In this document: positions 1 through 64,000 of the stretch, piece after piece | How positions within the stretch are numbered: the stretch's first letter is position 1 | Layout of the letters: each line of letters begins with the position of its first letter | Source: Acidimicrobium ferrooxidans | Lineage (GTDB): Bacteria; Actinomycetota; Geothermincolia; Fen-727; Anoxymicrobiaceae | Reading direction: 5' to 3' | DNA: 64,000 nt | NCBI GenBank assembly: GCA_020723485.1 | Contig: DYIU01000002.1 | Location: 901,190-965,189, forward strand | Position numbers and translations under genes: made by a program | The notes under the pieces: model-generated | What the model was told of the DNA's origin: nothing | Seen by the model: the letters and a program-made list of their open reading frames with translations, nothing else | The model's database searches: none

Positions 1-80
1 TCAGGTCGTTTTGTTGCATCTGTTTCCCTGCCGCGAATCACGCCTGGGAGTGCAACAAAACGACCTGACCCCGATTTTGC
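1..80. repeat. Palindromic repeat element (copy 1, cut by window start)
   Basis: Positions 1-18 and 51-68 are perfect 18-base inverted arms containing TCAGGTCGTTTTGTTGCA, separated by a 32-base loop. The right arm continues into CCCCGATTTTGC and ends one base before the stop codon of the ligase gene (TAG on the minus strand at 82-84). The core CAACAAAACGACCTGACCCC recurs at about 45031-45050, and related sequences occur near 4604, 38459, 32704, 50033 and 54642. It resembles REP/RAYT-type palindromes, but no transposase gene is present. It may form an RNA hairpin at the gene end. Confidence 0.8.
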
Positions 81-81
81 G

Positions 82-1584
82 CTAGAGTTCGGGGCGCTTG
101 TCGACGAAATGGAGCTCCTTCATGCAGTCGTCCGCTCGAAGCTGCTCCACCAGGTCGTCCAGTGGCAGGAACTCGATCGAGTTCGGCTTTACCTCGGTGG
201 CGTGCTCGAGCAGGGACTCGAGCTCGAGCCGGAGCTCCTCGCGGTCGCTTCCCTCGGTGGGCGCCACGAATACGTCAAGGACGTCCACCTCGTAGGGATC
301 GCCGCCGGACTTCGTTATCTGCACCTGCCACTCCTCGACCCGCGGGTGGCCGTCCAGCACGGTGCAGAACGCGCCCTGGTCCACAAGGGTTCCCTTCAGC
401 TTGATGAGAGAAAAGCCCTTGACCGCGCCGCACCTGGAGATGTCGCTACCCAGCCGGGGTACCCTCCTGCCGCAGGAAGGGCACGGCTCGTAGACCAGGC
501 CGCCCCTCACGAAGTCGCCGGTGCGGAACCTCACGACGGACGTGCCCTGGCCCTCGAGGCAGGTGTAGACCAGCTCGCCGTCCTCTCCCTCGGCGACGGG
601 GTCTCCCGTCTCGGGATCCACCAACTCGAAGTAGTCCATGTCGGGAAAGATGTGGTAGCCGGTATCGCAGTCCGGCGCGCACTCCGAGAATGCCTTTCGA
701 CCCTCGGTGAACCCCAGTGCCCCCACTATATAGAAGTCTCTAGCGCCCATCGCTTCCAGGAACCCGGCCATCTTCTCCTTCATGCCCTCGGAGATCCGCT
801 CGCCGGAAATGATGACCGCCTTGACGGAGGAGAAATCGCTGCCGGCCGCGGCGGCGGTACGGAGAAGGTGATATGTGTAGCTCGGCATGCCGATTATCCC
901 GCTCGCCCCCATCGTCTCCACGGCGTAGATTATCCGCTGGGTGCCGAGCCCGCGGCCCCCTCCCGAGTCCAGTGAGAGTATCCCGGCCCGGTCAAGGGCT
1001 CGGGAGGTCATCCAGAATCCCAGGTGGGGAGCGAAAGGCATCGCGTTGACCACCGTGGACCCCATAGAGTCGATCAGTGTGCCGTACCCGGCGAGCTCCA
1101 GGACCCTGCGCCCCGCCTCGGCCATGCGCAGGACGTCCTGGCGCGCGTAGAGTATCGGTGTCGGGATGCCGGTCCTCCCGGTAGTGAACTGTATGTGAAC
1201 GGGCCAGTAGTCGCGGTGGGTCCGCTCGGCCACGAACTCTTCGCCCTTGAACAGCCTGTCCAACCTGCGCCGCGCGTACTTGAGCCTCGGCATGTACCGG
1301 TTCATGAGCTCCTCGTCTGGCTGAAGGATGAACCTCCGGAACCTGTCAGGGTCGTCCGGGCCGGGCGCGATGTCGGCCTTGTAGGTGAACGGCAGCCCCC
1401 GCAGGTCTTCGACCCTCCGGATGCGGTGGGGGTCTATCCTGTTGTCATCGAAGAGTTTGCGGTAGAACTCGCTGTAGGGGTAGAGCTGGGTACGGATGAA
1501 GTAGGAGAGCTTGCGGTCACGATACTCACGCTGCTCATCGAATGACATCCGGTCCCAGTTCCGGGACCATATCTCCCGGGCCAT
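82..1584 (-). CDS. Phenylacetate-CoA ligase (PaaK)-like adenylate-forming enzyme
   Basis: This 500-residue protein belongs to the AMP-dependent synthetase superfamily, which activates a carboxylate with ATP and transfers it to CoA or another thiol. Visible signatures are a P-loop-like TTGRTGIPTP near residue 135, the central IIGMPSYTYHLLRTAA stretch typical of PaaK relatives, RTGDFV in the hinge region, and a CPSCGRR cysteine pair also seen in PaaK-type enzymes. It is longer than typical PaaK (about 430 residues), with an extended N terminus. The ATG at 1584 has GAAAGG upstream. It lies downstream of a DUF362 gene on the same strand. The substrate is unknown; an aryl or acyl acid is likely. 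Confidence 0.75.
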   Translation of the reverse strand: MAREIWSRNWDRMSFDEQREYRDRKLSYFIRTQLYPYSEFYRKLFDDNRIDPHRIRRVEDLRGLPFTYKADIAPGPDDPDRFRRFILQPDEELMNRYMPRLKYARRRLDRLFKGEEFVAERTHRDYWPVHIQFTTGRTGIPTPILYARQDVLRMAEAGRRVLELAGYGTLIDSMGSTVVNAMPFAPHLGFWMTSRALDRAGILSLDSGGGRGLGTQRIIYAVETMGASGIIGMPSYTYHLLRTAAAAGSDFSSVKAVIISGERISEGMKEKMAGFLEAMGARDFYIVGALGFTEGRKAFSECAPDCDTGYHIFPDMDYFELVDPETGDPVAEGEDGELVYTCLEGQGTSVVRFRTGDFVRGGLVYEPCPSCGRRVPRLGSDISRCGAVKGFSLIKLKGTLVDQGAFCTVLDGHPRVEEWQVQITKSGGDPYEVDVLDVFVAPTEGSDREELRLELESLLEHATEVKPNSIEFLPLDDLVEQLRADDCMKELHFVDKRPEL

Positions 1585-1696
1585 CGCGCAATCCTTTCGG
1601 GGCGTTCAACTCGTGCGCGCAAACATAATACAAGAACCGGGGCAGTAATACACTCGCTCGCGGCCGGCCCGGGGCTCGGCTCTGCGCTGCGGGGCC

Positions 1697-2959
1697 CTAC
1701 TGTATCTTGAGTGGGTCGGGCCGGCGCCTGAATATCCTCTCGGCCTGCCACCCGTAGCCCGCCACGTATCCCCTGGCCACGTCGTGGTAGTGCGTACTTG
1801 ACGGGACCATCCCCTGGTATCTCTGTATCGTGAACGCGGTCTTCATCGGAAGGGGCGGGCAGCCCGGCAGGTAGTATCCCCTGTCGCGGTGCCCGTAAGC
1901 GCACTGGCCCACCACCAGCGTCTTCCGTGGGTCCAGGTCGCCCGGCAGGTCCTCAAGGCCCCTGCCGATGACCACGTTCATCTCGCGGATGCGCCGCCCC
2001 GGCTTCTCGAGCCAGGCGTCCAGTGCGACACGGACCATTCCCCTGCATCCATTCGCGCAGCACCTCTCCGGGCCCTGGAACACCCGGATATTGGGGGAGA
2101 CTCCCTCGAGCTGCGAACTCGGCCTCCTGAAATCGCGCGCGTGGTCCTCGACCTTCTCTCCAACGACCTCTATCTCGCCGTCGGAGAGCGGCCCGACCCC
2201 GGCTTCCTCGAGATAGCGAAGGTGGTCTATCTCCCGCGGTTTGAAGCCCATGAGCCTGCACGCGACCGCATCAACCGCAAGGCCGTTCGCCCCGCCCACT
2301 ATCACTCCCATCTCCACCGGCGAGGCCAGCATCGGGCCTTCACCCTCGCCGGCGACGATGCTGTCGGCGATGACCAGGTCTGGCGGGCGCACCCTGTAGA
2401 GGTCCGCGATCTTCTCCTGGAGGGTGCCGTCCGTGTGGTTGTCCACGCGCGGCGACTGCCTCTGGAAGCCCATGTTGTTCTTGACCGAGAGCGTGACCTT
2501 GGCGAACTTGTTGACCTTTATCTTGGGAAGGCTCACGAAGAGGTCGGCCTCCGTCCATACGGCCGGGACGACGAAGGACCCCTGTATCACCGGGTTCGGG
2601 ACTTCTACCCTTACGTGGCGTTCCTCGTCGAAGTACACCGGCTTGGCTATGCCGTTGATGTAGGGGTAGATTCCCATGCAGTAGAACGCCGAGCGCGAGG
2701 GGCCGATGACTGAGTCCTCGCCCACCAGGACCATCCGCGCCCCGAGGTCGTTCAGCGCCTGGGCTACTCCCTGGACGAAGGGCGGCTGGGTGACGACTCC
2801 CACAGTAGCCGGGATATGGCTCGGGTACACGAAGCTCGGCTTGATGAATACGCTCTTGCCTTTCGGGTTGACGCCGCTCGAGGCGATTATCTCCCTGGCC
2901 GCCGCCCGTATCCCCGCGGGGTCATAATCCTTCTGTGGGTGGATGAACACCTTCTCCAT
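1697..2959 (-). CDS. DUF362 family protein with cysteine-rich C-terminal region
   Basis: The 420-residue product has the DUF362 signature: an N-terminal GKSVFIKPSFV strand, a lysine-rich SLPKIKVNKFAKVTLSVKN segment near residue 150, and VEMGVIVGGANGLAVDAVACRLMGF near 220. DUF362 proteins are often fused to or encoded beside ferredoxin domains; their reaction is not well defined. Here the C-terminal third has no ferredoxin but contains clustered cysteines (ERCCANGCRG, then GQCAYGH and LPGCPP) that could bind metal. The start ATG at 2959 has a weak upstream Shine-Dalgarno. A 112-base gap separates it from the downstream ligase gene on the same strand. Confidence 0.7.
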   Translation of the reverse strand: MEKVFIHPQKDYDPAGIRAAAREIIASSGVNPKGKSVFIKPSFVYPSHIPATVGVVTQPPFVQGVAQALNDLGARMVLVGEDSVIGPSRSAFYCMGIYPYINGIAKPVYFDEERHVRVEVPNPVIQGSFVVPAVWTEADLFVSLPKIKVNKFAKVTLSVKNNMGFQRQSPRVDNHTDGTLQEKIADLYRVRPPDLVIADSIVAGEGEGPMLASPVEMGVIVGGANGLAVDAVACRLMGFKPREIDHLRYLEEAGVGPLSDGEIEVVGEKVEDHARDFRRPSSQLEGVSPNIRVFQGPERCCANGCRGMVRVALDAWLEKPGRRIREMNVVIGRGLEDLPGDLDPRKTLVVGQCAYGHRDRGYYLPGCPPLPMKTAFTIQRYQGMVPSSTHYHDVARGYVAGYGWQAERIFRRRPDPLKIQ

Positions 2960-3025
2960 GGCACCGTCCTGTCATTTAGCAGCCCCGACCTCCGGCCGGC
3001 GGCAACCGCTTCCTTCGCTGTGACC

Positions 3026-3589
3026 TCAGCTGGGCGAGAGAAACTTGGAGAACTTCATCATCGCGATCGGGTGGGCCGGGAGGCCGATGATCTTCATCTC
3101 GCCGGACATCAGCTTGCTCGCGATATTCTTGCCCTCAGGCGTCTGCATGAACTTTATCGCCGCCAGCCCGGCGGGCATCTGCGCCATCTGCATCAGGGTC
3201 TCGTAGTCGCAGACTATCTTGATGTCCGGGTTTACAACACCGGGCTCCAGGAGTATGCGCCCTCCCGCGAAGGTCATGGTGATAGCGGTCTCCGGCTGCT
3301 CGACCGGCTCGATGGCGACCGAGAGATTGAACGAGTCCAGCACCGCGAGCTTGGCCGGGTCCTTGAGGAACTCGCCGAAGAGGGACTTCATGATATAGCC
3401 GAGGCCGCTGATGTTCTCTTCGTCCTTTACCTTGAGCCTGTCCTCCGGGTCGATGGCGCAGGGCGCGGCCGGCTTCCTGGCCTTAGAGAGCGCGTAGGCC
3501 ACTCCGCCGGCTATGCCCGCCAGCACCAGCAGGCGCAGGAGCTTGCTCTTCTTCTTCTTCGGCTTGCTTTCTTTTTTCGCCCTTGCCAT
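3026..3589 (-). CDS. Membrane-anchored SCP2-like protein
   Basis: The predicted protein has 187 residues. A lysine-rich start (ARAKKESKPKKKKSK) precedes one hydrophobic helix (LLRLLVLAGIAGGVAYAL), so it is probably anchored with its C-terminal domain outside or at the membrane face. The C-terminal part (PDIKIVCDYETLMQMAQMP, then GEMKIIGLPAHPI) looks like an SCP2/sterol-carrier lipid-binding fold, in which a G(x)MK(I/V)xG strand is common. The ATG at 3589 was preferred over the upstream ATG at 3613 because GGGGG lies six to seven bases before it. It precedes the FAD enzyme and AOR genes only in map order; transcription runs from AOR towards it. The family call is by pattern only. Confidence 0.55.
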   Translation of the reverse strand: MARAKKESKPKKKKSKLLRLLVLAGIAGGVAYALSKARKPAAPCAIDPEDRLKVKDEENISGLGYIMKSLFGEFLKDPAKLAVLDSFNLSVAIEPVEQPETAITMTFAGGRILLEPGVVNPDIKIVCDYETLMQMAQMPAGLAAIKFMQTPEGKNIASKLMSGEMKIIGLPAHPIAMMKFSKFLSPS

Positions 3590-3624
3590 GAAAGACCCCC
3601 TTTTCCGCCGCACGCTCGGTGCGG

Positions 3625-4995
3625 CTAAACCTGCGCGACGCCGGTATCGGCGGCGTGGAACCCGCTCATAATAGCGCCTTCGAGTGTCGGTGACGAGGTC
3701 CAGTCCCCCGCCAGGAGGAGATTCGAAGTGCCGCTCCCGTGGCCGGCCAGGGCGCGGACCCTCGCCGCGTGCCCCGTCGACACGACCGGCATCCCGAACT
3801 CGTGCCTGTCGACACGGGAGGCTGCCGGGTCCCCGCCGAGGCGGTAGACCCTCTCCGCTTCACAGACCGCCAGGTCCACAAGCCCGGTGTCGCCGCCCTG
3901 CATGAGCGCTTCCGCTTCACGTCCTGTGAAGACTACGGTCACGACCGATGCTCCCCCCGGGGCGTACTCGTCGGCCTTTCCGGCGTTAGTGGAGACCCAG
4001 CTCGCCCTGAAACCCTCAGAGCGCGGGAGGAGCACCGGCCCCGCCGTGCCCGAAGCCCCTTCCGGGTAAGCGAGGTTGACCACGACGCCTGGAGTGTAGA
4101 CAGCCGCCGCTGCCGCCTCGCGGGCGGCGCCCCCGAGTTCGGGGCAAACGCCGAGAGCGAGCGGGGCCGGGAGCGAGCATACCACCAGGTCCGCCGCGTG
4201 TTCTCCGACCTCACCGGTGGCTACGCTCCGTGAAGTGACGCCTGAGGCGCGACCGTTATCTACCATCACGCCCGTCACCTCGATCCCGGTGCGGATCTCG
4301 ACCCTGCGCGCCATCGCCCCCGCGAGCGAACCTACACCTGTGGTGAAGCTGACCGTCCTGTCCGCGAGCGCCAACCTCACGGCCGCCATTAGCCCAGCCG
4401 CACTCGTCCTGTCGAGCTCGGCACCGAAAGCGCAGAGTGCGAGAGGCTCGGCCAGGGCGTCCCGGAAGCTCTCCGGTGCGCCGTCGGCGAGCAACGAGGC
4501 CGCGGTGACCGCGTCACCCCTCTCCCACCACCCGGGAAACCTGATGTTGAAAGAGCGGTAATGGGCCAGCAGGGCCATGCACGCTCCGAGAGAACGCAAA
4601 AACGCAACAAGATGACCTGACCCCGATGTTGCGCTGAGCAGGCGTGCGACCGAGCGAGCGTTCCGGGGCAGGAACTCAATGACGCGGCCGCTGTTGTAGA
4701 TGCCCTGCGGAGCGCCCGGCATGCGGAACGTCTCCCCTATGCCGAGCTCTATCGCGGTCTTGAGGAAGGAGTCGAAGGAATCCCTGCAGTACTGCGCGCC
4801 GGTGTCGAAGATGTAACCGCCGGTGTTCACGGTGCGGCAGCGGCCGCCCGTGTCGGACTCCTTCTCGAGCACGGTGACCCGCCAGCCGAGGCGCCCCAGG
4901 CGGTACGCCGCGGCAAGGCCCGCCATTCCGCCCCCCGCTACTACCGCGGTCCCGGCGGAGGTCCTGTCGTCAGCGCTCTCAGGCACTCCAGGCAC
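3625..4995 (-). CDS. FAD-dependent desaturase/amine-oxidase-like oxidoreductase with an in-frame palindromic insertion
   Basis: This 456-residue flavoprotein has an N-terminal Rossmann dinucleotide motif (VVAGGGMAGLAAAYRLG) followed by LEKESDTGGRC, the pattern of phytoene desaturase, protoporphyrinogen oxidase and amine oxidases. The C terminus has LLLAGDWTSSPTLEGAIMSG, the FAD ribityl-binding segment. GTG at 4995 is the start, preceded by GAAGGAAG; the AOR gene ends 11 bases upstream, so the two are probably cotranscribed. Residues 121-131 (SATSGSGHLVA) are encoded entirely by a copy of the palindromic repeat found elsewhere in the window, inserted without breaking the frame. The substrate is unknown. 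Confidence 0.8.
   Translation of the reverse strand: MPGVPESADDRTSAGTAVVAGGGMAGLAAAYRLGRLGWRVTVLEKESDTGGRCRTVNTGGYIFDTGAQYCRDSFDSFLKTAIELGIGETFRMPGAPQGIYNSGRVIEFLPRNARSVARLLSATSGSGHLVAFLRSLGACMALLAHYRSFNIRFPGWWERGDAVTAASLLADGAPESFRDALAEPLALCAFGAELDRTSAAGLMAAVRLALADRTVSFTTGVGSLAGAMARRVEIRTGIEVTGVMVDNGRASGVTSRSVATGEVGEHAADLVVCSLPAPLALGVCPELGGAAREAAAAAVYTPGVVVNLAYPEGASGTAGPVLLPRSEGFRASWVSTNAGKADEYAPGGASVVTVVFTGREAEALMQGGDTGLVDLAVCEAERVYRLGGDPAASRVDRHEFGMPVVSTGHAARVRALAGHGSGTSNLLLAGDWTSSPTLEGAIMSGFHAADTGVAQV
4604..4632. repeat. Palindromic repeat unit inside a coding gene (copy 2)
   Basis: This is a 29-base unit with terminal inverted repeats GCAACA and TGTTGC around the core GACCTGACCCC. Extended to position 4635 it matches the right half of the element at 50-82 at about 29 of 32 positions, including the trailing GCGCT. 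It lies inside the flavoprotein gene and is translated as 11 residues in frame. Outside this gene, related units lie between genes or at their ends. Confidence 0.8.
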
Positions 4996-5006
4996 CGGCT
5001 TCCTTC

Positions 5007-6881
5007 TCAGAGGTCCAGCATCCCGGCGAGCACCCCGAGGTCGAGCTCCTCCAGCTTCTCCCGGGAGACTTTCCCGCTCTCGTCCAGGTTGCGGTACTCG
5101 TAGTAATCTTTTTTCATCAGCTCGAAATCAGGTATGGAACCGGCGTGGGCCCCCTCCTCGACGGGGACCGCGATCCTCGGTGGCATCACATCTTCTTCGC
5201 CGTCGGTGCCCCACAGCGCCTGCAGGCCGCGCTTTATGAACCAGATGCGCTCTCCGACCCTCATGAACTCGTCCAGGTCGTAGTCGAAGCCGGTGACAGC
5301 GTTCATGGCCTCGAGGAGCGAGTCCTCGTTCCAGGCTATCGCGGTGAACAGGCACACAACCGCGGAGTTGAATATCTGCCCCAGCTCCTGGGCCCTGGCG
5401 GTGAGGTAGCCCTTCCCTACGCTCGACTGCTCCTCCACGTTCTCGCCCAGGCCTATCTTCGGGAGCATCACGCTGCTGCCCTGCTCCAGGTAGAGGTTTG
5501 TGCTGGCGCAGTGGCAGCCGCCGCGTACGGAGGTAGCGTACGCAATGGCGAATCCGTGGAAGGCCCTTGGGTCGTGCGCCGGGAGGTCGAGGCCCCGCGC
5601 CTGAACCGCCATGTCGGGCGCCTCTCCCCCAATCGACCCGGCGAGCGCGCGGCTGCCCTCGGCCATGCGAGCTCCGAATCCCTCGTTGGTGGCCACGAGC
5701 TCGATGAGCCTGAGCATCCCTTCAGGGTCGCCCCAGCCTATTGCTATCCCGTCGCATTCCTCGGGACTGAGGAGGCCTTTCTCCTGGCACTCCGTGACGA
5801 CCGCTATGGCCTCTCCGAGGGAGATGGTGTCCATGCCGTACCTGTTGCAGAGCTCGTTGCCCTTCGCCACGCTCGCCACGTCGCCGTTCATCAGGTTGGT
5901 CCCGAGCATGCAGATGGTCTCGTACTCCGGACCGGCGCCCTGCTCCAGCTTGAACGGCCCTTCGTCCACTTTCACCACGCGCTTACAGCCTATCGGGCAT
6001 GCCCAGCAGGCGTAGTTCTTGACCAGTATCTCGTCGCAGTACGTGGGGCCGTTCAGGGTGCCTATCACCTCGTCGGCCTCGCCGACCTGCCAGTTCTTGA
6101 AGGGCACGTCGCCGAGCCAGGAGCCCACCTCGAGGTTGGCGTTCGTGCCGAACTCCCTGAGCGATTCGACGACCAGCGCCCCGGAGATGAAGTCCATGAC
6201 CCCCTTGCGCCACTCCTTGAGCGCCTCCGGGTCGGCGGGCTCCTGTTTGTTCCCCGCGCCCACTACCGCTATCGCCTTCAGGTTCTTGGAGCCCATGACG
6301 GCGCCCATACCGGTGCGCCCGGCGATGTGATGTTTGTCGTGCACGATCGCGGCGAACCGGACCCCTCTCTCGCCAGCCTGGCCTATGGCCGCGACCTTCG
6401 GCTTCCTGCCGGACTCCTCCTTGCCCCTTTCAGCCAGGATGTCGGCCGTCTCGTAGGTGTCCTTCCCCCACAGGTCATCCGCGTCACGGAGCTCGACCTG
6501 GTCTCCGTTAATCCACAGGTAGACGGGCTTCCCGGACGCGCCGGTGAAGATTATCCCGTCATACCCGGCGGCTTTCAGTTCCGGCCCCAGGTAGCCCCCG
6601 CACGAGGCTTCGCCCCAGTGACCCGTGAGCGGCGAGCGCGCCACGACCGCGAACCTGTTGCCTCCGGGCACCCTGCTGCCGGTCCATGGGCCTGTCATCA
6701 GAATCATGGGGTTGTCCGGTCCCAGCGGGTCGACGTCGCCCGGGAACCGGTCGAGGTACATCTTGGCTCCTAGCCCGGAGCCGCCAAGGTAGTCGCGGCA
6801 GTCACTCTCGTCCAACTCATGGGTCTGGATGCCGCCGGTCGAGAGGTCGACTTCCAGGACCTTGCCAGCGTAGCCATGCAT
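5007..6881 (-). CDS. aor: Aldehyde ferredoxin oxidoreductase (tungsten/molybdenum bis-pterin)
   Basis: The 624-residue protein matches AOR family length and order. The N-terminal AOR domain has YAGKVLEVDLSTG, SGLGAKMYLDRF and NRFAVVARSPLTGHWGEASCGG; HHIAGRTGMGAVMGSKNLKAIAV follows near residue 190. A CWACPIGC motif near residue 290 (CxxCxxxC) and a later GGCHC near 453 supply the [4Fe-4S] ligands. AOR enzymes oxidise aldehydes to carboxylates using ferredoxin, or run in reverse. ATG at 6881 has GGAGG seven bases upstream. It is probably the first gene of an operon with the downstream flavoprotein. Substrate specificity within the AOR/FOR/GAPOR family cannot be assigned. Confidence 0.92.
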   Translation of the reverse strand: MHGYAGKVLEVDLSTGGIQTHELDESDCRDYLGGSGLGAKMYLDRFPGDVDPLGPDNPMILMTGPWTGSRVPGGNRFAVVARSPLTGHWGEASCGGYLGPELKAAGYDGIIFTGASGKPVYLWINGDQVELRDADDLWGKDTYETADILAERGKEESGRKPKVAAIGQAGERGVRFAAIVHDKHHIAGRTGMGAVMGSKNLKAIAVVGAGNKQEPADPEALKEWRKGVMDFISGALVVESLREFGTNANLEVGSWLGDVPFKNWQVGEADEVIGTLNGPTYCDEILVKNYACWACPIGCKRVVKVDEGPFKLEQGAGPEYETICMLGTNLMNGDVASVAKGNELCNRYGMDTISLGEAIAVVTECQEKGLLSPEECDGIAIGWGDPEGMLRLIELVATNEGFGARMAEGSRALAGSIGGEAPDMAVQARGLDLPAHDPRAFHGFAIAYATSVRGGCHCASTNLYLEQGSSVMLPKIGLGENVEEQSSVGKGYLTARAQELGQIFNSAVVCLFTAIAWNEDSLLEAMNAVTGFDYDLDEFMRVGERIWFIKRGLQALWGTDGEEDVMPPRIAVPVEEGAHAGSIPDFELMKKDYYEYRNLDESGKVSREKLEELDLGVLAGMLDL

Positions 6882-6937
6882 TAAGAACCTCCGTCATATC
6901 GGCCGTGGAACCGGCCTCCAGCTTGAGAGCAACGTGA

Positions 6938-6966
6938 ATGATATCAATGCCTCTTCAGAGTAGCAA
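6938..6966 (-). promoter_or_regulatory. Candidate promoter for the AOR operon
   Basis: On the minus strand, TTGCTA (6966-6961) and TATCAT (6943-6938) are separated by exactly 17 bases. Transcription would start about 50 bases before the AOR start codon. It is a sequence match only. Confidence 0.5.
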
Positions 6967-7074
6967 GCGCCGCGCACTCGCAAGTGCAATCGCACTTCTT
7001 GTTCCGCGACCCGTTAGCGTTTCGCGACGTCCAAACGTTGTACGGACAGTGGCGGCAGCCTGAGAGCCGCGGTT

Positions 7075-7104
7075 TTGAAAACGCGCGGCCCGTGGTGCTA
7101 CCAT
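7075..7104 (+). promoter_or_regulatory. Candidate promoter for the thioredoxin-like/ferredoxin operon
   Basis: TTGAAA (7075-7080) and TACCAT (7099-7104) are separated by 18 bases, about 40 bases upstream of the lipoprotein start. The 262-base gap 6882-7143 thus appears to hold divergent promoters and nothing else recognisable. Confidence 0.45.
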
Positions 7105-7143
7105 TACAGACGTCGGTGAGCGAAAGGACCCCGGAGGTCGAAA

Positions 7144-7614
7144 ATGAGGACAAAGACGGCGTTCGCCGCGGCTCTCGCGGCGGGGATCTTGATCGCGGCG
7201 GCGCTCGCCGCCCTGGCCGGCTGCGGAGGGTCGGACCAGCCCAAGGTTATGGTGTTCCTCGGCAAGAGCAGCAAATCCTACGAGACCATGAAGCCTGTCG
7301 TGGACAAGCTCCAGAAGGATTACGAGGGCAAGGTCACCTGGGTGACCGTCGACTACGACGACCCCGCAAACAAGGCCGAGATGGAAAAGTACCACGTCTC
7401 CATGAACCCCACGGTGATAATCTTCAACTCCAAAGGAGAGATAAAAGAGACGTTCATGGGAGCGGCCCGCGAGGACATGCTCTCTATGTCTATTGACAGC
7501 TACCTGCCCTCGAGCGGGACCAAGCAGAGCTCACAGCCGGGCTCCGTCACCGCCCCGGGCACCACCGGCACCTCGACGGTTCCGATGAACCCGCTGCCGG
7601 GCACCGGCCAGTAG
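7144..7614 (+). CDS. Thioredoxin-fold lipoprotein lacking the CXXC motif
   Basis: The 156-residue protein starts with a lipoprotein signal (MRTKTAFAAALAAG..., lipobox LAGC near residue 27). It continues with a thioredoxin-like pattern: VMVFLGKSSKSYETMKPVVDKL, VTWVTVDYDDPANKAEMEKYHV, then the cis-proline strand MNPTVIIFNSKGE. The usual CXXC position reads KSSKSY, so no thiol pair is available. A Pro/Thr/Gly-rich tail follows. The start has CGGAGG upstream. The stop codon overlaps the Shine-Dalgarno of the next gene, so the three genes 7144-8683 are probably translated from one mRNA. It may be a structural or chaperone-like partner rather than an oxidoreductase. Confidence 0.7.
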   Translation: MRTKTAFAAALAAGILIAAALAALAGCGGSDQPKVMVFLGKSSKSYETMKPVVDKLQKDYEGKVTWVTVDYDDPANKAEMEKYHVSMNPTVIIFNSKGEIKETFMGAAREDMLSMSIDSYLPSSGTKQSSQPGSVTAPGTTGTSTVPMNPLPGTGQ

Positions 7615-7622
7615 GAGGGTTT

Positions 7623-7778
7623 GTGAGCATGGCCCGTCGCTTGAACAGAGTGCGCGCCGCCTGGGTACTGGCCGCCCTGTTCGCCACCATGCTCACCGCG
7701 GGCCTGCTGTTCGGCGGCTTCGGCCAGGTGCTCGCCAACGGCATCGTCATCTGCCTCGACTGCATAGGGCTCATATAG
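7623..7778 (+). CDS. CXXC-motif membrane microprotein (CD1871A-like)
   Basis: GTG at 7623 (MSMARRLN...) or the in-frame ATG at 7629 opens a 49-51 residue protein with one hydrophobic helix (AAWVLAALFATMLTAGLLFG) and a C-terminal ICLDCIGLI. AGGAGG at 7613-7618 serves either start. Small proteins ending in an I-C-L-x-C-I-G pattern, recalled as the CD1871A family, are known next to NapH-like ferredoxin membrane proteins, and that is the context here. The CXXC could carry electrons or bind a metal at the membrane surface, complementing the preceding thioredoxin-like protein that lacks its own. The family assignment is from memory of the motif and context. Confidence 0.7.
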   Translation: MSMARRLNRVRAAWVLAALFATMLTAGLLFGGFGQVLANGIVICLDCIGLI

Positions 7779-7780
7779 AG

Positions 7781-8683
7781 ATGCGCGGGCGCCGCTGGAC
7801 GCAGATAGCGGGCACGCTGGCGGCGAATCCCTGGTTCGTATACTTCGGTTCCAGGACCATCTACCAGGGCGACGCGAAAGGGCTTTGTTTCCCCGGGTTC
7901 AACTGCTACGCCTGCCCGCTGGCGCTTTTCTCCTGCCCCATAGGGGCCCTGCAGCACTCTATGGCCATCGTGTCGCCTCAGCGGAGCGCTTCGGCGGCGG
8001 GGGCCCTATCGCAGGCGGCGAGGCAGGGCGCCGATTTCTCGCTCGCGGCGTTCCTCTACGTGGTCGGGTTCATCGGCCTCATCGGGATAGCCGTCGGCCG
8101 GCTGCTGTGCGGCTGGCTGTGCCCGTTCGGCTTCCTGCAGGACCTCCTCTACAAGATACCGGGGCCCAAGCTCCGCATGCCGCGGTGGATGCGTTTCGGC
8201 AAGTACGTGTCCCTCGCGGTCCTGGCGATGCTCATCCCGTACCTGACCGGTGTGCACTGGTTCTCCCGGCTGTGCCCCGCCGGGACCCTCGAGGGGGCGA
8301 TACCGCTCGAGCTCCTGCCGCCGGACGCTCCCCTTCCCGAGATCGGGTGGTTCTTCTGGCTCAAGGTCGGGATACTGGTGTTCTTCCTTGCGTGGATGAT
8401 CCTGACCAAGCGCGCGTTCTGCCGGGCGGCATGCCCCCTCGGGGCGGCGTGGGCGCTCCTTGCCCCCATCAGCTTCTACAGGATGTACGTGGACGGGGAG
8501 AAGTGCACCTCGTGCGGCAGGTGCCGGGAGGTCTGCCCGGTCGACATAGAGATCTTCGAGGAGCCGAACTCGCCCGAATGCATCCGCTGTTTCGACTGCA
8601 AGAAGGAGTGCCCGACGGGCGCCGTCACCTCCGGTTTCCGCGCGGGAAAGGCCCCGGAGACAGAAGCGACCTCAACGCAGTAG
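7781..8683 (+). CDS. NapH/NosR/CcoG-like 4Fe-4S polytopic membrane protein
   Basis: The 300-residue protein carries several transmembrane helices and cysteine motifs of the NapH class: FNCYACPLALFSCPIGA near residue 45, CGWLCPFGFLQDLLYKIP near 110, LCPAGTLEGAIP near 165, and CRAACPLGAAW near 215. At the C terminus are two ferredoxin clusters, CTSCGRCREVCPVD and CIRCFDCKKECPTG. Such proteins pass electrons between membrane quinols and periplasmic partners. It starts two bases after the microprotein stop. Its last 12 bases overlap the convergent gene on the minus strand. Confidence 0.85.
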   Translation: MRGRRWTQIAGTLAANPWFVYFGSRTIYQGDAKGLCFPGFNCYACPLALFSCPIGALQHSMAIVSPQRSASAAGALSQAARQGADFSLAAFLYVVGFIGLIGIAVGRLLCGWLCPFGFLQDLLYKIPGPKLRMPRWMRFGKYVSLAVLAMLIPYLTGVHWFSRLCPAGTLEGAIPLELLPPDAPLPEIGWFFWLKVGILVFFLAWMILTKRAFCRAACPLGAAWALLAPISFYRMYVDGEKCTSCGRCREVCPVDIEIFEEPNSPECIRCFDCKKECPTGAVTSGFRAGKAPETEATSTQ

Positions 8684-9046
8684 GATTCGGTGCGCCAGCA
8701 CCGCGATGAGGGCGGATGCCAGGGTCAAAACGAGGAACGCGAAGCGCCCGGCGCCGGCATCCCGCCGCTCGCTTTTCGAGCCACCACCCTCAGGCCTGCC
8801 CGCGTTCGCATCCGTAGCGCCGACCTCCGGTCGGCTCCTGTTCCTGTAATCCCTGCGGTAGTGGTAGAAACCGCCAGCCAGGGTCAGACAGAGCCCTGCC
8901 AACACCGCGACGGCTCCGGGCACCCCGAAGTTGCGCGCCTCCTGGCACGAGCGCAGTCCCCAGAAGAACAACCCGCCGCCGGGGACCAGCATGGCCAGCA
9001 GGACCGCGAGCTCCAGGTACTCGCACCTGCCCCTCTCCCCTCTCAT
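8672..9046 (-). CDS. Small membrane protein overlapping the M23 peptidase gene
   Basis: ATG at 9046 is preceded by AAGGAGGTG and overlaps the stop of the peptidase gene as ATGA, so translation is probably coupled. The 124-residue product has two N-terminal hydrophobic helices (ELAVLLAMLVPGGGLFFWG and GAVAVLAGLCLTLAGGFY), a polar Arg/Gly/Ser-rich linker, and a C-terminal helix (FAFLVLTLASALIAVLA). I do not recognise a family. The overlap and membrane topology suggest a partner of the M23 protein. A much longer open frame running through 8672-10612 is a shadow of the peptidase; only this 3' part is credible. Confidence 0.6.
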   Translation of the reverse strand: MRGERGRCEYLELAVLLAMLVPGGGLFFWGLRSCQEARNFGVPGAVAVLAGLCLTLAGGFYHYRRDYRNRSRPEVGATDANAGRPEGGGSKSERRDAGAGRFAFLVLTLASALIAVLAHRILLR

Positions 9047-10734
9047 CTCGACACCTCCTTTTGCCCGGACAGCTTCCTGAAGCCGGCCTCCAGCCCGCTC
9101 TTCAACCCTTTGCTTATGCCCTTCCCCAGGAGCTTGGCCGCGAAACCCCGCAGGGTACCCCCGAGGCCGTGCCGGAAGAACCGCAACCTCGAGAGCAGGC
9201 CGCTCAGTCCGCCCCCCTTGAAGGAGAGCGCGATGCCTCCCATGGCCGACCCGGCGAGGAACGACGCCAGCACGCCCTGCCAGGTCACCGGCCGGTGAGT
9301 GACCGCGCACGCAAGGGCGTTGAGCCCGGCGGTCAGCATGCCCCACGAGACGACGTAGGCCACCTTGCCGCCGAAAGTGAGCGAGAGCTGCTTGACCATG
9401 ACGAGGACCCCCTCGAGCTTCAGGGCTGTCTCCTTGAGCACAATCACGGCCGCCTCGGTGAAGGTGAGCGCCGTCGTCTCGGATGATGAAAGGGACAAGA
9501 TCCCGACCAGGTGCCTGCTGAATATGCCCTCTTTCAATACCTTGCCCACTCCCCCGGTCACTGCACCCGCCACAAACGCGATGAGGGCCCCCTTCCAGGA
9601 GACGCGACCGGTCATCAGGTAGGTGGCGCCCGTATCGAATATCGCCGAGAATATGCCGTTCCACGCGGCCGCCTTGAGGGTGCCGGCCAGCCCCACCTCC
9701 GCCCAGCCCGCGGCCAGGGGGCCTGACAGCGCTCCCCAGCTGATGACCGCGCTCGCGGCGACCGCCCCGGCGCTCAGGGACATCCAGAAGCAGCGACCGG
9801 CGGAGAATCCCGGCCCGGAGCAGGCCGCGTAGACGACGGCCGTCACGATGCAGGCGAGCGACCCGACGATGGCGGCTATGGTCGCCACAACGGCGGATAT
9901 CGGCAACAGGAAAAACGCTATGACCACCGCGATGACCACTACCAGGGCGGCTGTAAACCCGATGACGACCGCCTGCACGTACCGGTTCGACAACGACCAC
10001 TCCGCCAGGTTGACAATGGAGCGTCCCAGTGCGCAGGCGCCTCCCCATGCAGCGGAGATGCCGCGCCTGATAAGCCCAAGCGGCCCGCCGGAGGTCTCGC
10101 GCTCCGGAAGCAAGGTGATGGCGCCGCGGCGGCCGGGCGACGCGCCAGTGCTCTCCCACGCGCCCCCGGCCGCCGGCGTTCCGGGAGCCGCTCCCCCGCC
10201 CCGCTCGACGGGGCAGAGCCTTATGAACGAGTCCGCCTCGAGCCCGTCCAGCATCAACCGCGGGTCGACGGGGTGGCCGTTCAGGGACGTGTCGAAGTGA
10301 AGGTGGGACCTGCCGGACGACGAGTCGCGCCTCCCTGCAATGGTACCGATGACCTGGCCCCGCGAGACGCGAGCCCCCGCGACGACGTTTATCGCCTCGA
10401 GGTCGAGGTACGTGGTGCGCACCCCGGCGGGGTGGGAGACGGACACGAACCTTCCCCTGGGGAGCTCCCCGACCCATGCCACCACCCCGCCGGCCGCGGC
10501 CCGCACCGGCCGCCCGGGCTCCGCGGCGATGTCTATACCCTGGTGGCCTCCCTCGCCGTATGGGCCGGTGGGCCTCTCGAAGCCCCTTATCACCTCGCCC
10601 GAAACCGGCCATGCGTAGCCTCCGGGCGCGGCGCGCGCCGCCGGAACCACGAAGAGGACCAGAAAGGGCGCGATCAGAAGCACGAGCGCTGCCCGGAAGA
10701 GAAGGCGCCTGCTTATCAGCAGCATTGCGGACAT
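9043..10734 (-). CDS. M23 (LytM-type) metallopeptidase fused to a polytopic membrane region
   Basis: The 563-residue protein has a signal/anchor segment, then an M23 peptidase domain (about residues 35-170) with GGHQGIDIAAEPG and HLHFDTSLNGHPVDP supplying the zinc ligands H...D and HxH. M23 enzymes cut peptidoglycan cross-links. The rest is unusual: about eight hydrophobic, Gly/Ala-rich segments. Two of these look duplicated (TGRVSWKGALIAFVAGAVTG and THRPVTWQGVLASFLAGSAM), followed by a basic Gly/Lys-rich tail. Such glycine-rich repeats occur in pre-toxin and pore-forming regions of secreted toxins, but this is only resemblance. ATG at 10734 was chosen; an upstream in-frame start at 10782 would place the signal too far in. 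Confidence 0.8.
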   Translation of the reverse strand: MSAMLLISRRLLFRAALVLLIAPFLVLFVVPAARAAPGGYAWPVSGEVIRGFERPTGPYGEGGHQGIDIAAEPGRPVRAAAGGVVAWVGELPRGRFVSVSHPAGVRTTYLDLEAINVVAGARVSRGQVIGTIAGRRDSSSGRSHLHFDTSLNGHPVDPRLMLDGLEADSFIRLCPVERGGGAAPGTPAAGGAWESTGASPGRRGAITLLPERETSGGPLGLIRRGISAAWGGACALGRSIVNLAEWSLSNRYVQAVVIGFTAALVVVIAVVIAFFLLPISAVVATIAAIVGSLACIVTAVVYAACSGPGFSAGRCFWMSLSAGAVAASAVISWGALSGPLAAGWAEVGLAGTLKAAAWNGIFSAIFDTGATYLMTGRVSWKGALIAFVAGAVTGGVGKVLKEGIFSRHLVGILSLSSSETTALTFTEAAVIVLKETALKLEGVLVMVKQLSLTFGGKVAYVVSWGMLTAGLNALACAVTHRPVTWQGVLASFLAGSAMGGIALSFKGGGLSGLLSRLRFFRHGLGGTLRGFAAKLLGKGISKGLKSGLEAGFRKLSGQKEVSR

Positions 10735-10897
10735 TACCCCCGGATGGGTGTCAGGGAGAGAGAGCGTGCACGGAGAGAGCAATACAAGCGAATGATAACA
10801 AGCAGTTCAAGCCGTGTCAACGGAGGTGCCCGCCGGGTGCTCCCGGCGGCACGGCAATTGACTGCCAGGGACGCCGCTCGCGCTACCCGGTTCTCCT

Positions 10898-10926
10898 TTG
10901 ACTGGAGAGAGGGTTTTTAATAATAT
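10898..10926 (+). promoter_or_regulatory. Promoter of pckG
   Basis: TTGACT (10898-10903) and TAATAT (10921-10926) are 17 bases apart, close to the sigma-70-type consensus. The start site near 10933 gives a leader of about 125 bases. The leader contains a small ATGGAG...CTCCAT hairpin at about 10935-10956 and a GC-rich CCGCCGG...CCGGCGG stem before the Shine-Dalgarno. The rest of the 322-base gap 10735-11056 shows nothing further. Confidence 0.65.
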
Positions 10927-11056
10927 ACCCCCTAAATGGAGGGTGCCCCGCTCCATGGCTCCCAGAACACGGAACGGGGGTCGACGCTACCCACTTGCGC
11001 GGCGGCACCTTCCCTCCGCCGGCAGCGGCCGGCGGCGCTACAGGAGGGCACTGGTG

Positions 11057-12934
11057 ATGAAGGACGAGAATCTGGAATATCTCGAGGCCAACCTCGAGCC
11101 CGAGCATCATAAGAAGATGGCGGAGCTGGGCCAGTCCGACATGAACAGGTTCGTGGCCGAGACCATGAAGCTCTGCAAGCCCGCGACGGTCTTCATCGCG
11201 ACGGACTCCGCTGAAGACCGCGAGTACGTCAAGGCCAAAGCTCTCGAGCTCGGTGAGGAGTTCGAGCTGGCGACCGCCGGGCACACATATCACTTCGACG
11301 GCATAAAGGACCAGGGGCGCGACAAGGAGAACACGCGCTACCTGCTGCCCCCGAACGTGCACCTCGGGGAGCACATCAACTTCATGCCCAGGGACGAAGG
11401 CCTGGCTGAGGTCCTCGGAATCCTTGACGGGCTGATGGCGGGCAAGGAGATGATAGTGCGCTTCTACTGCCTGGGCCCGAGGAGCTCCGTGTTCTCGCAG
11501 CTGTGCTGCCAGATAACCGACTCGTTCTACGTGGCGCACAGCGAGGACCTTCTGTACCGGCCCGGCTACGAGGAGTTCAAGAGCGCGGGTGACGGGGTCG
11601 AGCACTTCAGGTTCCTGCACTCCGCGGGGAGGCTCGAGAACGGGGTCTGCGCCGACATCGACAAGCGGCGAATGTTCATAGACCTTGTCGACAACATCGT
11701 CTACAGCACCAACACCCAGTACGGCGGCAACACGATGGGCCTGAAAAAGCTCGCCATGAGGCTGGGCATCCAGAAGGGCCTGAAGGAAGGCTGGCTCACC
11801 GAGCACATGTTCATAGTCGGCGTGCCCGGGAGGAACGGGCGTAAGACCTACATGACAGGTGCTTACCCCAGCATGTGCGGCAAGACCTCGACCGCCATGA
11901 TACAGGGCCAGAGCATCATCGGCGATGACATCGCCTACCTCAAGAAGATCGGCGGGGACGTGCGGGCGGTGAACGTGGAGTGCGGGGTGTTCGGCATCAT
12001 CCAGGACGTGAACCCGGAGGACGACCCGGACATCTACGCGGCCCTCACCTCTCCGAACGAGATCATATTCTCGAACGTGCTCGTCAGCGACGGGAAGCCG
12101 TACTGGCTGGGGATGGGCTCCGAGCTCCCGGGGAAAGGTCTGAACTTCTCCGGGGAGTGGACCAGTGGCAAGACCGACGCGAACGGGAAAGCGATAGACC
12201 CCTCGCACAAGAACGCCAGGTTCACACTGAAACTGGACAGCCTCAAGAACTACGACGAGAACATAGAGAACCCCGAGGGCGTGCCGGTCAAGGCGATGAT
12301 ATTCGGGGGCCGGGACACCGACACCTCAGTCCCGGTGGAGCAGTCGTTCGACTGGGTGCACGGGGTCATAACCAAGGGCGCGTCGCTGGAGTCGGAGACC
12401 ACGGCGGCGACCCTGGGCGCCGAGGGGGTCCGCGAGTTCAACCCGATGTCGAACCTGGACTTCCTGGCGGCGTCGCTCGATACGTACCTCCAGAAGTACC
12501 TGGAGTTCGCGGCGGTTCTGTCCAAGCCGCCGAAGATCTTCGGTGTCAACTACTTCCTGACCGACTCGGAGGGCAGGTACCTGAACAGCATGCTGGATAA
12601 GAAGGTCTGGATGCTCTGGATAGAGGAGCGGGTGCACGAGGAGGTCGGCACACTGACCACCCCGACGGGCATGATACCGCTCTACAAGGACCTGATGAGG
12701 CTGTTCAAAGACGCCCTCGGTATGGAATACTCCGAGGCTCAGTACAAGGAGCAGTTCTCCGTCCGCGTGCCCCAGCAGCTCGCGAAGATAGAACGCATAG
12801 AGGCGATCTACCGTCAGGAGTGGGGCATCCCGGAGGTGCTGTTCACCACGCTCGACGAGCAGCGCAAGCGCCTTCTCGAGGCCAGGGCGGAGTTCGGCGA
12901 CCTGGTGACGCCGCTCATGCTCGCCCAGCGCTGA
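11057..12934 (+). CDS. pckG: Phosphoenolpyruvate carboxykinase (GTP)
   Basis: The 625-residue protein converts oxaloacetate plus GTP to PEP, CO2 and GDP, or runs in reverse, linking the TCA branch to gluconeogenesis. The GTP-type P-loop is GAYPSMCGKTS, containing the reactive cysteine of this class. MGSELPGKGLNFSGEW and FGGRDTDTSVPVEQSFDWVHG are the substrate and nucleotide regions. ATG at 11057 follows AGGAGG with an 8-9 base spacer; the open frame upstream of it is not conserved-looking and starts inside the promoter. Length fits the family. The last 20 bases overlap the convergent hydrolase gene. Confidence 0.95.
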   Translation: MKDENLEYLEANLEPEHHKKMAELGQSDMNRFVAETMKLCKPATVFIATDSAEDREYVKAKALELGEEFELATAGHTYHFDGIKDQGRDKENTRYLLPPNVHLGEHINFMPRDEGLAEVLGILDGLMAGKEMIVRFYCLGPRSSVFSQLCCQITDSFYVAHSEDLLYRPGYEEFKSAGDGVEHFRFLHSAGRLENGVCADIDKRRMFIDLVDNIVYSTNTQYGGNTMGLKKLAMRLGIQKGLKEGWLTEHMFIVGVPGRNGRKTYMTGAYPSMCGKTSTAMIQGQSIIGDDIAYLKKIGGDVRAVNVECGVFGIIQDVNPEDDPDIYAALTSPNEIIFSNVLVSDGKPYWLGMGSELPGKGLNFSGEWTSGKTDANGKAIDPSHKNARFTLKLDSLKNYDENIENPEGVPVKAMIFGGRDTDTSVPVEQSFDWVHGVITKGASLESETTAATLGAEGVREFNPMSNLDFLAASLDTYLQKYLEFAAVLSKPPKIFGVNYFLTDSEGRYLNSMLDKKVWMLWIEERVHEEVGTLTTPTGMIPLYKDLMRLFKDALGMEYSEAQYKEQFSVRVPQQLAKIERIEAIYRQEWGIPEVLFTTLDEQRKRLLEARAEFGDLVTPLMLAQR

Positions 12935-13676
12935 GCCAGTCGAGGAGGATTTCGAGGGAGCGCGGGTCCCGGCGCAGGCGGTGCAGGCCGCCGGGGAGGA
13001 TAACGAGCTCTTTCGGTTCTCCCGCCGCATCATAGAGCATCCTCGCCTGCTCGACCGGGACGGTCTCATCCTGGTCGCCGTGGACCAGCAGCAGCGGTAT
13101 CGGGCTAACCCCGGCCACAAAATCAAGGGCGTCATGCTTCTCCACGTCGTCGTAAAACCAGTCTGGCGTGGGAGGAAAGCTCAGGTCCTTGATTATCCCG
13201 ACATCGCGCGCGACTTCGAGGAATGAGAGGCAGTGGGTTCGCGGAAAGACCTCCGTAAGCCTGGCGGGCGCGGCGAACGCGGCAACCCCGTCAACGTCCC
13301 CGTGCTCGGCCGCGTACCTGATGGCGAGCGCGCCTCCTGCCGAGAAGCCGGCCAGGTAGAGCCCGTCGAAGCGCTCCCTGAGCCCTGATCTCGCGAAGCC
13401 GACCACCTCGACCAGGTCTTCGTACCAGCCCCCCATGCAGAAGTCGCCGCTGGAGTCGCCGGTTCCCCTGAAGTTCACGAACAGGGTTGCGCTCCCGCTG
13501 TCCGCGAGGGCGCGCGCAAGCGCCGGGTAGCCGGGGTCGCTGCCGTCGGGGCGCGATAGCGGGATGCCGTGGCACAGGACCACCAGCGGGACCCCCTCCG
13601 CCGGTACGTTCAGCTCGCCGGTGAGGGTCACATCACCGGAAATCAGTTCTACCTCTCGGGCCTCGAACTCCGCCAA
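12915..13676 (-). CDS. Alpha/beta hydrolase
   Basis: The 253-residue protein shows the full catalytic triad pattern: oxyanion region LCHGIPLS, nucleophile elbow AGFSAGG near residue 117, acid HGDQDETVP near 208, and histidine GGLHRLR near 233. The fold resembles dienelactone-hydrolase/acylaminoacyl-peptidase-like cytosolic hydrolases (COG1073-like). TTG at 13676 has GGAGG about ten bases upstream. It lies five bases after the stop of the MBL hydrolase gene, so the two are likely cotranscribed. The substrate is unknown. Confidence 0.8.
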   Translation of the reverse strand: MAEFEAREVELISGDVTLTGELNVPAEGVPLVVLCHGIPLSRPDGSDPGYPALARALADSGSATLFVNFRGTGDSSGDFCMGGWYEDLVEVVGFARSGLRERFDGLYLAGFSAGGALAIRYAAEHGDVDGVAAFAAPARLTEVFPRTHCLSFLEVARDVGIIKDLSFPPTPDWFYDDVEKHDALDFVAGVSPIPLLLVHGDQDETVPVEQARMLYDAAGEPKELVILPGGLHRLRRDPRSLEILLDWLSAGRA

Positions 13677-13681
13677 GTCCG

Positions 13682-14503
13682 CTATACCTCCAGGACCAGC
13701 CCGGTCTGCCCCGGGATGAACCTACCCGGGAAACGGTCCACCATCCTTGACATCACTACCGAGCCGGTGCAGTGGTTGAATATCATCTTCCCGCAGTCGA
13801 GTCCGTCCAGGAACTCCATCGTGGCCTCGACCTTGGAGAGCGGGGCGCCCATCCCCAGGTGGGTCCCTCCGACCACCGCCCTTATTCTCGGCGAGGTCTC
13901 CAGGACGTACTTGAGGATGTTCACCACGCCCGAGTGCGCGCAGCCGGTGAGGACCACCGCCCCCTCCGGGGTGTCCACTACCAGCGCCTGGTCGTCGATG
14001 AACGAGTCGGGCACGAGCTCGCCGCCTTCATCTCTGAACAGGTTGGGCTCCGGGCCCTCGAAATCTGTCACGCGGGGCACCTCCCCGGTGAGCCTGACAC
14101 CGGGCAGGACTTCGACGGGGCCTCTCGTGAACTCGACCCCGGCGCCCGCGGCCTCGAGCGCTTCAAGCCGCATCGGGACGCCCACGAACATCTTCGCGGC
14201 CCCGGCGACGAAATAGCGTGGGGCAAGCGCCTCGGGATGCATGTAGATCTTCCTGGGTCCGGAGACTGCCAGGACCCGGCCCAGGCCACCCGCGTGGTCC
14301 ATGTGCCCGTGCGACAGCCCTATGCCTTCGACACCCCTGAGATCAATACCCATGACCTGCGCGTTGTAGACCGCCACGTCGGTCTGGCCGCAGTCCCAGA
14401 GGAACGACCTCCCGTCTACCTCCAGCAAGACCGCGAGCCCGTGCTCGGCCTTGCAGAAAAGCCCCGCCGTGTTATCGCACAGCACCGCAACCTTGACGTC
14501 CAT
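13682..14503 (-). CDS. MBL-fold metallo-hydrolase (COG1237-like)
   Basis: The 273-residue protein has the metallo-beta-lactamase HxHxDH signature as LSHGHMDHAGG near residue 65, with later metal ligands in LTGCAHSGVVNIL and FNHCTG. The pattern DDQALVVDTPEGAVVLTGCAHSG is characteristic of the COG1237 group, which includes the archaeal beta-ribofuranosylaminobenzene 5'-phosphate synthase-related and 7,8-dihydropterin-type hydrolases. Its reaction here is unknown. The ATG at 14503 has GGAAGGGG upstream. It is divergent from the DUF362/ferredoxin gene; the 75-base gap should hold both promoters. Confidence 0.85.
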   Translation of the reverse strand: MDVKVAVLCDNTAGLFCKAEHGLAVLLEVDGRSFLWDCGQTDVAVYNAQVMGIDLRGVEGIGLSHGHMDHAGGLGRVLAVSGPRKIYMHPEALAPRYFVAGAAKMFVGVPMRLEALEAAGAGVEFTRGPVEVLPGVRLTGEVPRVTDFEGPEPNLFRDEGGELVPDSFIDDQALVVDTPEGAVVLTGCAHSGVVNILKYVLETSPRIRAVVGGTHLGMGAPLSKVEATMEFLDGLDCGKMIFNHCTGSVVMSRMVDRFPGRFIPGQTGLVLEV

Positions 14504-14578
14504 GCTTTCGCCCCTTCCATCGCGGACCTACACTTTATACACTCTATCATCGCGCTTTGTCAGCCGCCCGCGAGGCGA

Positions 14579-15742
14579 ATGGAGAAGGCCTTGGAGAAGA
14601 ACGAGACAGCCCTGGTACGCTGCGAATCCTATGAAAGGGAGGAGGTCGAGGAACGCGTTGCCCGCGCCTTCGAGCTTGCAGGAGGGCCGGATTCGGTGGT
14701 TCACGACGGCGAGAGCGTCTACGTAAAGGTCAACGCCCTGGTGCCCACCGCGCCTGAGAAAGCGGTGACGACGCACCCGGAGGTGCTCCGCGCGGTGGTC
14801 GGGCAGCTGCAGCGTGTGACCGACCGGGTGACGATCGGGGACAGCCCGGGTGGCCCGAGCACGCGCGCCATCCTGAAGAGGTTCTATGACAGGACCGGGT
14901 TCTCGGCTGTGGCCGCGGAGACCGGCGCCGAGCTCGATTTCGACACTACAGTCACCCGGGTGGGGCTCCCGGAAGGGAAGATGCTCAAATCCTTTCCGAT
15001 ATGCGGCGCGGCTGCGGCCGCCGACCGCCTGGTGTCAGTCTCGAAGTTCAAGACCCACATGTTCATGAACATCTCCGGGGCGGTCAAGAACCTCTTCGGA
15101 GTCGTCCCGGGGATGAACAAGTTCACGTACCACTCGCGGTTTTCGAGGGACCTGGATTTCGCGGATTTCCTTGTGGACGCCGCCCTGGCGGCGCGGCCGG
15201 ACTTCCACGTGGTTGACGCGGTGGCGGGCATGGATGGGGACGGCCCCAGGGTCGGGGACCCCGTAGAGATGGGCATCATCGCGGCCGGCACCGACCCGTT
15301 CGCGCTGGACCTCCTCATGATGAAGCTCATCGGTCACGACCCGCGCTCGAACCGCCCGCTCGCCGCGGCTATCGACCGCGGCCTGTGTCCCTCCTCGGCC
15401 GATGAGCTGGACGTCCTCGGAGAAGACCCCGCAGGCCTCGCGGTCGAAGGTTTCAGGCTGCCCGCGAAGAAAGACGTGGGCCAGCGCGTCCCCGGCTTCC
15501 TCATGGACAGGTTCGGAAGCATGCTCTCACTGAGGCCGAAGCCCTCACGCGAGCGGTGTACAGGCTGCCGCAAATGCGCGGAGGTCTGCCCGGGAAACGC
15601 TATCAGCATGGAAGCGGGTATCGCCGTCGTGGACATGGCCGGGTGCATCAGGTGCTACTGCTGCCATGAGCTCTGCGAGCACGACGCCATCGACCTCGAG
15701 CGGCCGCTCCTGATGCGGCTCATCCGGATAGACAGCGGGTAG
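14579..15742 (+). CDS. DUF362 protein with C-terminal 2x[4Fe-4S] ferredoxin domain
   Basis: The 387-residue protein carries a DUF362 domain (VYVKVNALVPTAPEKAVTTH; SVSKFKTHMFMNISGAVKN; VEMGIIAAGTDPFALDLLMM) followed by two ferredoxin clusters, CTGCRKCAEVCPGN and CIRCYCCHELCEHD, at about residues 325-370. This is the common DUF362-ferredoxin fusion of anaerobes, thought to be a redox protein of unknown substrate. ATG at 14579 has only a weak GAGG upstream. A second DUF362 protein without ferredoxin lies at 1697-2959. Confidence 0.85.
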   Translation: MEKALEKNETALVRCESYEREEVEERVARAFELAGGPDSVVHDGESVYVKVNALVPTAPEKAVTTHPEVLRAVVGQLQRVTDRVTIGDSPGGPSTRAILKRFYDRTGFSAVAAETGAELDFDTTVTRVGLPEGKMLKSFPICGAAAAADRLVSVSKFKTHMFMNISGAVKNLFGVVPGMNKFTYHSRFSRDLDFADFLVDAALAARPDFHVVDAVAGMDGDGPRVGDPVEMGIIAAGTDPFALDLLMMKLIGHDPRSNRPLAAAIDRGLCPSSADELDVLGEDPAGLAVEGFRLPAKKDVGQRVPGFLMDRFGSMLSLRPKPSRERCTGCRKCAEVCPGNAISMEAGIAVVDMAGCIRCYCCHELCEHDAIDLERPLLMRLIRIDSG

Positions 15743-15745
15743 AGG

Positions 15746-16474
15746 CTATAGGGTCGGGGGCTCTATGCTCACCGGCTCGTTGAAATCTGAGAAATCGAGC
15801 TCCATGGACATGTTGAGCTCGCCGGGCCCGGCGGACCCGAGGTCGCCTGCGTAAGTCATGGTAGCCTTCTCCACGTTCATGGAATCCTTGAGGACCCAGA
15901 CCTCCATCTTCGCCTCCTTGCCCTCGAACAGCGCAGGGTCCACGCCCATTTCGAAAGTCTCGGCGAATTTCTCCATGTCGAGGTAGAACTGGAGGTGGTA
16001 GGTGTCGCCCTTCCGATCGACCAACTCGACGTCCGACGCCGATTCGAGGTACCTGGAGCCAAGCAGCTCACCCGTGGAGGAGCCCCCCTGGAGCATCTCA
16101 CCCTCCTTCTCGGTCCATGAATCGGCCCCGGGGAGCTTCACGAAAGTGCGATCGCCCAGGATTATGACCTCGGACTTGGCCCCGGAGCTCCTCACGTTCA
16201 GGTGCCAGCGGTCCGGCTTCTCGTAGTAACCGTCGTAGGAGACGGTGGCGCTCCGATTGGCCCCGGGGATCTTCAGGTCCAGCTCGCTGTCGAGCTCCAT
16301 GGCAACGGATTTGAGCTTCGCCTGCGCCGCGATGGCCTTCTTCACTATCTGCTCGGGGGTACCGGCTACCTGCTCTCCGCAGCCGGGGGCGAGCGCAGCC
16401 GCGAGTACGAGGGCTGCCACAAGCGCTGTGAGCAACGATGTCCGTGATGCCTGGCCTCCGGGACGAGCGCGCAT
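15746..16474 (-). CDS. Lipoprotein of the LolA/LppX-like fold
   Basis: The 242-residue lipoprotein has a signal sequence ending in LAPGC (lipidated cysteine near residue 31). It then has a repeated-strand domain, starting EQIVKKAIAAQAKLKSVAMELDSELDLKIPG and continuing YYEKPDRWHLNV, typical of LppX/LprG/DUF6612 lipoproteins that bind lipid in a half-barrel. ATG at 16474 (preceded by GAAAGGG) is preferred over 16534, which would overlap the activase gene. Two bases separate it from that gene, so they are probably cotranscribed. Confidence 0.7.
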   Translation of the reverse strand: MRARPGGQASRTSLLTALVAALVLAAALAPGCGEQVAGTPEQIVKKAIAAQAKLKSVAMELDSELDLKIPGANRSATVSYDGYYEKPDRWHLNVRSSGAKSEVIILGDRTFVKLPGADSWTEKEGEMLQGGSSTGELLGSRYLESASDVELVDRKGDTYHLQFYLDMEKFAETFEMGVDPALFEGKEAKMEVWVLKDSMNVEKATMTYAGDLGSAGPGELNMSMELDFSDFNEPVSIEPPTL

Positions 16475-16476
16475 GA

Positions 16477-17466
16477 CTACCCTTTCGGCACCCTCGCGGC
16501 CGGAGAGTCGAACTCGAGCTCCCACTTGCCGCACCGGCCGCCCCAGCAGGCCAGGGTCTCCCTGCCGGTCTTTATCTTTACTATCTCGCAGTTGTTGGAG
16601 CAGCCGGCGCAGTTGAACGACGAGGTGTTGTACTCGAAGTCCGCGAGCGAGAAGCCCCGGAAGTTGCTCTTCTCCATGTATGGGGCCTCGTCCATCACCA
16701 GGAGCGCCACCCCGATGGCGCCCATCACGTCGTGGTAGGAGGGTATGTTGACCTCGACCTCCAGGGCGTCCTCAAAGGCCCGCTTCATGCCGATGTTGGC
16801 CGCGACGCCTCCCTGGAACACCACCGGGGACTCGAGCTTCTTCCCCTTCGCGAGGTTGTTCAGGAAGTTTCGCACCAGCGAGCGGCACAAGCCGAGCACT
16901 ATCTCCTCGATGGGATAGCCGACCTGCTGCTTGTGGATCATGTCGCTCTCGGCGAAGACCGAACACCTGCCCGCTATCTGCGCTCCCTCGTCGGCCTTGA
17001 GGGCCAGGTCGCCGAACTCCTCGACCGGGACGCCGAGCCTGGCGGACTGGTGGTCGAGGAAAGAGCCGGTGCCTGCCGCGCAGACCGTGTTCATCGCGAA
17101 GTCGGTCACCACGCCGTCGCGCAGGAGAATGAGCTTGGAGTCCTGTCCCCCAATCTCCAGCACGGTGCGGACCCCCGGGATGATGTGAGATGCGGCCACG
17201 GCGTGGGAGGTTATCTCGTTCTTGACCAGGTCGGCGCCTATCACCACCCCGGTGAGGTACCTGGCGCTCCCGGTCGCGCCGGCGCCCAGCACCGGCGTAT
17301 CGGCTCCGAGCTCGCGCCCGACCTCGCGCACGCCCTCCTGGACGGCCACGATCGGCTGGCCCCTGGTCCTCAAGTAAACGGAGGTCATGACCTCCCCGGC
17401 CCCGTCGAGAGCCACCACGTTCGTGGAGACCGAGCCTACGTCAACGCCTAGGAAAACACCGTCCAA
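16477..17466 (-). CDS. 2-hydroxyacyl-CoA dehydratase activator-like ATPase (BadF/BadG/BcrA/BcrD family)
   Basis: The 329-residue protein has the ASKHA fold of the activases that inject electrons at the cost of ATP: FLGVDVGSVSTNVVALD at the N terminus, LEIGGQDSKLILL near residue 100, the cluster-ligand cysteine in NTVCAAGTGSF near 125, and a second in AGRCSVFAESDMIHKQQ near 165. A C-terminal cysteine-rich extension (NCAGCSNNCEIVKI, CWGGRCGKW) is additional and may carry another metal site. TTG at 17466 has AAGGAG upstream. No dehydratase subunits lie nearby, so the partner enzyme must be encoded elsewhere. Confidence 0.82.
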   Translation of the reverse strand: MDGVFLGVDVGSVSTNVVALDGAGEVMTSVYLRTRGQPIVAVQEGVREVGRELGADTPVLGAGATGSARYLTGVVIGADLVKNEITSHAVAASHIIPGVRTVLEIGGQDSKLILLRDGVVTDFAMNTVCAAGTGSFLDHQSARLGVPVEEFGDLALKADEGAQIAGRCSVFAESDMIHKQQVGYPIEEIVLGLCRSLVRNFLNNLAKGKKLESPVVFQGGVAANIGMKRAFEDALEVEVNIPSYHDVMGAIGVALLVMDEAPYMEKSNFRGFSLADFEYNTSSFNCAGCSNNCEIVKIKTGRETLACWGGRCGKWELEFDSPAARVPKG

Positions 17467-17573
17467 TTGCCCAGCAGCTCCTTCCCTGTTCGAGCGCCAC
17501 CCGCGCAGATAAGTATACCTTTACAGTTATTTAGTACGAACAGGGAGCCGTTTGGTTGCGTGACCCCGGATTA

Positions 17574-18941
17574 TTACTCGGCGAGGAGGTCTTCCTCGGC
17601 GAAATTCTCGAACTTGGTGTAGCCGCCGATCCACGCGAGCTTGAACTGACCGGTCTCGCCGTTGCGGTGCTTGGCGAGGTTTATCTCGGCGACCCCGCGC
17701 AGCTCCAGGTCGCGGGGAGCGTCGACCTCGGGCCTGTAAATGAGGACAACGAGGTCGGCGTTCTGCTCGATGGCCCCGGACTCGCGCAGGTCCTCGAGGC
17801 TTGGCTTCTTCTCCTTGGAGACGGTGACAGGCGGCCGGCGCAGCTGCGAGACCGCGATGACCGGGATCTCGAGCTCCATGGCGAGCACCTTGAGGTCGCG
17901 CGCGATGCGGGAGACCTCCTGCACGCGTCCCTCGCGGAAGCCGGGGATGTGCATGAGCTGGATGTAGTCGACGATTATGAGCCCGATGTTCTCGCGGGCG
18001 ATGAGCTGCCGGGCTTTTGAGCGCATCTCGAGCATCGTGATGTCGCCGGTGTCGTCGATGAAGATGGGGGCGTTCGAGAGGATGCCCGTGCTGGTCACGA
18101 TATCGACGAAACGGTCGTCGCTGATGCGGCCGGTGCGGTAGTCGCCTGAGTCAATCTTGGCGTGGGTGCACAGAAGCCTTTCGGAGAGCTCGATCTTTGA
18201 CATCTCGAGGCTGAAGATGAGGACGCCGGTCCCCGCGGACAGGGCGGCGTGCATCGCCACGTTGAGCGCGAAGGTGGTCTTGCCCATGCTGGTGCGGCCG
18301 CCGATGACTATGAGGTTGGAGGGCTGAAGGCCCGCGGTCAGGTGGTCGAGCCTGGTGAAGCCCGTCTCGACGCCGGTTATCTGGGAGCCCCGGGCGCGTG
18401 CCTCTTCCATGCGGCTGAAGCTCTCGACCAGCGGCTCGTTGATGCGTGAGAGCCTGCCTCGGCGCATGCGCTTGCCCAGGGCGAAGACCATGCCCTCGGC
18501 CCTGTCGTATACGGAGTCGGCCTCATCGGAGATATCGTAGCCGAGGCCGGTCACCTCGTAGCCAACGTCGATCATGTTGCGCCTGAACGCCATGTCCCGG
18601 ACGATGCCGGCGTAGTGGCGGATGTTGTGAGGGTTGGGGACCGTCCCGGCCAGGGAGACCACGTAGGCGCGGTCGCCGACCGCCTCGAGCAGCCCCCGGC
18701 GCTTGAGCTCCTCGGCGAGCACTACAGGGTCGGTAGGCCTGCCGGCGGCGTAAAGCTCGACGAGCACCTGGTAGATCTGCCTGTGGGCGTCCTTGTAGAA
18801 GTCATCGGCGACGAGCAGGTCCTGCGCCTCGGGGACGGCCGCGGGTGAGATTATCATCGAGCCCAGGACCGATTCCTCGGCCTCGAGGTTATGGGGCGGC
18901 ACCCGGTCGAAACTGCTTCTGGGTGCAAGCTCTATCGCCAT
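17574..18941 (-). CDS. dnaB: Replicative DNA helicase DnaB
   Basis: The 455-residue protein has the DnaB N-terminal domain (PPHNLEAEESVLGSMI) and the RecA-like ATPase with Walker A GGRTSMGKTTFALN near residue 215, Walker B LIIVDYIQLM near 318, and AVSQLRRP. It unwinds DNA at the replication fork and contacts primase. Length is normal and there is no intein. ATG at 18941 follows GGAGG. It is downstream of rplI in map order but separated from it by a strong terminator, so it probably uses its own promoter near 18980-19010. Confidence 0.97.
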   Translation of the reverse strand: MAIELAPRSSFDRVPPHNLEAEESVLGSMIISPAAVPEAQDLLVADDFYKDAHRQIYQVLVELYAAGRPTDPVVLAEELKRRGLLEAVGDRAYVVSLAGTVPNPHNIRHYAGIVRDMAFRRNMIDVGYEVTGLGYDISDEADSVYDRAEGMVFALGKRMRRGRLSRINEPLVESFSRMEEARARGSQITGVETGFTRLDHLTAGLQPSNLIVIGGRTSMGKTTFALNVAMHAALSAGTGVLIFSLEMSKIELSERLLCTHAKIDSGDYRTGRISDDRFVDIVTSTGILSNAPIFIDDTGDITMLEMRSKARQLIARENIGLIIVDYIQLMHIPGFREGRVQEVSRIARDLKVLAMELEIPVIAVSQLRRPPVTVSKEKKPSLEDLRESGAIEQNADLVVLIYRPEVDAPRDLELRGVAEINLAKHRNGETGQFKLAWIGGYTKFENFAEEDLLAE

Positions 18942-19029
18942 CAGACCTGCCTCCGTGATCGTCTCCGCGCGTTGTGCGCCTGAAGTCTATATACCATGCC
19001 CCACGGACAGCAATAGCCGCGGAAGAAGT

Positions 19030-19065
19030 TGGGGATAACTATCTGTTTTTTCCTGGTTATCCACC
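19030..19065. promoter_or_regulatory. Pair of DnaA-box-like 9-mers upstream of dnaB
   Basis: TGGGGATAA (19030-19038) and TTATCCACC (19057-19065) each differ by one base from the DnaA box TTATCCACA or its complement. They are inverted relative to each other and lie in the 230-base gap upstream of dnaB. The second sits in a small CCTGG/CCAGG hairpin. Two imperfect boxes do not make an origin; autoregulatory binding by DnaA is possible. Confidence 0.35.
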
Positions 19066-19109
19066 AGGAATTGTGGGAAACCGCCGCCTGCACGCGCCGT
19101 TCCTCGCGG

Positions 19110-19136
19110 AAAAACCGGGCCTCGGAAGGCCCGGTT
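19110..19136 (-). terminator. Rho-independent terminator after rplI
   Basis: On the minus strand a perfect nine-base stem AACCGGGCC/GGCCCGGTT with a six-base loop is followed immediately by TTT. It lies about 35 bases after the rplI stop and separates the ribosomal operon from dnaB. Confidence 0.85.
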
Positions 19137-19171
19137 CGAATGGCGGGATCACAGGTCTCGCGGCCGGGGGA

Positions 19172-19813
19172 CTAGGCACCCTCCTCGGGCGCGGACGCCT
19201 CTTCGGGGGCAGTCTCGTCTGTCACAGCCTCACCGACGGGAGCCTCCTCGGCGGGCTCCTCTTCGGCGGCGGCCTCCTCGGCGGCCCGGGCTTCAGCCTC
19301 GGCTGCCGCCCTGGCTGCGGCCTCTGCGATCTCGTGCTCGTCGGGCTCAGGCTCTTCGGCGACGAACCCCTCGCCCTCGACCTCGAAATCCATCTCTATC
19401 TCGACGTCGGGGTGGAGCTTGATGAGCGCGTGATAAGTCCCGACCGCGCGGATGCGGTCGTCGATGACTATCTTGTGGCGGTCGACCTCCTCGCCGGTCT
19501 GGGCGAGTATCTCGGCCGCCAGCTGGCGGTTGGTGATGGAGCCGAACAGCTTGCCGGTGGCGCTGCAGCGCGCCTTTATCACTATTGGCTTTGACTTGAC
19601 CTTCTCGGCGAGCTCCTCGATCTGCTCGCGCTGTCGCGCGGCCTTTACCTCGAGCACTTTCTGCTGCTCTTCTATCTCTTTCATGCGGCCGCGTGTCACG
19701 CCGACCGCCAGGCCCCTTGGGATCAGGTAGTTGCGGGCGTAGCCGCCCGCCACCTCTACGACCTGTCCCATGCGGCCGACGCGGTCGATGTCCTGGTTGA
19801 GGAGTACCTTCAA
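19172..19813 (-). CDS. rplI: Ribosomal protein bL9 with long acidic C-terminal tail
   Basis: Residues 1-148 are standard bL9: MKVLLNQDIDRVGRMGQVVEVAGGYARNYLIPRGLA at the N terminus, the connecting helix rich in Lys/Glu, and a C-terminal domain. bL9 binds 23S rRNA near the L1 stalk. A tail of about 60 residues made almost entirely of Glu, Ala, Pro and Thr follows (for example AAARAAAEAEARAAEEAAAE), giving 213 residues against the usual 148-155. It is the last gene of rpsF-ssb-rpsR-rplI. Confidence 0.97.
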   Translation of the reverse strand: MKVLLNQDIDRVGRMGQVVEVAGGYARNYLIPRGLAVGVTRGRMKEIEEQQKVLEVKAARQREQIEELAEKVKSKPIVIKARCSATGKLFGSITNRQLAAEILAQTGEEVDRHKIVIDDRIRAVGTYHALIKLHPDVEIEMDFEVEGEGFVAEEPEPDEHEIAEAAARAAAEAEARAAEEAAAEEEPAEEAPVGEAVTDETAPEEASAPEEGA

Positions 19814-19842
19814 GATGTCACCGTCCCGGGTGTATTGCCTGA

Positions 19843-20124
19843 TTACTTGCGCGGATAAGGAAGCAGGGCGACCTCGCGGGCGTTCTTTATGGCCTTGCCC
19901 AGCTCAGCCTGGTGCTGGGTGCAGGTGCCGGTGACGCGCCGGGGCCTTATCTTGCCGCGCTCCGAGAGGAAGCGGCGCAGCATGCCCACGTCCTTATAGT
20001 CTATGTAGTCGACCTTCTCTTTGCAGAAGTAGCAGTACTTCTTCTTCTGTTTCCTCGGGTATGCCGAGGATTTCTTGTCGCCTTTGGTTGACTCGCTTCT
20101 TCTTCTACCAGGGATAATCTTCAC
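19843..20124 (-). CDS. rpsR: Ribosomal protein bS18
   Basis: The core [40 protein letters not shown]...HQ and the terminal ALLPY are diagnostic of bS18, which pairs with bS6 on the 30S platform. A C-x-x-C (CYFC) plus TGTC suggests the zinc-binding form. No ATG is available. GTG at 20124 gives 93 residues and overlaps the ssb end by 20 bases; the upstream open frame is an ssb shadow. The start is therefore uncertain. Confidence 0.93.
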
Positions 20125-20527
20125 CGCCTTCGATGGGTGGCACGTCGATACCGGCGTAGTCGCTCTGGGCAGGCGGCGCCTGGGAGGACTCGCCCCCACG
20201 CGGCAGGAACTGCACGTTCTGCGCCACGACCTCGACAACCGACCTCTTCTGGCCGTCGTCGGTCTGCCAGCTGCGGTAGCGCAGCTTGCCGTCGACCGCC
20301 ACGCCGCTGCCCTTCCTCAGGTACTGGTGCGTCGTCTCGGCCTGGCGGTCGTAGACGACCACCGTGAAGAAGTCTACGCCTTCGACCCGCTCGCCCTGGT
20401 CGTTGGTGTAAGGCACGCGGTTGACCGCGATGCCAAAGGTAGCCACCGGCTTGCCGGCCGGGGTGAACTTGAGCTCCGGGTCCCTGGTGAGGTTGCCCAC
20501 CAGGATGACGCGGTTGATGCTTGCCAT
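20105..20527 (-). CDS. ssb: Single-stranded DNA-binding protein
   Basis: The 140-residue protein has the OB-fold SSB sequence: [31 protein letters not shown], and [15 protein letters not shown] short linker leads to a C-terminal tip GGEDYPW instead of the usual DDDIPF. The acidic-plus-aromatic character that recruits repair and replication partners is kept, but both hydrophobic positions are changed. It sits between rpsF and rpsR as in most bacteria. ATG at 20527 lies one base after the rpsF stop. Confidence 0.97.
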
Positions 20528-20528
20528 G

Positions 20529-20819
20529 CTACCTCTTCTCCTTGACGAGGGTCTTGACCCTCAGGACCTCGTCCTTGATGCCGGCGACCCGCTCGAGCTC
20601 CTTGACGGCGCCGGCCTCGGACTCGAAGTTGAGCACCGCGTACTGTCCGCTGTCCTCGTGCTTTATGGGGTATTCCAGGCGCCTCAGGCCCCAGACATCG
20701 GTGCCCTGGACCACGCCGCCTTCCCTGACTATCAGTGCCGTTATCTCGTTGAGCAGCGCTTTGAGCTGCTCTTCCTCGAGGTCGGGCCTCGCTATCAACA
20801 GCGTCTCGTACTTACGCAA
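20529..20819 (-). CDS. rpsF: Ribosomal protein bS6
   Basis: The 96-residue protein matches bS6 (MRKYETLLIARPDL, WGLRRLEYPIKHEDSGQY, VLRVKTLV). It pairs with bS18 in the small subunit. TTG at 20819 is the start, with GGAGGGTGA upstream. It is the first gene of the operon rpsF-ssb-rpsR-rplI. Confidence 0.96.
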   Translation of the reverse strand: MRKYETLLIARPDLEEEQLKALLNEITALIVREGGVVQGTDVWGLRRLEYPIKHEDSGQYAVLNFESEAGAVKELERVAGIKDEVLRVKTLVKEKR

Positions 20820-20883
20820 AAATCACCCTCCGTGATCGGTTTTGAACGCGCTAACCGCCCCAGTTGGGGACCAGAGTACACGA

Positions 20884-20892
20884 ATTATAGCA
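20884..20892 (-). promoter_or_regulatory. Extended -10 promoter of the rpsF operon
   Basis: On the minus strand the sequence TGCTATAAT is a perfect -10 with the extended TGn motif, about 65 bases upstream of the rpsF start. A TTGCGG lies 20 bases further upstream, too far for a good -35, which fits an extended -10 promoter. Confidence 0.6.
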
Positions 20893-21039
20893 CAACGGCG
20901 GGACACTCTCCGCAAGCTTGCTCATACCCCCGGCTGCCCGGCGGCGGGTCGCCTCCCGGCGGCCTGCTGTGATAGAGTTTCAACCGATGCAGGCGAACGC
21001 GGCGGGGAGCACGGCAGGCCCTCGCGAGGGAGGTTGGAC

Positions 21040-21303
21040 TTGGAGCTCGTGAACTTCATGGAAGACGTGGTCTCCTCCTACGTCGACGAGGTCCTGAAGA
21101 CCGACAAGACCCTCTGCGGATGCCCCCGCTGCAGGCTCGATATCATTGCCCTCGCGCTGAACGACGTGAAACCCAAGTACGTGGTCACCACCAAGGGGTA
21201 CGCCTACGCCAGGATGGGCGAGCTGCAGGCCCAGTTCAGGGCCGACACCATCGTCGCCGTCACCAAGGCCCTGAAAGTCGTCCGAGAACACCCCCGCCAC
21301 TGA
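21040..21303 (+). CDS. ComFB-like (late competence) family protein
   Basis: The 87-residue protein has the ComFB pattern: a helical N terminus (MELVNFMEDVVSSYVDEVL), then CGCPRCRLDIIALALNDVKPKYVVTTKGYAY, containing the conserved cysteine cluster C-x-C-x-x-C. The molecular role of ComFB is not settled; in other bacteria it is linked to competence or nucleotide second messengers. TTG at 21040 follows GGGAGG with six to seven bases spacing; the longer upstream frame overlaps the rpsF promoter. No competence genes are adjacent. Confidence 0.75.
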   Translation: MELVNFMEDVVSSYVDEVLKTDKTLCGCPRCRLDIIALALNDVKPKYVVTTKGYAYARMGELQAQFRADTIVAVTKALKVVREHPRH

Positions 21304-21337
21304 TGCGTTACGGGGCCGGTTCGAGCGCCTGAGCCCT

Positions 21338-22006
21338 CTATCTTCTTGCGAGCTTCTGGCCGCCCCGAAGCTCGATCTCATACATGATGCGGAAAAGCGC
21401 CAGCGAGAACGGGTTGAACCTGCTCTCGAGGATCGCAGCTGGAAGGGCGACCGCCGCGAAGGTCCGGGCAGTTCCCGCCGGTAGCCAGCCGATGGTTAGC
21501 GCCGCGTCGTCGTCGCGCTCACCCTCTTCCTCGGGCTCGGCCGGCTCGGTGGGCGTCGTCCCGGGCGAAGGAGCGGGCGTCGGACCGGTAGTCGTGTCGG
21601 GCGCGGGAGCGGGCGTAGTCGAAGGCGCCGGGGTCGGACCAGTGGTCGTATCGGGAGCAGGCGTTACGGATGGAGAGGTAGCCGGCGTGGCGCCGGTGGT
21701 GGTATCGGTCCCGGGAGTGTAGGAACCACTCGAGGAGCTGCTCGAGGTCGCGCTGGTAACCGCGTCGGGGCTCGCCCCCGGCACCCCGCCGTTCGGCGTG
21801 GCCGCGGTAACCGCGTCCTGCGCGCCCGGGGCGCTGCTCTCCCGCCCGCCGGCTTCCTCCTCGCCGGTCGCGGACGACTCCGAATCGATTGCCTGGCTTC
21901 CGCCTTCCTGCTTGCGGTTGAGATCGCTGATGTACCCGAGCGATACGCTGAAAAGCGCGAGTATCACGAACGCTATGAGTAGGACTATAGCCCGCCGTTC
22001 CTTCAT
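21338..22006 (-). CDS. Membrane-anchored Pro/Thr/Ser-rich repeat protein
   Basis: The 222-residue protein has one N-terminal transmembrane helix (IVLLIAFVILALFSVSLGY) and a long low-complexity outside region. PAPDTTTGPTPAPS occurs twice at about residues 115-150, with further degenerate copies (DTTTGATPATSPSVT). An acidic stretch (EEEGERDDD) precedes a C-terminal domain of about 55 residues containing ALFRIMYEIELRGG. It resembles a cell-wall-spanning stalk. I do not recognise a family. The coding DNA repeats at about 21545-21720 could vary in copy number between strains. Confidence 0.6.
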   Translation of the reverse strand: MKERRAIVLLIAFVILALFSVSLGYISDLNRKQEGGSQAIDSESSATGEEEAGGRESSAPGAQDAVTAATPNGGVPGASPDAVTSATSSSSSSGSYTPGTDTTTGATPATSPSVTPAPDTTTGPTPAPSTTPAPAPDTTTGPTPAPSPGTTPTEPAEPEEEGERDDDAALTIGWLPAGTARTFAAVALPAAILESRFNPFSLALFRIMYEIELRGGQKLARR

Positions 22007-22145
22007 CCAGGGCTCCTTCCCAGTTTCGCCTTTCGGTCATTCTCCACCCGGGAGAATGAGACGGCATTGACGAATGTCAATCACTTAACTAGGAATTGCT
22101 TCTTTCGTTTGGCGCACGTGGCCCGACCGGGCCTCAGGGAGTGGG

Positions 22146-22445
22146 TCACGTCGGGCAGACGGGCTCGCTCGGAGCCGTGGGCTCCGTCGTCTCTTCAGGC
22201 AGAACCGGAGGAGCTGCATCTTCTTCGCCGGTCTCGTCGTACTCGTCCCCGGCGGGAGTCGCTGGTTCGACCGGTGTCGGGGCGGAGGACTCGATCTGTG
22301 GGGTCGGGAAAGACGAGGCAGCGGGCGCCTTCAGTGAGTCGCGGGACTCGTTCGGCGCGGACCCGCCGCTCCCGCAGCCCGAGGTCGCGACGACCGCGAG
22401 CAGTACCGCCAGGCCCAGCAGTATGACCGCTGCTCTCTTCAACAT
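22146..22445 (-). CDS. Small acidic lipoprotein
   Basis: The 99-residue protein has a lipoprotein signal (MLKRAAVILLGLAVLLAVVA) and lipobox TSGC near residue 24. A disordered Pro/Glu/Ala/Thr-rich region follows with no domain. ATG at 22445 has GGAGGTGACGACGGG upstream, so it is well placed for translation. Function is unknown; its composition resembles the neighbouring 21338-22006 product. Confidence 0.55.
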   Translation of the reverse strand: MLKRAAVILLGLAVLLAVVATSGCGSGGSAPNESRDSLKAPAASSFPTPQIESSAPTPVEPATPAGDEYDETGEEDAAPPVLPEETTEPTAPSEPVCPT

Positions 22446-22564
22446 CCCGTCGTCACCTCCCGGAAAGAGACCGGCTCGTCCCTACAACCTTCCAGACGTA
22501 GTATGACGATGGCTTCTTACACCGGGTTTCCGCCGCCTGACCGGCGGCGCGCGCGTCAGGTCTT

Positions 22565-22771
22565 TCAGCCCTTGAACAGCCGGGCCCAGAAGCCTTCCTT
22601 CTTCGCGCCCGACATCGGCTCGGTCGCGCCGCCCAGGTATTTTTCCGGCTCGGCGTCGAACTTATCCTTGCACCCCGGCGCGCAGAAGTAGTACTTCTCG
22701 CCCTTGTACCCGCTCTCGGCCGCCGCCTTGCCGGGCTCGACCTCCATGCCGCATACAGGATCCGTGGCCAT
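22565..22771 (-). CDS. YHS-domain protein
   Basis: The 68-residue protein is one YHS (TRASH-like) metal-binding domain: [45 protein letters not shown], with metal-ligand cysteines in PVCGM and YFCAPGC. YHS domains bind copper or other soft metals. It is divergent from the copper ATPase gene, which carries a second YHS domain, so both probably belong to the same metal response. ATG at 22771 has GAGGGAGG upstream. Confidence 0.88.
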   Translation of the reverse strand: MATDPVCGMEVEPGKAAAESGYKGEKYYFCAPGCKDKFDAEPEKYLGGATEPMSGAKKEGFWARLFKG

Positions 22772-22912
22772 GGCGAACCTCCCTCTCTAACTGTCTCTGA
22801 GGGTTCTTTCCATGAAGCGCTCCGCCATCCTGTCTCTCAAGGAAACGGGTACTGAAGGTAGAATATGAGCAATGTCATTCTGTATTCCCTACCAGGAGAC
22901 TAGGATTTACAC

Positions 22913-25873
22913 ATGAACGAGGAAGCTCGAAACAAGGTAGTCATCTACTTCTCGACGACATGCCCGGACTGCGCTCTCGCCAAGAAGCAGTTCGACGAGT
23001 GGGGCGTGCCCTACGTCGGTCGCGACATAGAAGAGGGCGACAACGCGGTCGAGATGTACGAGACTTACTCGAGCACAATCGTGCCGACCATCGTCATCGG
23101 GGGCGAGGCTTTCCTCGGGTTCGGCAGGAACCGCGCGAAGATAATCGAGGCTCTCGAGGGATTGGGGCTTCTGGAGGGTGGCAAGGGCGGGGACGAGCCT
23201 GCCGGGCCGGCAGAGGAGCCGCACGTCGACCCGGTCTGCGGCATGGAGGTCATGCCATCGAGCGCCGCGGCGACCGCCGAGTACGACGGCACGACCTACT
23301 ATTTCTGCAACGTATCCTGCCGCGACAGGTTCACCTCCGACCCGGAGAAGTACCTCGCCGAGGACGCGGAGCCCGAGCCGATGGCGGCCGGGACGGAGAC
23401 TCCCCGCGAGGCCGCGGAAGGCACCCGGCGCCTGCACATACCAGTCGGAGGGATGACGTGCGCCTCGTGCGTCGAGAAAGTCGAGAGGGGATTGTCGGGG
23501 CTGGACGGCGTCGAGTCGGCGACGGCCAACTTCGCGACAGACTCCGTGGAGGTGGTCTTCGATCCCGGGCGCATAGACCCGGCGAAGATAACCGGCGAGA
23601 TAAAGTCACTGGGCTATGAACCCCTGCTGAGCAAGGTGCTGCTCCCGATCGAGGGCATGTCGTGCGCCTCCTGCGTCCAGAAAGTGGAGAAGGCACTGCA
23701 GGGCCTCGACGGAGTGGCAGAGGCGAATGTGAACTTCGCCACCGAGACCGCGCAGGTGCTCTACGACCCGGCCCAGGCCTCCGTGACCGACTTCAAGAAG
23801 GCCGTCTCATCAGCCGGCGACTACAAGGTGCTCGAGGTGCTGGAAGGCGCCGACGTACGCGAGGCGCAGGCGAGCGCCCAGCAGGAGTACGTGGCGCGCC
23901 TGCTCGGTAAGTTCATAAGCGCCGCCGTCCTGACCATCATCATAATGGTGCTCTCGATGGGAGAGCACCTGCCGGGCATCGAGTCCATCGACATGCAGAC
24001 CCGGTATTACATGCTGATGATGCTGACCATACCGGTGATGTTCTGGTCTGGGTCCATGTTCTTCCGGGGGGCGTGGGCGGCCCTCATGCACAAGACGTCC
24101 GATATGAACACGCTCGTCGCCGTCGGGACGCTCTCGGCTTTCATCTACAGCGCGGTGGTCACCATCACCCCGTCCACGTTCGAGGGGCTCAAAGGCATGG
24201 GGGAGATGCCGGCTGTCTACTATGACTCCGCGGCCATGATAATCACGCTCATCCTGCTCGGGCGCCTGCTGGAGGCCCGGGCCAAGGGCAGGGCCTCGGG
24301 CGCCATAGCGAAGCTGCTGGGCCTGCGGGCGAAGGTAGCCCACGTGGTGCGTGACGGGCGGGAGGAGGACATCCCTCTCGAGGAGGTCGAGACGGGTGAC
24401 GTGCTGGCCGTGCGGCCCGGTGAGACCATACCTGTCGACGGAGAGGTCCTCGAGGGGGCATCCGCGGTCAACGAGTCGATGCTCTCGGGTGAGAGCCTGC
24501 CGGTGGACAAGCAGCCCGGGGACCAGGTGGTGGGCTCCACGATAAACCTGACGGGCTCGTTCCGCATCCAAGCCACGCGCGTCGGGAAAGACACCGTCCT
24601 CTCGCAGATAGTGCGAATGGTTGAGGAAGCCCAGGGGCACAAGGCCCCCATCCAGCGGGTGGCCGACAAGGTGGCGAGCGTCTTCGTCCCGGTCGTCATG
24701 GCCATCGCCGTGGTGACGTTCGTGGTCTGGATAACGGTGGGGCCGGACCCGAAGCTGACACACGCCCTTCTCGCGTTCGTCGCGGTGCTCATCATCGCGT
24801 GCCCCTGCGCGATGGGCCTGGCCACACCGACGGCGATAATGGTCGGCACCGGCCGGGGCGCGGAGATGGGCATCCTCATCCGGGGGGGCGAGGTGCTGGA
24901 ACAGGCGAGGTCTGTTAACGCGGTGGTCTTCGACAAGACCGGGACCCTCACCCTGGGCGAGCCGTCTGTCACGGACGTGGTGTCGCTCAACGGACTGGCA
25001 GCCGACGAGGTGCTCCTGCTCGCCGCGTCGGCCGAGATGGACTCGGAGCACCCCCTCGGCATGGCGGTAAGGGCCGAGGCCGAGGCGCGCGGTTTCGAGC
25101 CGGTGCGCCCCGACGAGTTCGAGGCGGTGCCGGGCAAAGGAATCGTGGCGCGTGTGGACGGCCGGACTGTGGCTCTCGGCAACCCGGCTTTCATAGAGGA
25201 GCGCGGGCTCGAAGCCGGCGCTTTCCGGGGGCAGGCCGATGAGCTTGCCGCGCAGGGAAAGACAAGCATGGTCCTGGCGGTGGACGGGGAGCCGGCCGGC
25301 ATCATCGCGCTCGCCGACACCATCAAGAAGAACTCGCGCGAGGCAGTGGCCCAGCTGAGCGAGATGGGGATGGAAGTCTACATGATAACCGGCGACAACC
25401 GGCGCACGGCCGCGGCCATCGCGGCCCAGGCGGGCATCGACAACGTGATAGCGGAGGTGCTCCCGCAGGACAAGGCCGACGAGGTGTCGCGCCTGCAGGG
25501 CGAGGGGAAGGTCGTCGCCATGGTGGGGGACGGCATCAACGACGCCCCCGCGCTGGCTCAGGCCGACCTCGGCATCGCGCTGGGGGCCGGGACGGACATT
25601 GCAATAGAGGCCTCCGACATCACGCTCATCAGGGACGACCTGAGGGCGGTCGTGGACGCCATCAAGCTCTCGCGCCGCACGTTCAAGACCATAAAGCAGA
25701 ACCTCTTCTGGGCGTTCTTCTACAACACCCTCGGTATCCCGATCGCGGCCGGGATTCTATACCCCGTCTGGGGCATACTGCTGAACCCGATGTTCGCCGC
25801 GGCGGCGATGGCGTTCTCCTCCGTCTCGGTGGTCACAAACTCGCTGCGTCTCAGGAAGGTCAAGCTTCAGTGA
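22913..25873 (+). CDS. copA: Glutaredoxin-YHS-HMA-HMA-P1B copper ATPase fusion
   Basis: The 986-residue protein carries, in order: a glutaredoxin-like domain (residues 8-85, CPDC at 17-20), a YHS domain (104-148, DPVCGM and FCNVSC), two HMA domains (172-236 and 242-306, each with GM(T/S)CASC), and a P1B-type ATPase. The ATPase has CPC at about 630-632, DKTGTLT with the phosphorylated Asp near 674, SEHPLG, and [16 protein letters not shown]. It exports Cu(I) (or Ag(I)) across the membrane. The N-terminal extension probably reduces or hands over the metal. ATG at 22913 lacks a close Shine-Dalgarno; TAGGAT six bases before it suggests a leaderless mRNA. Confidence 0.95.
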
Positions 25874-25898
25874 CCCGCCCTGCGGGCCGATAGGGAGG

Positions 25899-26045
25899 TT
25901 GACATTACACAAGGACAGTATTTATCTAAGGTGAAATAATCTGCGAAACACGGCGCGATTGCCCTGAAGCCAGGAAGGAGGGGTCACGTTGAAGAGGTTC
26001 ATGGTTCCGCGTACCGCTCATTGCAGCGAGGGCTGTAGAGTATAG
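25899..26045 (+). other. Candidate short transcript with an 18-residue reading frame
   Basis: TTGACA at 25899-25904 is a perfect -35, though the -10 is unclear. AAGGAGG at about 25975-25981 precedes TTG at 25989, which opens MKRFMVPRTAHCSEGCRV and stops at 26045. A strong terminator follows at 26082-26112. No gene lies further downstream on this strand, so this would be a free-standing RNA of about 180 bases, either a small RNA or a micropeptide gene. The rest of the gap 25874-26117 shows only a short CCCGC/GCGGG hairpin after copA. Confidence 0.4.
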
Positions 26046-26081
26046 TCCCGGGTAAGACGCAAAACTGCCCGCGAAATCTCT

Positions 26082-26112
26082 AAGGGCTCGGTCGCAAGAC
26101 CGGGCCCTTTTT
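26082..26112 (+). terminator. Rho-independent terminator
   Basis: A 12-base stem (AAGGGCTCGGTC/GACCGGGCCCTT, one G-T pair) closes on a GCAA tetraloop and is followed by TTTTT at 108-112 of that line (26108-26112). The T tract is on the plus strand only, so it ends transcripts from copA or the small transcript before them. Confidence 0.88.
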
Positions 26113-26117
26113 CTCTA

Positions 26118-28415
26118 TCAATCTGTAAACCCACCGATGGTGCAGGTCCCGGCACCCCTGCCTCCCCAGTACATCGACCGTTCAGCCGCGACCTTTCCAC
26201 CGGGGGTGAGACACTGAACCATCACCGAAGCGCGCCCCGAGCGGACCACGTCCTCCATGTTGTAGGTGCGCCTCGAGCCCGGGCCGACAGTGTCTATGAG
26301 ATACTGCGGCGCCCCTCCGCCGGGCTTCAGGTAGCTCACCCTCACCTTCACGGGTTTCTCTCCGGGGTTCTGAACAAGCGTCCAGGTCTCCCTTCCCTTC
26401 GAGGTCTGGCCGTCCGGGAACAGGAAGGTGTTGTGTGCCGCCGGCATTCCGCCAGAGCAATGGCACGCTTCACCCGTGCCGCCGTCCCAGTACATCGCGC
26501 GCTCGACGACAATCGGCTGCCGGATGCAGAACGCACCACCCATTGCCAAGGTCGAGAAGTCTGTCTCGGGCAGGACATCGTTCACCCTCAACGTCTTCCT
26601 GGAATACCGGGGAATGTCTAACTCGATACGGACCGGCTCACCTGAGTACCTCATGAATGTGACATAGACGTGGACGCCCCAGTCAGAAGGGTTTGAGAAC
26701 AGGAGATACGTCGTGAACCCAGAGACGGTGGTTCCCTCTGCAAGGTACTGGTAGTAAGACAGTCTCGTGGTCCCGACTGAGCCGTGCCCTTCTCTCCTGT
26801 CGTTCCTGTACATCTCACGCTCGGCTATCAAAGGCGTCTCGCTCTCCACCTTGATCGCGGCGTTCCTGCTCCCGATATCGTCAGCAATGAAAAAGGACTT
26901 CCGGGAGTTGCCAGGGACTTCCTTGACCACAACGATCGGCGCCTCTTCCTCGAGCATGTAGGTCAGCGTGCATTCAGCGGCGTCCGCGGTCGGGTTCTGA
27001 ACGCTCAGCCAGCATTCGAAGCCCCAGGCCGAAGAACCTTCCGCGAAGTACCACTGCGCCGACGGCGAGGTCACTCCGACCGAGCAGTGGCCTTCCTCAG
27101 ACGACGCGCCGCGCCCCGTCCAGGTCATCGTCCTGTCCACTGCGATGGTCTTCGTCGGGTCGATACAGGTCACACGTGTCGAGAAGTCACATCTGCCCAG
27201 AGTATCGGCAGGATTGATGGTGGTCTGGCTCATGGCGGGCAGGTAGATGGTGGGCCCGTCCACGGGCCCAACGCTGGTCTGGTAGGCGACCCTGGCGCGC
27301 ACTGCTGCCGCGTTCGGGTTCTCGATGGTGATGCTGGTCGAGAAACCCCATGCGGTCGAGCCCTCGGCAAGGTACCAGTCTGCGAGAGCGACCGGTATCC
27401 TTCCCACGCAGTCCCGCCCCTGTTCCACGAACCACATCGCCCCGTCGAATCCAGCTACGATCCCCGCAGGACGCGAGCCGGGAGAAAGAGCGAACTCCCG
27501 TATGAGACCTGAAGGGGTACAGAATCCGACCCTGTCCGCTTCTCGCTCTGTGAACCACACGTTGCCGTCAGGCCCGGCGGCCAACATATACGGCCCCGAG
27601 GAAGCAGACGGAAGCTTGAATTCCCGGATTCCTCCGGAGGCGCTGCACCTGCCGATCTTCCCGGAATGGTTCTCTGCGAACCAGACGCACTGGTCAGCGC
27701 CTACGACAATACCGGCGGGACCGCTGTCTGCAGTCGGAATCGGGAACTCTGAGAATGCCTTGCTGTCGATGTTCATCCTTCCTATCTTGTTCGACGAGTG
27801 CTCAGTGAACCATATCGCCCTTTCCGGACCCTGAACGATGCCCCACGGCTCGCTGTTCGCCGTGGGTACTTTGAACTCCGCAATGGTTTGCCTGTCAGTG
27901 CCAGATATGCAGCCGATTCTGTCAGCGCTCCTCTCTGTGAACCAGGTGTCGCCATCCTCACAAACGGTGATGCCCCAGGGTTCGGAACCGGGCCTCGGCA
28001 CACTTATCTCCTCCAGGTGGATGGTACACCCTGTGAAGAGCATCCCGACCATATCCCGGTCGCTCTCGGTAAACACCGCGCCGTCCCATCGCCCGGACGC
28101 AATATTGACCGGGATTCCGCTGCACTGCGAATACTCGTCCGTCTCCCAGAAATCCCAGTCCTCGTCCAGCGTACAGATCCTGCCCGGCCCCTCGGTTATC
28201 AAAAGCGTGCCATCGTTATATCTGGTTATCCCGTGAGCCTGACCCGTCTTGTGCGGTAGCGGCAGCTCGGTCACTCCCGAGGCAGACGCCGAGGAAGACA
28301 GCACCCAGAAACCGGGCAGGAGAAGCACCACGGTGCATACCGCGGACAGCGCGAGGCACATGCCGGTGCGCGACGTACAGCGAACAGAATGATGGTTCTT
28401 TCCGATTGCGGCCAT
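26118..28415 (-). CDS. Secreted streptogramin-lyase-like beta-propeller with four C-terminal repeats
   Basis: After a signal peptide (hydrophobic LALSAVCTVVLLLPGFWVL, near residues 20-45) the 765-residue protein has a Vgb/SMP-30-like propeller. Its blades repeat the pattern G-x-x-W-F-T-E-x-x-x-x-x-I-G (for example DTWFTERSADRIGCI, AIWFTEHSSNKIGRM, CVWFAENHSGKIGRC). From about residue 345 there are four tandem domains of about 100 residues, each opening like WYLAEGSTAWGF and containing a Q/ENP motif and a late (V)ER-M-Y/TW strand. The propeller may bind rather than cleave a ligand. ATG at 28415 has GAGGT upstream; GTG at 28421 is the alternative. Confidence 0.75.
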   Translation of the reverse strand: MAAIGKNHHSVRCTSRTGMCLALSAVCTVVLLLPGFWVLSSSASASGVTELPLPHKTGQAHGITRYNDGTLLITEGPGRICTLDEDWDFWETDEYSQCSGIPVNIASGRWDGAVFTESDRDMVGMLFTGCTIHLEEISVPRPGSEPWGITVCEDGDTWFTERSADRIGCISGTDRQTIAEFKVPTANSEPWGIVQGPERAIWFTEHSSNKIGRMNIDSKAFSEFPIPTADSGPAGIVVGADQCVWFAENHSGKIGRCSASGGIREFKLPSASSGPYMLAAGPDGNVWFTEREADRVGFCTPSGLIREFALSPGSRPAGIVAGFDGAMWFVEQGRDCVGRIPVALADWYLAEGSTAWGFSTSITIENPNAAAVRARVAYQTSVGPVDGPTIYLPAMSQTTINPADTLGRCDFSTRVTCIDPTKTIAVDRTMTWTGRGASSEEGHCSVGVTSPSAQWYFAEGSSAWGFECWLSVQNPTADAAECTLTYMLEEEAPIVVVKEVPGNSRKSFFIADDIGSRNAAIKVESETPLIAEREMYRNDRREGHGSVGTTRLSYYQYLAEGTTVSGFTTYLLFSNPSDWGVHVYVTFMRYSGEPVRIELDIPRYSRKTLRVNDVLPETDFSTLAMGGAFCIRQPIVVERAMYWDGGTGEACHCSGGMPAAHNTFLFPDGQTSKGRETWTLVQNPGEKPVKVRVSYLKPGGGAPQYLIDTVGPGSRRTYNMEDVVRSGRASVMVQCLTPGGKVAAERSMYWGGRGAGTCTIGGFTD

Positions 28416-28516
28416 CCCCACAGACCTCAGGTGCAGTGCAATTCCGCCTTACCCGAGTCTAACACCGGCCCGGCATCTGTCAATCGCGCGATTGGAGGAG
28501 CGGACGCGTTGAGTGG

Positions 28517-29671
28517 TCAGGGCAGGTCAATGCGACGGGCGAGGTTCCAGAGGAAAGCGCGGGCGACCTCGAGGTTCTCCATGTCGACGTTGTCCACCGT
28601 GTCGCTCTGCCAGTGCCAGTTGGGGAGGAGGCCCGCGTCGTCGAACGCCATCAGGCTCATGGCGCGGTACCCGCGTGCGAGCGCCGGGGTGGCGTCGGTA
28701 GACAGCAGGCGGTAGCCGGTGCGCCAGACGGGAAGGCGTTTCTTCTCTGCAACCTTGCCCGCGAGCCAGAGCAGTTCCGGGCTGGAGTTGTGGCCCAGCA
28801 GCATCCCCTCGCAGTCGATGTAGCAGAGGTGACCGGTGCCGAGGTTGTCGAGGTTCACTATGAGCGCGTCCTTCACCCGGTCGCCGTAGGCTTTCAGGAA
28901 CGCGAGCATCCCTGCGGTGCCCACCTCCTCCGCCCCTGTAGCCACGAACATCACGCCCGGAATACGGGACTCCTGTTCGCTGGCCTTGTCCACGAGCGAG
29001 AGCATCGTCACGACCCCGGACGCGTTATCGTTGGCGCCGGGTGTGTAATCCATCGCGACCTCCCGGTGCACCATGAGCCCGAGCGGGACTAGCAGGTAAG
29101 CGTTCACGGCAAGCGTGGCTATCCATACCCAGAGGTTGGAATGCCCGGCAGCCGCAGTGATGACGAGGTTGACCGCTGTCAGCAGGGCCACCGCGAAGAC
29201 CCCACCGATCATCATGTTGAACGACAGGCGGAAGTTCTTGACCAGCCTCGGGTCGAACGATAGCCCCGACCTCGCGCTGTCGTAATGCGCAACGACCACC
29301 AGGCCGACCCTGCCGTTCTCCGCCGGGAGCTCTCCAATTATGTTCCTGCTCCTGCCGTGCGGCAGCACGCGCGAGATGAGAGGGAAGGTCTCCAGGTCGA
29401 GGGCGAACAGAACCGCGCTCAGGATAGCCACCGGGGCCGCGTAATAGGCGAACCAGTAAGACAGGACGGCGCAGGCGACCGCTACTCCGAGGTAGATGAT
29501 GTAGAGGTAGGAATACGTCCTGATGCAGGAGAACTCCTGCGCTGTGACCTCGAGGCCCCGCTCCTCGAAACGACCCCTGATGTAGCCGGCTGCACTTGCT
29601 TCCGCCGCCGTGCAGGCGCCTCTCGGCCCGACCTCCACCGCCAGCTTCAGGAGGTCATCCCTGATCCCCAT
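28517..29671 (-). CDS. M28 family zinc aminopeptidase-like membrane protein
   Basis: The 384-residue protein has the M28 metal-ligand series: VVAHYDSARSG, PGANDNASGV, TGAEEVGTAG (catalytic Glu), NLDNLGTG, and a late WHWQSDTVDNVD histidine. Two hydrophobic regions (YLYIIYLGVAVACAVLSYWF... and MMIGGVFAVALLTAVNLVITA...) interrupt the peptidase fold, so it is membrane-embedded with the active site probably outside. It is predicted to release N-terminal residues from peptides. ATG at 29671 (GGGGTGA upstream) was preferred to 29692. Confidence 0.85.
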   Translation of the reverse strand: MGIRDDLLKLAVEVGPRGACTAAEASAAGYIRGRFEERGLEVTAQEFSCIRTYSYLYIIYLGVAVACAVLSYWFAYYAAPVAILSAVLFALDLETFPLISRVLPHGRSRNIIGELPAENGRVGLVVVAHYDSARSGLSFDPRLVKNFRLSFNMMIGGVFAVALLTAVNLVITAAAGHSNLWVWIATLAVNAYLLVPLGLMVHREVAMDYTPGANDNASGVVTMLSLVDKASEQESRIPGVMFVATGAEEVGTAGMLAFLKAYGDRVKDALIVNLDNLGTGHLCYIDCEGMLLGHNSSPELLWLAGKVAEKKRLPVWRTGYRLLSTDATPALARGYRAMSLMAFDDAGLLPNWHWQSDTVDNVDMENLEVARAFLWNLARRIDLP

Positions 29672-29827
29672 GTCACCCCTGTCCGTTACCAAACGCCCGG
29701 CCGCGCCGGAGCGCCCGGCGAGCCCGGTGAAGACCGCTAAAGATTTAGTAACAATATCGCAAAAGGCGCCGGAGTGTAATAGCGGCGCCGAGAGAAATGC
29801 CTTAGGGATGCCGACCGGAGCGCGGCG

Positions 29828-31447
29828 CTAACGTGCGACCGACTTAAGCCAGGTTGAGAGCTTCTCCAGGACCCCGGGCTCCACCTCGGGGTGAGCGCGA
29901 TATGGTATTGAAACCGCCTCGGACAGCATGGGCCCGAAGTCGTGCCCGAGCTCGTCGAACAGCGCCAGCTCCTGGGTGCCGCGACCGCGGCCGGCGAGCG
30001 CCTTCATCATCGCTTCGGAGTGAGCCGGGGCCACGACTACGTCACGGCCGCCCTGCATCACGAGCACCGGCACCGAGAGCTCCCCCACGGGCGTCATCGG
30101 GTCGCTGTAAGCCTGCGAGCGCATCCATCCCAAGAATAACTCGTGGCCCTGGAGCTCGACGGTGTCCCCACTCGTCTCGTTCAGCACCCTGGCCTCGGTC
30201 TCGAGCCTCAGCCGCTCAGAGGTTATCTCCGCGGGTTGGACCAGCCCGCTGCTCTCCGCGGTGTGGAGCTGGTACGCCGTGAGGTCGGGAAAGAGCGGCA
30301 CCGAAGGGGTGGCCATGAGCACCAGCGCCCTTACGTACGGATTGGAAGCGGCGACCGCTGAGGCGAGCTGTCCGCCCTCGCCGTAGCCTACGAGGGATAT
30401 GTTATCGATATCGACGTCGCCCCTCAGCACCATGTAATCGACCTGGGCGTTCAGGTCCTCCTCCGCCGTCAACCTCGTGTACCTGCCGTAATCTCCCTGG
30501 CTGCCCGGTATCCCGCGCTTGTCGCAGGCCAGCACGGCGAATCCGTCATCCACGAGACGCCTCGCCACCTGCGCGATGAATCCGTTGCCGGTGCGGTCAT
30601 GGGGGCCGAAGTCGCCCGCGAGCACCACCGCCGGATGGGGCCCCTTTCCGGCTGGGATGTAGAAAGAGCCGGCCAGCTCGAGGTGCTCTCCGTCGTCGAG
30701 CTCCTCCGGCGTCCGGACCCTGACCTCCTTCACGGCGCGCGCTCCGGCGACCGGCATGAACGCCCTCGAGTTCATGGCTCCCGGATTCCCCCGCCTTATG
30801 ACGAGCCCTCCACCCTCGGCTTCTGACAGGACCCCCGAGCCGTCGAACTGCATGCGGACGTCGGGAAGGCCGGGGCTGGTGACCTTCAGGCCGGAGTTGC
30901 CGTCGCGTTCCACCAGGAGTTCGCGGAGAAGGGCACCCCTTGAGGGCACGACCGCGAACGCCGACGCGCGCTCCAGGTCGGAGCCGAAGAAGCGGTCCGC
31001 GAGGGCCTGCATCAGGCAGGCTGAGTCCGACTCGTACGGGAGGACGGTCCGCTCCGTCTGGAGCACGGCGTCGTCGAACGTCTGAAGGTCGTCCGCGAGA
31101 AAGGAATACTTGTCGCCTTCGCGGGATATCCACGTCCTGTACGCCGCGCCCGGTACCCGCCTGCTGGAGTAATATCCCTCGAGCTCTTCCAGGCCCGCAG
31201 TGAGCGTCAGCTTCCTGTACGTGGCAGTGTCCGCGGGCTTAAAAGGGCGCCTCTCGACGCTGCTGTAGAGGGGCACGCCCCCCTCGGCCGGCAGCCGCAC
31301 CGTCTGAGAACCTATCGGGAGGTCCCCCTGCTCCACGACGTAGGAATACTCCGGGCGGCCGCCGGCGCCACACCCTCCGGAAAGGACCGTTGCCGCGCAC
31401 AGCGCGGCGATGATGAATGCCGCCGCGAGAAAGGCCCTGGAGCGCAT
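29828..31447 (-). CDS. Alpha/beta-hydrolase lipoprotein with a missing nucleophile
   Basis: The 539-residue protein has a lipoprotein signal (lipobox LSGGC near residue 26), a long N-terminal region, and from about residue 245 a dienelactone-hydrolase-like alpha/beta domain: VVLAGDFGPHDRTGNG, VLACDKRGIPGSQGDYGRYT, MQGGRDVVVAP and ELGHDFG. The nucleophile elbow, normally G-H-S-E-G-G in relatives, reads G-Y-G-E-G-G, with GGC in place of a serine codon. The acid and histidine are kept. It is either a pseudo-hydrolase with a binding role or a single-base change. It ends the same-strand run 29828-32687, only four bases downstream of the next hydrolase gene. Confidence 0.75.
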   Translation of the reverse strand: MRSRAFLAAAFIIAALCAATVLSGGCGAGGRPEYSYVVEQGDLPIGSQTVRLPAEGGVPLYSSVERRPFKPADTATYRKLTLTAGLEELEGYYSSRRVPGAAYRTWISREGDKYSFLADDLQTFDDAVLQTERTVLPYESDSACLMQALADRFFGSDLERASAFAVVPSRGALLRELLVERDGNSGLKVTSPGLPDVRMQFDGSGVLSEAEGGGLVIRRGNPGAMNSRAFMPVAGARAVKEVRVRTPEELDDGEHLELAGSFYIPAGKGPHPAVVLAGDFGPHDRTGNGFIAQVARRLVDDGFAVLACDKRGIPGSQGDYGRYTRLTAEEDLNAQVDYMVLRGDVDIDNISLVGYGEGGQLASAVAASNPYVRALVLMATPSVPLFPDLTAYQLHTAESSGLVQPAEITSERLRLETEARVLNETSGDTVELQGHELFLGWMRSQAYSDPMTPVGELSVPVLVMQGGRDVVVAPAHSEAMMKALAGRGRGTQELALFDELGHDFGPMLSEAVSIPYRAHPEVEPGVLEKLSTWLKSVAR

Positions 31448-31451
31448 CGCC

Positions 31452-32687
31452 TTATTCCCAGGTCGCCCAGTAGGTGAAGAAATCCCTCATGACCGTGTCG
31501 TACCATTCCCTGTCGAGGTACAGGAAGAGGCAGTGGCTGCCGGTCGGCAGCATCCAGATGTCGACGTTGGGGTTCTCGCTGATGACTCCCTCGAGCTCGC
31601 TCATCTCGGCGGCCGGGCAGACCGGGTCGTCCTCGGCGTGCACCACGAGCAGGGGGACCTGCACCTCGGACAGGAACTCCCGGGGGCTGGAGTTCCGGTA
31701 GAACTCCTCGGTGCTCACGCCGTAGTGCGGCGCCGCAATCTTGTCTATGTATGTCGTGAAGTCGGCGTCGGCGAAGGTGCCGTCCAGGTACTTGCGCTGC
31801 TCCGGGTCGCCGATGTACCCCTTCATGTCCTCGCGCCTTATCTTGTGCATCAACCGGAACGCCTGGTAGACCGGGAAGAACATGTGGCGTACCGGGGGCT
31901 TCGTGCTTATGTACTCGATCATCCGGCCGGAGTCGGCGTAACCGTTCCACGCTATCGCCCCGCCCGTGAGGTACGGGTGATCCTTGGAGGCGAAGGCCGC
32001 CCTCATGGTCGAACCGGCTCCCATTGAGACACCCGTGATGCCGACGCTGGTGACCTCGGGCTGCTCGGACATGTACTTCGCCGCGGCGAGCAGGTCCTCT
32101 GCCTCCTTCCAGCCGGCGCTGGTCGGGCTGTGAGAGAGCTTCTGGCTGCGGCCGAAGTTGCGCAGGTCGATGCTCAGCACGTTGAAGCCCCACTCAGCGA
32201 ATGCCACAAGCATCGGGTCTATTATGTAATGGTCGTGCTTAGAGCCCATGAAGCCGTGGGACATGACTATCGCCGGGCGGCGCTTGCCGTCCCTGTGAAT
32301 GCCTACCGCCGCCGTTATCGGGGTCCCGTCGAAGCTCTCGATCACTACCTCCTCGAACTCTTCCGGGTAGGGATAGGCCAGGCCCGTCGTCGCCCGGGCG
32401 GCGTTCATGAACAGCAGGAACGAGTTCCCGGTCAGCGCCTTCCAGGCGCCGGAACCCCACCTGGGGTTGAACGGCACATCCCTGAGCGAGGCAAAGATCT
32501 CCGACATGCTGCGCCTCTCGGGCGGCGGCGGCTGCCTGTGCGGGCCGCACGGCGGGCCGTCCTGCCTGCACGCGTGGAAGCGAAGACGCATCCGGGTGTG
32601 CGTGTAGGCTATCGAGCCCAGGAGAAAAGCCGCAACGAGCAGCGTCCCTTCGACCAGCCTGCGAACCTGCCTGAACAAGAACCGCAT
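31452..32687 (-). CDS. Membrane-anchored alpha/beta hydrolase
   Basis: The 411-residue protein has one N-terminal hydrophobic segment (LVEGTLLVAAFLLGSIAY), a polar Pro-rich stretch, and an alpha/beta hydrolase domain with MSHGFMGSKHDHY, the nucleophile elbow ITGVSMGAGS, the acid VVHAEDDPVCP and the histidine TGSHCLF, so the triad is intact. The pattern resembles YheT/COG0429-type or BAAT-like acyl hydrolases. The substrate is unknown. Upstream lies a palindromic repeat separating it from the pbpA operon. Confidence 0.8.
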   Translation of the reverse strand: MRFLFRQVRRLVEGTLLVAAFLLGSIAYTHTRMRLRFHACRQDGPPCGPHRQPPPPERRSMSEIFASLRDVPFNPRWGSGAWKALTGNSFLLFMNAARATTGLAYPYPEEFEEVVIESFDGTPITAAVGIHRDGKRRPAIVMSHGFMGSKHDHYIIDPMLVAFAEWGFNVLSIDLRNFGRSQKLSHSPTSAGWKEAEDLLAAAKYMSEQPEVTSVGITGVSMGAGSTMRAAFASKDHPYLTGGAIAWNGYADSGRMIEYISTKPPVRHMFFPVYQAFRLMHKIRREDMKGYIGDPEQRKYLDGTFADADFTTYIDKIAAPHYGVSTEEFYRNSSPREFLSEVQVPLLVVHAEDDPVCPAAEMSELEGVISENPNVDIWMLPTGSHCLFLYLDREWYDTVMRDFFTYWATWE

Positions 32688-32703
32688 CCTACCTCCTCAC
32701 CGT

Positions 32704-32784
32704 GTCAGACCAATACCGCTGACCTCCCAGCATGTTGAACATGTTAACCAATGTGCCCTATGCAACGAAAATGGTCTGACCCTA
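32704..32784. repeat. Palindromic repeat element (copy 3) at the pbpA stop codon
   Basis: Arms GTCAGACCA (32704-32712) and TGGTCTGAC (32772-32780) enclose a 59-base loop that contains TTGAACATGTTAACCAA. On the minus strand GAATAGGGTCAGACC, including the pbpA stop TAG, is identical to the end of the HdrD-like gene at 54640, and the match extends over about 24 bases. Confidence 0.75.
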
Positions 32785-34203
32785 TTCCAGCGCCTGCTCC
32801 AGGACGTCCCGCGCGATGGGCGCCGCCGTCCGGCCTCCCTCTCCCCCGTTCTCCACGATGACCGCGATTGCTATGACCGGGTCGTCGGCCGGCGCGAAAC
32901 AGATGAACCACGCGTGCGGCTCCTGTCCTTCCACCTCGGCCGTGCCGGTCTTGCCCGCGACCTTCACCCCGTCTATCTGCGCGGCCGTCCCGGTGCCGTC
33001 GTCGACGACGTCGACCATGATGTCCGTGAGGGTCTCTGCGGTCCGGGGGCTCACCACCTCGGCCAGGCGGCTCGGCCCGAACTGCTCGATTATCTTGTTA
33101 TTGTAGTCGCGTATCTCGTCGACCAGGAACGGCCTCAACAGCACGCCCCCGTTCGCTATGGCGGCGGCAACCTGGGCCATCTGGAGCGGCGTGGCGAGGT
33201 CCTGCCCCTGGCCGAAGCTCGCGGCGGCCAGCGCGACCTGGTCCATGGTGTCCGCGCTCTGTATCTTGCTCGCCTCCGTCGGCAGGTCGAACGGCATCGG
33301 CTTGTTGAAGCCGAACTCCTCGGCGTACTGCACAAGCGCCTCGGCACCGAGCCGCAGGCCCACCTGCGCGAACGTGATGTTGCACGAGACGACGAGCGCC
33401 TCGGCGAAGGTGAGGTCGCCGTGGCTCTTGCGCGCGAAGTCGTAGATGGTATAGCCCTGCACAACGAGCTTGCCCGCGCAGTCGAAGACCGTCTCCGGGG
33501 TAACGACCCCCACGTCGAGCGCTGCGGCGGCCACGACCACCTTGAACGACGAGCCCGGGGGGTAGAGCCCGCTGGTCGGGCGGTTGAAGAGCGGCCGGCC
33601 GGGGTCGGCGTTCAGCGCCTCCCACGCGGCCGTGGTGTCCCTCCCGTCCATCGGCACGGTCACGTTTGGGTCGAAGGTGGGGTGCGTGACCATCGCCAGC
33701 ACCGCCCCGGTCTTCGGGTCGAGGGCGACCACCGCGCCCTTGCGGCCGCCAAGCGAATCGGTGGCCACGCGCTGGAGCTGGTTGTTCACTGTGAGCTTGA
33801 GCGAGTTGCCCTTCTTGCTGGTGCCGAGAAGCCTGTTGCCCAGCGTCCGCAGGTTGAGGTTGGTGCCCTTGCCCAGAAGCTCGTCGTTGAACGTCTCCTC
33901 GAGCCCGCTCCGGCCGTAGCGCCAGGAGTCGTACCCGGTCACGTCCGCGAAGAGGGCGCCCTGCGGGTACTCCCTCTGCCACCTGTACTCGGTGCCGCTG
34001 TCGACGCTCCTCGCGAGAGTCTGCCCGTCGGCTGAGATTATGTCACCGCGCTGGATGGCGTACTCCTCAATGAGCCTTCGCTTGTTATAGGCGTTGCCCT
34101 GGATGTCCTCGGCACCGAAGATCTGGACCCAGGCGAGGTTGACGGTGATGCCGAGCAGGCATATCACGAAGACGGCCAGCAGCACCTTGATCTGCCTGTT
34201 CAA
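32782..34203 (-). CDS. pbpA: Penicillin-binding protein PbpA (class B transpeptidase)
   Basis: The 473-residue protein has an N-terminal membrane anchor (VLLAVFVICLLGITVNLAW) and a transpeptidase domain with S218-S-F-K221 (SxxK), S273-C-N275 (SxN) and KTGTAE (KTG), the three catalytic motifs. It cross-links peptidoglycan with its RodA/FtsW partner, whose gene overlaps it by four bases. No PASTA domain is present. The stop codon lies inside a palindromic repeat. In actinobacteria pbpA is usually followed by pknA/pknB, which are absent here. Confidence 0.93.
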   Translation of the reverse strand: MNRQIKVLLAVFVICLLGITVNLAWVQIFGAEDIQGNAYNKRRLIEEYAIQRGDIISADGQTLARSVDSGTEYRWQREYPQGALFADVTGYDSWRYGRSGLEETFNDELLGKGTNLNLRTLGNRLLGTSKKGNSLKLTVNNQLQRVATDSLGGRKGAVVALDPKTGAVLAMVTHPTFDPNVTVPMDGRDTTAAWEALNADPGRPLFNRPTSGLYPPGSSFKVVVAAAALDVGVVTPETVFDCAGKLVVQGYTIYDFARKSHGDLTFAEALVVSCNITFAQVGLRLGAEALVQYAEEFGFNKPMPFDLPTEASKIQSADTMDQVALAAASFGQGQDLATPLQMAQVAAAIANGGVLLRPFLVDEIRDYNNKIIEQFGPSRLAEVVSPRTAETLTDIMVDVVDDGTGTAAQIDGVKVAGKTGTAEVEGQEPHAWFICFAPADDPVIAIAVIVENGGEGGRTAAPIARDVLEQALE

Positions 34204-35498
34204 CGCCCGGCCCCCTTCCTGATGCTCGCCACGTTGGTGGTGGCCCCCCGGTGGGAGAGTATCAGCAGGAGCGCGAGCAGTATGAAGTTGGCCAGGAGGG
34301 AGCTGCCCCCGTAGCTCACGAAGGGCAGGGTTATGCCGGTCAGCGGGATGAGCCTGGTCACGCCTCCCATGATGATGAAAGCCTGGAGGGCGATGACGCT
34401 CGTGAGACCCACGGCGAGCAGCTTGCCGAAATCGTCACGGTGCAGGAGCGCGACCTTTATCCCCCGGGCGACCAGCAGGATGTACATGAGCACCACAGCC
34501 ACCGCGCCGATCATCCCCAGCTCCTCCCCAACCGCGCTGAATATGAAGTCGGTGGAGACGGACGGGATGAGCTTCGGGTAGCCCAGGCCGAGCCCCGAGC
34601 CCGAAACGCCACCCGACGAGAGCGCGAAGAGCGATTGGGATATCTGGTAGGACTGCCGCTGGATCGTCGCCGGGTTGAACGGGTTCAACCAGGTCTGGAC
34701 CCTGACCTGGACGTGGGAGAACGCCAGGTAGCACAGGAACGCCCCCAGCAGGAAGAGCGCGGCGCCGACCAGGACGTACGTCTTGCGCGCCGTCGCGGCG
34801 TACACCATGCAGATGAAGATCCCGAAGAAGAGCAGTGAGGAGCCGAGGTCCTTCTGGAATATCATCATCAGCACGCTCACCCCCCACATGACCAGCAGGG
34901 GGACGAAATACTTGATCTCAGGCACCGGGATGCCCAGCACGCGGTGGGTGGAGATACTCAGAAGCTCGTGCTTCTCGGCGAAGAACGCCGCGAGGAAGAT
35001 GACGAGCAGGACCTTGGCGAGCTCGGCGGGCTGGAAGCTCATCGGGCCGACCTTGAGCCAGAGCTTCGCCCCGTTGACCTCGGTGCCGAACACCATCGGC
35101 AGGGCCAGGAGCACCAGCGCCGCGATGCCGAGCGTGTATTTATACTGCGCGAGTATCTCGTAGTTGCGGAGGAACAGGACCACCAGGACGAACGCGGCCG
35201 CCGCGACGGCTATCCAGAGGAGCTGCTCCAGAGCGAGCTTCGGGTCGAGCCTCTCGATCATCACCATCCCCAGGAACGTCAGGCCCGCCGCGAGCGGGAG
35301 TATCAGCCCGTCGGCCATCGGGAGGAGGAAGCGCATGACCAGGTGCAGGACTATGAAGATGCCCGCCACCGCGCCCGGGTAGGCGAGAGAGGCGTAGTCC
35401 ACCTTGCCGTCCCTGGCGAGCTGGACCGAGACGTACCCCACGAACATCACCAGGGTCAGGAAAATGAGCAGTATGAGCTCTCGGTTTCGCGCGCGGAT
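34200..35498 (-). CDS. rodA: RodA/FtsW SEDS peptidoglycan glycosyltransferase, probable AUC start
   Basis: The polytopic SEDS protein shows QPAELAKVLLVIFLAAF, MMIFQKDLGSSLLFFGIF and LPFVSYGGSSLLANFI, all conserved. It polymerises glycan strands with PbpA. The nearest standard start, GTG at 35450, would remove the first half of helix 1. The frame continues upstream to a TAG at 35504-35502 through RARNRELILLIFLTLV, which matches the RN-x-EL N terminus of actinobacterial RodA. AAGGAGGTG lies eight bases before an AUC codon at 35498, the only well-spaced candidate; this gives 432 residues. AUC initiation is inference. Confidence 0.92.
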   Translation of the reverse strand: MRARNRELILLIFLTLVMFVGYVSVQLARDGKVDYASLAYPGAVAGIFIVLHLVMRFLLPMADGLILPLAAGLTFLGMVMIERLDPKLALEQLLWIAVAAAAFVLVVLFLRNYEILAQYKYTLGIAALVLLALPMVFGTEVNGAKLWLKVGPMSFQPAELAKVLLVIFLAAFFAEKHELLSISTHRVLGIPVPEIKYFVPLLVMWGVSVLMMIFQKDLGSSLLFFGIFICMVYAATARKTYVLVGAALFLLGAFLCYLAFSHVQVRVQTWLNPFNPATIQRQSYQISQSLFALSSGGVSGSGLGLGYPKLIPSVSTDFIFSAVGEELGMIGAVAVVLMYILLVARGIKVALLHRDDFGKLLAVGLTSVIALQAFIIMGGVTRLIPLTGITLPFVSYGGSSLLANFILLALLLILSHRGATTNVASIRKGAGR

Positions 35499-35501
35499 GT
35501 C

Positions 35502-36833
35502 CTACACCTCCTTGGCCGGCGCCCCCGGCATCACGACCTCAAGAGTGACCTGCGTGCCGACCCCCACGCGGGCCCCAGGGAGGGGCGACTGCTCGATCAC
35601 GGTCTCCGCCGCGATGTTCGGCCTGCTCACCAGGACGCTCTCCACGCGCAGGCCCAGGCCCTCGAGGTCGGCCCTGGCCTGGCTGAACTTCTTGCCTAAG
35701 ACGTCGGGCACGTAGACCGAGTTCCTGGCGGCCTCGCGCTCGAGCGATTCGAGGGTCTCCTCCGCCTCGGCCCTGGACTGCGGCTCGAGCTTGCCCTCTA
35801 CCCGCCTGCGCAGCGCGTCCGGCAGGAAGCGGACCGAGGTGTCCGTCCGCCGCTCAACCATCCCCAGGTCCCAGAACGGGAATCCCCTGAAGAGGGTTAT
35901 CATCCCGTCCCGGGCCCCGACGTAGTATGTCTGGTTATAGAAGTAGACCGCGACACCCACGGCCCCCGCCACGAGGAGCGCCGCGACCGCGGCGGCGATT
36001 ATCCATCTGGTCGTCCTGCGCCGGCCCCCCTTGCCGCCACTACCCTCGGCGCCCGGTACCTCGTCGCCCGCGGGCCGGTAAGCCCTTGCCTCCCTGGAGG
36101 GAACCAGCGTCTCGGAACCCTTGAAGCTCACCAGAACGACCGAGACGTTGTCCGGCCCGCCCGCCTCCAGGGCGCGGTCGACCAGCCGCCCCGCCGCCGC
36201 GACCGGCTCGTCCGCGGATGCGAGCACCTCCCCGATGGAGGCGTCGTCGACGAGGCCGGTCAGGCCGTCGGTCGCAAGCAGGAAAACGTCCCCCGGCTCT
36301 ATCTTCACCGATACGACGTCGACCTCCACCTGCGGCTCGAGCCCCAGCGCCTTGAGGATGATGTTGCGCTGCGGGTGGACCCGGGCCTCCTCCTCGGTTA
36401 TCTCTCCCTCCTCCACCAGCGCGGCCACAAGCGAATGGTCCCTGGTGAGCGCGCGCAGCGCCCCGCCCCGGTAGAGGTAGGCCCGCGAGTCGCCGACGTG
36501 GCCGATGTAAGCGGTATCGCCCTCGCGGTAGAGCAGTGTCACAGTCGTGCCCATGTCGCGATACTTTGAGCTCGAAGCCGCCTTCTGGTGCACCGCCGCG
36601 TTCGCTGAGGATATCGCCTTTTCGACGAGCTTCTCACCGCCGATCAGGCCGAGGTTGTCCTCTATGTACTGGCCTATCACCGCGAGTGCCAGCCCGCTCG
36701 CGACCTCACCGGCCTGGTGGCCGCCCATTCCGTCGGCCACCGCGAACAGGTTGCCGGCCTCGAGGACGGAGTCCTCGTTTATCTGGCGTACCCTGCCTAT
36801 GTCGCTCTGCGAGGCTGAAGTCACTTCGAACAT
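35502..36833 (-). CDS. pstP: PP2C-type Ser/Thr phosphatase with extracellular PASTA domain
   Basis: Residues 1-238 form a PP2C phosphatase: DIGRVRQINED, VADGMGGHQAGE (metal Asp34), VGDSRAYL, LATDGLTGLVDD (Asp189) and GPDNVSVVL (Asp228). After a charged linker, one transmembrane helix (about 277-298) leads to an outside region. At 373-435 lies a PASTA domain (VYVPDVLGKKFSQARADLEG...IEQSPLPGARVGVGTQVTLEVV). PstP of mycobacteria has the same topology without PASTA. The phosphatase should oppose Ser/Thr kinases that control cell-wall synthesis and phosphorylate FhaA/FhaB partners. The stop overlaps the rodA Shine-Dalgarno. Confidence 0.93.
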   Translation of the reverse strand: MFEVTSASQSDIGRVRQINEDSVLEAGNLFAVADGMGGHQAGEVASGLALAVIGQYIEDNLGLIGGEKLVEKAISSANAAVHQKAASSSKYRDMGTTVTLLYREGDTAYIGHVGDSRAYLYRGGALRALTRDHSLVAALVEEGEITEEEARVHPQRNIILKALGLEPQVEVDVVSVKIEPGDVFLLATDGLTGLVDDASIGEVLASADEPVAAAGRLVDRALEAGGPDNVSVVLVSFKGSETLVPSREARAYRPAGDEVPGAEGSGGKGGRRRTTRWIIAAAVAALLVAGAVGVAVYFYNQTYYVGARDGMITLFRGFPFWDLGMVERRTDTSVRFLPDALRRRVEGKLEPQSRAEAEETLESLEREAARNSVYVPDVLGKKFSQARADLEGLGLRVESVLVSRPNIAAETVIEQSPLPGARVGVGTQVTLEVVMPGAPAKEV

Positions 36834-36837
36834 GGCA

Positions 36838-37272
36838 TCAGGGGCGGAACTCGAAGACGGTCTTGCCTATCTTGATACGGTCGCCCGGCCGGAGCTCGAG
36901 CGGGTAGGATATCTTGCGGCCGTTGACGTAGGTGCCGTTGGTGGAGCCGAGGTCCTCCACCATGAAGCCACCGTTGCTCTCGTAGACCCGGGCGTGCTGC
37001 TGGGACGCGTAGGTATCGTCTATGACGATCTGGCAGCTCCCGGCCCGGCCGATGCTCACCTCTTCAGGGAGGTAGTACTTGGCTCCGAGGTTGCGGTCGG
37101 CGGCTATCACCAGCAGGTGGGGCATGTCCCTCTTCCGGCGCCTGGGGGCTTTCGCGGCGGCCTGGGGAGAGTTTATGTCCCTGTAGATCGCCCTTACCAC
37201 CAGTATCAGGAAAAGGAAGAGGAGCCCCAGGAAGACATACCTGAGGGTTATGAAAACCACGTTGGGGATCAC
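36838..37272 (-). CDS. fhaB: FHA-domain membrane protein FhaB
   Basis: The 144-residue protein has an N-terminal membrane helix (VVFITLRYVFLGLLFLFLILVV) and a C-terminal FHA domain (GRAGSCQIVIDDTYASQQHARVYE...DLGSTNGTYVNGRKI) that binds phosphothreonine peptides. It is FhaB/FipA-like, recruiting phosphorylated cell-wall proteins. GTG at 37272 overlaps the fhaA stop (GTGA) and has GGAGG eight bases upstream; the longer ATG frame from 37368 is a fhaA shadow. Confidence 0.92.
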   Translation of the reverse strand: MIPNVVFITLRYVFLGLLFLFLILVVRAIYRDINSPQAAAKAPRRRKRDMPHLLVIAADRNLGAKYYLPEEVSIGRAGSCQIVIDDTYASQQHARVYESNGGFMVEDLGSTNGTYVNGRKISYPLELRPGDRIKIGKTVFEFRP

Positions 37273-38000
37273 TCCTGCGACCTCCGGAAGATGAGGCGCG
37301 TGCTGCCGACCCTTATCACGTCGTTGTCGGCGAGCTCCACCTCGGAGACACGCTTCTCGTTGACCCACGTTCCGTTGGTGGAATCGAGGTCTGTAATGAA
37401 GTAGGAGTCACCGTGCCTGCCGACCCTCGCGTGCACCCGGCTCACGTTCGGGTCCGGCAGGACTATCTCGTTGTCCCCGATGCGACCGAGCTGTATGGAC
37501 TCCTTGTCGACAGCGAAGACCGGTGAGGCGTCTCCGGAATCCATCAGCTCCAGCGTCGCGGGACCCGACCTGGGCGCTCGCTTCAGTATGCCCTCCCGGG
37601 TCTGGACGGGCTCGCCTCCCGCTGGAAGCTCCCCCTCCATCGCCACCTTTATCCAGAATTCGCCCTCGCGGAGCTTGTCGGCCTCGACCAGCCTGATGCG
37701 CGGCCGGTCGAGCACTACGTAGCCCTTCTCCTTTATGTAGGAAATGAGGAGGTTCTCGAGCTCGGTCGCCATGACGGCCTGGTACGACTCGAACCGGGAG
37801 AAGTCCTTGGCGGACAGCCCCACCTCGTAGCGGTTCGGCACGTAGACGCGCGAGGAAACGCCTATGGTCTTGTGGCCCTCCAGCTCGCGGACCAGCTTCT
37901 TGCCCAGTTCCACCGGCTGGACGCCGGAGCGGAACGCGCGCAGGAAGACGCCCTCGAAGAGGCCCTCCAGCTTCTTCTCGAACTCCTTGAAGATGTTCAT
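37269..38000 (-). CDS. fhaA: FhaA: DUF3662 plus FHA domain protein
   Basis: The 243-residue protein has the DUF3662 domain (MNIFKEFEKKLEGLFEGVFLRAFRSGVQPVELGKKLVREL) and a C-terminal FHA domain (QLGRIGDNEIVLPDPNVSRVHARV...DLDSTNGTWVNEKRV). It links Ser/Thr phosphorylation to peptidoglycan synthesis, for example by binding a phosphorylated MurJ partner in mycobacteria. It is the first gene of fhaA-fhaB-pstP-rodA-pbpA. ATG at 38000 has no Shine-Dalgarno, and the -10 element ends eight bases before it. Confidence 0.95.
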   Translation of the reverse strand: MNIFKEFEKKLEGLFEGVFLRAFRSGVQPVELGKKLVRELEGHKTIGVSSRVYVPNRYEVGLSAKDFSRFESYQAVMATELENLLISYIKEKGYVVLDRPRIRLVEADKLREGEFWIKVAMEGELPAGGEPVQTREGILKRAPRSGPATLELMDSGDASPVFAVDKESIQLGRIGDNEIVLPDPNVSRVHARVGRHGDSYFITDLDSTNGTWVNEKRVSEVELADNDVIRVGSTRLIFRRSQE

Positions 38001-38008
38001 CCCGGATA

Positions 38009-38014
38009 ATTATA
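38009..38014 (-). promoter_or_regulatory. -10 element for a probably leaderless fhaA mRNA
   Basis: A perfect TATAAT on the minus strand at 38014-38009 predicts a start site at about 38002-38000, that is at the fhaA ATG. No Shine-Dalgarno can fit. Leaderless mRNAs are common in actinobacteria. Confidence 0.6.
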
Positions 38015-38082
38015 CAATGCGGCGCCCTCACGCCCCTCCGCCCGGTCGGCCGGGCCTGATAAGCGTAGACGGAGATCTCTCG

Positions 38083-38113
38083 AAATGAAAGAAGGCGGGC
38101 CAGTAGGCCCGCC
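38083..38113 (-). terminator. Rho-independent terminator of the 52-residue gene
   Basis: On the minus strand GGCGGGCC, loop TACT, GGCCCGCC is followed by TTCTTTCATTT. It lies 26 bases after the stop of the 52-residue gene and directs termination before the fhaA promoter. Confidence 0.8.
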
Positions 38114-38138
38114 CTTGCATATGTCGGGGTTACGGCGG

Positions 38139-38297
38139 TTAACGCTGTTGTGTGGGCCAGTAAAGGAGCAGCTCGCCGTGGTGGGAGCGGGGTCTCCGGC
38201 TTCCCAGCAATTTCGAATGCCACCCGGTCTGCCGGCGCGTATAGACCGACACCTTGATCGGGACCGTTGTTAGCTCCAGCGCCTGTGACTTTCTCAT
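38139..38297 (-). CDS. Orphan 52-residue basic protein
   Basis: ATG at 38297 is preceded by GGAGGG with a six to seven base spacer. The frame runs 53 codons to TAA and is followed by a terminator, so this is a complete stand-alone gene. The protein starts MRKSQALELTTVPIKVSVYT, is rich in Arg, His, Ser and Leu (RRPRSHHGELLLYWPTQQ near the end), and has no signal, transmembrane helix or cysteine. I do not recognise a family. The rest of the 517-base gap 38001-38517 holds the fhaA -10, this gene and its terminator, an AT-richer stretch at 38340-38395 and a palindromic repeat. Confidence 0.55.
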   Translation of the reverse strand: MRKSQALELTTVPIKVSVYTRRQTGWHSKLLGSRRPRSHHGELLLYWPTQQR

Positions 38298-38458
38298 CGC
38301 AATCCCTCCGTGCTCCGTACTCGTTACTCTATTCGGAACAGACGAGGCAAACCTTGCGGTAATTACAAGAAATAATCAGAAAAATTCACGAGCGGTACGA
38401 GCCGGCGGCGCCCGGCAAAGGGGCGCCGCGCGCCGGCGCAGAAAGCAAGAAAGGAATC

Positions 38459-38487
38459 GCAACAATGGGGTCAGGTCACTTTGTTGC
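38459..38487. repeat. Palindromic repeat unit (copy 4)
   Basis: A 29-base unit with 7-base terminal inverted repeats GCAACAA/TTGTTGC around GGGGTCAGGTC. It has the same length and core as the unit inside the flavoprotein gene at 4604-4632, read on the other strand. It lies about 30 bases upstream of the TSUP gene start. Confidence 0.75.
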
Positions 38488-38517
38488 ATTCCGCCGCTCG
38501 GAACAGGATGTGGTCAT

Positions 38518-39384
38518 TTGTACGTACTGGGAGCGATATTAATAGGGTTCGCGGCCGCGGTGCTTGCGGGCATGTTCGGCATCGGGGGGGCGGGTATCAC
38601 AACTCCCGCGATCAGGGTGCTGCTCGGGGCCTCTCCCGAGATAGCTCTGGGAACAACGCTGCCGGTCACTATACCCACCGCGGCCTCCGGGGCAGTCACG
38701 TACTACCGCAGGGGTCTCGTCGAGAAGAGGGTGGCGGGTTACTGCTGCCTCTCGGGCATTTTCGGCGCGACGGTCGGAGCCCTCCTCACCTGGGTCGTCA
38801 ACCTCCACTACCTGATGCTGCTGACCGGCGCCATAGTGCTCTACATGTCGGGGGCTACCATCTATCGTGGAGTCACAGGGAGGGGAATCGAGAGCGAGCC
38901 GGCGGAGACGCCGCCGGAAACAGGGGAACCCGAGACGTGCGTGCAGCCGGCCCCGGGAGCAGGCGGCGAGCCGCTGGAAGTGGAGGAGCCTGAGCCCTGC
39001 GCTTACAGGGACTCCGTGCTCCTGATGCTCGCGATAGGGCTGGCCGGGGGGCTCCTCTCCGGCCTGCTCGGGGTGGGGGGAGGACTGGTGCTCATCCCCA
39101 GTTTCATATACCTGCTGCGAATGCCGCTCAAGCGGACGTTCGGAACATCGCTCGCCGTCATCGCCGTCATAGCGATACCAGGAACGGTCGTGCACGCGCT
39201 GCTTGGACACGTCTCCTGGATGCTGGCGCTGTACCTGGTCATCGGGTCGGTCCCCGGGGCGTACATCGGGGCGCGGATAAGCATACGCACCGGCGAGAGG
39301 GCTCTCTACGTGATGTTCGGTGTCCTGCTCGCGGCCTTCGGTGTGGTCTTCATCGTAAATGAGATAATCAGCATGGTGGGTTGA
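38518..39384 (+). CDS. TSUP (TauE/SafE) family permease
   Basis: The 288-residue membrane protein has two homologous halves, each beginning with a glycine-rich helix: VLAGMFGIGGAGITTPAIRVLLG and LLSGLLGVGGGLVLIPSFIYLL. These are the signature of TSUP exporters for sulfite, sulfonates and other organic anions. The halves are joined by an acidic cytosolic or periplasmic loop rich in Glu/Pro with two cysteines. TTG at 38518 with AGGA upstream is the best start; the track upstream of it crosses a palindromic repeat. The substrate is unknown. Confidence 0.85.
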   Translation: MYVLGAILIGFAAAVLAGMFGIGGAGITTPAIRVLLGASPEIALGTTLPVTIPTAASGAVTYYRRGLVEKRVAGYCCLSGIFGATVGALLTWVVNLHYLMLLTGAIVLYMSGATIYRGVTGRGIESEPAETPPETGEPETCVQPAPGAGGEPLEVEEPEPCAYRDSVLLMLAIGLAGGLLSGLLGVGGGLVLIPSFIYLLRMPLKRTFGTSLAVIAVIAIPGTVVHALLGHVSWMLALYLVIGSVPGAYIGARISIRTGERALYVMFGVLLAAFGVVFIVNEIISMVG

Positions 39385-39414
39385 GGACGGATTGGATACG
39401 TATACAGAACGTGA

Positions 39415-39440
39415 ACATTGGGATCAGACCCCATTGTGCA
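39415..39440. repeat. Degenerate palindromic repeat (copy 5)
   Basis: ACATTGGGATCAGACCCCAT is an imperfect palindrome with the GGG-TCAG-ACCCC core of the repeat family, in the 80-base gap between the TSUP and DUF6049-like genes. It may be a decayed copy. Confidence 0.45.
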
Positions 39441-39464
39441 TTATAAGGTGGTAGTAAGAGGACA

Positions 39465-41591
39465 ATGAAAAGCCGCAAAGGGGGCAGACCCCTGAGAATC
39501 TCCGCCGCCGTGCTCCTGACCGCCGTCATGCTGGTCGGGAGCCTGGCGCCGGCAGCCGCGGCGGCTCCACCGGACACCGACGGCGTTCGGATGGCCTTCT
39601 CGAAGGACGCTTACTGGTACAAGCCGGGCTCAGTGGCACACCTGAGAGTGACTCTCGACAACGTCACGCGCCGGGCGATCTCCGGAGTCTCGATAAGGGC
39701 CCGCGTCCACACGCGAAACTCCGCCAGGGAGGACCTCGACGCGTGCTTCGAGGGAAAGCTCAAGAAGACCTCCAGGCAGACGGAGACTTATGGGCCCTTC
39801 ACCCTGGACCCCGGGGACAACACGTTCGACCTCGAGCTCGAGCTCGGCGCTTCACGGTACCCCAACGGCGTCTATCCGCTCACCGTGGAGGTGGTCAGGT
39901 CGCAGGAGGTGGTGACGAGCGCTATCAGCGAGCTTGTCGTGATGTCGTTCGACGAGGCGGAGAAGCTGGTGCCGGTCAAGCTGTCGTGGATATTCGATAC
40001 GCTCGAGCCGCCCCACCAGGACCCCGAGGGCGACTTCACGAGCGACGAGCTAGCCAGGGAGTGCAGCCCTGCCGGAAACGACCCCGGTTGGTACTCCACG
40101 CTGCTCGGCGAGATAGAGAAGTGGCAGGACATGAGGTTCAGCCTGGTCCTCTCGCCCCTTCTCCTGGAAGAGATGCGCACCATGACCAGGGGCTACACGG
40201 TCAAGGGCGCCGGCAAGTCGCGAAAGGTGGGGCCGGACTCCCGGCAGGCCATCAACGCCTCAACGGTCCTGGCCGGCTTCGGGAGGCTGCCGCAGTCGGC
40301 CCGCAACCAGCTCATCGCGGCACCTTACGCCTCGCCGAACCTGGAGCAGATGGTCGCCCTGGAGTGGGCCGATGACGCGAAGCAGCAGCTTGTCAGGGGC
40401 CACCGCCTTCTGGAGGAGATACTGGACACCGCGCTCTCAGGTGAGTTCTCGTGCCCGCCGGGCTTGAGCGCGAACTCAAAGGTGGTCGCGGAGCTGGGTG
40501 ACGAGATGGGGCAGTTCCTGGTCCTTTCCCCCGACCTGCTGGACAGGAGCAAGGAAGGAAAGAGTGTCCTGAAGAGCGAGCAGCTGGGTTCCCCGTTCTT
40601 CATAAAGGGCGCCAGCGAGGAACGCCGCGAGCTGGCGCTGTTCGCCGATGCCCGCATGCAGAAGCTGCTGGAACGAGTGAGCGCGAGCGGCGACCCTCAC
40701 GGGGTCGCGCAGTGCGTGGTCGCCGAGCTCGCCAACCTCTATCTCGAGCAGCCGGAAACGCTGCGGGCATGCGTGGTGGTGGCCCCCGGCTCATGGCACC
40801 CCTCCAGAGACGTGCTCGATGAGCTCCTCCGGGCGCTGAGCGGGTCCCCGTGGCTCAGCACCGCGACGCTTGCCGAGAGCATGGTGACGGTCCCGCCGGC
40901 GGAGGACGTCCCGCTGGAGATACCCCAGGCCGAAAACGCCGGCGAGTCCCGCGAGGACGATTACTTCTCGCAGGTCGAGAACGCGCGTAGCAGCTTCTCC
41001 GAGTTCCAGAAGGTGGTCCTTCCCGGGAACGCGCTTCTGGAGCCGCTCCAGAAAGACCTCTACGTCAGTGAAAGCGACATCTGGCGCCAGCTAGACCGGC
41101 GGGCGGAGGGGCTTCAATACGTGGGGTTCGTGGTGACCACGGTCAACGGGGAACTGGCGAAGGTCGAGATGCCCGCCACGGGCTCCATAACACTCACATC
41201 CGGGAGCGCCGACATCCCGATATCCGTGGTGAACGGGACCGGTTACAGGATGAAGGCCGTCCTCAAGTACTCGAGCAACGGGCTCGGCTTCCCATCGGGG
41301 AATCAGCAGGAGGTGCTCCTCGAGCCCAAGGAGAACCTCTTCGAGATCCCGGTCGAGACCAGGAAGAAGGGCCGGGTGCGTTTCTCGGTTGAGCTGACCG
41401 CCGGTGAGTACACCCTTGGCGAGCTCGATTTCACCGTCCTGACCAGCAGGTACAACACGTTCGCGATACTGGTGGTGGGAGGCCTGCTCGCCCTTATAGG
41501 TCTTATCTGGGTGGTCAGGGTACTCTCGAGGCGAAAGGTTGGGAAACATAAGAGGCATCAGCTCAAGGAAGCAGGAGCAGAAGACGCCTGA
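39465..41591 (+). CDS. DUF6049-like secreted/membrane protein upstream of MurJ
   Basis: The 708-residue protein has a signal peptide (ISAAVLLTAVMLVGSLAPAAAAA), a large extracellular region and a C-terminal transmembrane helix (FAILVVGGLLALIGLIWVVRVL) with a basic tail. Its extracellular part begins with an Ig-like segment (HLRVTLDNVTRRAISGVSIRARV) followed by a region like a glycoside-hydrolase or deacetylase barrel (LSWIFDTLEPPHQDPEG...), as in the actinobacterial DUF6049 proteins encoded next to mviN/murJ (for example Rv3909). The family call rests on topology and position. It overlaps the murJ frame by up to 53 bases. Confidence 0.7.
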   Translation: MKSRKGGRPLRISAAVLLTAVMLVGSLAPAAAAAPPDTDGVRMAFSKDAYWYKPGSVAHLRVTLDNVTRRAISGVSIRARVHTRNSAREDLDACFEGKLKKTSRQTETYGPFTLDPGDNTFDLELELGASRYPNGVYPLTVEVVRSQEVVTSAISELVVMSFDEAEKLVPVKLSWIFDTLEPPHQDPEGDFTSDELARECSPAGNDPGWYSTLLGEIEKWQDMRFSLVLSPLLLEEMRTMTRGYTVKGAGKSRKVGPDSRQAINASTVLAGFGRLPQSARNQLIAAPYASPNLEQMVALEWADDAKQQLVRGHRLLEEILDTALSGEFSCPPGLSANSKVVAELGDEMGQFLVLSPDLLDRSKEGKSVLKSEQLGSPFFIKGASEERRELALFADARMQKLLERVSASGDPHGVAQCVVAELANLYLEQPETLRACVVVAPGSWHPSRDVLDELLRALSGSPWLSTATLAESMVTVPPAEDVPLEIPQAENAGESREDDYFSQVENARSSFSEFQKVVLPGNALLEPLQKDLYVSESDIWRQLDRRAEGLQYVGFVVTTVNGELAKVEMPATGSITLTSGSADIPISVVNGTGYRMKAVLKYSSNGLGFPSGNQQEVLLEPKENLFEIPVETRKKGRVRFSVELTAGEYTLGELDFTVLTSRYNTFAILVVGGLLALIGLIWVVRVLSRRKVGKHKRHQLKEAGAEDA

Positions 41592-43278
41592 GGGTGAGTC
41601 CGGGCCTCCGAACGGTGCCGCCCGCGGCCTGAAGCCGGCCTCGTTCGCCCGCGGGGCTTCCGTGATGACCCTGGGCACCACCATCAGCCGGGTCACCGGG
41701 TTCGTGAGGACCGCGGCGCTCGCGTCCGTTCTCGGCCTCACCGCGAAGGAGATCGCGGACTCCTACAACCTGGCCCGCATCACCCCCAATATAGTCTACG
41801 ACCTGATACTGGGAGGGGTGCTGGCCTCTCTCTTCATCCCGATCTTCGTGGAGTACCTCACGACCCGCGACGAGAAGGAGGCGTGGCACGTCGCCAACTC
41901 CATCTTCAACCTGACGCTCATCACGCTCTTCGTGGTATCGGTGGCGATGTGCATCGCGGCGCCTTACATAATCAAGGCGCAGACCTTCCTGAGCCACGGC
42001 CGCGCCCAGATGGAAGCCGACGCGACATTCATGCTCCGGTTCTTCATCTTCGAGGTGGTCTTCTACGGGTTCACGGCCATCTACACGGGCATATTGAACT
42101 CATACAAGCACTTCACGATTCCCGCTTTCGCCCCGATAGCGAACAACCTTATCGTTATCGCCACTGTAGCGATCTACTACCCGTTGAGAGACAGCGGCGC
42201 CGGTATCTACGTGCTGGCCATAGGCGGCACCCTCGGGGTCATCGCGATGGCGCTCATCCAATGGCCGTGGGTGAGGCGCACCGGGTTCCGCTACCAGCCG
42301 GTGCTCGACCTGAAGCACCCGGCGGTGAGGAAGCTCGGCCGGCTGGCGGTCCCGGTGGTCGGCTACGTGCTCGTGAACCAGATTGGCCTCTGGGTGGTGA
42401 ACATCCTGGCAGCCCAGGTGAAAGGCGGCATCTCTGCTTACCAGTACGCCTACATCTTCTTTCAGCTCCCATACGGTATCGTCGCCGTGTCCATAATCAC
42501 CGCCCTGTTCCCCACCCTCTCGGAGCAGTCCGTCAGGAAGGAGAAGAAGAAGATAATCGACTCTGTGTCGCTCGGCGTGAGGACAACCTCCTTCGTACTG
42601 CTCCCGGCCACGATCGGCTACGCAATCCTGGCGACGCCCATCGTCAGGCTTCTGCTCCAGAGGCTCAGCTTCGGCGCGAGGGACACCGAGATGCTCGCCT
42701 CGGTCATCCTGTTCCTGGTGCTGGGTTTGCTCTTCTTCTCGCTCTTCATGCTGTTCCTGAAGGTCTTCTACTCGATGCAGGACACGAAGACACCCATGAT
42801 AATCGCCGCGTTCATCATCGGGCTCAACATCGCGGTAGATTTTCTCTACTTCTACTGGTTCTCGAGCGACGTAATGAAGGTATCGGGCCTGGCTCTCGGC
42901 AACACGACCGCCTACCTGGTCGGCGTGATATGGGTGGGGCTGGTCCTCCGGAAGAGGCTCGGCGGCCTGGATGGGCGCCGGATATTCAACTCCATGTACA
43001 AGATCTTTCTCGCCTCGGCGGTCATGGGAGTGGCGTGCTGGGGCACCGCGGAGCTCGTGGAGAAGTTCATCGGGGTGGAGAACTTCGGCGGTCAGCTGCT
43101 GCAGGTCACCCTCGCCATCGCAGTGTCGGTGCTCGTGTACCTCGCGGCGGCCCTCCTCTTCAAGAGCGAGGAGATGCACACGCTCAGGGGGCTCCTGGGC
43201 CGGTTCTTCAAGCGCGGCCCGGACGACATGGAACCCCAGGGGAGGGAACCCGTCGAAGAGGATAGTATTATGGATTAA
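41539..43278 (+). CDS. murJ: Lipid II flippase MurJ
   Basis: The protein is a 14-helix MOP-family flippase: SVMTLGTTISRVTGFVRTAALASVLG at helix 1, ITPNIVYDLILGGVLASLFIPIFV with the conserved loop, and FYSMQDTKTPMIIA. It moves lipid II across the membrane. TTG at 41539, with GAAAGG just upstream, gives 579 residues including about 35 disordered residues before helix 1; a start at GTG/ATG near 41661 is possible. No kinase-like or FHA-recruiting C-terminal extension, as in mycobacterial MviN, is seen. Confidence 0.93.
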   Translation: MGNIRGISSRKQEQKTPEGESGPPNGAARGLKPASFARGASVMTLGTTISRVTGFVRTAALASVLGLTAKEIADSYNLARITPNIVYDLILGGVLASLFIPIFVEYLTTRDEKEAWHVANSIFNLTLITLFVVSVAMCIAAPYIIKAQTFLSHGRAQMEADATFMLRFFIFEVVFYGFTAIYTGILNSYKHFTIPAFAPIANNLIVIATVAIYYPLRDSGAGIYVLAIGGTLGVIAMALIQWPWVRRTGFRYQPVLDLKHPAVRKLGRLAVPVVGYVLVNQIGLWVVNILAAQVKGGISAYQYAYIFFQLPYGIVAVSIITALFPTLSEQSVRKEKKKIIDSVSLGVRTTSFVLLPATIGYAILATPIVRLLLQRLSFGARDTEMLASVILFLVLGLLFFSLFMLFLKVFYSMQDTKTPMIIAAFIIGLNIAVDFLYFYWFSSDVMKVSGLALGNTTAYLVGVIWVGLVLRKRLGGLDGRRIFNSMYKIFLASAVMGVACWGTAELVEKFIGVENFGGQLLQVTLAIAVSVLVYLAAALLFKSEEMHTLRGLLGRFFKRGPDDMEPQGREPVEEDSIMD

Positions 43279-43323
43279 AGGCGGCGCCCCGCCGGCAGCC
43301 GCCCCGGGTGAGAGGATGCGCAG

Positions 43324-43773
43324 TTGAGGATCGAGCGAATCCGCCGCGACCAGAGCGGGCAGATACTCCGGCACGTCGTCACCATTGGCATCGTGATCGC
43401 GATAATCGTGCTCATACTGGTTGAGGTGGGGCCCATCGTCTGGCTGAGGATCTCGTCCGTGCAGGACGTCGAGGACATAGTGGACGCCGCGGTCTTCCAG
43501 TACAGGACCTTCAACAACGTTGACGAGGCCATAAATGAGGTTTCGGCCAAGATGCTGGCAATGGGCTTCTCCGAAGAGGAGATAAGGGAGTCCACCGTCC
43601 TGTTCCTCCCGCTCGAGTCGAACAAGAAGACTTCGGTCAGGGTGACCATCGTGCGCTACGCGAACACGCTGGTGACCAGGCACATAAACGCACTCAAAAA
43701 GCTCTCGCGGGTGGCAACGACGCGGGAGGCGACGCTTGTGACCCCGCAGGAGCAGCAACAGCAGAAGCAGTAA
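43324..43773 (+). CDS. TM-anchored protein with pilin/TadE-like N terminus
   Basis: The 149-residue protein starts MRIERIRRDQSGQILRHVVT and has one transmembrane helix (IGIVIAIIVLILVEVGPIVWL). The short basic head followed by G-Q and a hydrophobic stretch resembles TadE/Flp-type pseudopilins. The outside part is alpha/beta-like and ends in a Gln-rich tail (PQEQQQQKQ). TTG at 43324 with GAGAGG upstream is the start. I do not recognise a family with certainty. Confidence 0.6.
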   Translation: MRIERIRRDQSGQILRHVVTIGIVIAIIVLILVEVGPIVWLRISSVQDVEDIVDAAVFQYRTFNNVDEAINEVSAKMLAMGFSEEEIRESTVLFLPLESNKKTSVRVTIVRYANTLVTRHINALKKLSRVATTREATLVTPQEQQQQKQ

Positions 43774-43807
43774 CTCAAGGGGTGGGCCGGCTCGCCGCCG
43801 GGACCTG

Positions 43808-44071
43808 CTACTCTATCTCCTCCGTCCCCGTATCCTCCATCGGGAAGAAGAAGTTTATTGCGTTGCGGTTGATCCCCAGGAACGTCGCGGTGTAGAGCTT
43901 CTTTCCGTCGGCGAGGCTGAAGATATCGGCGTCGGTAACCGGGATGAAGGCCGTGTCCTTGATGTTGACTATGTCGAGGAGCCGGGCGCCGGGATACTTG
44001 TACATTTCGCATACGATGCGGAAGCGGTCCACCAGGATGGTGACCTTTATCTTTTCCTTGGGAACGTGCAT
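43808..44071 (-). CDS. Conserved hypothetical protein
   Basis: The 87-residue protein (MHVPKEKIKVTILVDRFRIVCEMYKYPGARLLDIVN...) is predicted to be all-beta, with no signal or helix, and ends in an acidic Glu/Thr tail. ATG at 44071 has GGAGGG seven bases upstream. The strand pattern and length resemble small PilZ- or Sm-like beta barrels, but no motif confirms this. It is convergent with the pilin-like gene. Confidence 0.5.
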   Translation of the reverse strand: MHVPKEKIKVTILVDRFRIVCEMYKYPGARLLDIVNIKDTAFIPVTDADIFSLADGKKLYTATFLGINRNAINFFFPMEDTGTEEIE

Positions 44072-44208
44072 GTCGCGAGCCCTCCTGTTCTACCCCGGTG
44101 TCCCCCCAGGTCTCATGACCCTCGCCTATATACTGACACGCATGTCGTTGCCTGTCCACGGCAGGCCGCGCCGTCCGTCGAGCCCGGACAGCCGGCACTT
44201 TCCCGTCT

Positions 44209-44910
44209 CTATAAGAGGCTCTGGACGGCCCAGTGCAGTCGGTTTGAGAGCACTATCTCGATTGCGGCGGCCGCCATCGCGAGGCCGGCGAGCGGCAGTG
44301 GGCCGGGGACCCGGTCCTCGCCGCGCGCCCACGCCGCGGCAAGCGCTATCAGGGTGAAGTTGAGCACGAACAGTGTGAAGAGTATCGAGAGCGTCACGGC
44401 CGGCGCCCAGATCCAGTACGCACCGGGCCAGTCCGGCTGCGCCAGGAGCGTCAACGCGAACGGGATGGCGAGAAGCCCCGCGACCGACCACCAGCTCCCG
44501 AACGCCTCCGGGCGCTCCCCGTTGGCGGCGTCCGGCCTGGCGGAGCTGACCGCCAGCGGGAACACGAGGGCCGCCACGCCGGTGCCCGCCAGCGCGCCGG
44601 TGGCCAGCCTTATCACGTTTCCGGACTCTCTCAGGCCTGCATACGAGGTCACCGCGTCCAGCGCTGTGGGCAGGATGAACAGCGCCAGGGCAAGCAGCCT
44701 GGGCCAGGAAGGGTAGCGCCGCGGCCCCCTGCCGTACAAGAGTAGAAGGGCTGTAAAGCACACCGCGAAGCCCAGGAATATTCCCGTGTCCCTGGCGCAG
44801 ACGGGCATGGCGCGCGATCCGTACGTGATGGACCTCTCGGAGAGCTGATGGCAGATTGCGAAACCCACCTGGTCCATGAACCATGTGAGCCCGTCGGCGA
44901 TAGTTCCCAT
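44209..44910 (-). CDS. DUF2085 membrane protein
   Basis: The 233-residue protein carries the DUF2085 signature near its N terminus, FAICHQLSERSITYGSRAMPVCARDTGIFLGF, with a cysteine-histidine pair (CHQ) and a later cysteine (PVCARDTG). Five or so further hydrophobic helices follow. Function is unknown. ATG at 44910 has no Shine-Dalgarno; TATCAT ends six bases before it, so it may be leaderless. Confidence 0.75.
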   Translation of the reverse strand: MGTIADGLTWFMDQVGFAICHQLSERSITYGSRAMPVCARDTGIFLGFAVCFTALLLLYGRGPRRYPSWPRLLALALFILPTALDAVTSYAGLRESGNVIRLATGALAGTGVAALVFPLAVSSARPDAANGERPEAFGSWWSVAGLLAIPFALTLLAQPDWPGAYWIWAPAVTLSILFTLFVLNFTLIALAAAWARGEDRVPGPLPLAGLAMAAAAIEIVLSNRLHWAVQSLL

Positions 44911-44961
44911 GCGGCTATGATAGCGCATGGCGCGCGCCGGGACGCCGACGGGCCGCTCGGA

Positions 44962-44967
44962 TATAAT
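44962..44967 (+). promoter_or_regulatory. -10 element upstream of the PLP-enzyme gene
   Basis: A perfect TATAAT lies nine bases before the palindromic repeat at 44976-45050. Transcription from here would include the whole repeat in the leader of the gene at 45072. No good -35 is seen. Confidence 0.4.
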
Positions 44968-44975
44968 GCAACATT

Positions 44976-45050
44976 GGGGTCAGGTCGTTTTGTTGCATTT
45001 GAAACCCATGCCGGCAAAACGCCTGAAATGCAACAAAACGACCTGACCCC
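44976..45050. repeat. Palindromic repeat element (copy 6), full length
   Basis: Perfect 25-base inverted arms run 44976-45000 and 45026-45050, with GGGGTCAGGTC at the outer end and TTTTGTTGCA inside, around a 25-base loop. Short extensions outside the arms (ATGCAACATT and GTTTTGCAT) are also partly complementary. It lies in the leader of the PLP-enzyme gene and ends nine bases before its Shine-Dalgarno, so the RNA hairpin could affect its translation. Confidence 0.85.
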
Positions 45051-45071
45051 GTTTTGCATGGAGGTGGGAAA

Positions 45072-46193
45072 ATGGAACGGCCCCTTCTCTTCGGAGCATG
45101 TCCCGGGATGCGGGGCGAGGTGGACTGGATGCCGCTCGGGGAGTACCCGACCCCGGTCGGGCGGATGGCCGGCCTCTGCCAGGAGGAGTGCCTCACGGAC
45201 TTCTACGTGAAGCGCGACGACCTCTCCTCCCCGCATTACGGCGGCAACAAGGTGCGCAAGCTCGAGTTCATACTGGCGCAGGCGAAGACCCGCGGCCACG
45301 GCACCGTGCTCACCTACGGGGCCGTCGGCTCGAACCATGTGCTCGCGACCATCATCCACGGGAGACGGGTCGGGATGAAGACCATCGCCCTGGTAGCCCC
45401 GCAGCCCAACGCCGCATACGTTCGAAGGAACCTCCTCCTGGACTACGCCAACGGGGCCGAGTTCGCCATCGCCTCCACGATGGCGGAGATCCCGCTGGCG
45501 CTGGCCAGGGGACTTCGCTCCGGGTACGACCGCGCCGCCAGGAAGCCTCCCTACGTCGTGCCGCCGGGAGGTTCCTACCTCTGGGGGTCGCTGGGGTTCG
45601 TCGACGGGGCCCTCGAGCTCAAGGCCCAGGTCGATGAGGGCCTCCTCCCCGAGCCGGAGTACATCTTCGCCACCTACGGCAGCGGAAGCACGGCAGCCGG
45701 GCTTATAGCCGGGGTCCAGCTGGCCGGTCTCAGGAGCAAGGTCATCTCGGTAAGGGTCGTCGACAAGATAGCGTGCAACCGCTGGATACTCGGGTATCAC
45801 GTCAACCGTGTCGCGAGGTTTCTCTCCAGGCACTGTCCAGGCGGGAAGGTGCGGACCGTCGACCCGAGGAAGATCGACCTCATCGACGAGTTCGCCGGCC
45901 CGACGTACGCGCGATTCACCCCGGAAAGCGTGGAGGCCGTCCGGATGGTCGGCGAGTGCGACGGCATCAAGCTGGACGGCACGTACACCGGGAAGACCAT
46001 GGCAGCGGCGCTCGACTTCATCAGGCGCAACGGCCTCGAGCGGAGGCCCATGCTCTTCTGGGACACGCTGAACTCGGTCGACCTCTATCCCACCGTGAGA
46101 GACCTGGACTACCACCTGCTCCCGGCGGAGCTGCACCGCTACTTTTCCGAGCCCCTCCAGGAAGAGGAGATGGGCTGCGAGGTCATCTACTGA
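45072..46193 (+). CDS. D-cysteine desulfhydrase/ACC deaminase-like PLP enzyme
   Basis: The 373-residue fold-type II PLP enzyme has the lysine motif DDLSSPHYGGNKVRKLEF (Schiff-base Lys in GGNKVRK), YGAVGSNHVLATI (phosphate/substrate region) and ATYGSGSTAAGLIAG (PLP phosphate loop). The group includes D-cysteine desulfhydrase and ACC deaminase. ATG at 45072 with GGAGGTG upstream was chosen over the ATG at 45054, which overlaps the palindromic repeat. Its 3' end overlaps the convergent flavoprotein gene by seven bases. Confidence 0.82.
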   Translation: MERPLLFGACPGMRGEVDWMPLGEYPTPVGRMAGLCQEECLTDFYVKRDDLSSPHYGGNKVRKLEFILAQAKTRGHGTVLTYGAVGSNHVLATIIHGRRVGMKTIALVAPQPNAAYVRRNLLLDYANGAEFAIASTMAEIPLALARGLRSGYDRAARKPPYVVPPGGSYLWGSLGFVDGALELKAQVDEGLLPEPEYIFATYGSGSTAAGLIAGVQLAGLRSKVISVRVVDKIACNRWILGYHVNRVARFLSRHCPGGKVRTVDPRKIDLIDEFAGPTYARFTPESVEAVRMVGECDGIKLDGTYTGKTMAAALDFIRRNGLERRPMLFWDTLNSVDLYPTVRDLDYHLLPAELHRYFSEPLQEEEMGCEVIY

Positions 46194-47260
46194 CGCTTTG
46201 TCACGCGGAGGTATCCCGGCACGGCCCTGAAGGCCCCTCCCAGCACCGGGGGGCCCAGCGGCCCGGCCGCCGTGAGCGCCTCGTTCAGGCCCACCACCGC
46301 GGCGCGCCTCGCGGCCCGCGGCATGGAGTCATAAATCTTCCTGTTGAGAAGCCGCACGCGCCAGCCGGTGAGGCACCGCCGGAACTCGTCCCACGCGGCG
46401 CCGCGGTCCTCGACCGCCATCGCCGCTATCTTCCCCGAGACCAGGGCCCCGTGCACACCGAACAGCACGAACGGCTCCATCATCCCCGAGATGGTCCCGG
46501 CGAGTATCTTGCCGCCGGCGAAGAGCCTCGGGTTGGAGAAAACCGCGGTCGGGGTCGGGCCGTAGCCCTCGAGCCAGTCATCGTAGCGTAATCCCTGCGT
46601 GGCCTCTATCTCCCTCTCGAACGCCTTGAAGTCCTCCGCACCGATCGGGTTCCTCGTGAAGAAGAACATCATGTCCACGCCGTTCAGCGACGACCAGTAT
46701 GCGTAGTCGTTCGTGTAGTCATTGAAATATATGAGAGCTTCCGCGTCGCGCTCCGAGCGCCCCTTCCCGCCGAAGCAGTGGCCCATCTGGTAGGGGACGT
46801 TCAGGGCATCGAACACGTCCGCGTAGAGACCGGTGGCTATTATCGTGCCGCGCGGCAGCGCGGCGACGGCTCCCTGCCCGAGCACCGGCTGGTCAAACTC
46901 GACAGTAACGCCCTCGGCCAGGGCGATGTCGAGCAGGTACCCTTCCAGGCCGGTCCTGCGCGGGCCTCGCTCCACGCAGCACAGGTTGGAGCCGCCGACG
47001 GGCACGTCGTACTCCCTGCCCCAGAAGTAGCCGGTCAGCGACTTGCAGCTCTTGATCTGTGGCTCGCCCAGCGGGATGCCGATGTACTCTCCCAGCTTCT
47101 CGGGCACCATCGGGGTCACGTCTACGGCCGGCCACCGCTCGGGCTGCCCGCCGACCGTGCGGTATTTCTCGAGGACACGGACCCGGTGTCCACGCCTCGC
47201 GAGGTTTATCGCCGCTACCAGGCCGGAGAGGCCGGCCCCTACGATAAGCTGCTCAGCCAC
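46187..47260 (-). CDS. FAD-dependent oxidoreductase (paralogue A)
   Basis: The 357-residue flavoprotein begins EQLIVGAGLSGLVAAINLAR (Rossmann) with VLEKYRTVGG, and ends with a LFAGGKILAGTISGMMEPFVLFGVHGALVSGKIAA segment that binds the FAD. It shares this layout, and long identical stretches such as GVHGALVSGKIAA, with the protein at 48957-50054, so the two are paralogues. GTG at 47260 has GAGGAG upstream and overlaps the end of the FMN-reductase gene by 22 bases, so the two are cotranscribed. The substrate is unknown. Confidence 0.8.
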   Translation of the reverse strand: MAEQLIVGAGLSGLVAAINLARRGHRVRVLEKYRTVGGQPERWPAVDVTPMVPEKLGEYIGIPLGEPQIKSCKSLTGYFWGREYDVPVGGSNLCCVERGPRRTGLEGYLLDIALAEGVTVEFDQPVLGQGAVAALPRGTIIATGLYADVFDALNVPYQMGHCFGGKGRSERDAEALIYFNDYTNDYAYWSSLNGVDMMFFFTRNPIGAEDFKAFEREIEATQGLRYDDWLEGYGPTPTAVFSNPRLFAGGKILAGTISGMMEPFVLFGVHGALVSGKIAAMAVEDRGAAWDEFRRCLTGWRVRLLNRKIYDSMPRAARRAAVVGLNEALTAAGPLGPPVLGGAFRAVPGYLRVTKRQ

Positions 47261-47883
47261 TCCTGCTCCTCACCTGTCGGCTCCGGCGGGTTGACCAGCC
47301 TCGCTCCGGCTGCGCGGCATTCTTCCAGCGCGCCCGGCACCTTCGTTATGGCCCCTTTCTCGTCGACGTTGTAGTAGGTCACCCGCTCCCGGGTCGAGAT
47401 CTCGAGCATGCCGAAGAAGTACCTGACGGTCACGATCGCAGGCTCGAAGACGTCCGGCCGGTCGAATCCCGCGGCCGAGAGCCAGAGCCCGCGCCTGGCC
47501 TTCCGCTTCTCCTCGTCGGGGACCGTGTGCTCCTTGAGCACGAATTTCTTCGACCAACAGCACTGAAGGCGGTCGATGAGGATCTTTGCCTGGGCCGCCA
47601 GGTTCATGCTGAATATAGGGGCCGCAAGTATTACGCCTTCGTAGTCGAGAAGCTTGGGATAGAGCGTCTGCATGTCGTCCTGCTGGATGCACCTGCCGTC
47701 CTTGAAGCACGCGTTGCACGCCTGGCACGGGTGGATGTCGAGCCCGGGCACGTCCACCTTCTCGGTCCGGGCTCCCGCCCCGGCCGCTCCCTCGAGCGCG
47801 CTGTCCAGCATGAGGTCGGTGTTGCCGCCGGCCCTCGGGCTGCAGGAGAGCCCCAGCACCCTGAATCCGCCGCTCCACTTCAT
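47239..47883 (-). CDS. Flavodoxin-like NADPH-dependent FMN reductase family protein
   Basis: The 214-residue protein has the flavodoxin-like start RVLGLSCSPRAGGNTDLMLD (FMN phosphate loop), then PCQACNACFKDGRCIQQDDM, the cysteine segment seen in the iron-sulfur flavoprotein and NADPH-FMN reductase group, and ILAAPIFSMNLAAQAKILIDR. It probably transfers electrons to the cotranscribed FAD protein. ATG at 47883 has GAAAGGG upstream; the longer frame to 47940 lacks a site. Confidence 0.82.
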   Translation of the reverse strand: MKWSGGFRVLGLSCSPRAGGNTDLMLDSALEGAAGAGARTEKVDVPGLDIHPCQACNACFKDGRCIQQDDMQTLYPKLLDYEGVILAAPIFSMNLAAQAKILIDRLQCCWSKKFVLKEHTVPDEEKRKARRGLWLSAAGFDRPDVFEPAIVTVRYFFGMLEISTRERVTYYNVDEKGAITKVPGALEECRAAGARLVNPPEPTGEEQEWLSSLS

Positions 47884-48073
47884 GGTCCCGCCCTTTCGCC
47901 TGGAATGGAACCGTCCGCCACACCAGCTATTATCCCGCATTTCTTATGTCAGACTGCAAACATCGCTCCCTTGTTTCGCTACAATAGCGCCATTGGCGCG
48001 AAGCAGGAAAAGCGCATATCCTCTGGTTGGGCCGTGACCGGATCTATTCACACACATAAGGAGATTTCCCGAA

Positions 48074-48820
48074 ATGGACATTCCACGGATCTTCAGCGTC
48101 AGCGAAAGTGCTCACCGCATCCATGACCCGTTCACACCCGAAAAGCTCGCCACTCTCGGCGCGGCGCTGCGTCTGGAAGCGGGGACCCGGGTGCTCGACC
48201 TCGGCAGCGGTTCGGGGGAGATGCTGTGCACCTGGGCTCGCGATCACGGGGTCATCGGCATCGGCATCGACATGAGCCGGTTGTTCACCGAGCAAGCGAG
48301 ACTCCGCGCTCAGGAACTCGGCGTCGCCGACCAGGTCGAGTTCATCCATGGCGACGCCACCGGCTACGTCTCGGACGACAAGGTCGGTGTGGCAGCCTGC
48401 CTCGGTGCCACATGGATCGGCGGGGGAGTCACCGGCACTGTCGAGCTTCTGGCGCAGAGCCTCCTCACCGGAGGGATCATCCTCATCGGCGAGCCCTACT
48501 GGCGGCAGTTGCCGACGACGGAGGACGTCGCCAGGGGGTGCCTTGCCGACTCGATCTCCGACTTTCTCACGCTTCCAGAACTTCTCGTGTCTTTCGGCCG
48601 CCTTGACTACGACGTCGTGGAAATGGTTCTGGCAGACCAGGACAGCTGGGACAGATACGAGGCGGCTAAATGGCTCACCATGCGCCGATGGCTTGAAGCC
48701 AACCCCGACGACGAGTTTGCGAAAGATGTCAGAGCTCAACTGACCTCGGAACCCGAGCGCTACGCCGCTTACACACGCGAATACCTGGGTTGGGGTGCGT
48801 TCGCGCTGATGGCGCGGTGA
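48074..48820 (+). CDS. Class I SAM-dependent methyltransferase
   Basis: The 248-residue protein has the SAM-binding motif VLDLGSGSGEMLCTWARD, the acidic GIGIDMSRLF and FIHGDAT, in a Rossmann methyltransferase fold. The acceptor is unknown. ATG at 48074 has AAGGAG upstream. TACAAT at 47980-47985 is a candidate -10, followed by a GCGCC/GGCGC hairpin. Its codon use looks slightly different from its neighbours, and it is not part of the flanking flavoprotein transcription units, so it may have been acquired separately. Confidence 0.82.
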   Translation: MDIPRIFSVSESAHRIHDPFTPEKLATLGAALRLEAGTRVLDLGSGSGEMLCTWARDHGVIGIGIDMSRLFTEQARLRAQELGVADQVEFIHGDATGYVSDDKVGVAACLGATWIGGGVTGTVELLAQSLLTGGIILIGEPYWRQLPTTEDVARGCLADSISDFLTLPELLVSFGRLDYDVVEMVLADQDSWDRYEAAKWLTMRRWLEANPDDEFAKDVRAQLTSEPERYAAYTREYLGWGAFALMAR

Positions 48821-48898
48821 TCGCAATCCAGCCGGCGAATGCGACGTTGAATTCCTCGCCGGGGGATTTACGTGATATGGCCCGCCGTATCAAGAACT

Positions 48899-48924
48899 GA
48901 CCCGCGGGTCAATTCTGGTAGAAT
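48899..48924 (+). promoter_or_regulatory. Palindromic operator-like site with -10 element
   Basis: TGACCCGCGGGTCA (48899-48912) is a perfect 14-base palindrome ending six bases before TAGAAT (48919-48924). It covers the -35 region of the promoter for the FAD oxidoreductase at 48957. This placement fits a dimeric repressor site. Confidence 0.5.
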
Positions 48925-48956
48925 CTTGGGGTACCTCTGACGAAAGGGTGGTCCCC

Positions 48957-50054
48957 ATGGGAGAGCAGGTCATCGTCGGCGCGGGACTCTCCGGCCTGGT
49001 AGCGGCTATCAACCTGGCCCGCGAGGGCTACGACGTGCTGGTGCGGGAGCGGCGGAGCGAGGTAGGCGGGGCGACCGACCTAAAGGGCCTCGAGGGCAAG
49101 ATAATCAACATCGGCGACGGGACCCCGCTCAACCTCGAGCACATGCGGGAGTATATCGGGATAGACCTTTCACCCGCCGCGGTGCCGCTGCGCTCCTGCC
49201 GCAACCACGTCTATGGAAAGACGTTCGACATAGATTTCGACAGGTCCGTACCCACGTACCTGGTAGAGAGAGGCCCGCACCCAACCTCCATCGACGTCTT
49301 CCTGTACGACCTGGCGGTGTCCGAGGGCGTCCGGTTCCAGTTCGACGACACCGTTACCGACTTCGGCGAGCTTCCGCCGGACTCGATCATCGCCACCGGT
49401 CTCTTCGGTGACGCCTGGCCGGCCCTGGGAGTGCCTCACATGCAGGTATTCGGTTACCTCGGCATGTCCACCCTGGAGGACAGGTCCCCCAGGGTCATAA
49501 TCTACTTCGACGAGTACACCCGGGACTACGCCTTCTACTCGCAGGTCAACGGCTCTCGCGGAGCGTGCCTGTTCTCCCGGGGCAGGCCCCTTGACCCCGG
49601 GGTCAAGGAAAGGTTCCGCCGCCAGCTGGAGGAGAACGACGGCGTCTCCTTCGACGAGTGGTACTCGATAAGCTTCGGCGCCCTGCCGGTGGAGAACTCG
49701 CGGAATCCCAGGCTGTTCGCGGGGAACCACATACTCGCCGGCACGCTCTCGGGCAGCATCGACCCGCTGCTCCTCTTCGGGGTGCACGGAGCGCTCGTGA
49801 GCGGCAAGATCGCGGCCGTCACCGTCTCGGACCACCAGAAGGGCCTGGAGGAGTTCGCCCGCCTGAACCGCGCGTTCAGGCTCGGGTTCTACGTGTCGGG
49901 GCTCTACCGGCACATGCCGATGTTCATGCTCAAGAGGTCTACCTGGGCGGGGGTCAAGTACTATCCGCAGCTCGGCTCGCTGTTAAAGGACAGGATGTTC
50001 GGGTTGGTCCCCGGCTACATGATGCTTCAAAAGGGGCCAGGCCTGGATTCTTAA
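48957..50054 (+). CDS. FAD-dependent oxidoreductase (paralogue B)
   Basis: The 365-residue flavoprotein has GEQVIVGAGLSGLVAAINLAREGYDVLVRERRSEVGG and LFAGNHILAGTLSGSIDPLLLFGVHGALVSGKIAA, matching paralogue A at 46187-47260. ATG at 48957 follows GAAAGG; GTG at 48948 is also in frame. The last residues (KGPGLDS) and the stop are encoded by the left arm of a palindromic repeat. A site resembling an operator lies upstream. Function is unknown; geranylgeranyl-reductase-like or desaturase-like activity is possible. Confidence 0.8.
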   Translation: MGEQVIVGAGLSGLVAAINLAREGYDVLVRERRSEVGGATDLKGLEGKIINIGDGTPLNLEHMREYIGIDLSPAAVPLRSCRNHVYGKTFDIDFDRSVPTYLVERGPHPTSIDVFLYDLAVSEGVRFQFDDTVTDFGELPPDSIIATGLFGDAWPALGVPHMQVFGYLGMSTLEDRSPRVIIYFDEYTRDYAFYSQVNGSRGACLFSRGRPLDPGVKERFRRQLEENDGVSFDEWYSISFGALPVENSRNPRLFAGNHILAGTLSGSIDPLLLFGVHGALVSGKIAAVTVSDHQKGLEEFARLNRAFRLGFYVSGLYRHMPMFMLKRSTWAGVKYYPQLGSLLKDRMFGLVPGYMMLQKGPGLDS

Positions 50055-50104
50055 GTCAGCGATTGTTCGAAGCGAATATGGCTTGAGAATCCAGGCCTGA
50101 CCCC
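50033..50104. repeat. Palindromic repeat element (copy 7) between convergent genes
   Basis: Arms of 23 bases (50033-50055 and 50082-50104) match at 21 positions and carry GGCCTGGATTCT with GGGG(C/T)CAGG at the outer end. The left arm codes for the last residues and stop of the FAD oxidoreductase; the right arm ends five bases before the stop of the convergent CDP-alcohol transferase. It could act as a bidirectional terminator. Confidence 0.8.
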
Positions 50105-50108
50105 AGCT

Positions 50109-50657
50109 TTAAAGGTTGGCGGCTTCGTTGCGGGCGTCCCGCGCGTAGCCTGCGACCTTGTCCCACTTGAAGAAAAGCACCGCCGCCAGGAACACCGACA
50201 GCACAACGCCGAGCACCCAGCTCACGTACCACGACAGCACTATGGGGAGGGCCGAGAAAGGCGCGCTGACCATCTGCTTTACCGACTCGGTCGGGCGCGC
50301 CAGGAGTATGAGCGCGCACACGGTGACGACCCCAAGCGCCGCCCACACGGGGTAGAGACCCGTAATCACCAGGAAGAGGAAGAACGAGAAGACCAGGGCC
50401 AGGTCGATCGGCTCGTCCAGGCGCCCGACCCAGGACTGCCGGCCCCCCGCGTTCCTGGCAATGGGCCCGTCAACTGCGTCCGTGGCCCACCCCACGAACA
50501 CTCCGATGATGGCCGCCTCGAGAGCCTGGGGGCCGACGAACAGCCCCATGCAGAGGATGAATATCGCCGTCGCCAGCCTCACAAGGGTGAGGAAGTCGGC
50601 GAAGAAGCGCATGAAAGAGTAATCGCGGCTTTCGCTTGCGTACTCGTCCGCAGTCAT
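50109..50657 (-). CDS. CDP-alcohol phosphatidyltransferase family protein
   Basis: The 182-residue membrane protein carries the CDP-OH-P motif as DAVDGPIARNAGG...GRLDEPID, close to D-x2-DG-x2-AR-...-G-x-D-x3-D, with hydrophobic helices on both sides. It joins a CDP-lipid to an alcohol in phospholipid synthesis. The G-to-D spacing in the second half is one shorter than usual. ATG at 50657 (GGGGGT upstream) was preferred to GTG at 50678. Which phospholipid it makes is unknown. Confidence 0.75.
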   Translation of the reverse strand: MTADEYASESRDYSFMRFFADFLTLVRLATAIFILCMGLFVGPQALEAAIIGVFVGWATDAVDGPIARNAGGRQSWVGRLDEPIDLALVFSFFLFLVITGLYPVWAALGVVTVCALILLARPTESVKQMVSAPFSALPIVLSWYVSWVLGVVLSVFLAAVLFFKWDKVAGYARDARNEAANL

Positions 50658-50735
50658 CGTCCAAACCCCCGGAAACACCGCGCCAGAACGTCCACGGAAA
50701 TTATAGCACCTGCCGCGGCCGGGGCCTCTCGGGGC

Positions 50736-51761
50736 TCAATTGCGCGGGTTCTTTTTGGCCTGACCACGCTTCGCCTTGGCCTGCGGCTTTCTACTGGGGG
50801 TCCGAGACGAGACGGGCGCCTTTTCCTCGACGAGCTCGTGAAAGTAAGTCCTGAGCCAGAGGTCGATGCGGAAGTTTATCATCTGCGGGTTTTCTGCGGG
50901 CGTGGCGTGGCTGCCGCCGGGGATTATCGTGTACTCCGAGCCCTTTATCCGTCGGTGCATCTCGTCGGCTATCCGCCTCGGGGTCCAGGTGTCCTTCGAC
51001 CCGCATATCAGGAGCGTGGGGACATCGACCTCGTCCAGTATCTCCGTTGCGTCATACTCCCCCATGGCCGCCAGCGCCCTGAAGCCTGCGTGCCAGTCCA
51101 TCTTCGCCGCGAAGTCAAAGTACAGTGTCATCTCCTCCGAGGAGTCCATGGTGGGGTTTATCTCGACTCTCCTGGCGATGGGGACATTGAGCGGAAGCAC
51201 CAGGACCGGCCGGAACCACTCCACGAGCCACGTGTTCCCGGACAGGAACCGGAGGCCGCGGGTGATGGCGGCCTGCACGCTCTTCGACCCCGAGACGAAC
51301 GCGAATCCCTCCGCGTAAGGCCCGTCGATCGGGACCAGGCCGTACACTTGCTCTGGATGCTGCCTGTAGAACTCAAGAATCGTCATGACACCCATCGAGA
51401 ACCCGATGTGTACCGCTTTCTCCACGCCTGCGTCTTCCATCACCGCGGCGAGGTCCCGCGCGCAGTTCGGCAGGGTCATCGAATCGAGGTCGCCGGGTAC
51501 AGTGCTCTCCGGGTGCCCCCGGTAATCCCAGAAGACGAGCTTGTGGCGGGGCTTGAAGTAGTCCTTCAGGTGGTGGAAGAACATGTAAGAGGTAAACACT
51601 CCGGTGCTTAGGACTATAGGCAGGCCCTCCCCGACCGTGCGATAGGCTATCCTGGTGCCGTCGAAGCTCTCCACCGAGCGCATCTCGCAGTCCGCGAACA
51701 ACTCCTCCATGCGCCGGTCGTACTCAGCGACCTTCTTCTTCACATAGAGCCTGCTCAGCAT
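50736..51761 (-). CDS. Alpha/beta hydrolase
   Basis: The 341-residue protein has an intact triad: GFSMGVMT nucleophile elbow near residue 125, CGSKDTWTP acid near 260 and GGSHATPAENP histidine near 286, ending in a Lys/Arg-rich tail. It is a haloalkane-dehalogenase/esterase-like hydrolase. ATG at 51761 follows GGGAGG; the longer frame to 52052 runs over the divergent FAD oxidase gene and is a shadow. It shares its upstream region with that gene. Confidence 0.82.
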   Translation of the reverse strand: MLSRLYVKKKVAEYDRRMEELFADCEMRSVESFDGTRIAYRTVGEGLPIVLSTGVFTSYMFFHHLKDYFKPRHKLVFWDYRGHPESTVPGDLDSMTLPNCARDLAAVMEDAGVEKAVHIGFSMGVMTILEFYRQHPEQVYGLVPIDGPYAEGFAFVSGSKSVQAAITRGLRFLSGNTWLVEWFRPVLVLPLNVPIARRVEINPTMDSSEEMTLYFDFAAKMDWHAGFRALAAMGEYDATEILDEVDVPTLLICGSKDTWTPRRIADEMHRRIKGSEYTIIPGGSHATPAENPQMINFRIDLWLRTYFHELVEEKAPVSSRTPSRKPQAKAKRGQAKKNPRN

Positions 51762-51948
51762 TGAGCCTCCCGTTGTTTCGACCACCCTACATCCGACACC
51801 GCTTATATCGGTCGATTCATGGACAAACTGAGGGGTAGCGGAATGAACCCATCGTCCAGAAATACTTGCCGAACCCTTCTTGACCATGTCACGAAGCGTT
51901 AGAATAGTGCCCGCCTTAACGGTACCGGGTCGGAAGGGAGGCCTCGCT

Positions 51949-53469
51949 TTGACTGTTCTCACGTCGCCCGTCGACAGCAAGCTGGTCGAGCGCGCCGCCG
52001 CGGAACTGGTGGACGCGCTCGGAGAGGAAAAGGTCACAACAAATAAGACCATCCGGTTCGGCTACTCGGGCACCGCCCTGCCCATCCCGAAGACCATCCC
52101 CGACATTATTGTCCGGCCGGCGACGGTCGAGGACGTCCAGGTGGTCCTGCGCATCGCAGACAAGCTCATCGTGCCGGTGACGCCGGTGTCGAGCGGCACG
52201 CTGGAGCCGTCGGTAATCCCGAAGGCGGGCGGCATAGTCCTCGACCTGTACGGCATGGACCGCATCCTCGAGATAAACACAGATGCGGCCTACGCCGTGG
52301 TAGAACCCGGGGTGGGGCTCGGCAAGCTGGTCCGCGCGATACGGCCGCACGGGTTCCGGGCGACGCTCGGCTCCTACCCGCCTGGCAACTCCGTGCTCGG
52401 CAACTACCACCTGAAGGGCAACGGGAGCCACCGCTCCTCCGGCATCGACTCGGAGGTCCTGGGGCTCGAGGTGGTGCTCCCCGACGGTACGGTGGTGCAG
52501 ACCGGGTCGAAAGCGTTCGAGGCGTCCTACCCCGGACAGGGCTGGCACGCGCCATGGGGCCCGCTGCCCGACCTGCGGGGCATCTTCATGAACGCCTGCG
52601 GCACCCTGGGCGTGATAACCAAGATGGCCACCCGCATCTACCCGCTCAACGAAGTGCAGGCGCTCCCGGTGATGGGATTCGACAGGTTTGCAGACGCGGT
52701 CGACTTCATGAAGACCGTCGCCCGGGCGAACCTGGTCGAGCACACTGTGACCTGGCACTGGGGCCTCTACACGGTGATGAACAACCTGGCGGCGCCAGAG
52801 GGAGAGGCCGAGTCGAGCGACATGCTGAAGGTCCTCACCACCGAGCCGTGGCAGCACCCGGAGGACCGGCCGTACTGCCTGGCCCTCAACATCATGACCG
52901 GCTACGGGGAGGACATAGACACCCACACCAGCCTCATCGAGCGCATAGCGAAAGGCCTGGGCGGCAGGCCGATGAACGACGAGCTCAAGGAGAGGTTCCC
53001 GGGAACCTGGGACTACTACAACACGTACGGGATAAAGCACGAGCCGTGCATCCACTTCATGAAGGGGTTCGGCCTCGGTTACGGCTTCATGCACATCGCT
53101 TTCGCCGAGCCGAAGAACGTGGTGGAGCTCGAGCGGTTCGGCCTCGAGTACATCTGGAGCCGAGGCCTGCAGTACGGCACCACCTACTACAGCCACTGCA
53201 CCGACCAGGGCCGCAGCTTCTTCCTGCGCCTGACCCCGTTCGTGGACCCGGCGGACGAGAAGGAGCACGAGAAGGCTGTCGAGATCTACAGGGGGTACCT
53301 CGAGGAAGGGATGAAGAGATACGGAGCCACTCCCATCCGTTACGACGGGATCATCAACTATGTCGACAAGGCCGGAGGGTTCGGCGAGCTCATGCGTCGC
53401 ATCAAGAAGGCAGTGGACCCTAACAACATCCTGAACCCGGGCCTGAAGATGTACGAGGGGGGGTGGTAG
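51949..53469 (+). CDS. FAD-linked oxidase (GlcD/VAO-like)
   Basis: The 506-residue protein has the FAD-binding PCMH fold: PDIIVRPATVEDVQVVLRIADK, VTPVSSGTLEPSVIPKAGGIVLDL, NACGTLGVITKMATRIYP, and a C-terminal NILNPGLKMYEGGW typical of GlcD/4-cresol-dehydrogenase-type enzymes. It should oxidise an alcohol or 2-hydroxy acid and pass electrons to the HdrD/GlcF-like protein encoded next. TTG at 51949 has GGGAGG upstream. TAGAAT at about 51900 is a possible -10. Confidence 0.85.
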   Translation: MTVLTSPVDSKLVERAAAELVDALGEEKVTTNKTIRFGYSGTALPIPKTIPDIIVRPATVEDVQVVLRIADKLIVPVTPVSSGTLEPSVIPKAGGIVLDLYGMDRILEINTDAAYAVVEPGVGLGKLVRAIRPHGFRATLGSYPPGNSVLGNYHLKGNGSHRSSGIDSEVLGLEVVLPDGTVVQTGSKAFEASYPGQGWHAPWGPLPDLRGIFMNACGTLGVITKMATRIYPLNEVQALPVMGFDRFADAVDFMKTVARANLVEHTVTWHWGLYTVMNNLAAPEGEAESSDMLKVLTTEPWQHPEDRPYCLALNIMTGYGEDIDTHTSLIERIAKGLGGRPMNDELKERFPGTWDYYNTYGIKHEPCIHFMKGFGLGYGFMHIAFAEPKNVVELERFGLEYIWSRGLQYGTTYYSHCTDQGRSFFLRLTPFVDPADEKEHEKAVEIYRGYLEEGMKRYGATPIRYDGIINYVDKAGGFGELMRRIKKAVDPNNILNPGLKMYEGGW

Positions 53470-53471
53470 AG

Positions 53472-54644
53472 ATGACCATCCCGATGGAAATGCTCATCTA
53501 CACCTGCCCCAAGTGCAAGATATGCACCGCGAACCTGCACCCCGGCGACGGGCCCGATTTCCTCAAGGTCTGCCCGGCGTTCACCAGGTACGGGTGGTTC
53601 TCGTACGCGGGGGGAGGCAAGTGCTACATAGCCCAGGGCCTGCGGGAGGGCGCCCTCGAGCCCGACCAGGACCTCGCGGACGTCCTGTTCCACTGCACCC
53701 TGTGCCGCTCTTGCGCCCAGCAGTGCGCGACCGGCCAGGACCCGACCGTGATAGCGAGGCTCGCCCGACGGGAGGTCGTGAAAGCGATGGGCGGCCCGCC
53801 GGGCGACGCGCAGACGGTGGTCAAGAGCACAGTGAACTACCGGAATCCGTACCAGCAACCCAAGGCGATGAGGTACCGCTGGGCCAGGGGCCTCAACATC
53901 AAGGACGCCTCGAAGGAGAAGGTCGACACCCTCTATTACGTCGGCTGCACGGCGGCGATGATTCCGGCGCGCACGCACTTCGCGCTCAACACTGTAAAGC
54001 TGCTCGAGGCGGCCGGCGAGGATTTCGGCACGCTCGGCCAGAAGGAGATATGCTGCGGCGCCACCACCTACAACCTGGGGGCCGAGGACACGTTCAAAGA
54101 GATCGCCTCCGAGAACACCGAGATGCTCAACGAGCTCGGGGTGGAGCGCGTGGTCACCTCCTGCTCCGGCTGCTACAGCGTCATGAAGAACGAGTACCCG
54201 AAGGTCGTCCGCCGCAACTTCGAGGTGATACACGTTGTCGAGTACCTCGACCAGTTGATATCCGAGGGAAGGCTGAAGCTCGAAAAACCCGTCGAGCTCA
54301 AGGTCACCTACCACGACCCTTGCCACCTGGGGCGCTACAGCGAGCTGTACGACGCGCCGCGCCGGATCATGGAGGCGATACCAGGGCTCGAGCTGGTGGA
54401 GATGCCGCGCAACCGCGAGAAGGCCTGGTGCTGCGGCGCGGGAGCCGGCGTAAAGACCACTTTCCCGGACTTCGCGGCGTGGGTCGCCACTGAGAGGATA
54501 AACGAGGCGAAGGAGACCGGCGCGGAGGCCCTGGTGAGCGCCTGCCCGTTCTGCGAGGGCAACCTCACCGAGACCATCTCGACGACCGCCGCGGGCATCG
54601 ACTTCTACGACCTCACCGACCTCGTGTTGATGTCGCTCGAATAG
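53472..54644 (+). CDS. HdrD/GlcF-like iron-sulfur (CCG-domain) protein
   Basis: The 390-residue protein has N-terminal cluster cysteines (YTCPKCKICTANLH..., CTLCRSCAQQCATG) and two CCG domains (EICCGATTYNLG; WCCGAGAGVKTTF), each followed by a late cysteine pair (SCSGCYS; CPFCEG). Such proteins accept electrons from a GlcD-like flavoprotein and pass them to ferredoxin, quinone or a disulfide. ATG at 53472 follows GAGGGGGG, three bases after the oxidase stop, so the two are one operon. The stop codon is part of a palindromic repeat. Confidence 0.88.
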   Translation: MTIPMEMLIYTCPKCKICTANLHPGDGPDFLKVCPAFTRYGWFSYAGGGKCYIAQGLREGALEPDQDLADVLFHCTLCRSCAQQCATGQDPTVIARLARREVVKAMGGPPGDAQTVVKSTVNYRNPYQQPKAMRYRWARGLNIKDASKEKVDTLYYVGCTAAMIPARTHFALNTVKLLEAAGEDFGTLGQKEICCGATTYNLGAEDTFKEIASENTEMLNELGVERVVTSCSGCYSVMKNEYPKVVRRNFEVIHVVEYLDQLISEGRLKLEKPVELKVTYHDPCHLGRYSELYDAPRRIMEAIPGLELVEMPRNREKAWCCGAGAGVKTTFPDFAAWVATERINEAKETGAEALVSACPFCEGNLTETISTTAAGIDFYDLTDLVLMSLE

Positions 54645-54674
54645 GGTCAGACCATTTTCGTTCCATTGGCCAAT
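54642..54674. repeat. Palindromic repeat half-element (copy 8) at the HdrD-like gene stop
   Basis: TAGGGTCAGACCATTTTCGTT and the inner palindrome ATTGGCCAAT (54665-54674) match copy 3 at 32704-32784 over about 24 bases, including the last Glu codon and stop. The opposite arm is not clear, so this is a half or decayed copy. Confidence 0.65.
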
Positions 54675-54741
54675 GTAGTTAACAGAGGCAACACAGTTCA
54701 GTGATGCTCCCACGAGAGGGGCGGGAACCAAGGAGGAGGGC

Positions 54742-55140
54742 ATGGCAGACACGGTGGCATTTGGCTCTATGGAGTGGCTCGACGCCTATGTCGAGATCTA
54801 CAACAACAACGCCGGCGTGCAGGAGGCGCTGAGGGAGCTGACCGCGAGGATAGCCTATGAGTTCACGGACAGGCCCGACATCACACCGAAGTACGTCTTC
54901 ATCAAGGACGGCAGGATAGAGGAGCACGGACCGGTCGAGGACATCGATTCCATGGATTACGTCATCAAGGCCAACTATGGGATCTGGAAGACGATGACCG
55001 AGGGCGAGCTCGACCCCATGAACGCGCTGATGGCCGGGAAGGTGAAGGTCACCGGCAACATGGCCGCCATCCTGAAGCACGCCGACGGGCTCAAGGGCAC
55101 GTTCGAGGTGGTGGAGGCAATACCCACCACATTCGACTGA
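54742..55140 (+). CDS. SCP2 sterol-binding-domain protein
   Basis: The 132-residue protein has the SCP2 lipid-carrier pattern: AYEFTDRPDITPKYVFIKDG, DYVIKANYGIWKTMTEGELDPMNALMAGKVKVTGNMAAILKH. The GKVKVTG strand and the preceding M-x-G-x-x-x-P-x-x-A-L-M-A-G are typical. It binds fatty acyl or sterol-like ligands. It lies between the HdrD-like and SDR genes on the same strand, ten bases before the SDR. ATG at 54742 has GGAGGAGG upstream. Confidence 0.85.
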   Translation: MADTVAFGSMEWLDAYVEIYNNNAGVQEALRELTARIAYEFTDRPDITPKYVFIKDGRIEEHGPVEDIDSMDYVIKANYGIWKTMTEGELDPMNALMAGKVKVTGNMAAILKHADGLKGTFEVVEAIPTTFD

Positions 55141-55149
55141 GGGGGCCAG

Positions 55150-55950
55150 ATGCTGGAACTTGCAGGGAAGGCCGTGCTGGTGACCGGCGCGGCGATGGGG
55201 ATGGGCAAGCTGGAGGCAGAGAACTTCGCCCGCGAGGGCTGCCGGGTCGTCATCACCGACGTCAACGAAGAGAGGCTTGCGGAGACTCTGGAGGAGTTCA
55301 AGCGGGCCGGGTACGATGTAATGTCCTACGCGCTCGACGTCTCAGACCGCGAAGCTTGCCTGAAGCTTGCGGAGGACGTGAAGCGCGACGTCGGCCCGGT
55401 GGATGTGCTCGTAAACAACGCGGGTGTAGTGGAATGCGGTGAGTTCTTACAGATGTCGGAGAAGTCGCTGCGCTGGATGTTCGATGTCAACCTCTTCGGG
55501 CAGATGTGGATGATGCAGGCGTTCGTCCCCGACATGGTGCGGCGCAGGACCGGCTTCGTGGTCAACGTCTGCTCCTCGGCGGGCAAGGTCGGGGTCGCAA
55601 GGATGGCCGGCTACTGCGCGACGAAGTTCGCGGGCATCGGCCTGACGGATACGGTGAGGGCCGAGCTCCGCGGGAGCGGCGTCAACTTCATTATCGTCAA
55701 CCCGGGCTTCGTACAGACCGGGATGTTCGAGGGCGCGAAGCTCCCGTTCATCACCCGTTGGATACAGCCCCATGAGGTCGCAGACGCGGTGCTGGCGGCG
55801 GTCAAGCGGAACCGCTGGGAGGTCTTCATCCCCAACCTCTCGGTCCGCATGGCTGCCCTCGCTCGAGGCCTGGGCATCCCAAGGGTCAGCGACTTCCTGA
55901 TGACGGCCCTCGGCGGGAACAGGTCCATGGCCGAATGGCGCGGCCACTGA
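55150..55950 (+). CDS. Short-chain dehydrogenase/reductase
   Basis: The 266-residue classical SDR has the cofactor loop TGAAMGMGKLEAE (TGxxxGxG), NNAG, catalytic Ser in VCSSAG and YCATK (Tyr-x3-Lys). Asp after strand 2 (VVITDVNEE) favours NAD(H). It oxidises or reduces a hydroxyl or keto group. ATG at 55150 has GAGGG upstream. It probably works with the SCP2 protein and the oxidase/Fe-S pair on a hydrophobic substrate. Confidence 0.88.
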   Translation: MLELAGKAVLVTGAAMGMGKLEAENFAREGCRVVITDVNEERLAETLEEFKRAGYDVMSYALDVSDREACLKLAEDVKRDVGPVDVLVNNAGVVECGEFLQMSEKSLRWMFDVNLFGQMWMMQAFVPDMVRRRTGFVVNVCSSAGKVGVARMAGYCATKFAGIGLTDTVRAELRGSGVNFIIVNPGFVQTGMFEGAKLPFITRWIQPHEVADAVLAAVKRNRWEVFIPNLSVRMAALARGLGIPRVSDFLMTALGGNRSMAEWRGH

Positions 55951-55966
55951 GGGATGTGTGTGGGCC

Positions 55967-57376
55967 TCAGGCCGGGAAGTCCGAGGCTATGAGTTCGAAG
56001 ACGTTCATCGCGCTGTCAGCCGCGCGCTCGGTCCCTATCCCCATGCCGCCCGCATCCACCCCGACTGCATAAAGACCCTCGACCGGCAGCCGCGGGTCGG
56101 GCCTGTCAGGCCCGTCCTGGTCATATCGCTGAGCGAGCCCGATGGCCTCACCCGCGCCCCTGCCGCCCATCATGCTGATGAACTCGAGGCTGGTCCCGTG
56201 CTGCCAGATGGTATGGTCGGTTATAGCCGGAAACAGCTCGCTCATCCGGCGGGCGACCACCTCGCTCATCTTACGGGCAGCCTCCGCGTGCACGAGGGAC
56301 GGCGGGACAGCGGCGCACGCGAGCAGCAGGTGCTTCCCGGGAGGTGCGAGGGCGGGGTCCGCGACAGTCGGGGACACTATATAGAGTGCCGGGTCCTGCG
56401 GTATGTCGCCGGCCTCCAGCCTGCCCCGGTAATCCTCGTAGTCGAACCCCCTGGGAACGTAGACCGTTATCAGGTTGTCCGTAGGCTTGACGTCCAGCGC
56501 GAACTTGACGGTCACCGCGCCGTCGGAATCCTTGAGCGTCTCAACTCTCTCCAGGAAGCCGTCGTCGAAGTTGCCGCGCCCGGCGAGCTCGACGGTCCTC
56601 CGTATCCCGGCGCTGCTGACGACGACGTCGGCCGGCTGGAATCCCGTCGCGGTCTCGACTCCCCTGACCGAGCCGTTCTCTACCACTATGCGTTCCACCG
56701 GCTCCGACAGCCTGACCTCGCCTCCGCTGCGCTCACAGACTTCAAGGAACGACTCGGGGATGCGGCCGTAGCCCCCCTTCGGATACGCGGTCGTCGCATC
56801 CCTGGCCCAGTTCGACATCGCCCAGAGGAACTCTGCCGCGGAGGCCTCGCTCGCGGGGATGACGAACATCAGTCCGCCCATTATGTTGAGGAAGATGTAG
56901 AGGTTGGGGTCCTTCGTATAAGAGCCGATGAGCTCGGAGGCGGGCATCCCGAAGTAGGGGGCGAGGTCGGACTGGTCCTTTATGCTCAGGACTCTCCTGA
57001 ACAGGCGCAGGGCGCCTACGGCGTTGTAAGGTTTCGCGCCGATGAGGAGCGCTATCTTCACCAGCGCGGCCGGCCTGGTGAACGCGAGCGGCAGGTCGCG
57101 GTGCCTGTCCCCCACGATGAGCCGCCACGGCTCCCGCATCCGCAGCTCGAGGTCGGCGCCCAGTCGCCGCGCCAGCACGCCGATGGGACCTTTCTCTCCC
57201 CTGGGCGAAACGTGCACGCTCATGTCGACCCTGAACCCGTCACGCTCGTACATGGAAGTCTTGCCGCCTGGAAACTCGTTCCGCTCGAAGACGGTGACCC
57301 GGTAGCCCGCCCCCGCCAGAAGGCCGGCTATCCCCGAGCCGCCCACACCCGTCCCGATAACGACCACGCTCGTCAT
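55967..57376 (-). CDS. Phytoene-desaturase-like FAD oxidoreductase
   Basis: The 469-residue protein has VVVIGTGVGGSGIAGLLAGAGYRVTVFERNEFPGGKTS (FAD Rossmann and GG motif) and ends with GLYAVGVDAGGMGIGTERAADSAMNVFELI, the FAD segment of the CrtI/phytoene-desaturase family. The N-terminal hydrophobic region has helix-like stretches (LPLAFTRPAALVKIALLIG). It is convergent with the SDR gene, 16 bases away. The substrate may be an isoprenoid, a fatty acyl group or another lipid. Confidence 0.82.
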   Translation of the reverse strand: MTSVVVIGTGVGGSGIAGLLAGAGYRVTVFERNEFPGGKTSMYERDGFRVDMSVHVSPRGEKGPIGVLARRLGADLELRMREPWRLIVGDRHRDLPLAFTRPAALVKIALLIGAKPYNAVGALRLFRRVLSIKDQSDLAPYFGMPASELIGSYTKDPNLYIFLNIMGGLMFVIPASEASAAEFLWAMSNWARDATTAYPKGGYGRIPESFLEVCERSGGEVRLSEPVERIVVENGSVRGVETATGFQPADVVVSSAGIRRTVELAGRGNFDDGFLERVETLKDSDGAVTVKFALDVKPTDNLITVYVPRGFDYEDYRGRLEAGDIPQDPALYIVSPTVADPALAPPGKHLLLACAAVPPSLVHAEAARKMSEVVARRMSELFPAITDHTIWQHGTSLEFISMMGGRGAGEAIGLAQRYDQDGPDRPDPRLPVEGLYAVGVDAGGMGIGTERAADSAMNVFELIASDFPA

Positions 57377-57460
57377 CTCGCCTCCCGATCGCCGTCAGTC
57401 TGAAAAGAGTCCTCCGGCCCCCTTCTTTTGCGCCGCGCACAAACCTATAATAGTCCGAGT

Positions 57461-57538
57461 CGGGGTGTAGCGCAGCCAGGTTAGCGCGCAGCGTTCGGGA
57501 CGCTGAGGTCGCCGGTTCGAATCCGGCCACCCCGACCA
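57461..57538 (+). tRNA. tRNA-Pro (CGG), CCA encoded
   Basis: The 78-base sequence folds completely: acceptor CGGGGTG/CACCCCG, D-arm GCGC/GCGC, anticodon stem CAGCG/CGCTG around loop TTCGGGA (anticodon CGG at 57496-57498), T-arm GCCGG-TTCGAAT-CCGGC, discriminator A and encoded CCA. It reads CCG codons. No intron. The next gene starts 32 bases downstream. Confidence 0.96.
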
Positions 57539-57570
57539 TCCGTCTACCAGTTCAACCTACTAATCCAGGA

Positions 57571-58434
57571 GTGGCTACCATCGGTTTCGAGCACCTGAGC
57601 GAGAGCGACGAAGATGAGTTCATGGCGTTCCTGGCGACGGCGCCGGAGTACAACGTCGTGCTCATGTACAACGCCGGGCGGTTCGGGATGGACGAGGGCG
57701 ACCTCCCCCTGAACGGCCATTACTTCGGCCGCCGTGACTCCGCCGGCCTTGTCGCGGCCGGAGCCTCATACAACCTCGGCTCGCTGTTCTACTACGCGCG
57801 GGACGCTGAGGCGTTGAAGGGGTTGGCGTCGTACCTCGTCGATGCCGGCCGGCAGCCGTGGTTCACCCAGGGACCGCGGCCCCAGGTCGAGCTGCTGCTG
57901 TCGGAGTTCGACGCACTCGGCGGCCCGCCGGCGGAGACTCTCCTTTCGGAATGGAGCACGCTCCGCGGCAGCGTATCCCCGGGCATCGACACATCCGGCA
58001 CCAGGCCGGCGCGCCTCGAAGAGCTGGAGACACTCATCGGGATGGGCCAGGCCATGCAGCGAGAGATATTCGAGCTCGAGGGGATGGACGACGAATCCCT
58101 GGGCGAGCTGCTCCGCGTGCAGATAGAGCTCGGCGGCGCGTTCGTGCGGGAGGCAGATGGCATGGTCGTCTCCAAGGCCGAAGCTACTCCCGCCGTCCCG
58201 CACGCAGCGCTCATGGGCGGCGTATACACGCTCCCCGAGCACCGCGGCCGCGGGCACTCGACCGCCTGCGTGGCCGCCCTGTGCGAAAGGATGCTCGAGC
58301 AGGTGGACGTGATGACGCTAAGCGTCGAGCCGGACAACGAGGCGGCCTACAGGGCGTACCGCCGCATCGGCTTCGAGAAGGCGGCGGACTGGACGGTCGT
58401 CACCTTCGGCGGCAGGCAGGAGCAGGAACCGTGA
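57571..58434 (+). CDS. GNAT N-acetyltransferase with DUF4081-like N-terminal domain
   Basis: The 287-residue protein has an N-terminal half (ATAPEYNVVLMYNAGRFG..., LVDAGRQPWFTQGPRPQVELLL) like the DUF4081 domain of actinobacterial acetyltransferases. The C-terminal GNAT fold has GGVYTLPEHRGRGHSTACVAALC (motif A, acetyl-CoA binding) and NEAAYRAYRRIGFEKAADWTVV. It acetylates an unknown amine. GTG at 57571 has AGGAG directly adjacent, closer than usual, so the start is uncertain. Confidence 0.8.
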   Translation: MATIGFEHLSESDEDEFMAFLATAPEYNVVLMYNAGRFGMDEGDLPLNGHYFGRRDSAGLVAAGASYNLGSLFYYARDAEALKGLASYLVDAGRQPWFTQGPRPQVELLLSEFDALGGPPAETLLSEWSTLRGSVSPGIDTSGTRPARLEELETLIGMGQAMQREIFELEGMDDESLGELLRVQIELGGAFVREADGMVVSKAEATPAVPHAALMGGVYTLPEHRGRGHSTACVAALCERMLEQVDVMTLSVEPDNEAAYRAYRRIGFEKAADWTVVTFGGRQEQEP

Positions 58435-58772
58435 CCCGCTTCACCGAGACGACCGGAGCCGATACCGTCGTCACATTACTGTACCTTGCCGCCTTTGTCG
58501 CGGCACTGGCGGCGGGTGCCTTCCTCTTCCTGCCTAAGTACTGGTACCTCTGGGGCCTGATCGTGGTCGGGGGACTGCTCCTCCTCCTCTGGTGGCAGAC
58601 CAGGTCATTCGGCTACAGGTGCGCCAACTGCGGAAACGAGTTCGCAATAAGCATCCTCGCTAACTTCACGGCAGTAAACGGGGGCGCGAAGAGGTACGTG
58701 AAGTGTCCGGCCTGCGGGGAGAGGTCTTGGGCGACGGTGCTCAAGCGCGTCGCGGACGGGGAGGACCGGTGA
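58431..58772 (+). CDS. Two-helix membrane protein with C-terminal zinc ribbon
   Basis: The 113-residue protein has two hydrophobic helices (TVVTLLYLAAFVAALAAGAF and YLWGLIVVGGLLLLLWW) and a zinc ribbon CANCGNEF...CPACGERS. GTG at 58431 overlaps the preceding stop (GTGA), with AGGAG upstream, and its own stop overlaps the next start. It is part of the tightly packed run 57571-59473. Confidence 0.7.
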   Translation: MTRFTETTGADTVVTLLYLAAFVAALAAGAFLFLPKYWYLWGLIVVGGLLLLLWWQTRSFGYRCANCGNEFAISILANFTAVNGGAKRYVKCPACGERSWATVLKRVADGEDR

Positions 58773-59473
58773 AATACAAGGAAGCCACGCAGAGGCTCAA
58801 GGAGCTGTCGGACCCGAAAGCCGTCGAGGGCATGGCGCGCTACGGCATCAACCCGGAGAAGACCCTGGGCGTCTCCATACCGAAGCTGCGGAAGCTCGCA
58901 AAGGAAGCAGGCAAGGACCACGAGCTCGCCGGCCGCCTGTGGGCGTCAGGCGTCCACGAGGCGCGAATCCTGGCCGGAATGGTGGACGACCCGGCAGCGG
59001 TCACCGAGGAGCAGATGGAGACCTGGGTCGCGGATTTCGACTCGTGGGACGTCTGCGACCAGGTCTGCATGAACCTCTTCTGGCTCACCCCCTTCGCATA
59101 CGAGAAATGCTTCGAGTGGAGCTCCCGTCCGGAGGAGTTCGTGAAGCGCGCCGCCTTCGCCCTTATGGCGCGCCTGGCCTGGAGCGACAAGTCGGCCGGC
59201 GATGAGCGGATAGCCTCGTTTCTGCCCGTCATCGAGGCGCAGGCTGACGACGGGCGCAACTTCGTCAAGAAGGCCGTCAACTGGGCCCTGCGTCAGATAG
59301 GCAAACGAAACCTCGAGCTGAACAGGCTCGCGGTCGAGTCCGCCAGGAGGTTGAGCGAGTCTGACTCGAAGGCCGCCAGGTGGGTGGCCTCGGACGCGCT
59401 CCGGGAGCTCGAGGGAGAAGCCGTGCAGCGCCGCCTCCGCGAAAGTCAGGCGAAACCGGGGGGGAAGCGCTAG
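58769..59473 (+). CDS. AlkD-type DNA alkylation repair protein
   Basis: The 234-residue protein consists of HEAT-like helical repeats in the AlkD pattern: GINPEKTLGVSIPKLRKLAKEAGKD, ARILAGMVDDPAAVTEEQMETWVADFDSWDVCDQVC, and VKKAVNWALRQIGKRN, with the conserved D-x-W-D-x-C-D segment. AlkD-like glycosylases remove bulky or cationic alkylpurines without base flipping. GTG at 58769 overlaps the previous stop and has GGGGAGG upstream. Confidence 0.9.
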   Translation: MKYKEATQRLKELSDPKAVEGMARYGINPEKTLGVSIPKLRKLAKEAGKDHELAGRLWASGVHEARILAGMVDDPAAVTEEQMETWVADFDSWDVCDQVCMNLFWLTPFAYEKCFEWSSRPEEFVKRAAFALMARLAWSDKSAGDERIASFLPVIEAQADDGRNFVKKAVNWALRQIGKRNLELNRLAVESARRLSESDSKAARWVASDALRELEGEAVQRRLRESQAKPGGKR

Positions 59474-59541
59474 CCGGCTGAAAGATTCGAGCCGGACAAA
59501 TCGAATAAGTACCACTGAGATGATTCACCGAGAGGAGAGAT

Positions 59542-60540
59542 ATGCCGCCCGGAAAGGACCCCACGAGCAGGCGGTTCACCGCGAGGCCGGTCGCCCCGTT
59601 CGACTTCGACCTTTCGGCGGGGATATTCACAGACGGCGACCCCTCGTACAGGTCATACGACGGCGAGGAGTTCTGGGAGGTCATGCGCCTGGCCGGCAGG
59701 CCCGTCCTGTTCACGATAGTCTCCAATGGGACCGTCGCAAAGCCGTCGCTCAGGGTGGAGCTCAGGACCGCGGACGCGATCACGGACCGTGATGCCAGGG
59801 AGGCGCGCGCGCTCGTTGACTCGCACTTCAACCTCAGCATGGACCTCAAGCCCTTCTACCGTGCGGTGAGGAACGACCCGGTGATGTCTTTTATCGCGTC
59901 CGAGCTGTACGGTCTCAAGAGCCCGACCACCGCCACCGTGTTCGAGGCTCTCATAGACTCCATAATCGAGCAGCAGATCTCGCTCGCGGCCGCCCACAGC
60001 ATGCAGGGCAGGCTCATCCGGGCGTTCGGTGACAGGCTGGAGCTCGACGGGCGTAAGTTCCACGCTTTCCCCACCCCCGAGAAGCTCGCCTCCGTACGCC
60101 TCGACAGGATCAGGGCGTGCGGACTTTCCGGCAAGAAATCCGAGTACGTCAAGGACATCTCGGTGCTGGTGGCGGGCGGGCGGCTGGACCTCGAGCGATA
60201 CGAGACGTACGACGACATCGACGAGATAAGGGAAGAGCTCAAGGCGATAAGGGGGATCGGTGCCTGGACCGCCGAGATGACCATGATCAGGGGTCTCCAC
60301 AAGATGGACTCGATCCCCGCCGACGACGTCGGCCTCCAGGCGAAGATATCGCACTTCTATGGAAGAGGTGCGGGTGCGAAGGCCTCCAGCGACGATGTCC
60401 GCCGGGTCGCGGAGAGCTGGGGGAAATGGCGTGGGCTGGGCGGATACTATCTGATAGTAGCCCACCGGCTCGGCCTCGAGCCCGCCGGTCGCCGGGCGGA
60501 GACGCCGGAGAAAGTGAGGAGAGGGCCGCATGGCAAGTGA
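59542..60540 (+). CDS. alkA: AlkA-like DNA-3-methyladenine glycosylase
   Basis: The 332-residue protein has an AlkA-like N-terminal domain and a HhH-GPD domain: ALIDSIIEQQISLAAAHSM, then LKAIRGIGAWTAEMTMIRGLHKMDSIPADDVGLQ containing the helix-hairpin-helix and catalytic Asp (ADD). It excises alkylated purines. ATG at 59542 follows AGGAGAG. It lies directly downstream of the AlkD-like gene; its last 11 bases overlap the DUF3795 gene. Confidence 0.88.
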   Translation: MPPGKDPTSRRFTARPVAPFDFDLSAGIFTDGDPSYRSYDGEEFWEVMRLAGRPVLFTIVSNGTVAKPSLRVELRTADAITDRDAREARALVDSHFNLSMDLKPFYRAVRNDPVMSFIASELYGLKSPTTATVFEALIDSIIEQQISLAAAHSMQGRLIRAFGDRLELDGRKFHAFPTPEKLASVRLDRIRACGLSGKKSEYVKDISVLVAGGRLDLERYETYDDIDEIREELKAIRGIGAWTAEMTMIRGLHKMDSIPADDVGLQAKISHFYGRGAGAKASSDDVRRVAESWGKWRGLGGYYLIVAHRLGLEPAGRRAETPEKVRRGPHGK

Positions 60541-60982
60541 CTTCAAGAAGACAGCGTACTGCGGGCTGTTCTGCGGTGACTGCATCCCTTCGAACGAGGC
60601 GCTGTTCGAAGCGGTCGACGAACTGGGCAAGAGACTCACAGAGCTGCCGGTGACCCGCTACGCGAGCCTGCGCGCCGCGAAGAACCCGGCCTTCGAGGAC
60701 TTCCCGACCTTCATGGGCGTCCTCGACGAGATGAGGAAAATCCGCTGCGAGAAGCCCTGCCGCGAAGGTGGGGGGCATACCGACTGCCCAGTTCGCGACT
60801 GCGCGAAGGGCAAGGGATACCTCGGCTGCTGGGAGTGTGACAGCCGCCGGGACTGTGAGCTGCTGGCCCCCCTGAAGGAGTTCCACGGCCCGGTGATCGA
60901 GGAGAACCTCGATACGATAAGGCGGTGCGGGCCGCAGGACTGGAGCGAGCGCAGGGGAAAACACTATCCGTGGGAGAAGTAG
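60530..60982 (+). CDS. DUF3795 cysteine-rich protein
   Basis: The 150-residue protein matches DUF3795: KTAYCGLFCGDC at the N terminus, then CEKPCREGGGHTDCPVRDCAKGKGYLGCWECDSRRDC, a dense cysteine array likely to bind zinc or an iron-sulfur cluster. Function is unknown; its overlap with alkA suggests coexpression with alkylation repair. Confidence 0.85.
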   Translation: MASDFKKTAYCGLFCGDCIPSNEALFEAVDELGKRLTELPVTRYASLRAAKNPAFEDFPTFMGVLDEMRKIRCEKPCREGGGHTDCPVRDCAKGKGYLGCWECDSRRDCELLAPLKEFHGPVIEENLDTIRRCGPQDWSERRGKHYPWEK

Positions 60983-61020
60983 TGGCAGGGGGGTGGAGGG
61001 CGCCGCAGGCTCCCGGTCAT

Positions 61021-61058
61021 TTGCCGGAAAAGGTTGTAGAATAGCCGAAAGCCGGCAA
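61021..61058 (+). promoter_or_regulatory. Inverted repeat flanking a -10 element upstream of the Crp/Fnr gene
   Basis: TTGCCGG (61021-61027) and CCGGCAA (61052-61058) flank TAGAAT (61037-61042), with the expected start site just before the second half. It could be an autoregulatory operator of the regulator encoded next or an RNA hairpin. Confidence 0.4.
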
Positions 61059-61094
61059 CGGCGGTGACGTGCGGCCACGACGAAAGGCATGGAG

Positions 61095-61781
61095 ATGACT
61101 ACCAACTGTGAAGTCCTCGACGATTTTGTCTCGCACGCAAGGAAGGACCAGCGCGGCAAACTGAAGGACAAGTTCACATCCCAGAAGTTGGACAGGGGCC
61201 AGTTCGTCTTCTTCGAGGGAGACGATGCGGCTTTCATGTACCTGATCGAATCCGGGGTGGTCGAGGCCAACGTGGTGCACGGCGACGGAAAAGTATATAT
61301 CTTCCACTTCATCTTCCCCGGAGAGATATTCGGCGAGGGCGTGATCTACGGCCAGGATTTCTACCCGTTCTCGACGGTAGCCAGGAAGGAAGCGGTGGTC
61401 TGGAGGGTGCCGAAGGACGACCTGCTGGCGGCGGCCGAGGCGGACCCCGCCTTCAAGATGTACCTGCTCGAGCTCATCGGGAAGAAGCTCGACCTCTCCT
61501 ACGTCAAGGCGCGCTGCATCGCCGGAGAGAGGGTCGAGAAGCGGGTCGCATGCATACTGCTGAAGACCCTGGACCAGCAGCAGGGGATATTCAGCCACTG
61601 CGTAGAGAAGCTGGACACGCCGCTCACGAACCGGGACATCTCCGGCCTCATCGGCTCGACCGAGGAGACCGTCTCCAGGGTCATGAGCAGGCTCAAGAAG
61701 GAAGGGATAATCGGTACCGAGGACAAGCAGCTGGTCGTCCTCGACCGGGACGCCCTCATGGGGTACTTCGAATCGATGTAG
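61095..61781 (+). CDS. Crp/Fnr family transcriptional regulator
   Basis: The 228-residue protein has a cyclic-nucleotide-binding-type beta-roll ([48 protein letters not shown]), a dimer helix and a winged helix-turn-helix ([30 protein letters not shown]) with the E..SR recognition pattern shared with Fnr. It has only a few cysteines, not in an Fnr cluster pattern (C-x3-C-x5-C absent). Ten bases separate it from the IscS-like gene, so it may control that operon in place of IscR. ATG at 61095 has AAAGG seven bases upstream. Confidence 0.9.
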
Positions 61782-61791
61782 CGAGGTGACG

Positions 61792-62973
61792 ATGCCCGAA
61801 GTCTACCTGGACCACTACGCGGCGACCGCGGCCCTGCCCGAGGTCGTCGAGGAGATGAAGCCTTACTTCTCGGAGAAGTTCGGCAACCCGTCCTCCCTTC
61901 ACGGCTGGGGCGACGACGCTCGAAAGGCCGTCGAGGAGGCCAGGGCCAGGGTGGCCGCCCTGATAAACGCCGAGCCGGGGGAGGTGATCTTCACCTCCGG
62001 CGGCACCGAGGCCAACAACCTGGCGGTAAAGGGCATCGCCTGGGCCGCTCGCAAGAAGGGAAACCACGTGGTCGTCTCCGCCGTTGAGCACTTCTCGGTT
62101 CTGCACGCCGCGAGGACTCTCGAGAAGTTCGGCATGGAGGTGACGGAGGTCCCGGTGGACTCCTACGGCATGGTCGATCCCGAATCGATAAAGGAGGCCA
62201 TCACCTCCGACACCGTCCTGGTCTCAGTGATGACGGCGAACGGTGAGATAGGCACGATACAGCCGGTCCAGGAGATAGCGGCGGCAGCCGCTGAAAAGGG
62301 CGTAGGATTCCATACGGACGCGGTAGCGGCCGCCGGGTACATCCCGCTGGACGTGAAGACCATGGGCGCCGACGCGGTGTCCATCGCCTCCGACCTCCTT
62401 TACGGGCCCAAGGGGGTCGGGGCGCTCTGGGTCAGGAAGGGCAGGCGCCTGATGGCGCTCCTCGACGGGGGCGTCCAGGAGGGAGGGCGCCGGGGAGGTA
62501 CCGAGAACGTGCCCGGCATCGTGGGCATGGGCAAGGCCGCCGAGCTGGCCGCCCGCGACCTCGAAACGCGCGCCGAATACCTCCGGGGCATGAGCTCCGA
62601 GCTGCTGAAATGGCTGCCCGAGTCCATCCCGCGGCTGAGTGTTACGGGCCACATGGAAAAGCGCCTGCCGTGGAACGCGAGCTTCGTGGTCGAGTTCATC
62701 GAGGGCGAGGGCATGCTCCTGTTCCTGGACCAGAAGGGCATTGCGGTGTCCAGCGGGTCGGCCTGCACGTCACGGGCCCTCAAGGGCTCCCACGTGCTCA
62801 CCGCCTGCAGCATCCCGGCGGAGATCGCGCAGGGGTCTCTGCTGTTCAGCTTCGGGCTCGACAACAAGCCCGAGGACGTCGACTACGTGATAGAGACACT
62901 GCCGCCGATAGTCGAGAGGCTGCGGCAGATGTCACCGCTATACGACAAGTTCCTGAAGCAAGGGGGTGGTTGA
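61792..62973 (+). CDS. iscS: IscS/NifS-like cysteine desulfurase homologue lacking the PLP lysine
   Basis: The 393-residue protein is clearly of the IscS/NifS family: [47 protein letters not shown], and the active-site loop [13 protein letters not shown] (Cys325). The PLP-lysine motif, S-x-H-K-x-Y-G-P-K-G in relatives, reads S-D-L-L-Y-G-P-K-G (residues 200-208), so the Schiff-base lysine is Leu202 and the histidine is Asp201. The ANNEIG asparagine is Gly (ANGEIG), and the DAAQ glutamine is Ala (DAVAAAG). It probably cannot bind PLP normally but keeps the sulfur-carrying cysteine. ATG at 61792 follows GAGGTGAC. Confidence 0.88.
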
Positions 62974-63364
62974 GATAGCACAGTACAGCGACACGGTCAT
63001 GGACCATTTCATGAACCCTCGCAACGTCGGCGAGATCGAGAGCGCCGACGGGGTCGGGGAGGTGGGAAACCCGGTCTGCGGCGACATGATGACCTTCTAC
63101 ATCGACGTGGACGAAGACGAGCGCATCAAGGACGTGAAGTTCAAGACGTTCGGATGCGGCGCGGCAATAGCGGTCTCGAGCATGGTGAGCGAAATGGCAA
63201 TGGGCAAGACGCTAGACGAGGCTCTCCAGATCTCCAGGGGAGACGTGGCCGAGCAGCTCGGGGGCCTGCCGGAGAACAAGATGCACTGCTCGAACCTGGG
63301 GGCGGACGCTCTGCACAAGGCGATCGAGGATTACAAGAGCAAGAAAGCCGTGAAGGAGGGATGA
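62966..63364 (+). CDS. iscU: Iron-sulfur cluster scaffold IscU
   Basis: The 132-residue protein has all IscU cluster ligands: [13 protein letters not shown] (Cys and Asp), [15 protein letters not shown] and [16 protein letters not shown] (His-Cys). It assembles [2Fe-2S]/[4Fe-4S] clusters with IscS. GTG at 62966 overlaps the iscS stop by eight bases (AAGGGG upstream). Its TGA overlaps the next start, so the operon is tightly coupled. Confidence 0.96.
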
Positions 63365-63555
63365 GCGTGGGTGAACCTGACGAGAAGAAAGCCGGAACGT
63401 GCCGCTGTCCCTTCTGCGACGTCGAGGTCGAGCTCGAGGAGGAGTCGGTCCTCTGCGTGGCCTGCAAGACCGTGATAGTGGAGTGCGTGAACTGCGGCTC
63501 ACCGGTGCGGGAGGGCGCCGACAGCTGTTCGAACTGCGGCAAGCCGCCCCGCTAG
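63361..63555 (+). CDS. Small double zinc-ribbon protein
   Basis: The 64-residue protein has four CXXC-type pairs, CPFC...CVAC and CVNC...CSNC, with acidic loops between (EVELEEESVL), forming two zinc ribbons. ATG at 63361 overlaps the iscU stop (ATGA). It is probably part of the Fe-S operon, but its role is unknown. Confidence 0.75.
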   Translation: MSVGEPDEKKAGTCRCPFCDVEVELEEESVLCVACKTVIVECVNCGSPVREGADSCSNCGKPPR

Positions 63556-63618
63556 GCGGCGCCGCCTGGAATGCGCGCGCCTGGGCTGCGGGCCGCCGCT
63601 CAGAGCGCAGGGGGAGTC

Positions 63619-64000
63619 ATGAGCGAGAAGATGACGGTCATCGTCTTCAGCGATGACCTGGACAGGGCCCTGGCGGCGTTCAACCTGGCCAACACCGGAG
63701 CCTCCATGGGGATGGAGGTGACGATGTTCTTCACCTTCTGGGGCCTCGGGGTCATCAAGAAGGAGAGGGTCGCCAGGGGCGACAAGAGCTTCATGCAGTG
63801 GGCCATGGGCCTCATGAAGCGGGGCAGCGCCAGGCGCCTCAAGATGTCGCAGATGAACATGCTGGGCTTCGGCACGAGCACGATGAAGTCCATGATGAAG
63901 ACCTACCGGATGCCGTCGCTCCAGGAAGGGATTGCCCTCGCGAAGGAGCAGGGTGTGAAGTTCATGGCCTGCACCACCTCGATGGCGCTGATGGGGCTGA
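63619..64000 (+). CDS. DsrE/DsrF/DrsH-like sulfur-carrier family protein (cut by window end)
   Basis: The 127 visible residues begin MSEKMTVIVFSDDLDRALAAFNLANTGASMGMEVTMFFTFWGL, then KMSQMNMLGFGTSTMKSMM and KFMACTTSMALMGL. This is the pattern of DsrE-like peroxiredoxin-family (YrkE-type) proteins, with a conserved cysteine near residue 118. They relay persulfide sulfur or couple to CoA-disulfide reductases. AGGGGGAG precedes the start. The gene continues beyond the window. Confidence 0.82.
   Translation, partial: MSEKMTVIVFSDDLDRALAAFNLANTGASMGMEVTMFFTFWGLGVIKKERVARGDKSFMQWAMGLMKRGSARRLKMSQMNMLGFGTSTMKSMMKTYRMPSLQEGIALAKEQGVKFMACTTSMALMGL

Follow-up and report, generated by a model that had tools for sequence, protein, structure and literature searches.

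A REP repeat unit read in frame within a flavoprotein gene, probably in place of native sequence

In the 64,000-nt stretch of the Acidimicrobium ferrooxidans assembly analysed here (the window), a gene for an FAD-dependent oxidoreductase carries a single unit of a RAYT-associated REP family within its coding sequence. This copy was probably incorporated in place of approximately 27 nt of native sequence, a change that would have left the gene open and only 9 nt longer. The first-pass annotation had already recognised a member of the repeat family in this gene, through which the reading frame stays open, and both observations hold: positions 4604-4635 match window positions 52-83 at 29 of 32 nucleotides (91%), the exact core is present, and the copies at 38458 and 44968-45061 are related. 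The location originally given for the element is correct, but its extent needed revision, as alignment to the family profile places the unit at about 4599-4636 and thus assigns to it residues 121-132 rather than 121-131 (Table 1).

Table 1. Repeat units in the window and the gene that carries one of them.
Feature	Position in window	Strand	Basis or remark
FAD-dependent oxidoreductase gene, carrier of the REP	3625..4995	-	ORF; 456 aa, GTG start
In-gene REP unit coding residues 121-132 (SATSGSGHLVAF)	4599..4636	-	Family profile match, -12 to +25
REP core GGGGTCAGGTC inside the gene	4614..4624	-	268 genome copies vs 2 for reversed control
Hairpin 5' stem arm GCGCAACA	4627..4634	-	DNA fold
Hairpin 3' stem arm TGTTGCGT	4602..4609	-	DNA fold
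Intergenic REPIN, two inverted units	1..84	.	Cores at C5:901186 (+) and 901251 (-); left edge just before the window
Single REP unit, intergenic	38455..38492	+	Sequence match to the family
Intergenic REPIN, two inverted units	44965..45062	.	Arms 100% complementary over 25 nt

The host gene is intact and functional-looking. Its product belongs with the amine-oxidase/protoporphyrinogen-oxidase (PPO)/HpnE-like proteins (PF01593, E=4.3e-36), the match to HpnE itself being weak (90 bits, under the model's cut-off). An aldehyde ferredoxin oxidoreductase gene (5007-6881) adjoins it, and the same neighbour is found at four related loci (L036, L037, L112 and L113). The coding signal flanking every copy of the repeat was scored with a home-made gene model based on dicodons, for which long ORFs of contig C5 served as the training set. 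For this unit the signals are strong to the left and right in a single frame (scores 83.0 and 33.0), and the frame runs uninterrupted through the REP. A related-locus search in genome contigs returned only a distant Staphylococcus homologue. AlphaFold, run on the single sequence, gave a pLDDT of 34, and placement of the REP-coded segment on solved relatives was too weak to assign it to a surface loop or otherwise.

Several properties of the in-gene segment indicate that it is a genuine, recent and nearly unmutated REP copy. It is identical over 35/35 nt to a copy at C3:300132, and the unit is therefore recent when set against the divergence (about 50%) of the host protein's orthologues. As DNA, it folds into a hairpin with an 8-bp stem (-6.1 kcal/mol, z = -4.1 vs shuffles). 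Only one unit is present in the gene, in contrast to the two-unit palindrome (REPIN) at 44965-45062, whose fold reaches -35.7 kcal/mol (z=-9.5). The exact core occurs 268 times in the 3.36-Mb genome (134 copies per strand) and only twice in the reversed-sequence control, which excludes chance resemblance. Taken together, an assembly error or a fortuitous match is a very remote explanation: nothing was found for it beyond the general risk attached to draft contigs, whereas a single open frame with coding signal to the left and right of the unit is found, on a contig of 1.03 Mb, and the match to another family member argues against coincidence. Frame openness was dropped as evidence; it is weak on its own because the top strand of the REP consensus lacks stop codons in all three frames.

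The case for replacement comes from comparison of the protein with five orthologues, which were found and aligned, are 32-48% identical to it and all come from other genera. Between two invariant anchors, PR (residues 110-111) and YR (residues 146-147), there are 34 residues here and 31 in 5/5 orthologues, two of which lie outside the family; had 11-12 residues been cleanly inserted, the count would be 42-43. The 12 REP-coded residues occupy the place of PWRALGLK- or its equivalent in the orthologues, and immediately beyond the REP the alignment with them resumes, with no spacer remnant. Because the net gain is only three residues in a region of constant length, native sequence was probably replaced, about nine native residues having been lost where 12 repeat-coded ones now stand. 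The REP-coded residues are absent from all five orthologues, as the repeat origin proposed in the first-pass annotation requires; two of the three closest come from near repeat-free genomes with one core (G007) and two cores (G002). Since the orthologues are only 32-48% identical to the protein, the loop may also have changed earlier in this lineage, prior to the arrival of the REP.

These lengths bear directly on the reading first put forward, namely a clean in-frame insertion of a palindrome that adds a peptide (10-11 residues in the original proposal, 11-12 by the revised extent), as in the Rickettsia palindromic elements (RPEs). Such an insertion would account for a REP in frame within an intact gene, its 36 nt are a multiple of three, and both REPs and RPEs have been documented inside genes. 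The constant anchor-to-anchor distances nevertheless contradict it and led to its rejection, and a second in-gene case, in an AftD-like protein, likewise shows a gain of only two residues; a clean insertion is thus improbable.

The wider family was defined by exact matches to the 11-mer core GGGGTCAGGTC, so that decayed copies are missed by the count; the examined stretches, totalling 2.38 Mb, cover all 268 copies. Alignment of the canonically spaced copies delimits a conserved unit of about 38 nt, from approximately -12 to +25 around the core, which reads AACGCAACATC-GGGGTCAGGTC-AYTTTGTTGCRTTTT. The copies fall into 189 sites, comprising 111 singlets, 77 doublets and one triplet, and 74 of the doublets are inward-facing pairs with a modal core spacing of 66 bp. 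REPINs are known to be built in this manner, as inverted REP doublets with preferred spacing (PMC3116915). A high-copy imperfect palindrome of 20-40 nt, mostly extragenic and arranged in inverted doublets with preferred spacing, is the hallmark of REP/RAYT systems, and the hairpin-forming 38-nt unit shows each of these features. An Rfam search at the repeats gave no match, and a literature text search for the 11-mer core found no paper on it.

Position relative to genes is strongly asymmetric. For the 129 sites adjacent to the 3' end of a gene, uniform placement in the gap would put about 32 no more than 3 bp from the stop codon. The observed number is 81, of which 40 abut the stop codon without any gap; only 2/123 sites adjacent to a 5' end are as close. 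In the window, the REPIN at its left edge overlaps the 3' end of a gene on the minus strand (82-1584). The C-terminus or the stop codon is supplied by the REP in about 15 genes, which often end in ..SGSGHFVA; for example, genes end inside a REP at C3:295970, C3:1071172, C3:710052, C5:845685 and C5:374412. A tendency toward stop codons and REPs within ORFs that add peptides are also described for other REPs (Di Nocera et al., 2013; PMC3733652).

The link to a transposase is provided by relatives. Class-wide, the GGGGTCAGGTC core is frequent in many genomes and the Y1_Tnp (RAYT) proteins are homologous, and in nine relatives a Y1_Tnp gene is bracketed by inverted copies of the core (L116, L117, L118, L120, L121, L122, L123, L125 and L139), for example at -260 (+) and +1034 (-) in L117 and at -508 (+) and +428 (-) in L139. 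On this arrangement of sequences, the family is identified as a REP/RAYT system. The sequence adjacent to the core at these nine RAYT genes varies by species. At a further locus, L127 (G020), several copies of a variant repeat, GGGGTCAGATC, follow the RAYT gene as direct repeats. The genome under study, which is 95% complete, has three Y1_Tnp genes, of which only that at C3:242875 has a copy in its neighbourhood, about 1.3 kb away. None of the three is REP-flanked, so that none stands out as the cognate RAYT and the family is at most putatively mobile in this genome today.

The family can be compared with three sets of known elements. It resembles the REP/BIME/REPIN elements associated with RAYT (TnpA-REP) in being a short imperfect palindrome with more than 100 copies, mostly intergenic; in forming inverted doublets with preferred spacing near gene 3' ends; and in the location of transposase genes between inverted copies, here in the relatives. 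Unlike in known REPs, the core sits in the loop of a GCAACA/TGTTGC hairpin, and the consensus AACGCAACATCGGGGTCAGGTCACTTTGTTGCATTTTC carries neither the GTAG nor the CGTC tag of the two REP superfamilies described in PMC3733652. The intragenic REPs reported there offer the closest parallel, with REPs in ORFs coding for peptides and REP ends giving neighbouring genes their stop codons. In the part of that paper at hand, these are treated as inserts that code for peptides and a loss of native residues is not analysed, whereas the two cases here exchange 8-10 native residues with the length nearly unchanged. RPEs share with this family an in-frame palindromic repeat within genes, the likeness to which the first-pass annotation had drawn attention, but kinship finds no support. 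RPEs belong to another host group and lengthen the protein by the peptide that they code, whereas here 11-12 coded residues yield net gains of three and two and a RAYT link is present; on these grounds, and not by sequence comparison, the family was set apart as a RAYT-type REP whose effect on protein length clearly departs from that in the Rickettsia model.

A search of the genome for further in-gene copies, which the first-pass annotation had suggested, yielded two more. Once fortuitous 11-mers and shadow frames on the antisense strand had been set aside, three of about 266 genuine copies proved to be mid-gene, a very strong deficit given that 91% of the sequence is coding. The second copy (C3:81619) lies in an AftD-like GT-C membrane protein (PF11847), where the reverse orientation is the one translated, giving ETQQNDLTPILR; from FREPQKF to GGLWG this protein has 55 residues, compared with 53 in 3/3 orthologues, and the case is again a near length-neutral replacement. 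At the third (C3:112154, locus L145), MobA reads through IATSGSGHFVAF in frame into the next gene, whereas the orthologues at L189 and L192 have two separate ORFs, MobA terminating immediately ahead of a downstream gene that lies in another frame. REPs are thus readable in both orientations within genes, with the GSG frame commonest, and therefore no single frame is obligatory. Among the candidates discarded, the in-gene 11-mers at C2:230742 and C5:382314 are chance core matches without a flanking hairpin, and those at C3:371094, C3:629330, C5:977660, C11:73885, C11:267657 and C7:14797 fall in antisense shadow frames or in upstream extensions of true starts. In addition, a TrpE-like gene (C11:454234) begins with a REP, which may supply its start codon (TTG). 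It is proposed that the copies inside genes are the rare ones to have survived there, the element otherwise being maintained beside stop codons.

With respect to mechanism, the TnpA-REP transposases act on single-stranded hairpin DNA (PMC8266576). By analogy, and because RAYT genes of relatives are bracketed by the same core, the in-gene REP would have been mobilised by a Y1-family RAYT on such a substrate. The native residues could then have been lost in the same event, if the copying involved template switching, or soon afterwards, through a deletion favoured by selection because it restored the frame and the loop length. For the former, the REP would have been copied by template switching, or from a RAYT-made single strand during replication, and would have overwritten a tract of similar length. 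We regard such a concerted replacement as a tenable but tentative account: two independent genes are near length-neutral (+3 and +2 residues) and the REP in the oxidoreductase gene is nearly unmutated, yet the clean cases number just two, and the same pattern would result from selection for loop length. A two-step history, in which the gene was first disrupted by insertion of a REPIN of about 98 bp and its frame was then restored by a deletion that spanned one of the REPs, the spacer and about 27 nt of the target, is rather doubtful. Doublets are common in the family (74 inward pairs) and form long hairpins, and frame-restoring deletions would be selected; on the other hand, no trace of the spacer is left where the sequence resumes its alignment with the orthologues, and a doublet precursor is unnecessary given that 111/189 sites are singlets. 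The lack of a spacer remnant, together with the two near length-neutral cases, leads us to lean slightly toward simultaneous loss. Whichever route was taken, the REP-encoded peptide is most likely tolerated and not a functional innovation. Replacement by simultaneous loss can be extended, speculatively and with limited expectation that it will hold, to the whole family: on entering a gene, its REPs may overwrite a stretch of similar length rather than insert, by a template switch or a single-strand patch made during replication, and may in this way swap loops without a change of frame or length; they may also give genes new C-terminal tails or fuse neighbouring genes.

The suggestion that a palindrome can create protein segments stands insofar as the repeat is in frame within an intact gene and supplies part of its coding sequence; the idea itself is not novel, as intragenic, peptide-adding REPs are already known from PMC3733652. 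The novelty lies in the sequence type of the REP and in the pattern of replacement, near length-neutral replacement being unusual among repeats inside genes. Caution is warranted, in that an intragenic REP should not be taken for a simple insertion. If the replacement pattern holds, the mode by which REPs spread, by insertion or by patch replacement, which is poorly understood, would become testable by comparison of close strains, and RAYT-linked short repeats would provide proteins with exchanged loops and C-terminal tails ready made.

Follow-up and report, generated by a model that had tools for sequence, protein, structure and literature searches.

Does the DNA upstream of fhaA hold a small protein-coding gene? 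In the window, the 64,000-nucleotide stretch of actinomycete DNA analysed here, 517 bases separate the ATG of fhaA (38000) from the likely TTG start of a TauE/TSUP gene (38518); Pfam assigns FhaA_N and FHA domains to the protein on one side of this gap and TauE to that on the other. An earlier sequence-only reading placed in the gap an orphan gene of 52 codons, running from a Shine-Dalgarno (SD) sequence to a terminator. Its anatomy, namely, GGAGGG, ATG, 52 codons, TAA and an eight-base hairpin with a T-rich tail, was recovered when the minus strand was re-read (Table 1), with the stop codon 25 bases before the hairpin. The reading that we favour, at about an even chance, is a lineage-specific, leftward short unit that ends at the terminator, with an ORF that is perhaps translated and no sign of a conserved protein.

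Table 1. Features of the fhaA-TSUP gap (window coordinates)
Feature	Position	Strand	Remarks
Shine-Dalgarno-like GGAGGG	38304..38309	minus	6-base spacer to ATG
52-codon ORF	38139..38297	minus	ATG 38297 to TAA ending 38139; no homologue found
Intrinsic-terminator-like hairpin	38082..38115	minus	8 perfect G+C pairs, tetraloop, T-rich tail
Stem and loop, GGCGGGCC-TACT-GGCCCGCC	38113-38094	minus
Tail, TTCTTTCATTTC	38093-38082	minus
Extended stem	38115-38092	minus	10 pairs, one of them G-T (looser scan)
fhaA -10 box TATAAT	38009..38014	minus	8 bases before fhaA ATG

The terminator and the chance content of the gap

The hairpin combines a G+C stem with a T-rich run, as in intrinsic terminators, and does so beyond chance expectation: among 2000 dinucleotide shuffles of the 517-base gap, a strict terminator hairpin arose in 4. 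The tail is only moderately T-rich, and a looser scan found one terminator against 0.7 expected. Including this site, the genome carries three copies of the exact stem; the second lies immediately behind a 494-aa ORF and the third between a pair of convergent ORFs. Its rarity in the shuffles and the identical stems behind genes at two other sites make the hairpin a probable true terminator, and a terminator here implies that the gap is transcribed leftward.

The same shuffles put the remaining elements into perspective. Counting three start codons and either strand, an ORF of at least 52 codons occurred in 1853 of the 2000 shuffles and one with a loose SD in 188, and an SD-preceded ORF followed by a strict hairpin within 80 bases was found in none. 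The rarity of this ordered set is carried mostly by the hairpin; the reading frame is unremarkable, the SD is modestly unusual and the hairpin is clearly non-random. The looser scan found no consensus sigma-70 promoter for the unit; by eye only, TAGAGT (38331-38326) might serve as a -10 box. The commonness of such frames and the missing promoter speak for there being no transcription unit here, the frame and its SD having arisen by chance and the hairpin serving only to keep stray transcripts, leftward or antisense, from running into fhaA. However, this explanation does not sit well with the lack of the ordered set in all 2000 shuffles, even if that figure is driven by the hairpin, and we consider it quite improbable.

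The ribosome binding site preceding the start is of a kind uncommon at chance frames: an SD 6-mer of the GGAGGG class at such a distance precedes 1 of 303 shadow ORFs, and 31 of 233 genes have one before at least one of their possible starts. The occurrence of SD, stop codon and terminator in this order argues for something selected, and we count it against an unselected reading. Nevertheless, a strong SD and a terminator around a frame are by themselves no proof of a conserved gene.

Coding signals in the 52-codon frame

Two sets of codon frequencies were used to score the ORF. With the first, for which the window was pooled with 12 stretches sampled from its own genome (304 kb), the ORF scored -7.9 bits, a value as low as that of 8.7% of equal-length gene segments and matched or exceeded by 43% of 319 shadow ORFs. 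The second was built from a cleaner set of 233 ORFs which, being selected by the same score, flatters genes; here, the ORF scored -10.8 against 29.3 +- 12.0 for gene segments (0.5% as low) and -23.4 +- 29.6 for shadow ORFs, with scores at least as high for 44% of the 303 shadow ORFs and for 27% of 71 intergenic ORFs. The codon verdict on the ORF thus varies with the training set. The encoded protein is rich in R, L, S and T and has a pI of 11.6; a pI of at least 11 is found for 3% of genes versus 62% of shadow ORFs. The difference in G+C content between third and second codon positions is +0.235 in the ORF, compared to a gene mean of 0.41. Values at least as high occur in 0.6% of its shuffles, 13% of intergenic ORFs and 27% of shadow ORFs, and values no higher in 9% of gene segments; this is a mild gene-like signal. 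Taken together, these coding signals disagree and on balance speak against an ordinary gene.

The sequence-only reading had argued that the frame falls below the usual length cut-off and hence would be missed. This argument is weak, since Prodigal, a common gene finder, has a minimum gene length of 90 bases, which 52 codons exceed; an omission would therefore stem from a coding score that is too low.

A real orphan small-protein gene, monocistronic, restricted to the genus or species and encoding a basic 52-residue protein, would account for the ideally spaced GGAGGG, the stop codon 25 bases ahead of the hairpin and the positive G+C skew. We nevertheless regard such a gene as unlikely: no homologue turned up in the genomes searched, and both codon usage and pI resemble those of chance ORFs. 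A single-sequence AlphaFold2 model of the protein is of low confidence (pLDDT 58.8, pTM 0.23), which for an orphan is little informative.

Alternatively, the terminator beside a short unit and the un-gene-like codons might denote a non-coding RNA, either a trans-acting sRNA or an attenuated leader, in which the ORF is incidental. This appears improbable, because the presumed transcript (38345-38085) is no more stably folded than its shuffled versions (z -0.19), Rfam contains no family matching at E<=1, and, among the other 30 genomes of the class, only three show any DNA conservation, in scraps of 20-31 bases. The ORF alone likewise displays no excess folding (z 0.71), and a known Rfam RNA was rejected on the folding and Rfam results.

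Relatives and the fhaA promoter

A search of related genomes, proposed by the sequence-only reading as a check, found no homologous frame in the relatives. No convincing match to the ORF protein was obtained in 58 relatives (best E 0.018) or in 395 other genomes of the phylum, which partly overlap with these 58; the class search covered 31 genomes, including the own one, with none other from the same genus. The best match in the phylum (E 0.0027) lies at a place with two stops. The weak matches (E 0.018, and E 0.0027 to 0.0099 in 5 of 396 genomes) have identities of 38-47%, and some of the frames are broken by stops; given that the E-values apply to single genomes, a few such matches are expected among 396, and they were discounted. 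Similarly, no homologue of the ORF was found in GTDB contigs or viral contigs, matches in phages appeared only at E>=1 and that in plasmids only at E 5, so that a link to a phage or plasmid gene was rejected. Searches of Pfam, PHROGs, NCBIfam and the PDB produced no match to the protein. The orphan status of the ORF, with neither homologue nor domain match, therefore stands, whereas the proposal of a gene under selection is not borne out, given that no relative was found and that the codon usage is unlike that of the genome's genes.

The hairpin is no better preserved than the frame: neither is kept in the relatives compared, and none of the 11 order-level relatives has, within 500 bases upstream of fhaA and in the fhaA direction, a hairpin of at least 6 pairs with a T-rich tail, one of the loci (L024) offering only 103 bases for this comparison. 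A near full-length fhaA is present in 11 of 12 order-level relatives, the other (G004) yielding an FHA-domain match only. Up to 1500 bases were fetched for the 11 relatives, and within these the TSUP gene is kept divergent to fhaA in two (G005 and G010). In G010, the gap between the two genes measures ~365 bases. That of G005, the nearest relative, has no ORF like the 52-codon one and contains a 180-codon frame on the fhaA strand (L018 727-1269), receiver-like by eye. In G006, the gene located beyond TSUP in the window stands directly divergent to fhaA. The suggestion that the position beside fhaA is meaningful finds no support in this synteny, as the contents upstream of fhaA differ among the relatives compared.

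The 180-codon frame that separates TSUP from fhaA in G005 reads as a receiver domain standing alone, and the window has none at this position; the ORF as a decayed copy of this frame was rejected for want of similarity. Among the compared loci, the gap shows just one clear match at the DNA level, a stretch that is 76% identical to G005 over 58 bases (window 38412-38469, L018 616-672); a G+C-rich inverted repeat of the TSUP leader lies in or beside it.

In 11 of 12 order-level genomes, including the own one, a TATAAT lies 6-9 bases before the fhaA ATG (the exception is G010). Taken together with the usual distance from a -10 box to the transcription start, this position predicts a leaderless fhaA mRNA, and fhaA probably has a separate, conserved promoter of the leaderless type. 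Such an arrangement is not general in the genome, because a -10-like box in that place precedes 6 of 233 sampled ORFs versus 3 in a shifted control. With the terminator and the TATAAT parting the ORF from fhaA, an operon or uORF relation is unlikely, and the ORF as a uORF of fhaA was rejected. It could also be imagined that the ORF is a translated proto-gene whose terminator doubles as an insulator for the leaderless fhaA message, blocking upstream RNA that would render this message leadered, SD-less and poorly translated; we consider this highly improbable.

Also in the gap (window 38457-38492) is an element resembling REP sequences, which surrounds GACCTGACCCC and has the arms GCAACAA/TTGTTGC. 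The motif recurs in the window at 62, 4614, 44976 and 45040, and the genome has 58 further matching places, often in inverted pairs ~60 bases apart. Three Y1_Tnp (PF01797) matches above the cut-off were found in the genome, so that a pairing of REP elements with a RAYT-type transposase is possible. By eye, copies of GACC-GACCCC or CCTGACCCC-like motifs directly precede the fhaA TATAAT in three relatives (L022, L023 and L027), and a similar motif (window 39422-39445) precedes a TTATAAG upstream of a 708-aa ORF. The repeats may supply or flank promoters.

The favoured reading and known systems

In favour of the lineage-specific unit are the non-random hairpin, the rare SD 6-mer, the lack of a homologue, the codons and pI unlike those of genes, and the -10 box that fhaA has of its own; against it are the missing consensus promoter, the mild gene-like G+C skew and the sensitivity of the codon verdict to the training set. 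Under this reading, a leftward transcript would start somewhere around 38300-38420 and end at the terminator near 38085, ahead of the separate fhaA promoter, and the terminator would thereby keep it out of fhaA. With this SD and ATG, ribosomes would be able to initiate, and the 52 codons may thus be translated, although the ORF is probably not under selection. As it stands, the ORF carries little weight, as just another short orphan frame from an uncultured actinomycete; if translated, however, it would be a candidate young gene.

A literature search combining Rv0020c with small RNA and intergenic returned no paper. Many small proteins have been described in mycobacteria, as presented in PMC4633059, the main text of which mentions neither fhaA nor Rv0020c. 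As with the mycobacterial small proteins and uORFs in that paper, the ORF is a small actinomycete frame that precedes a conserved gene; unlike the uORFs, it is parted from fhaA by a terminator and a separate promoter, and hence is not coupled to it (PMC4633059).

A closer parallel might be provided by Mycobacterium tuberculosis, in which, according to PMC9094748, short ORFs are pervasively translated, mostly without purifying selection. Those ORFs have ribosome-profiling support (PMC9094748), whereas transcription and translation of the one described here, from another group of Actinomycetota, are putative. In common with them, it is short, lies outside annotated genes and has a weak codon signal (PMC9094748), and the unit would behave in the manner of the proto-genes of M. 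tuberculosis, short ORFs for which both transcription and translation are pervasive.
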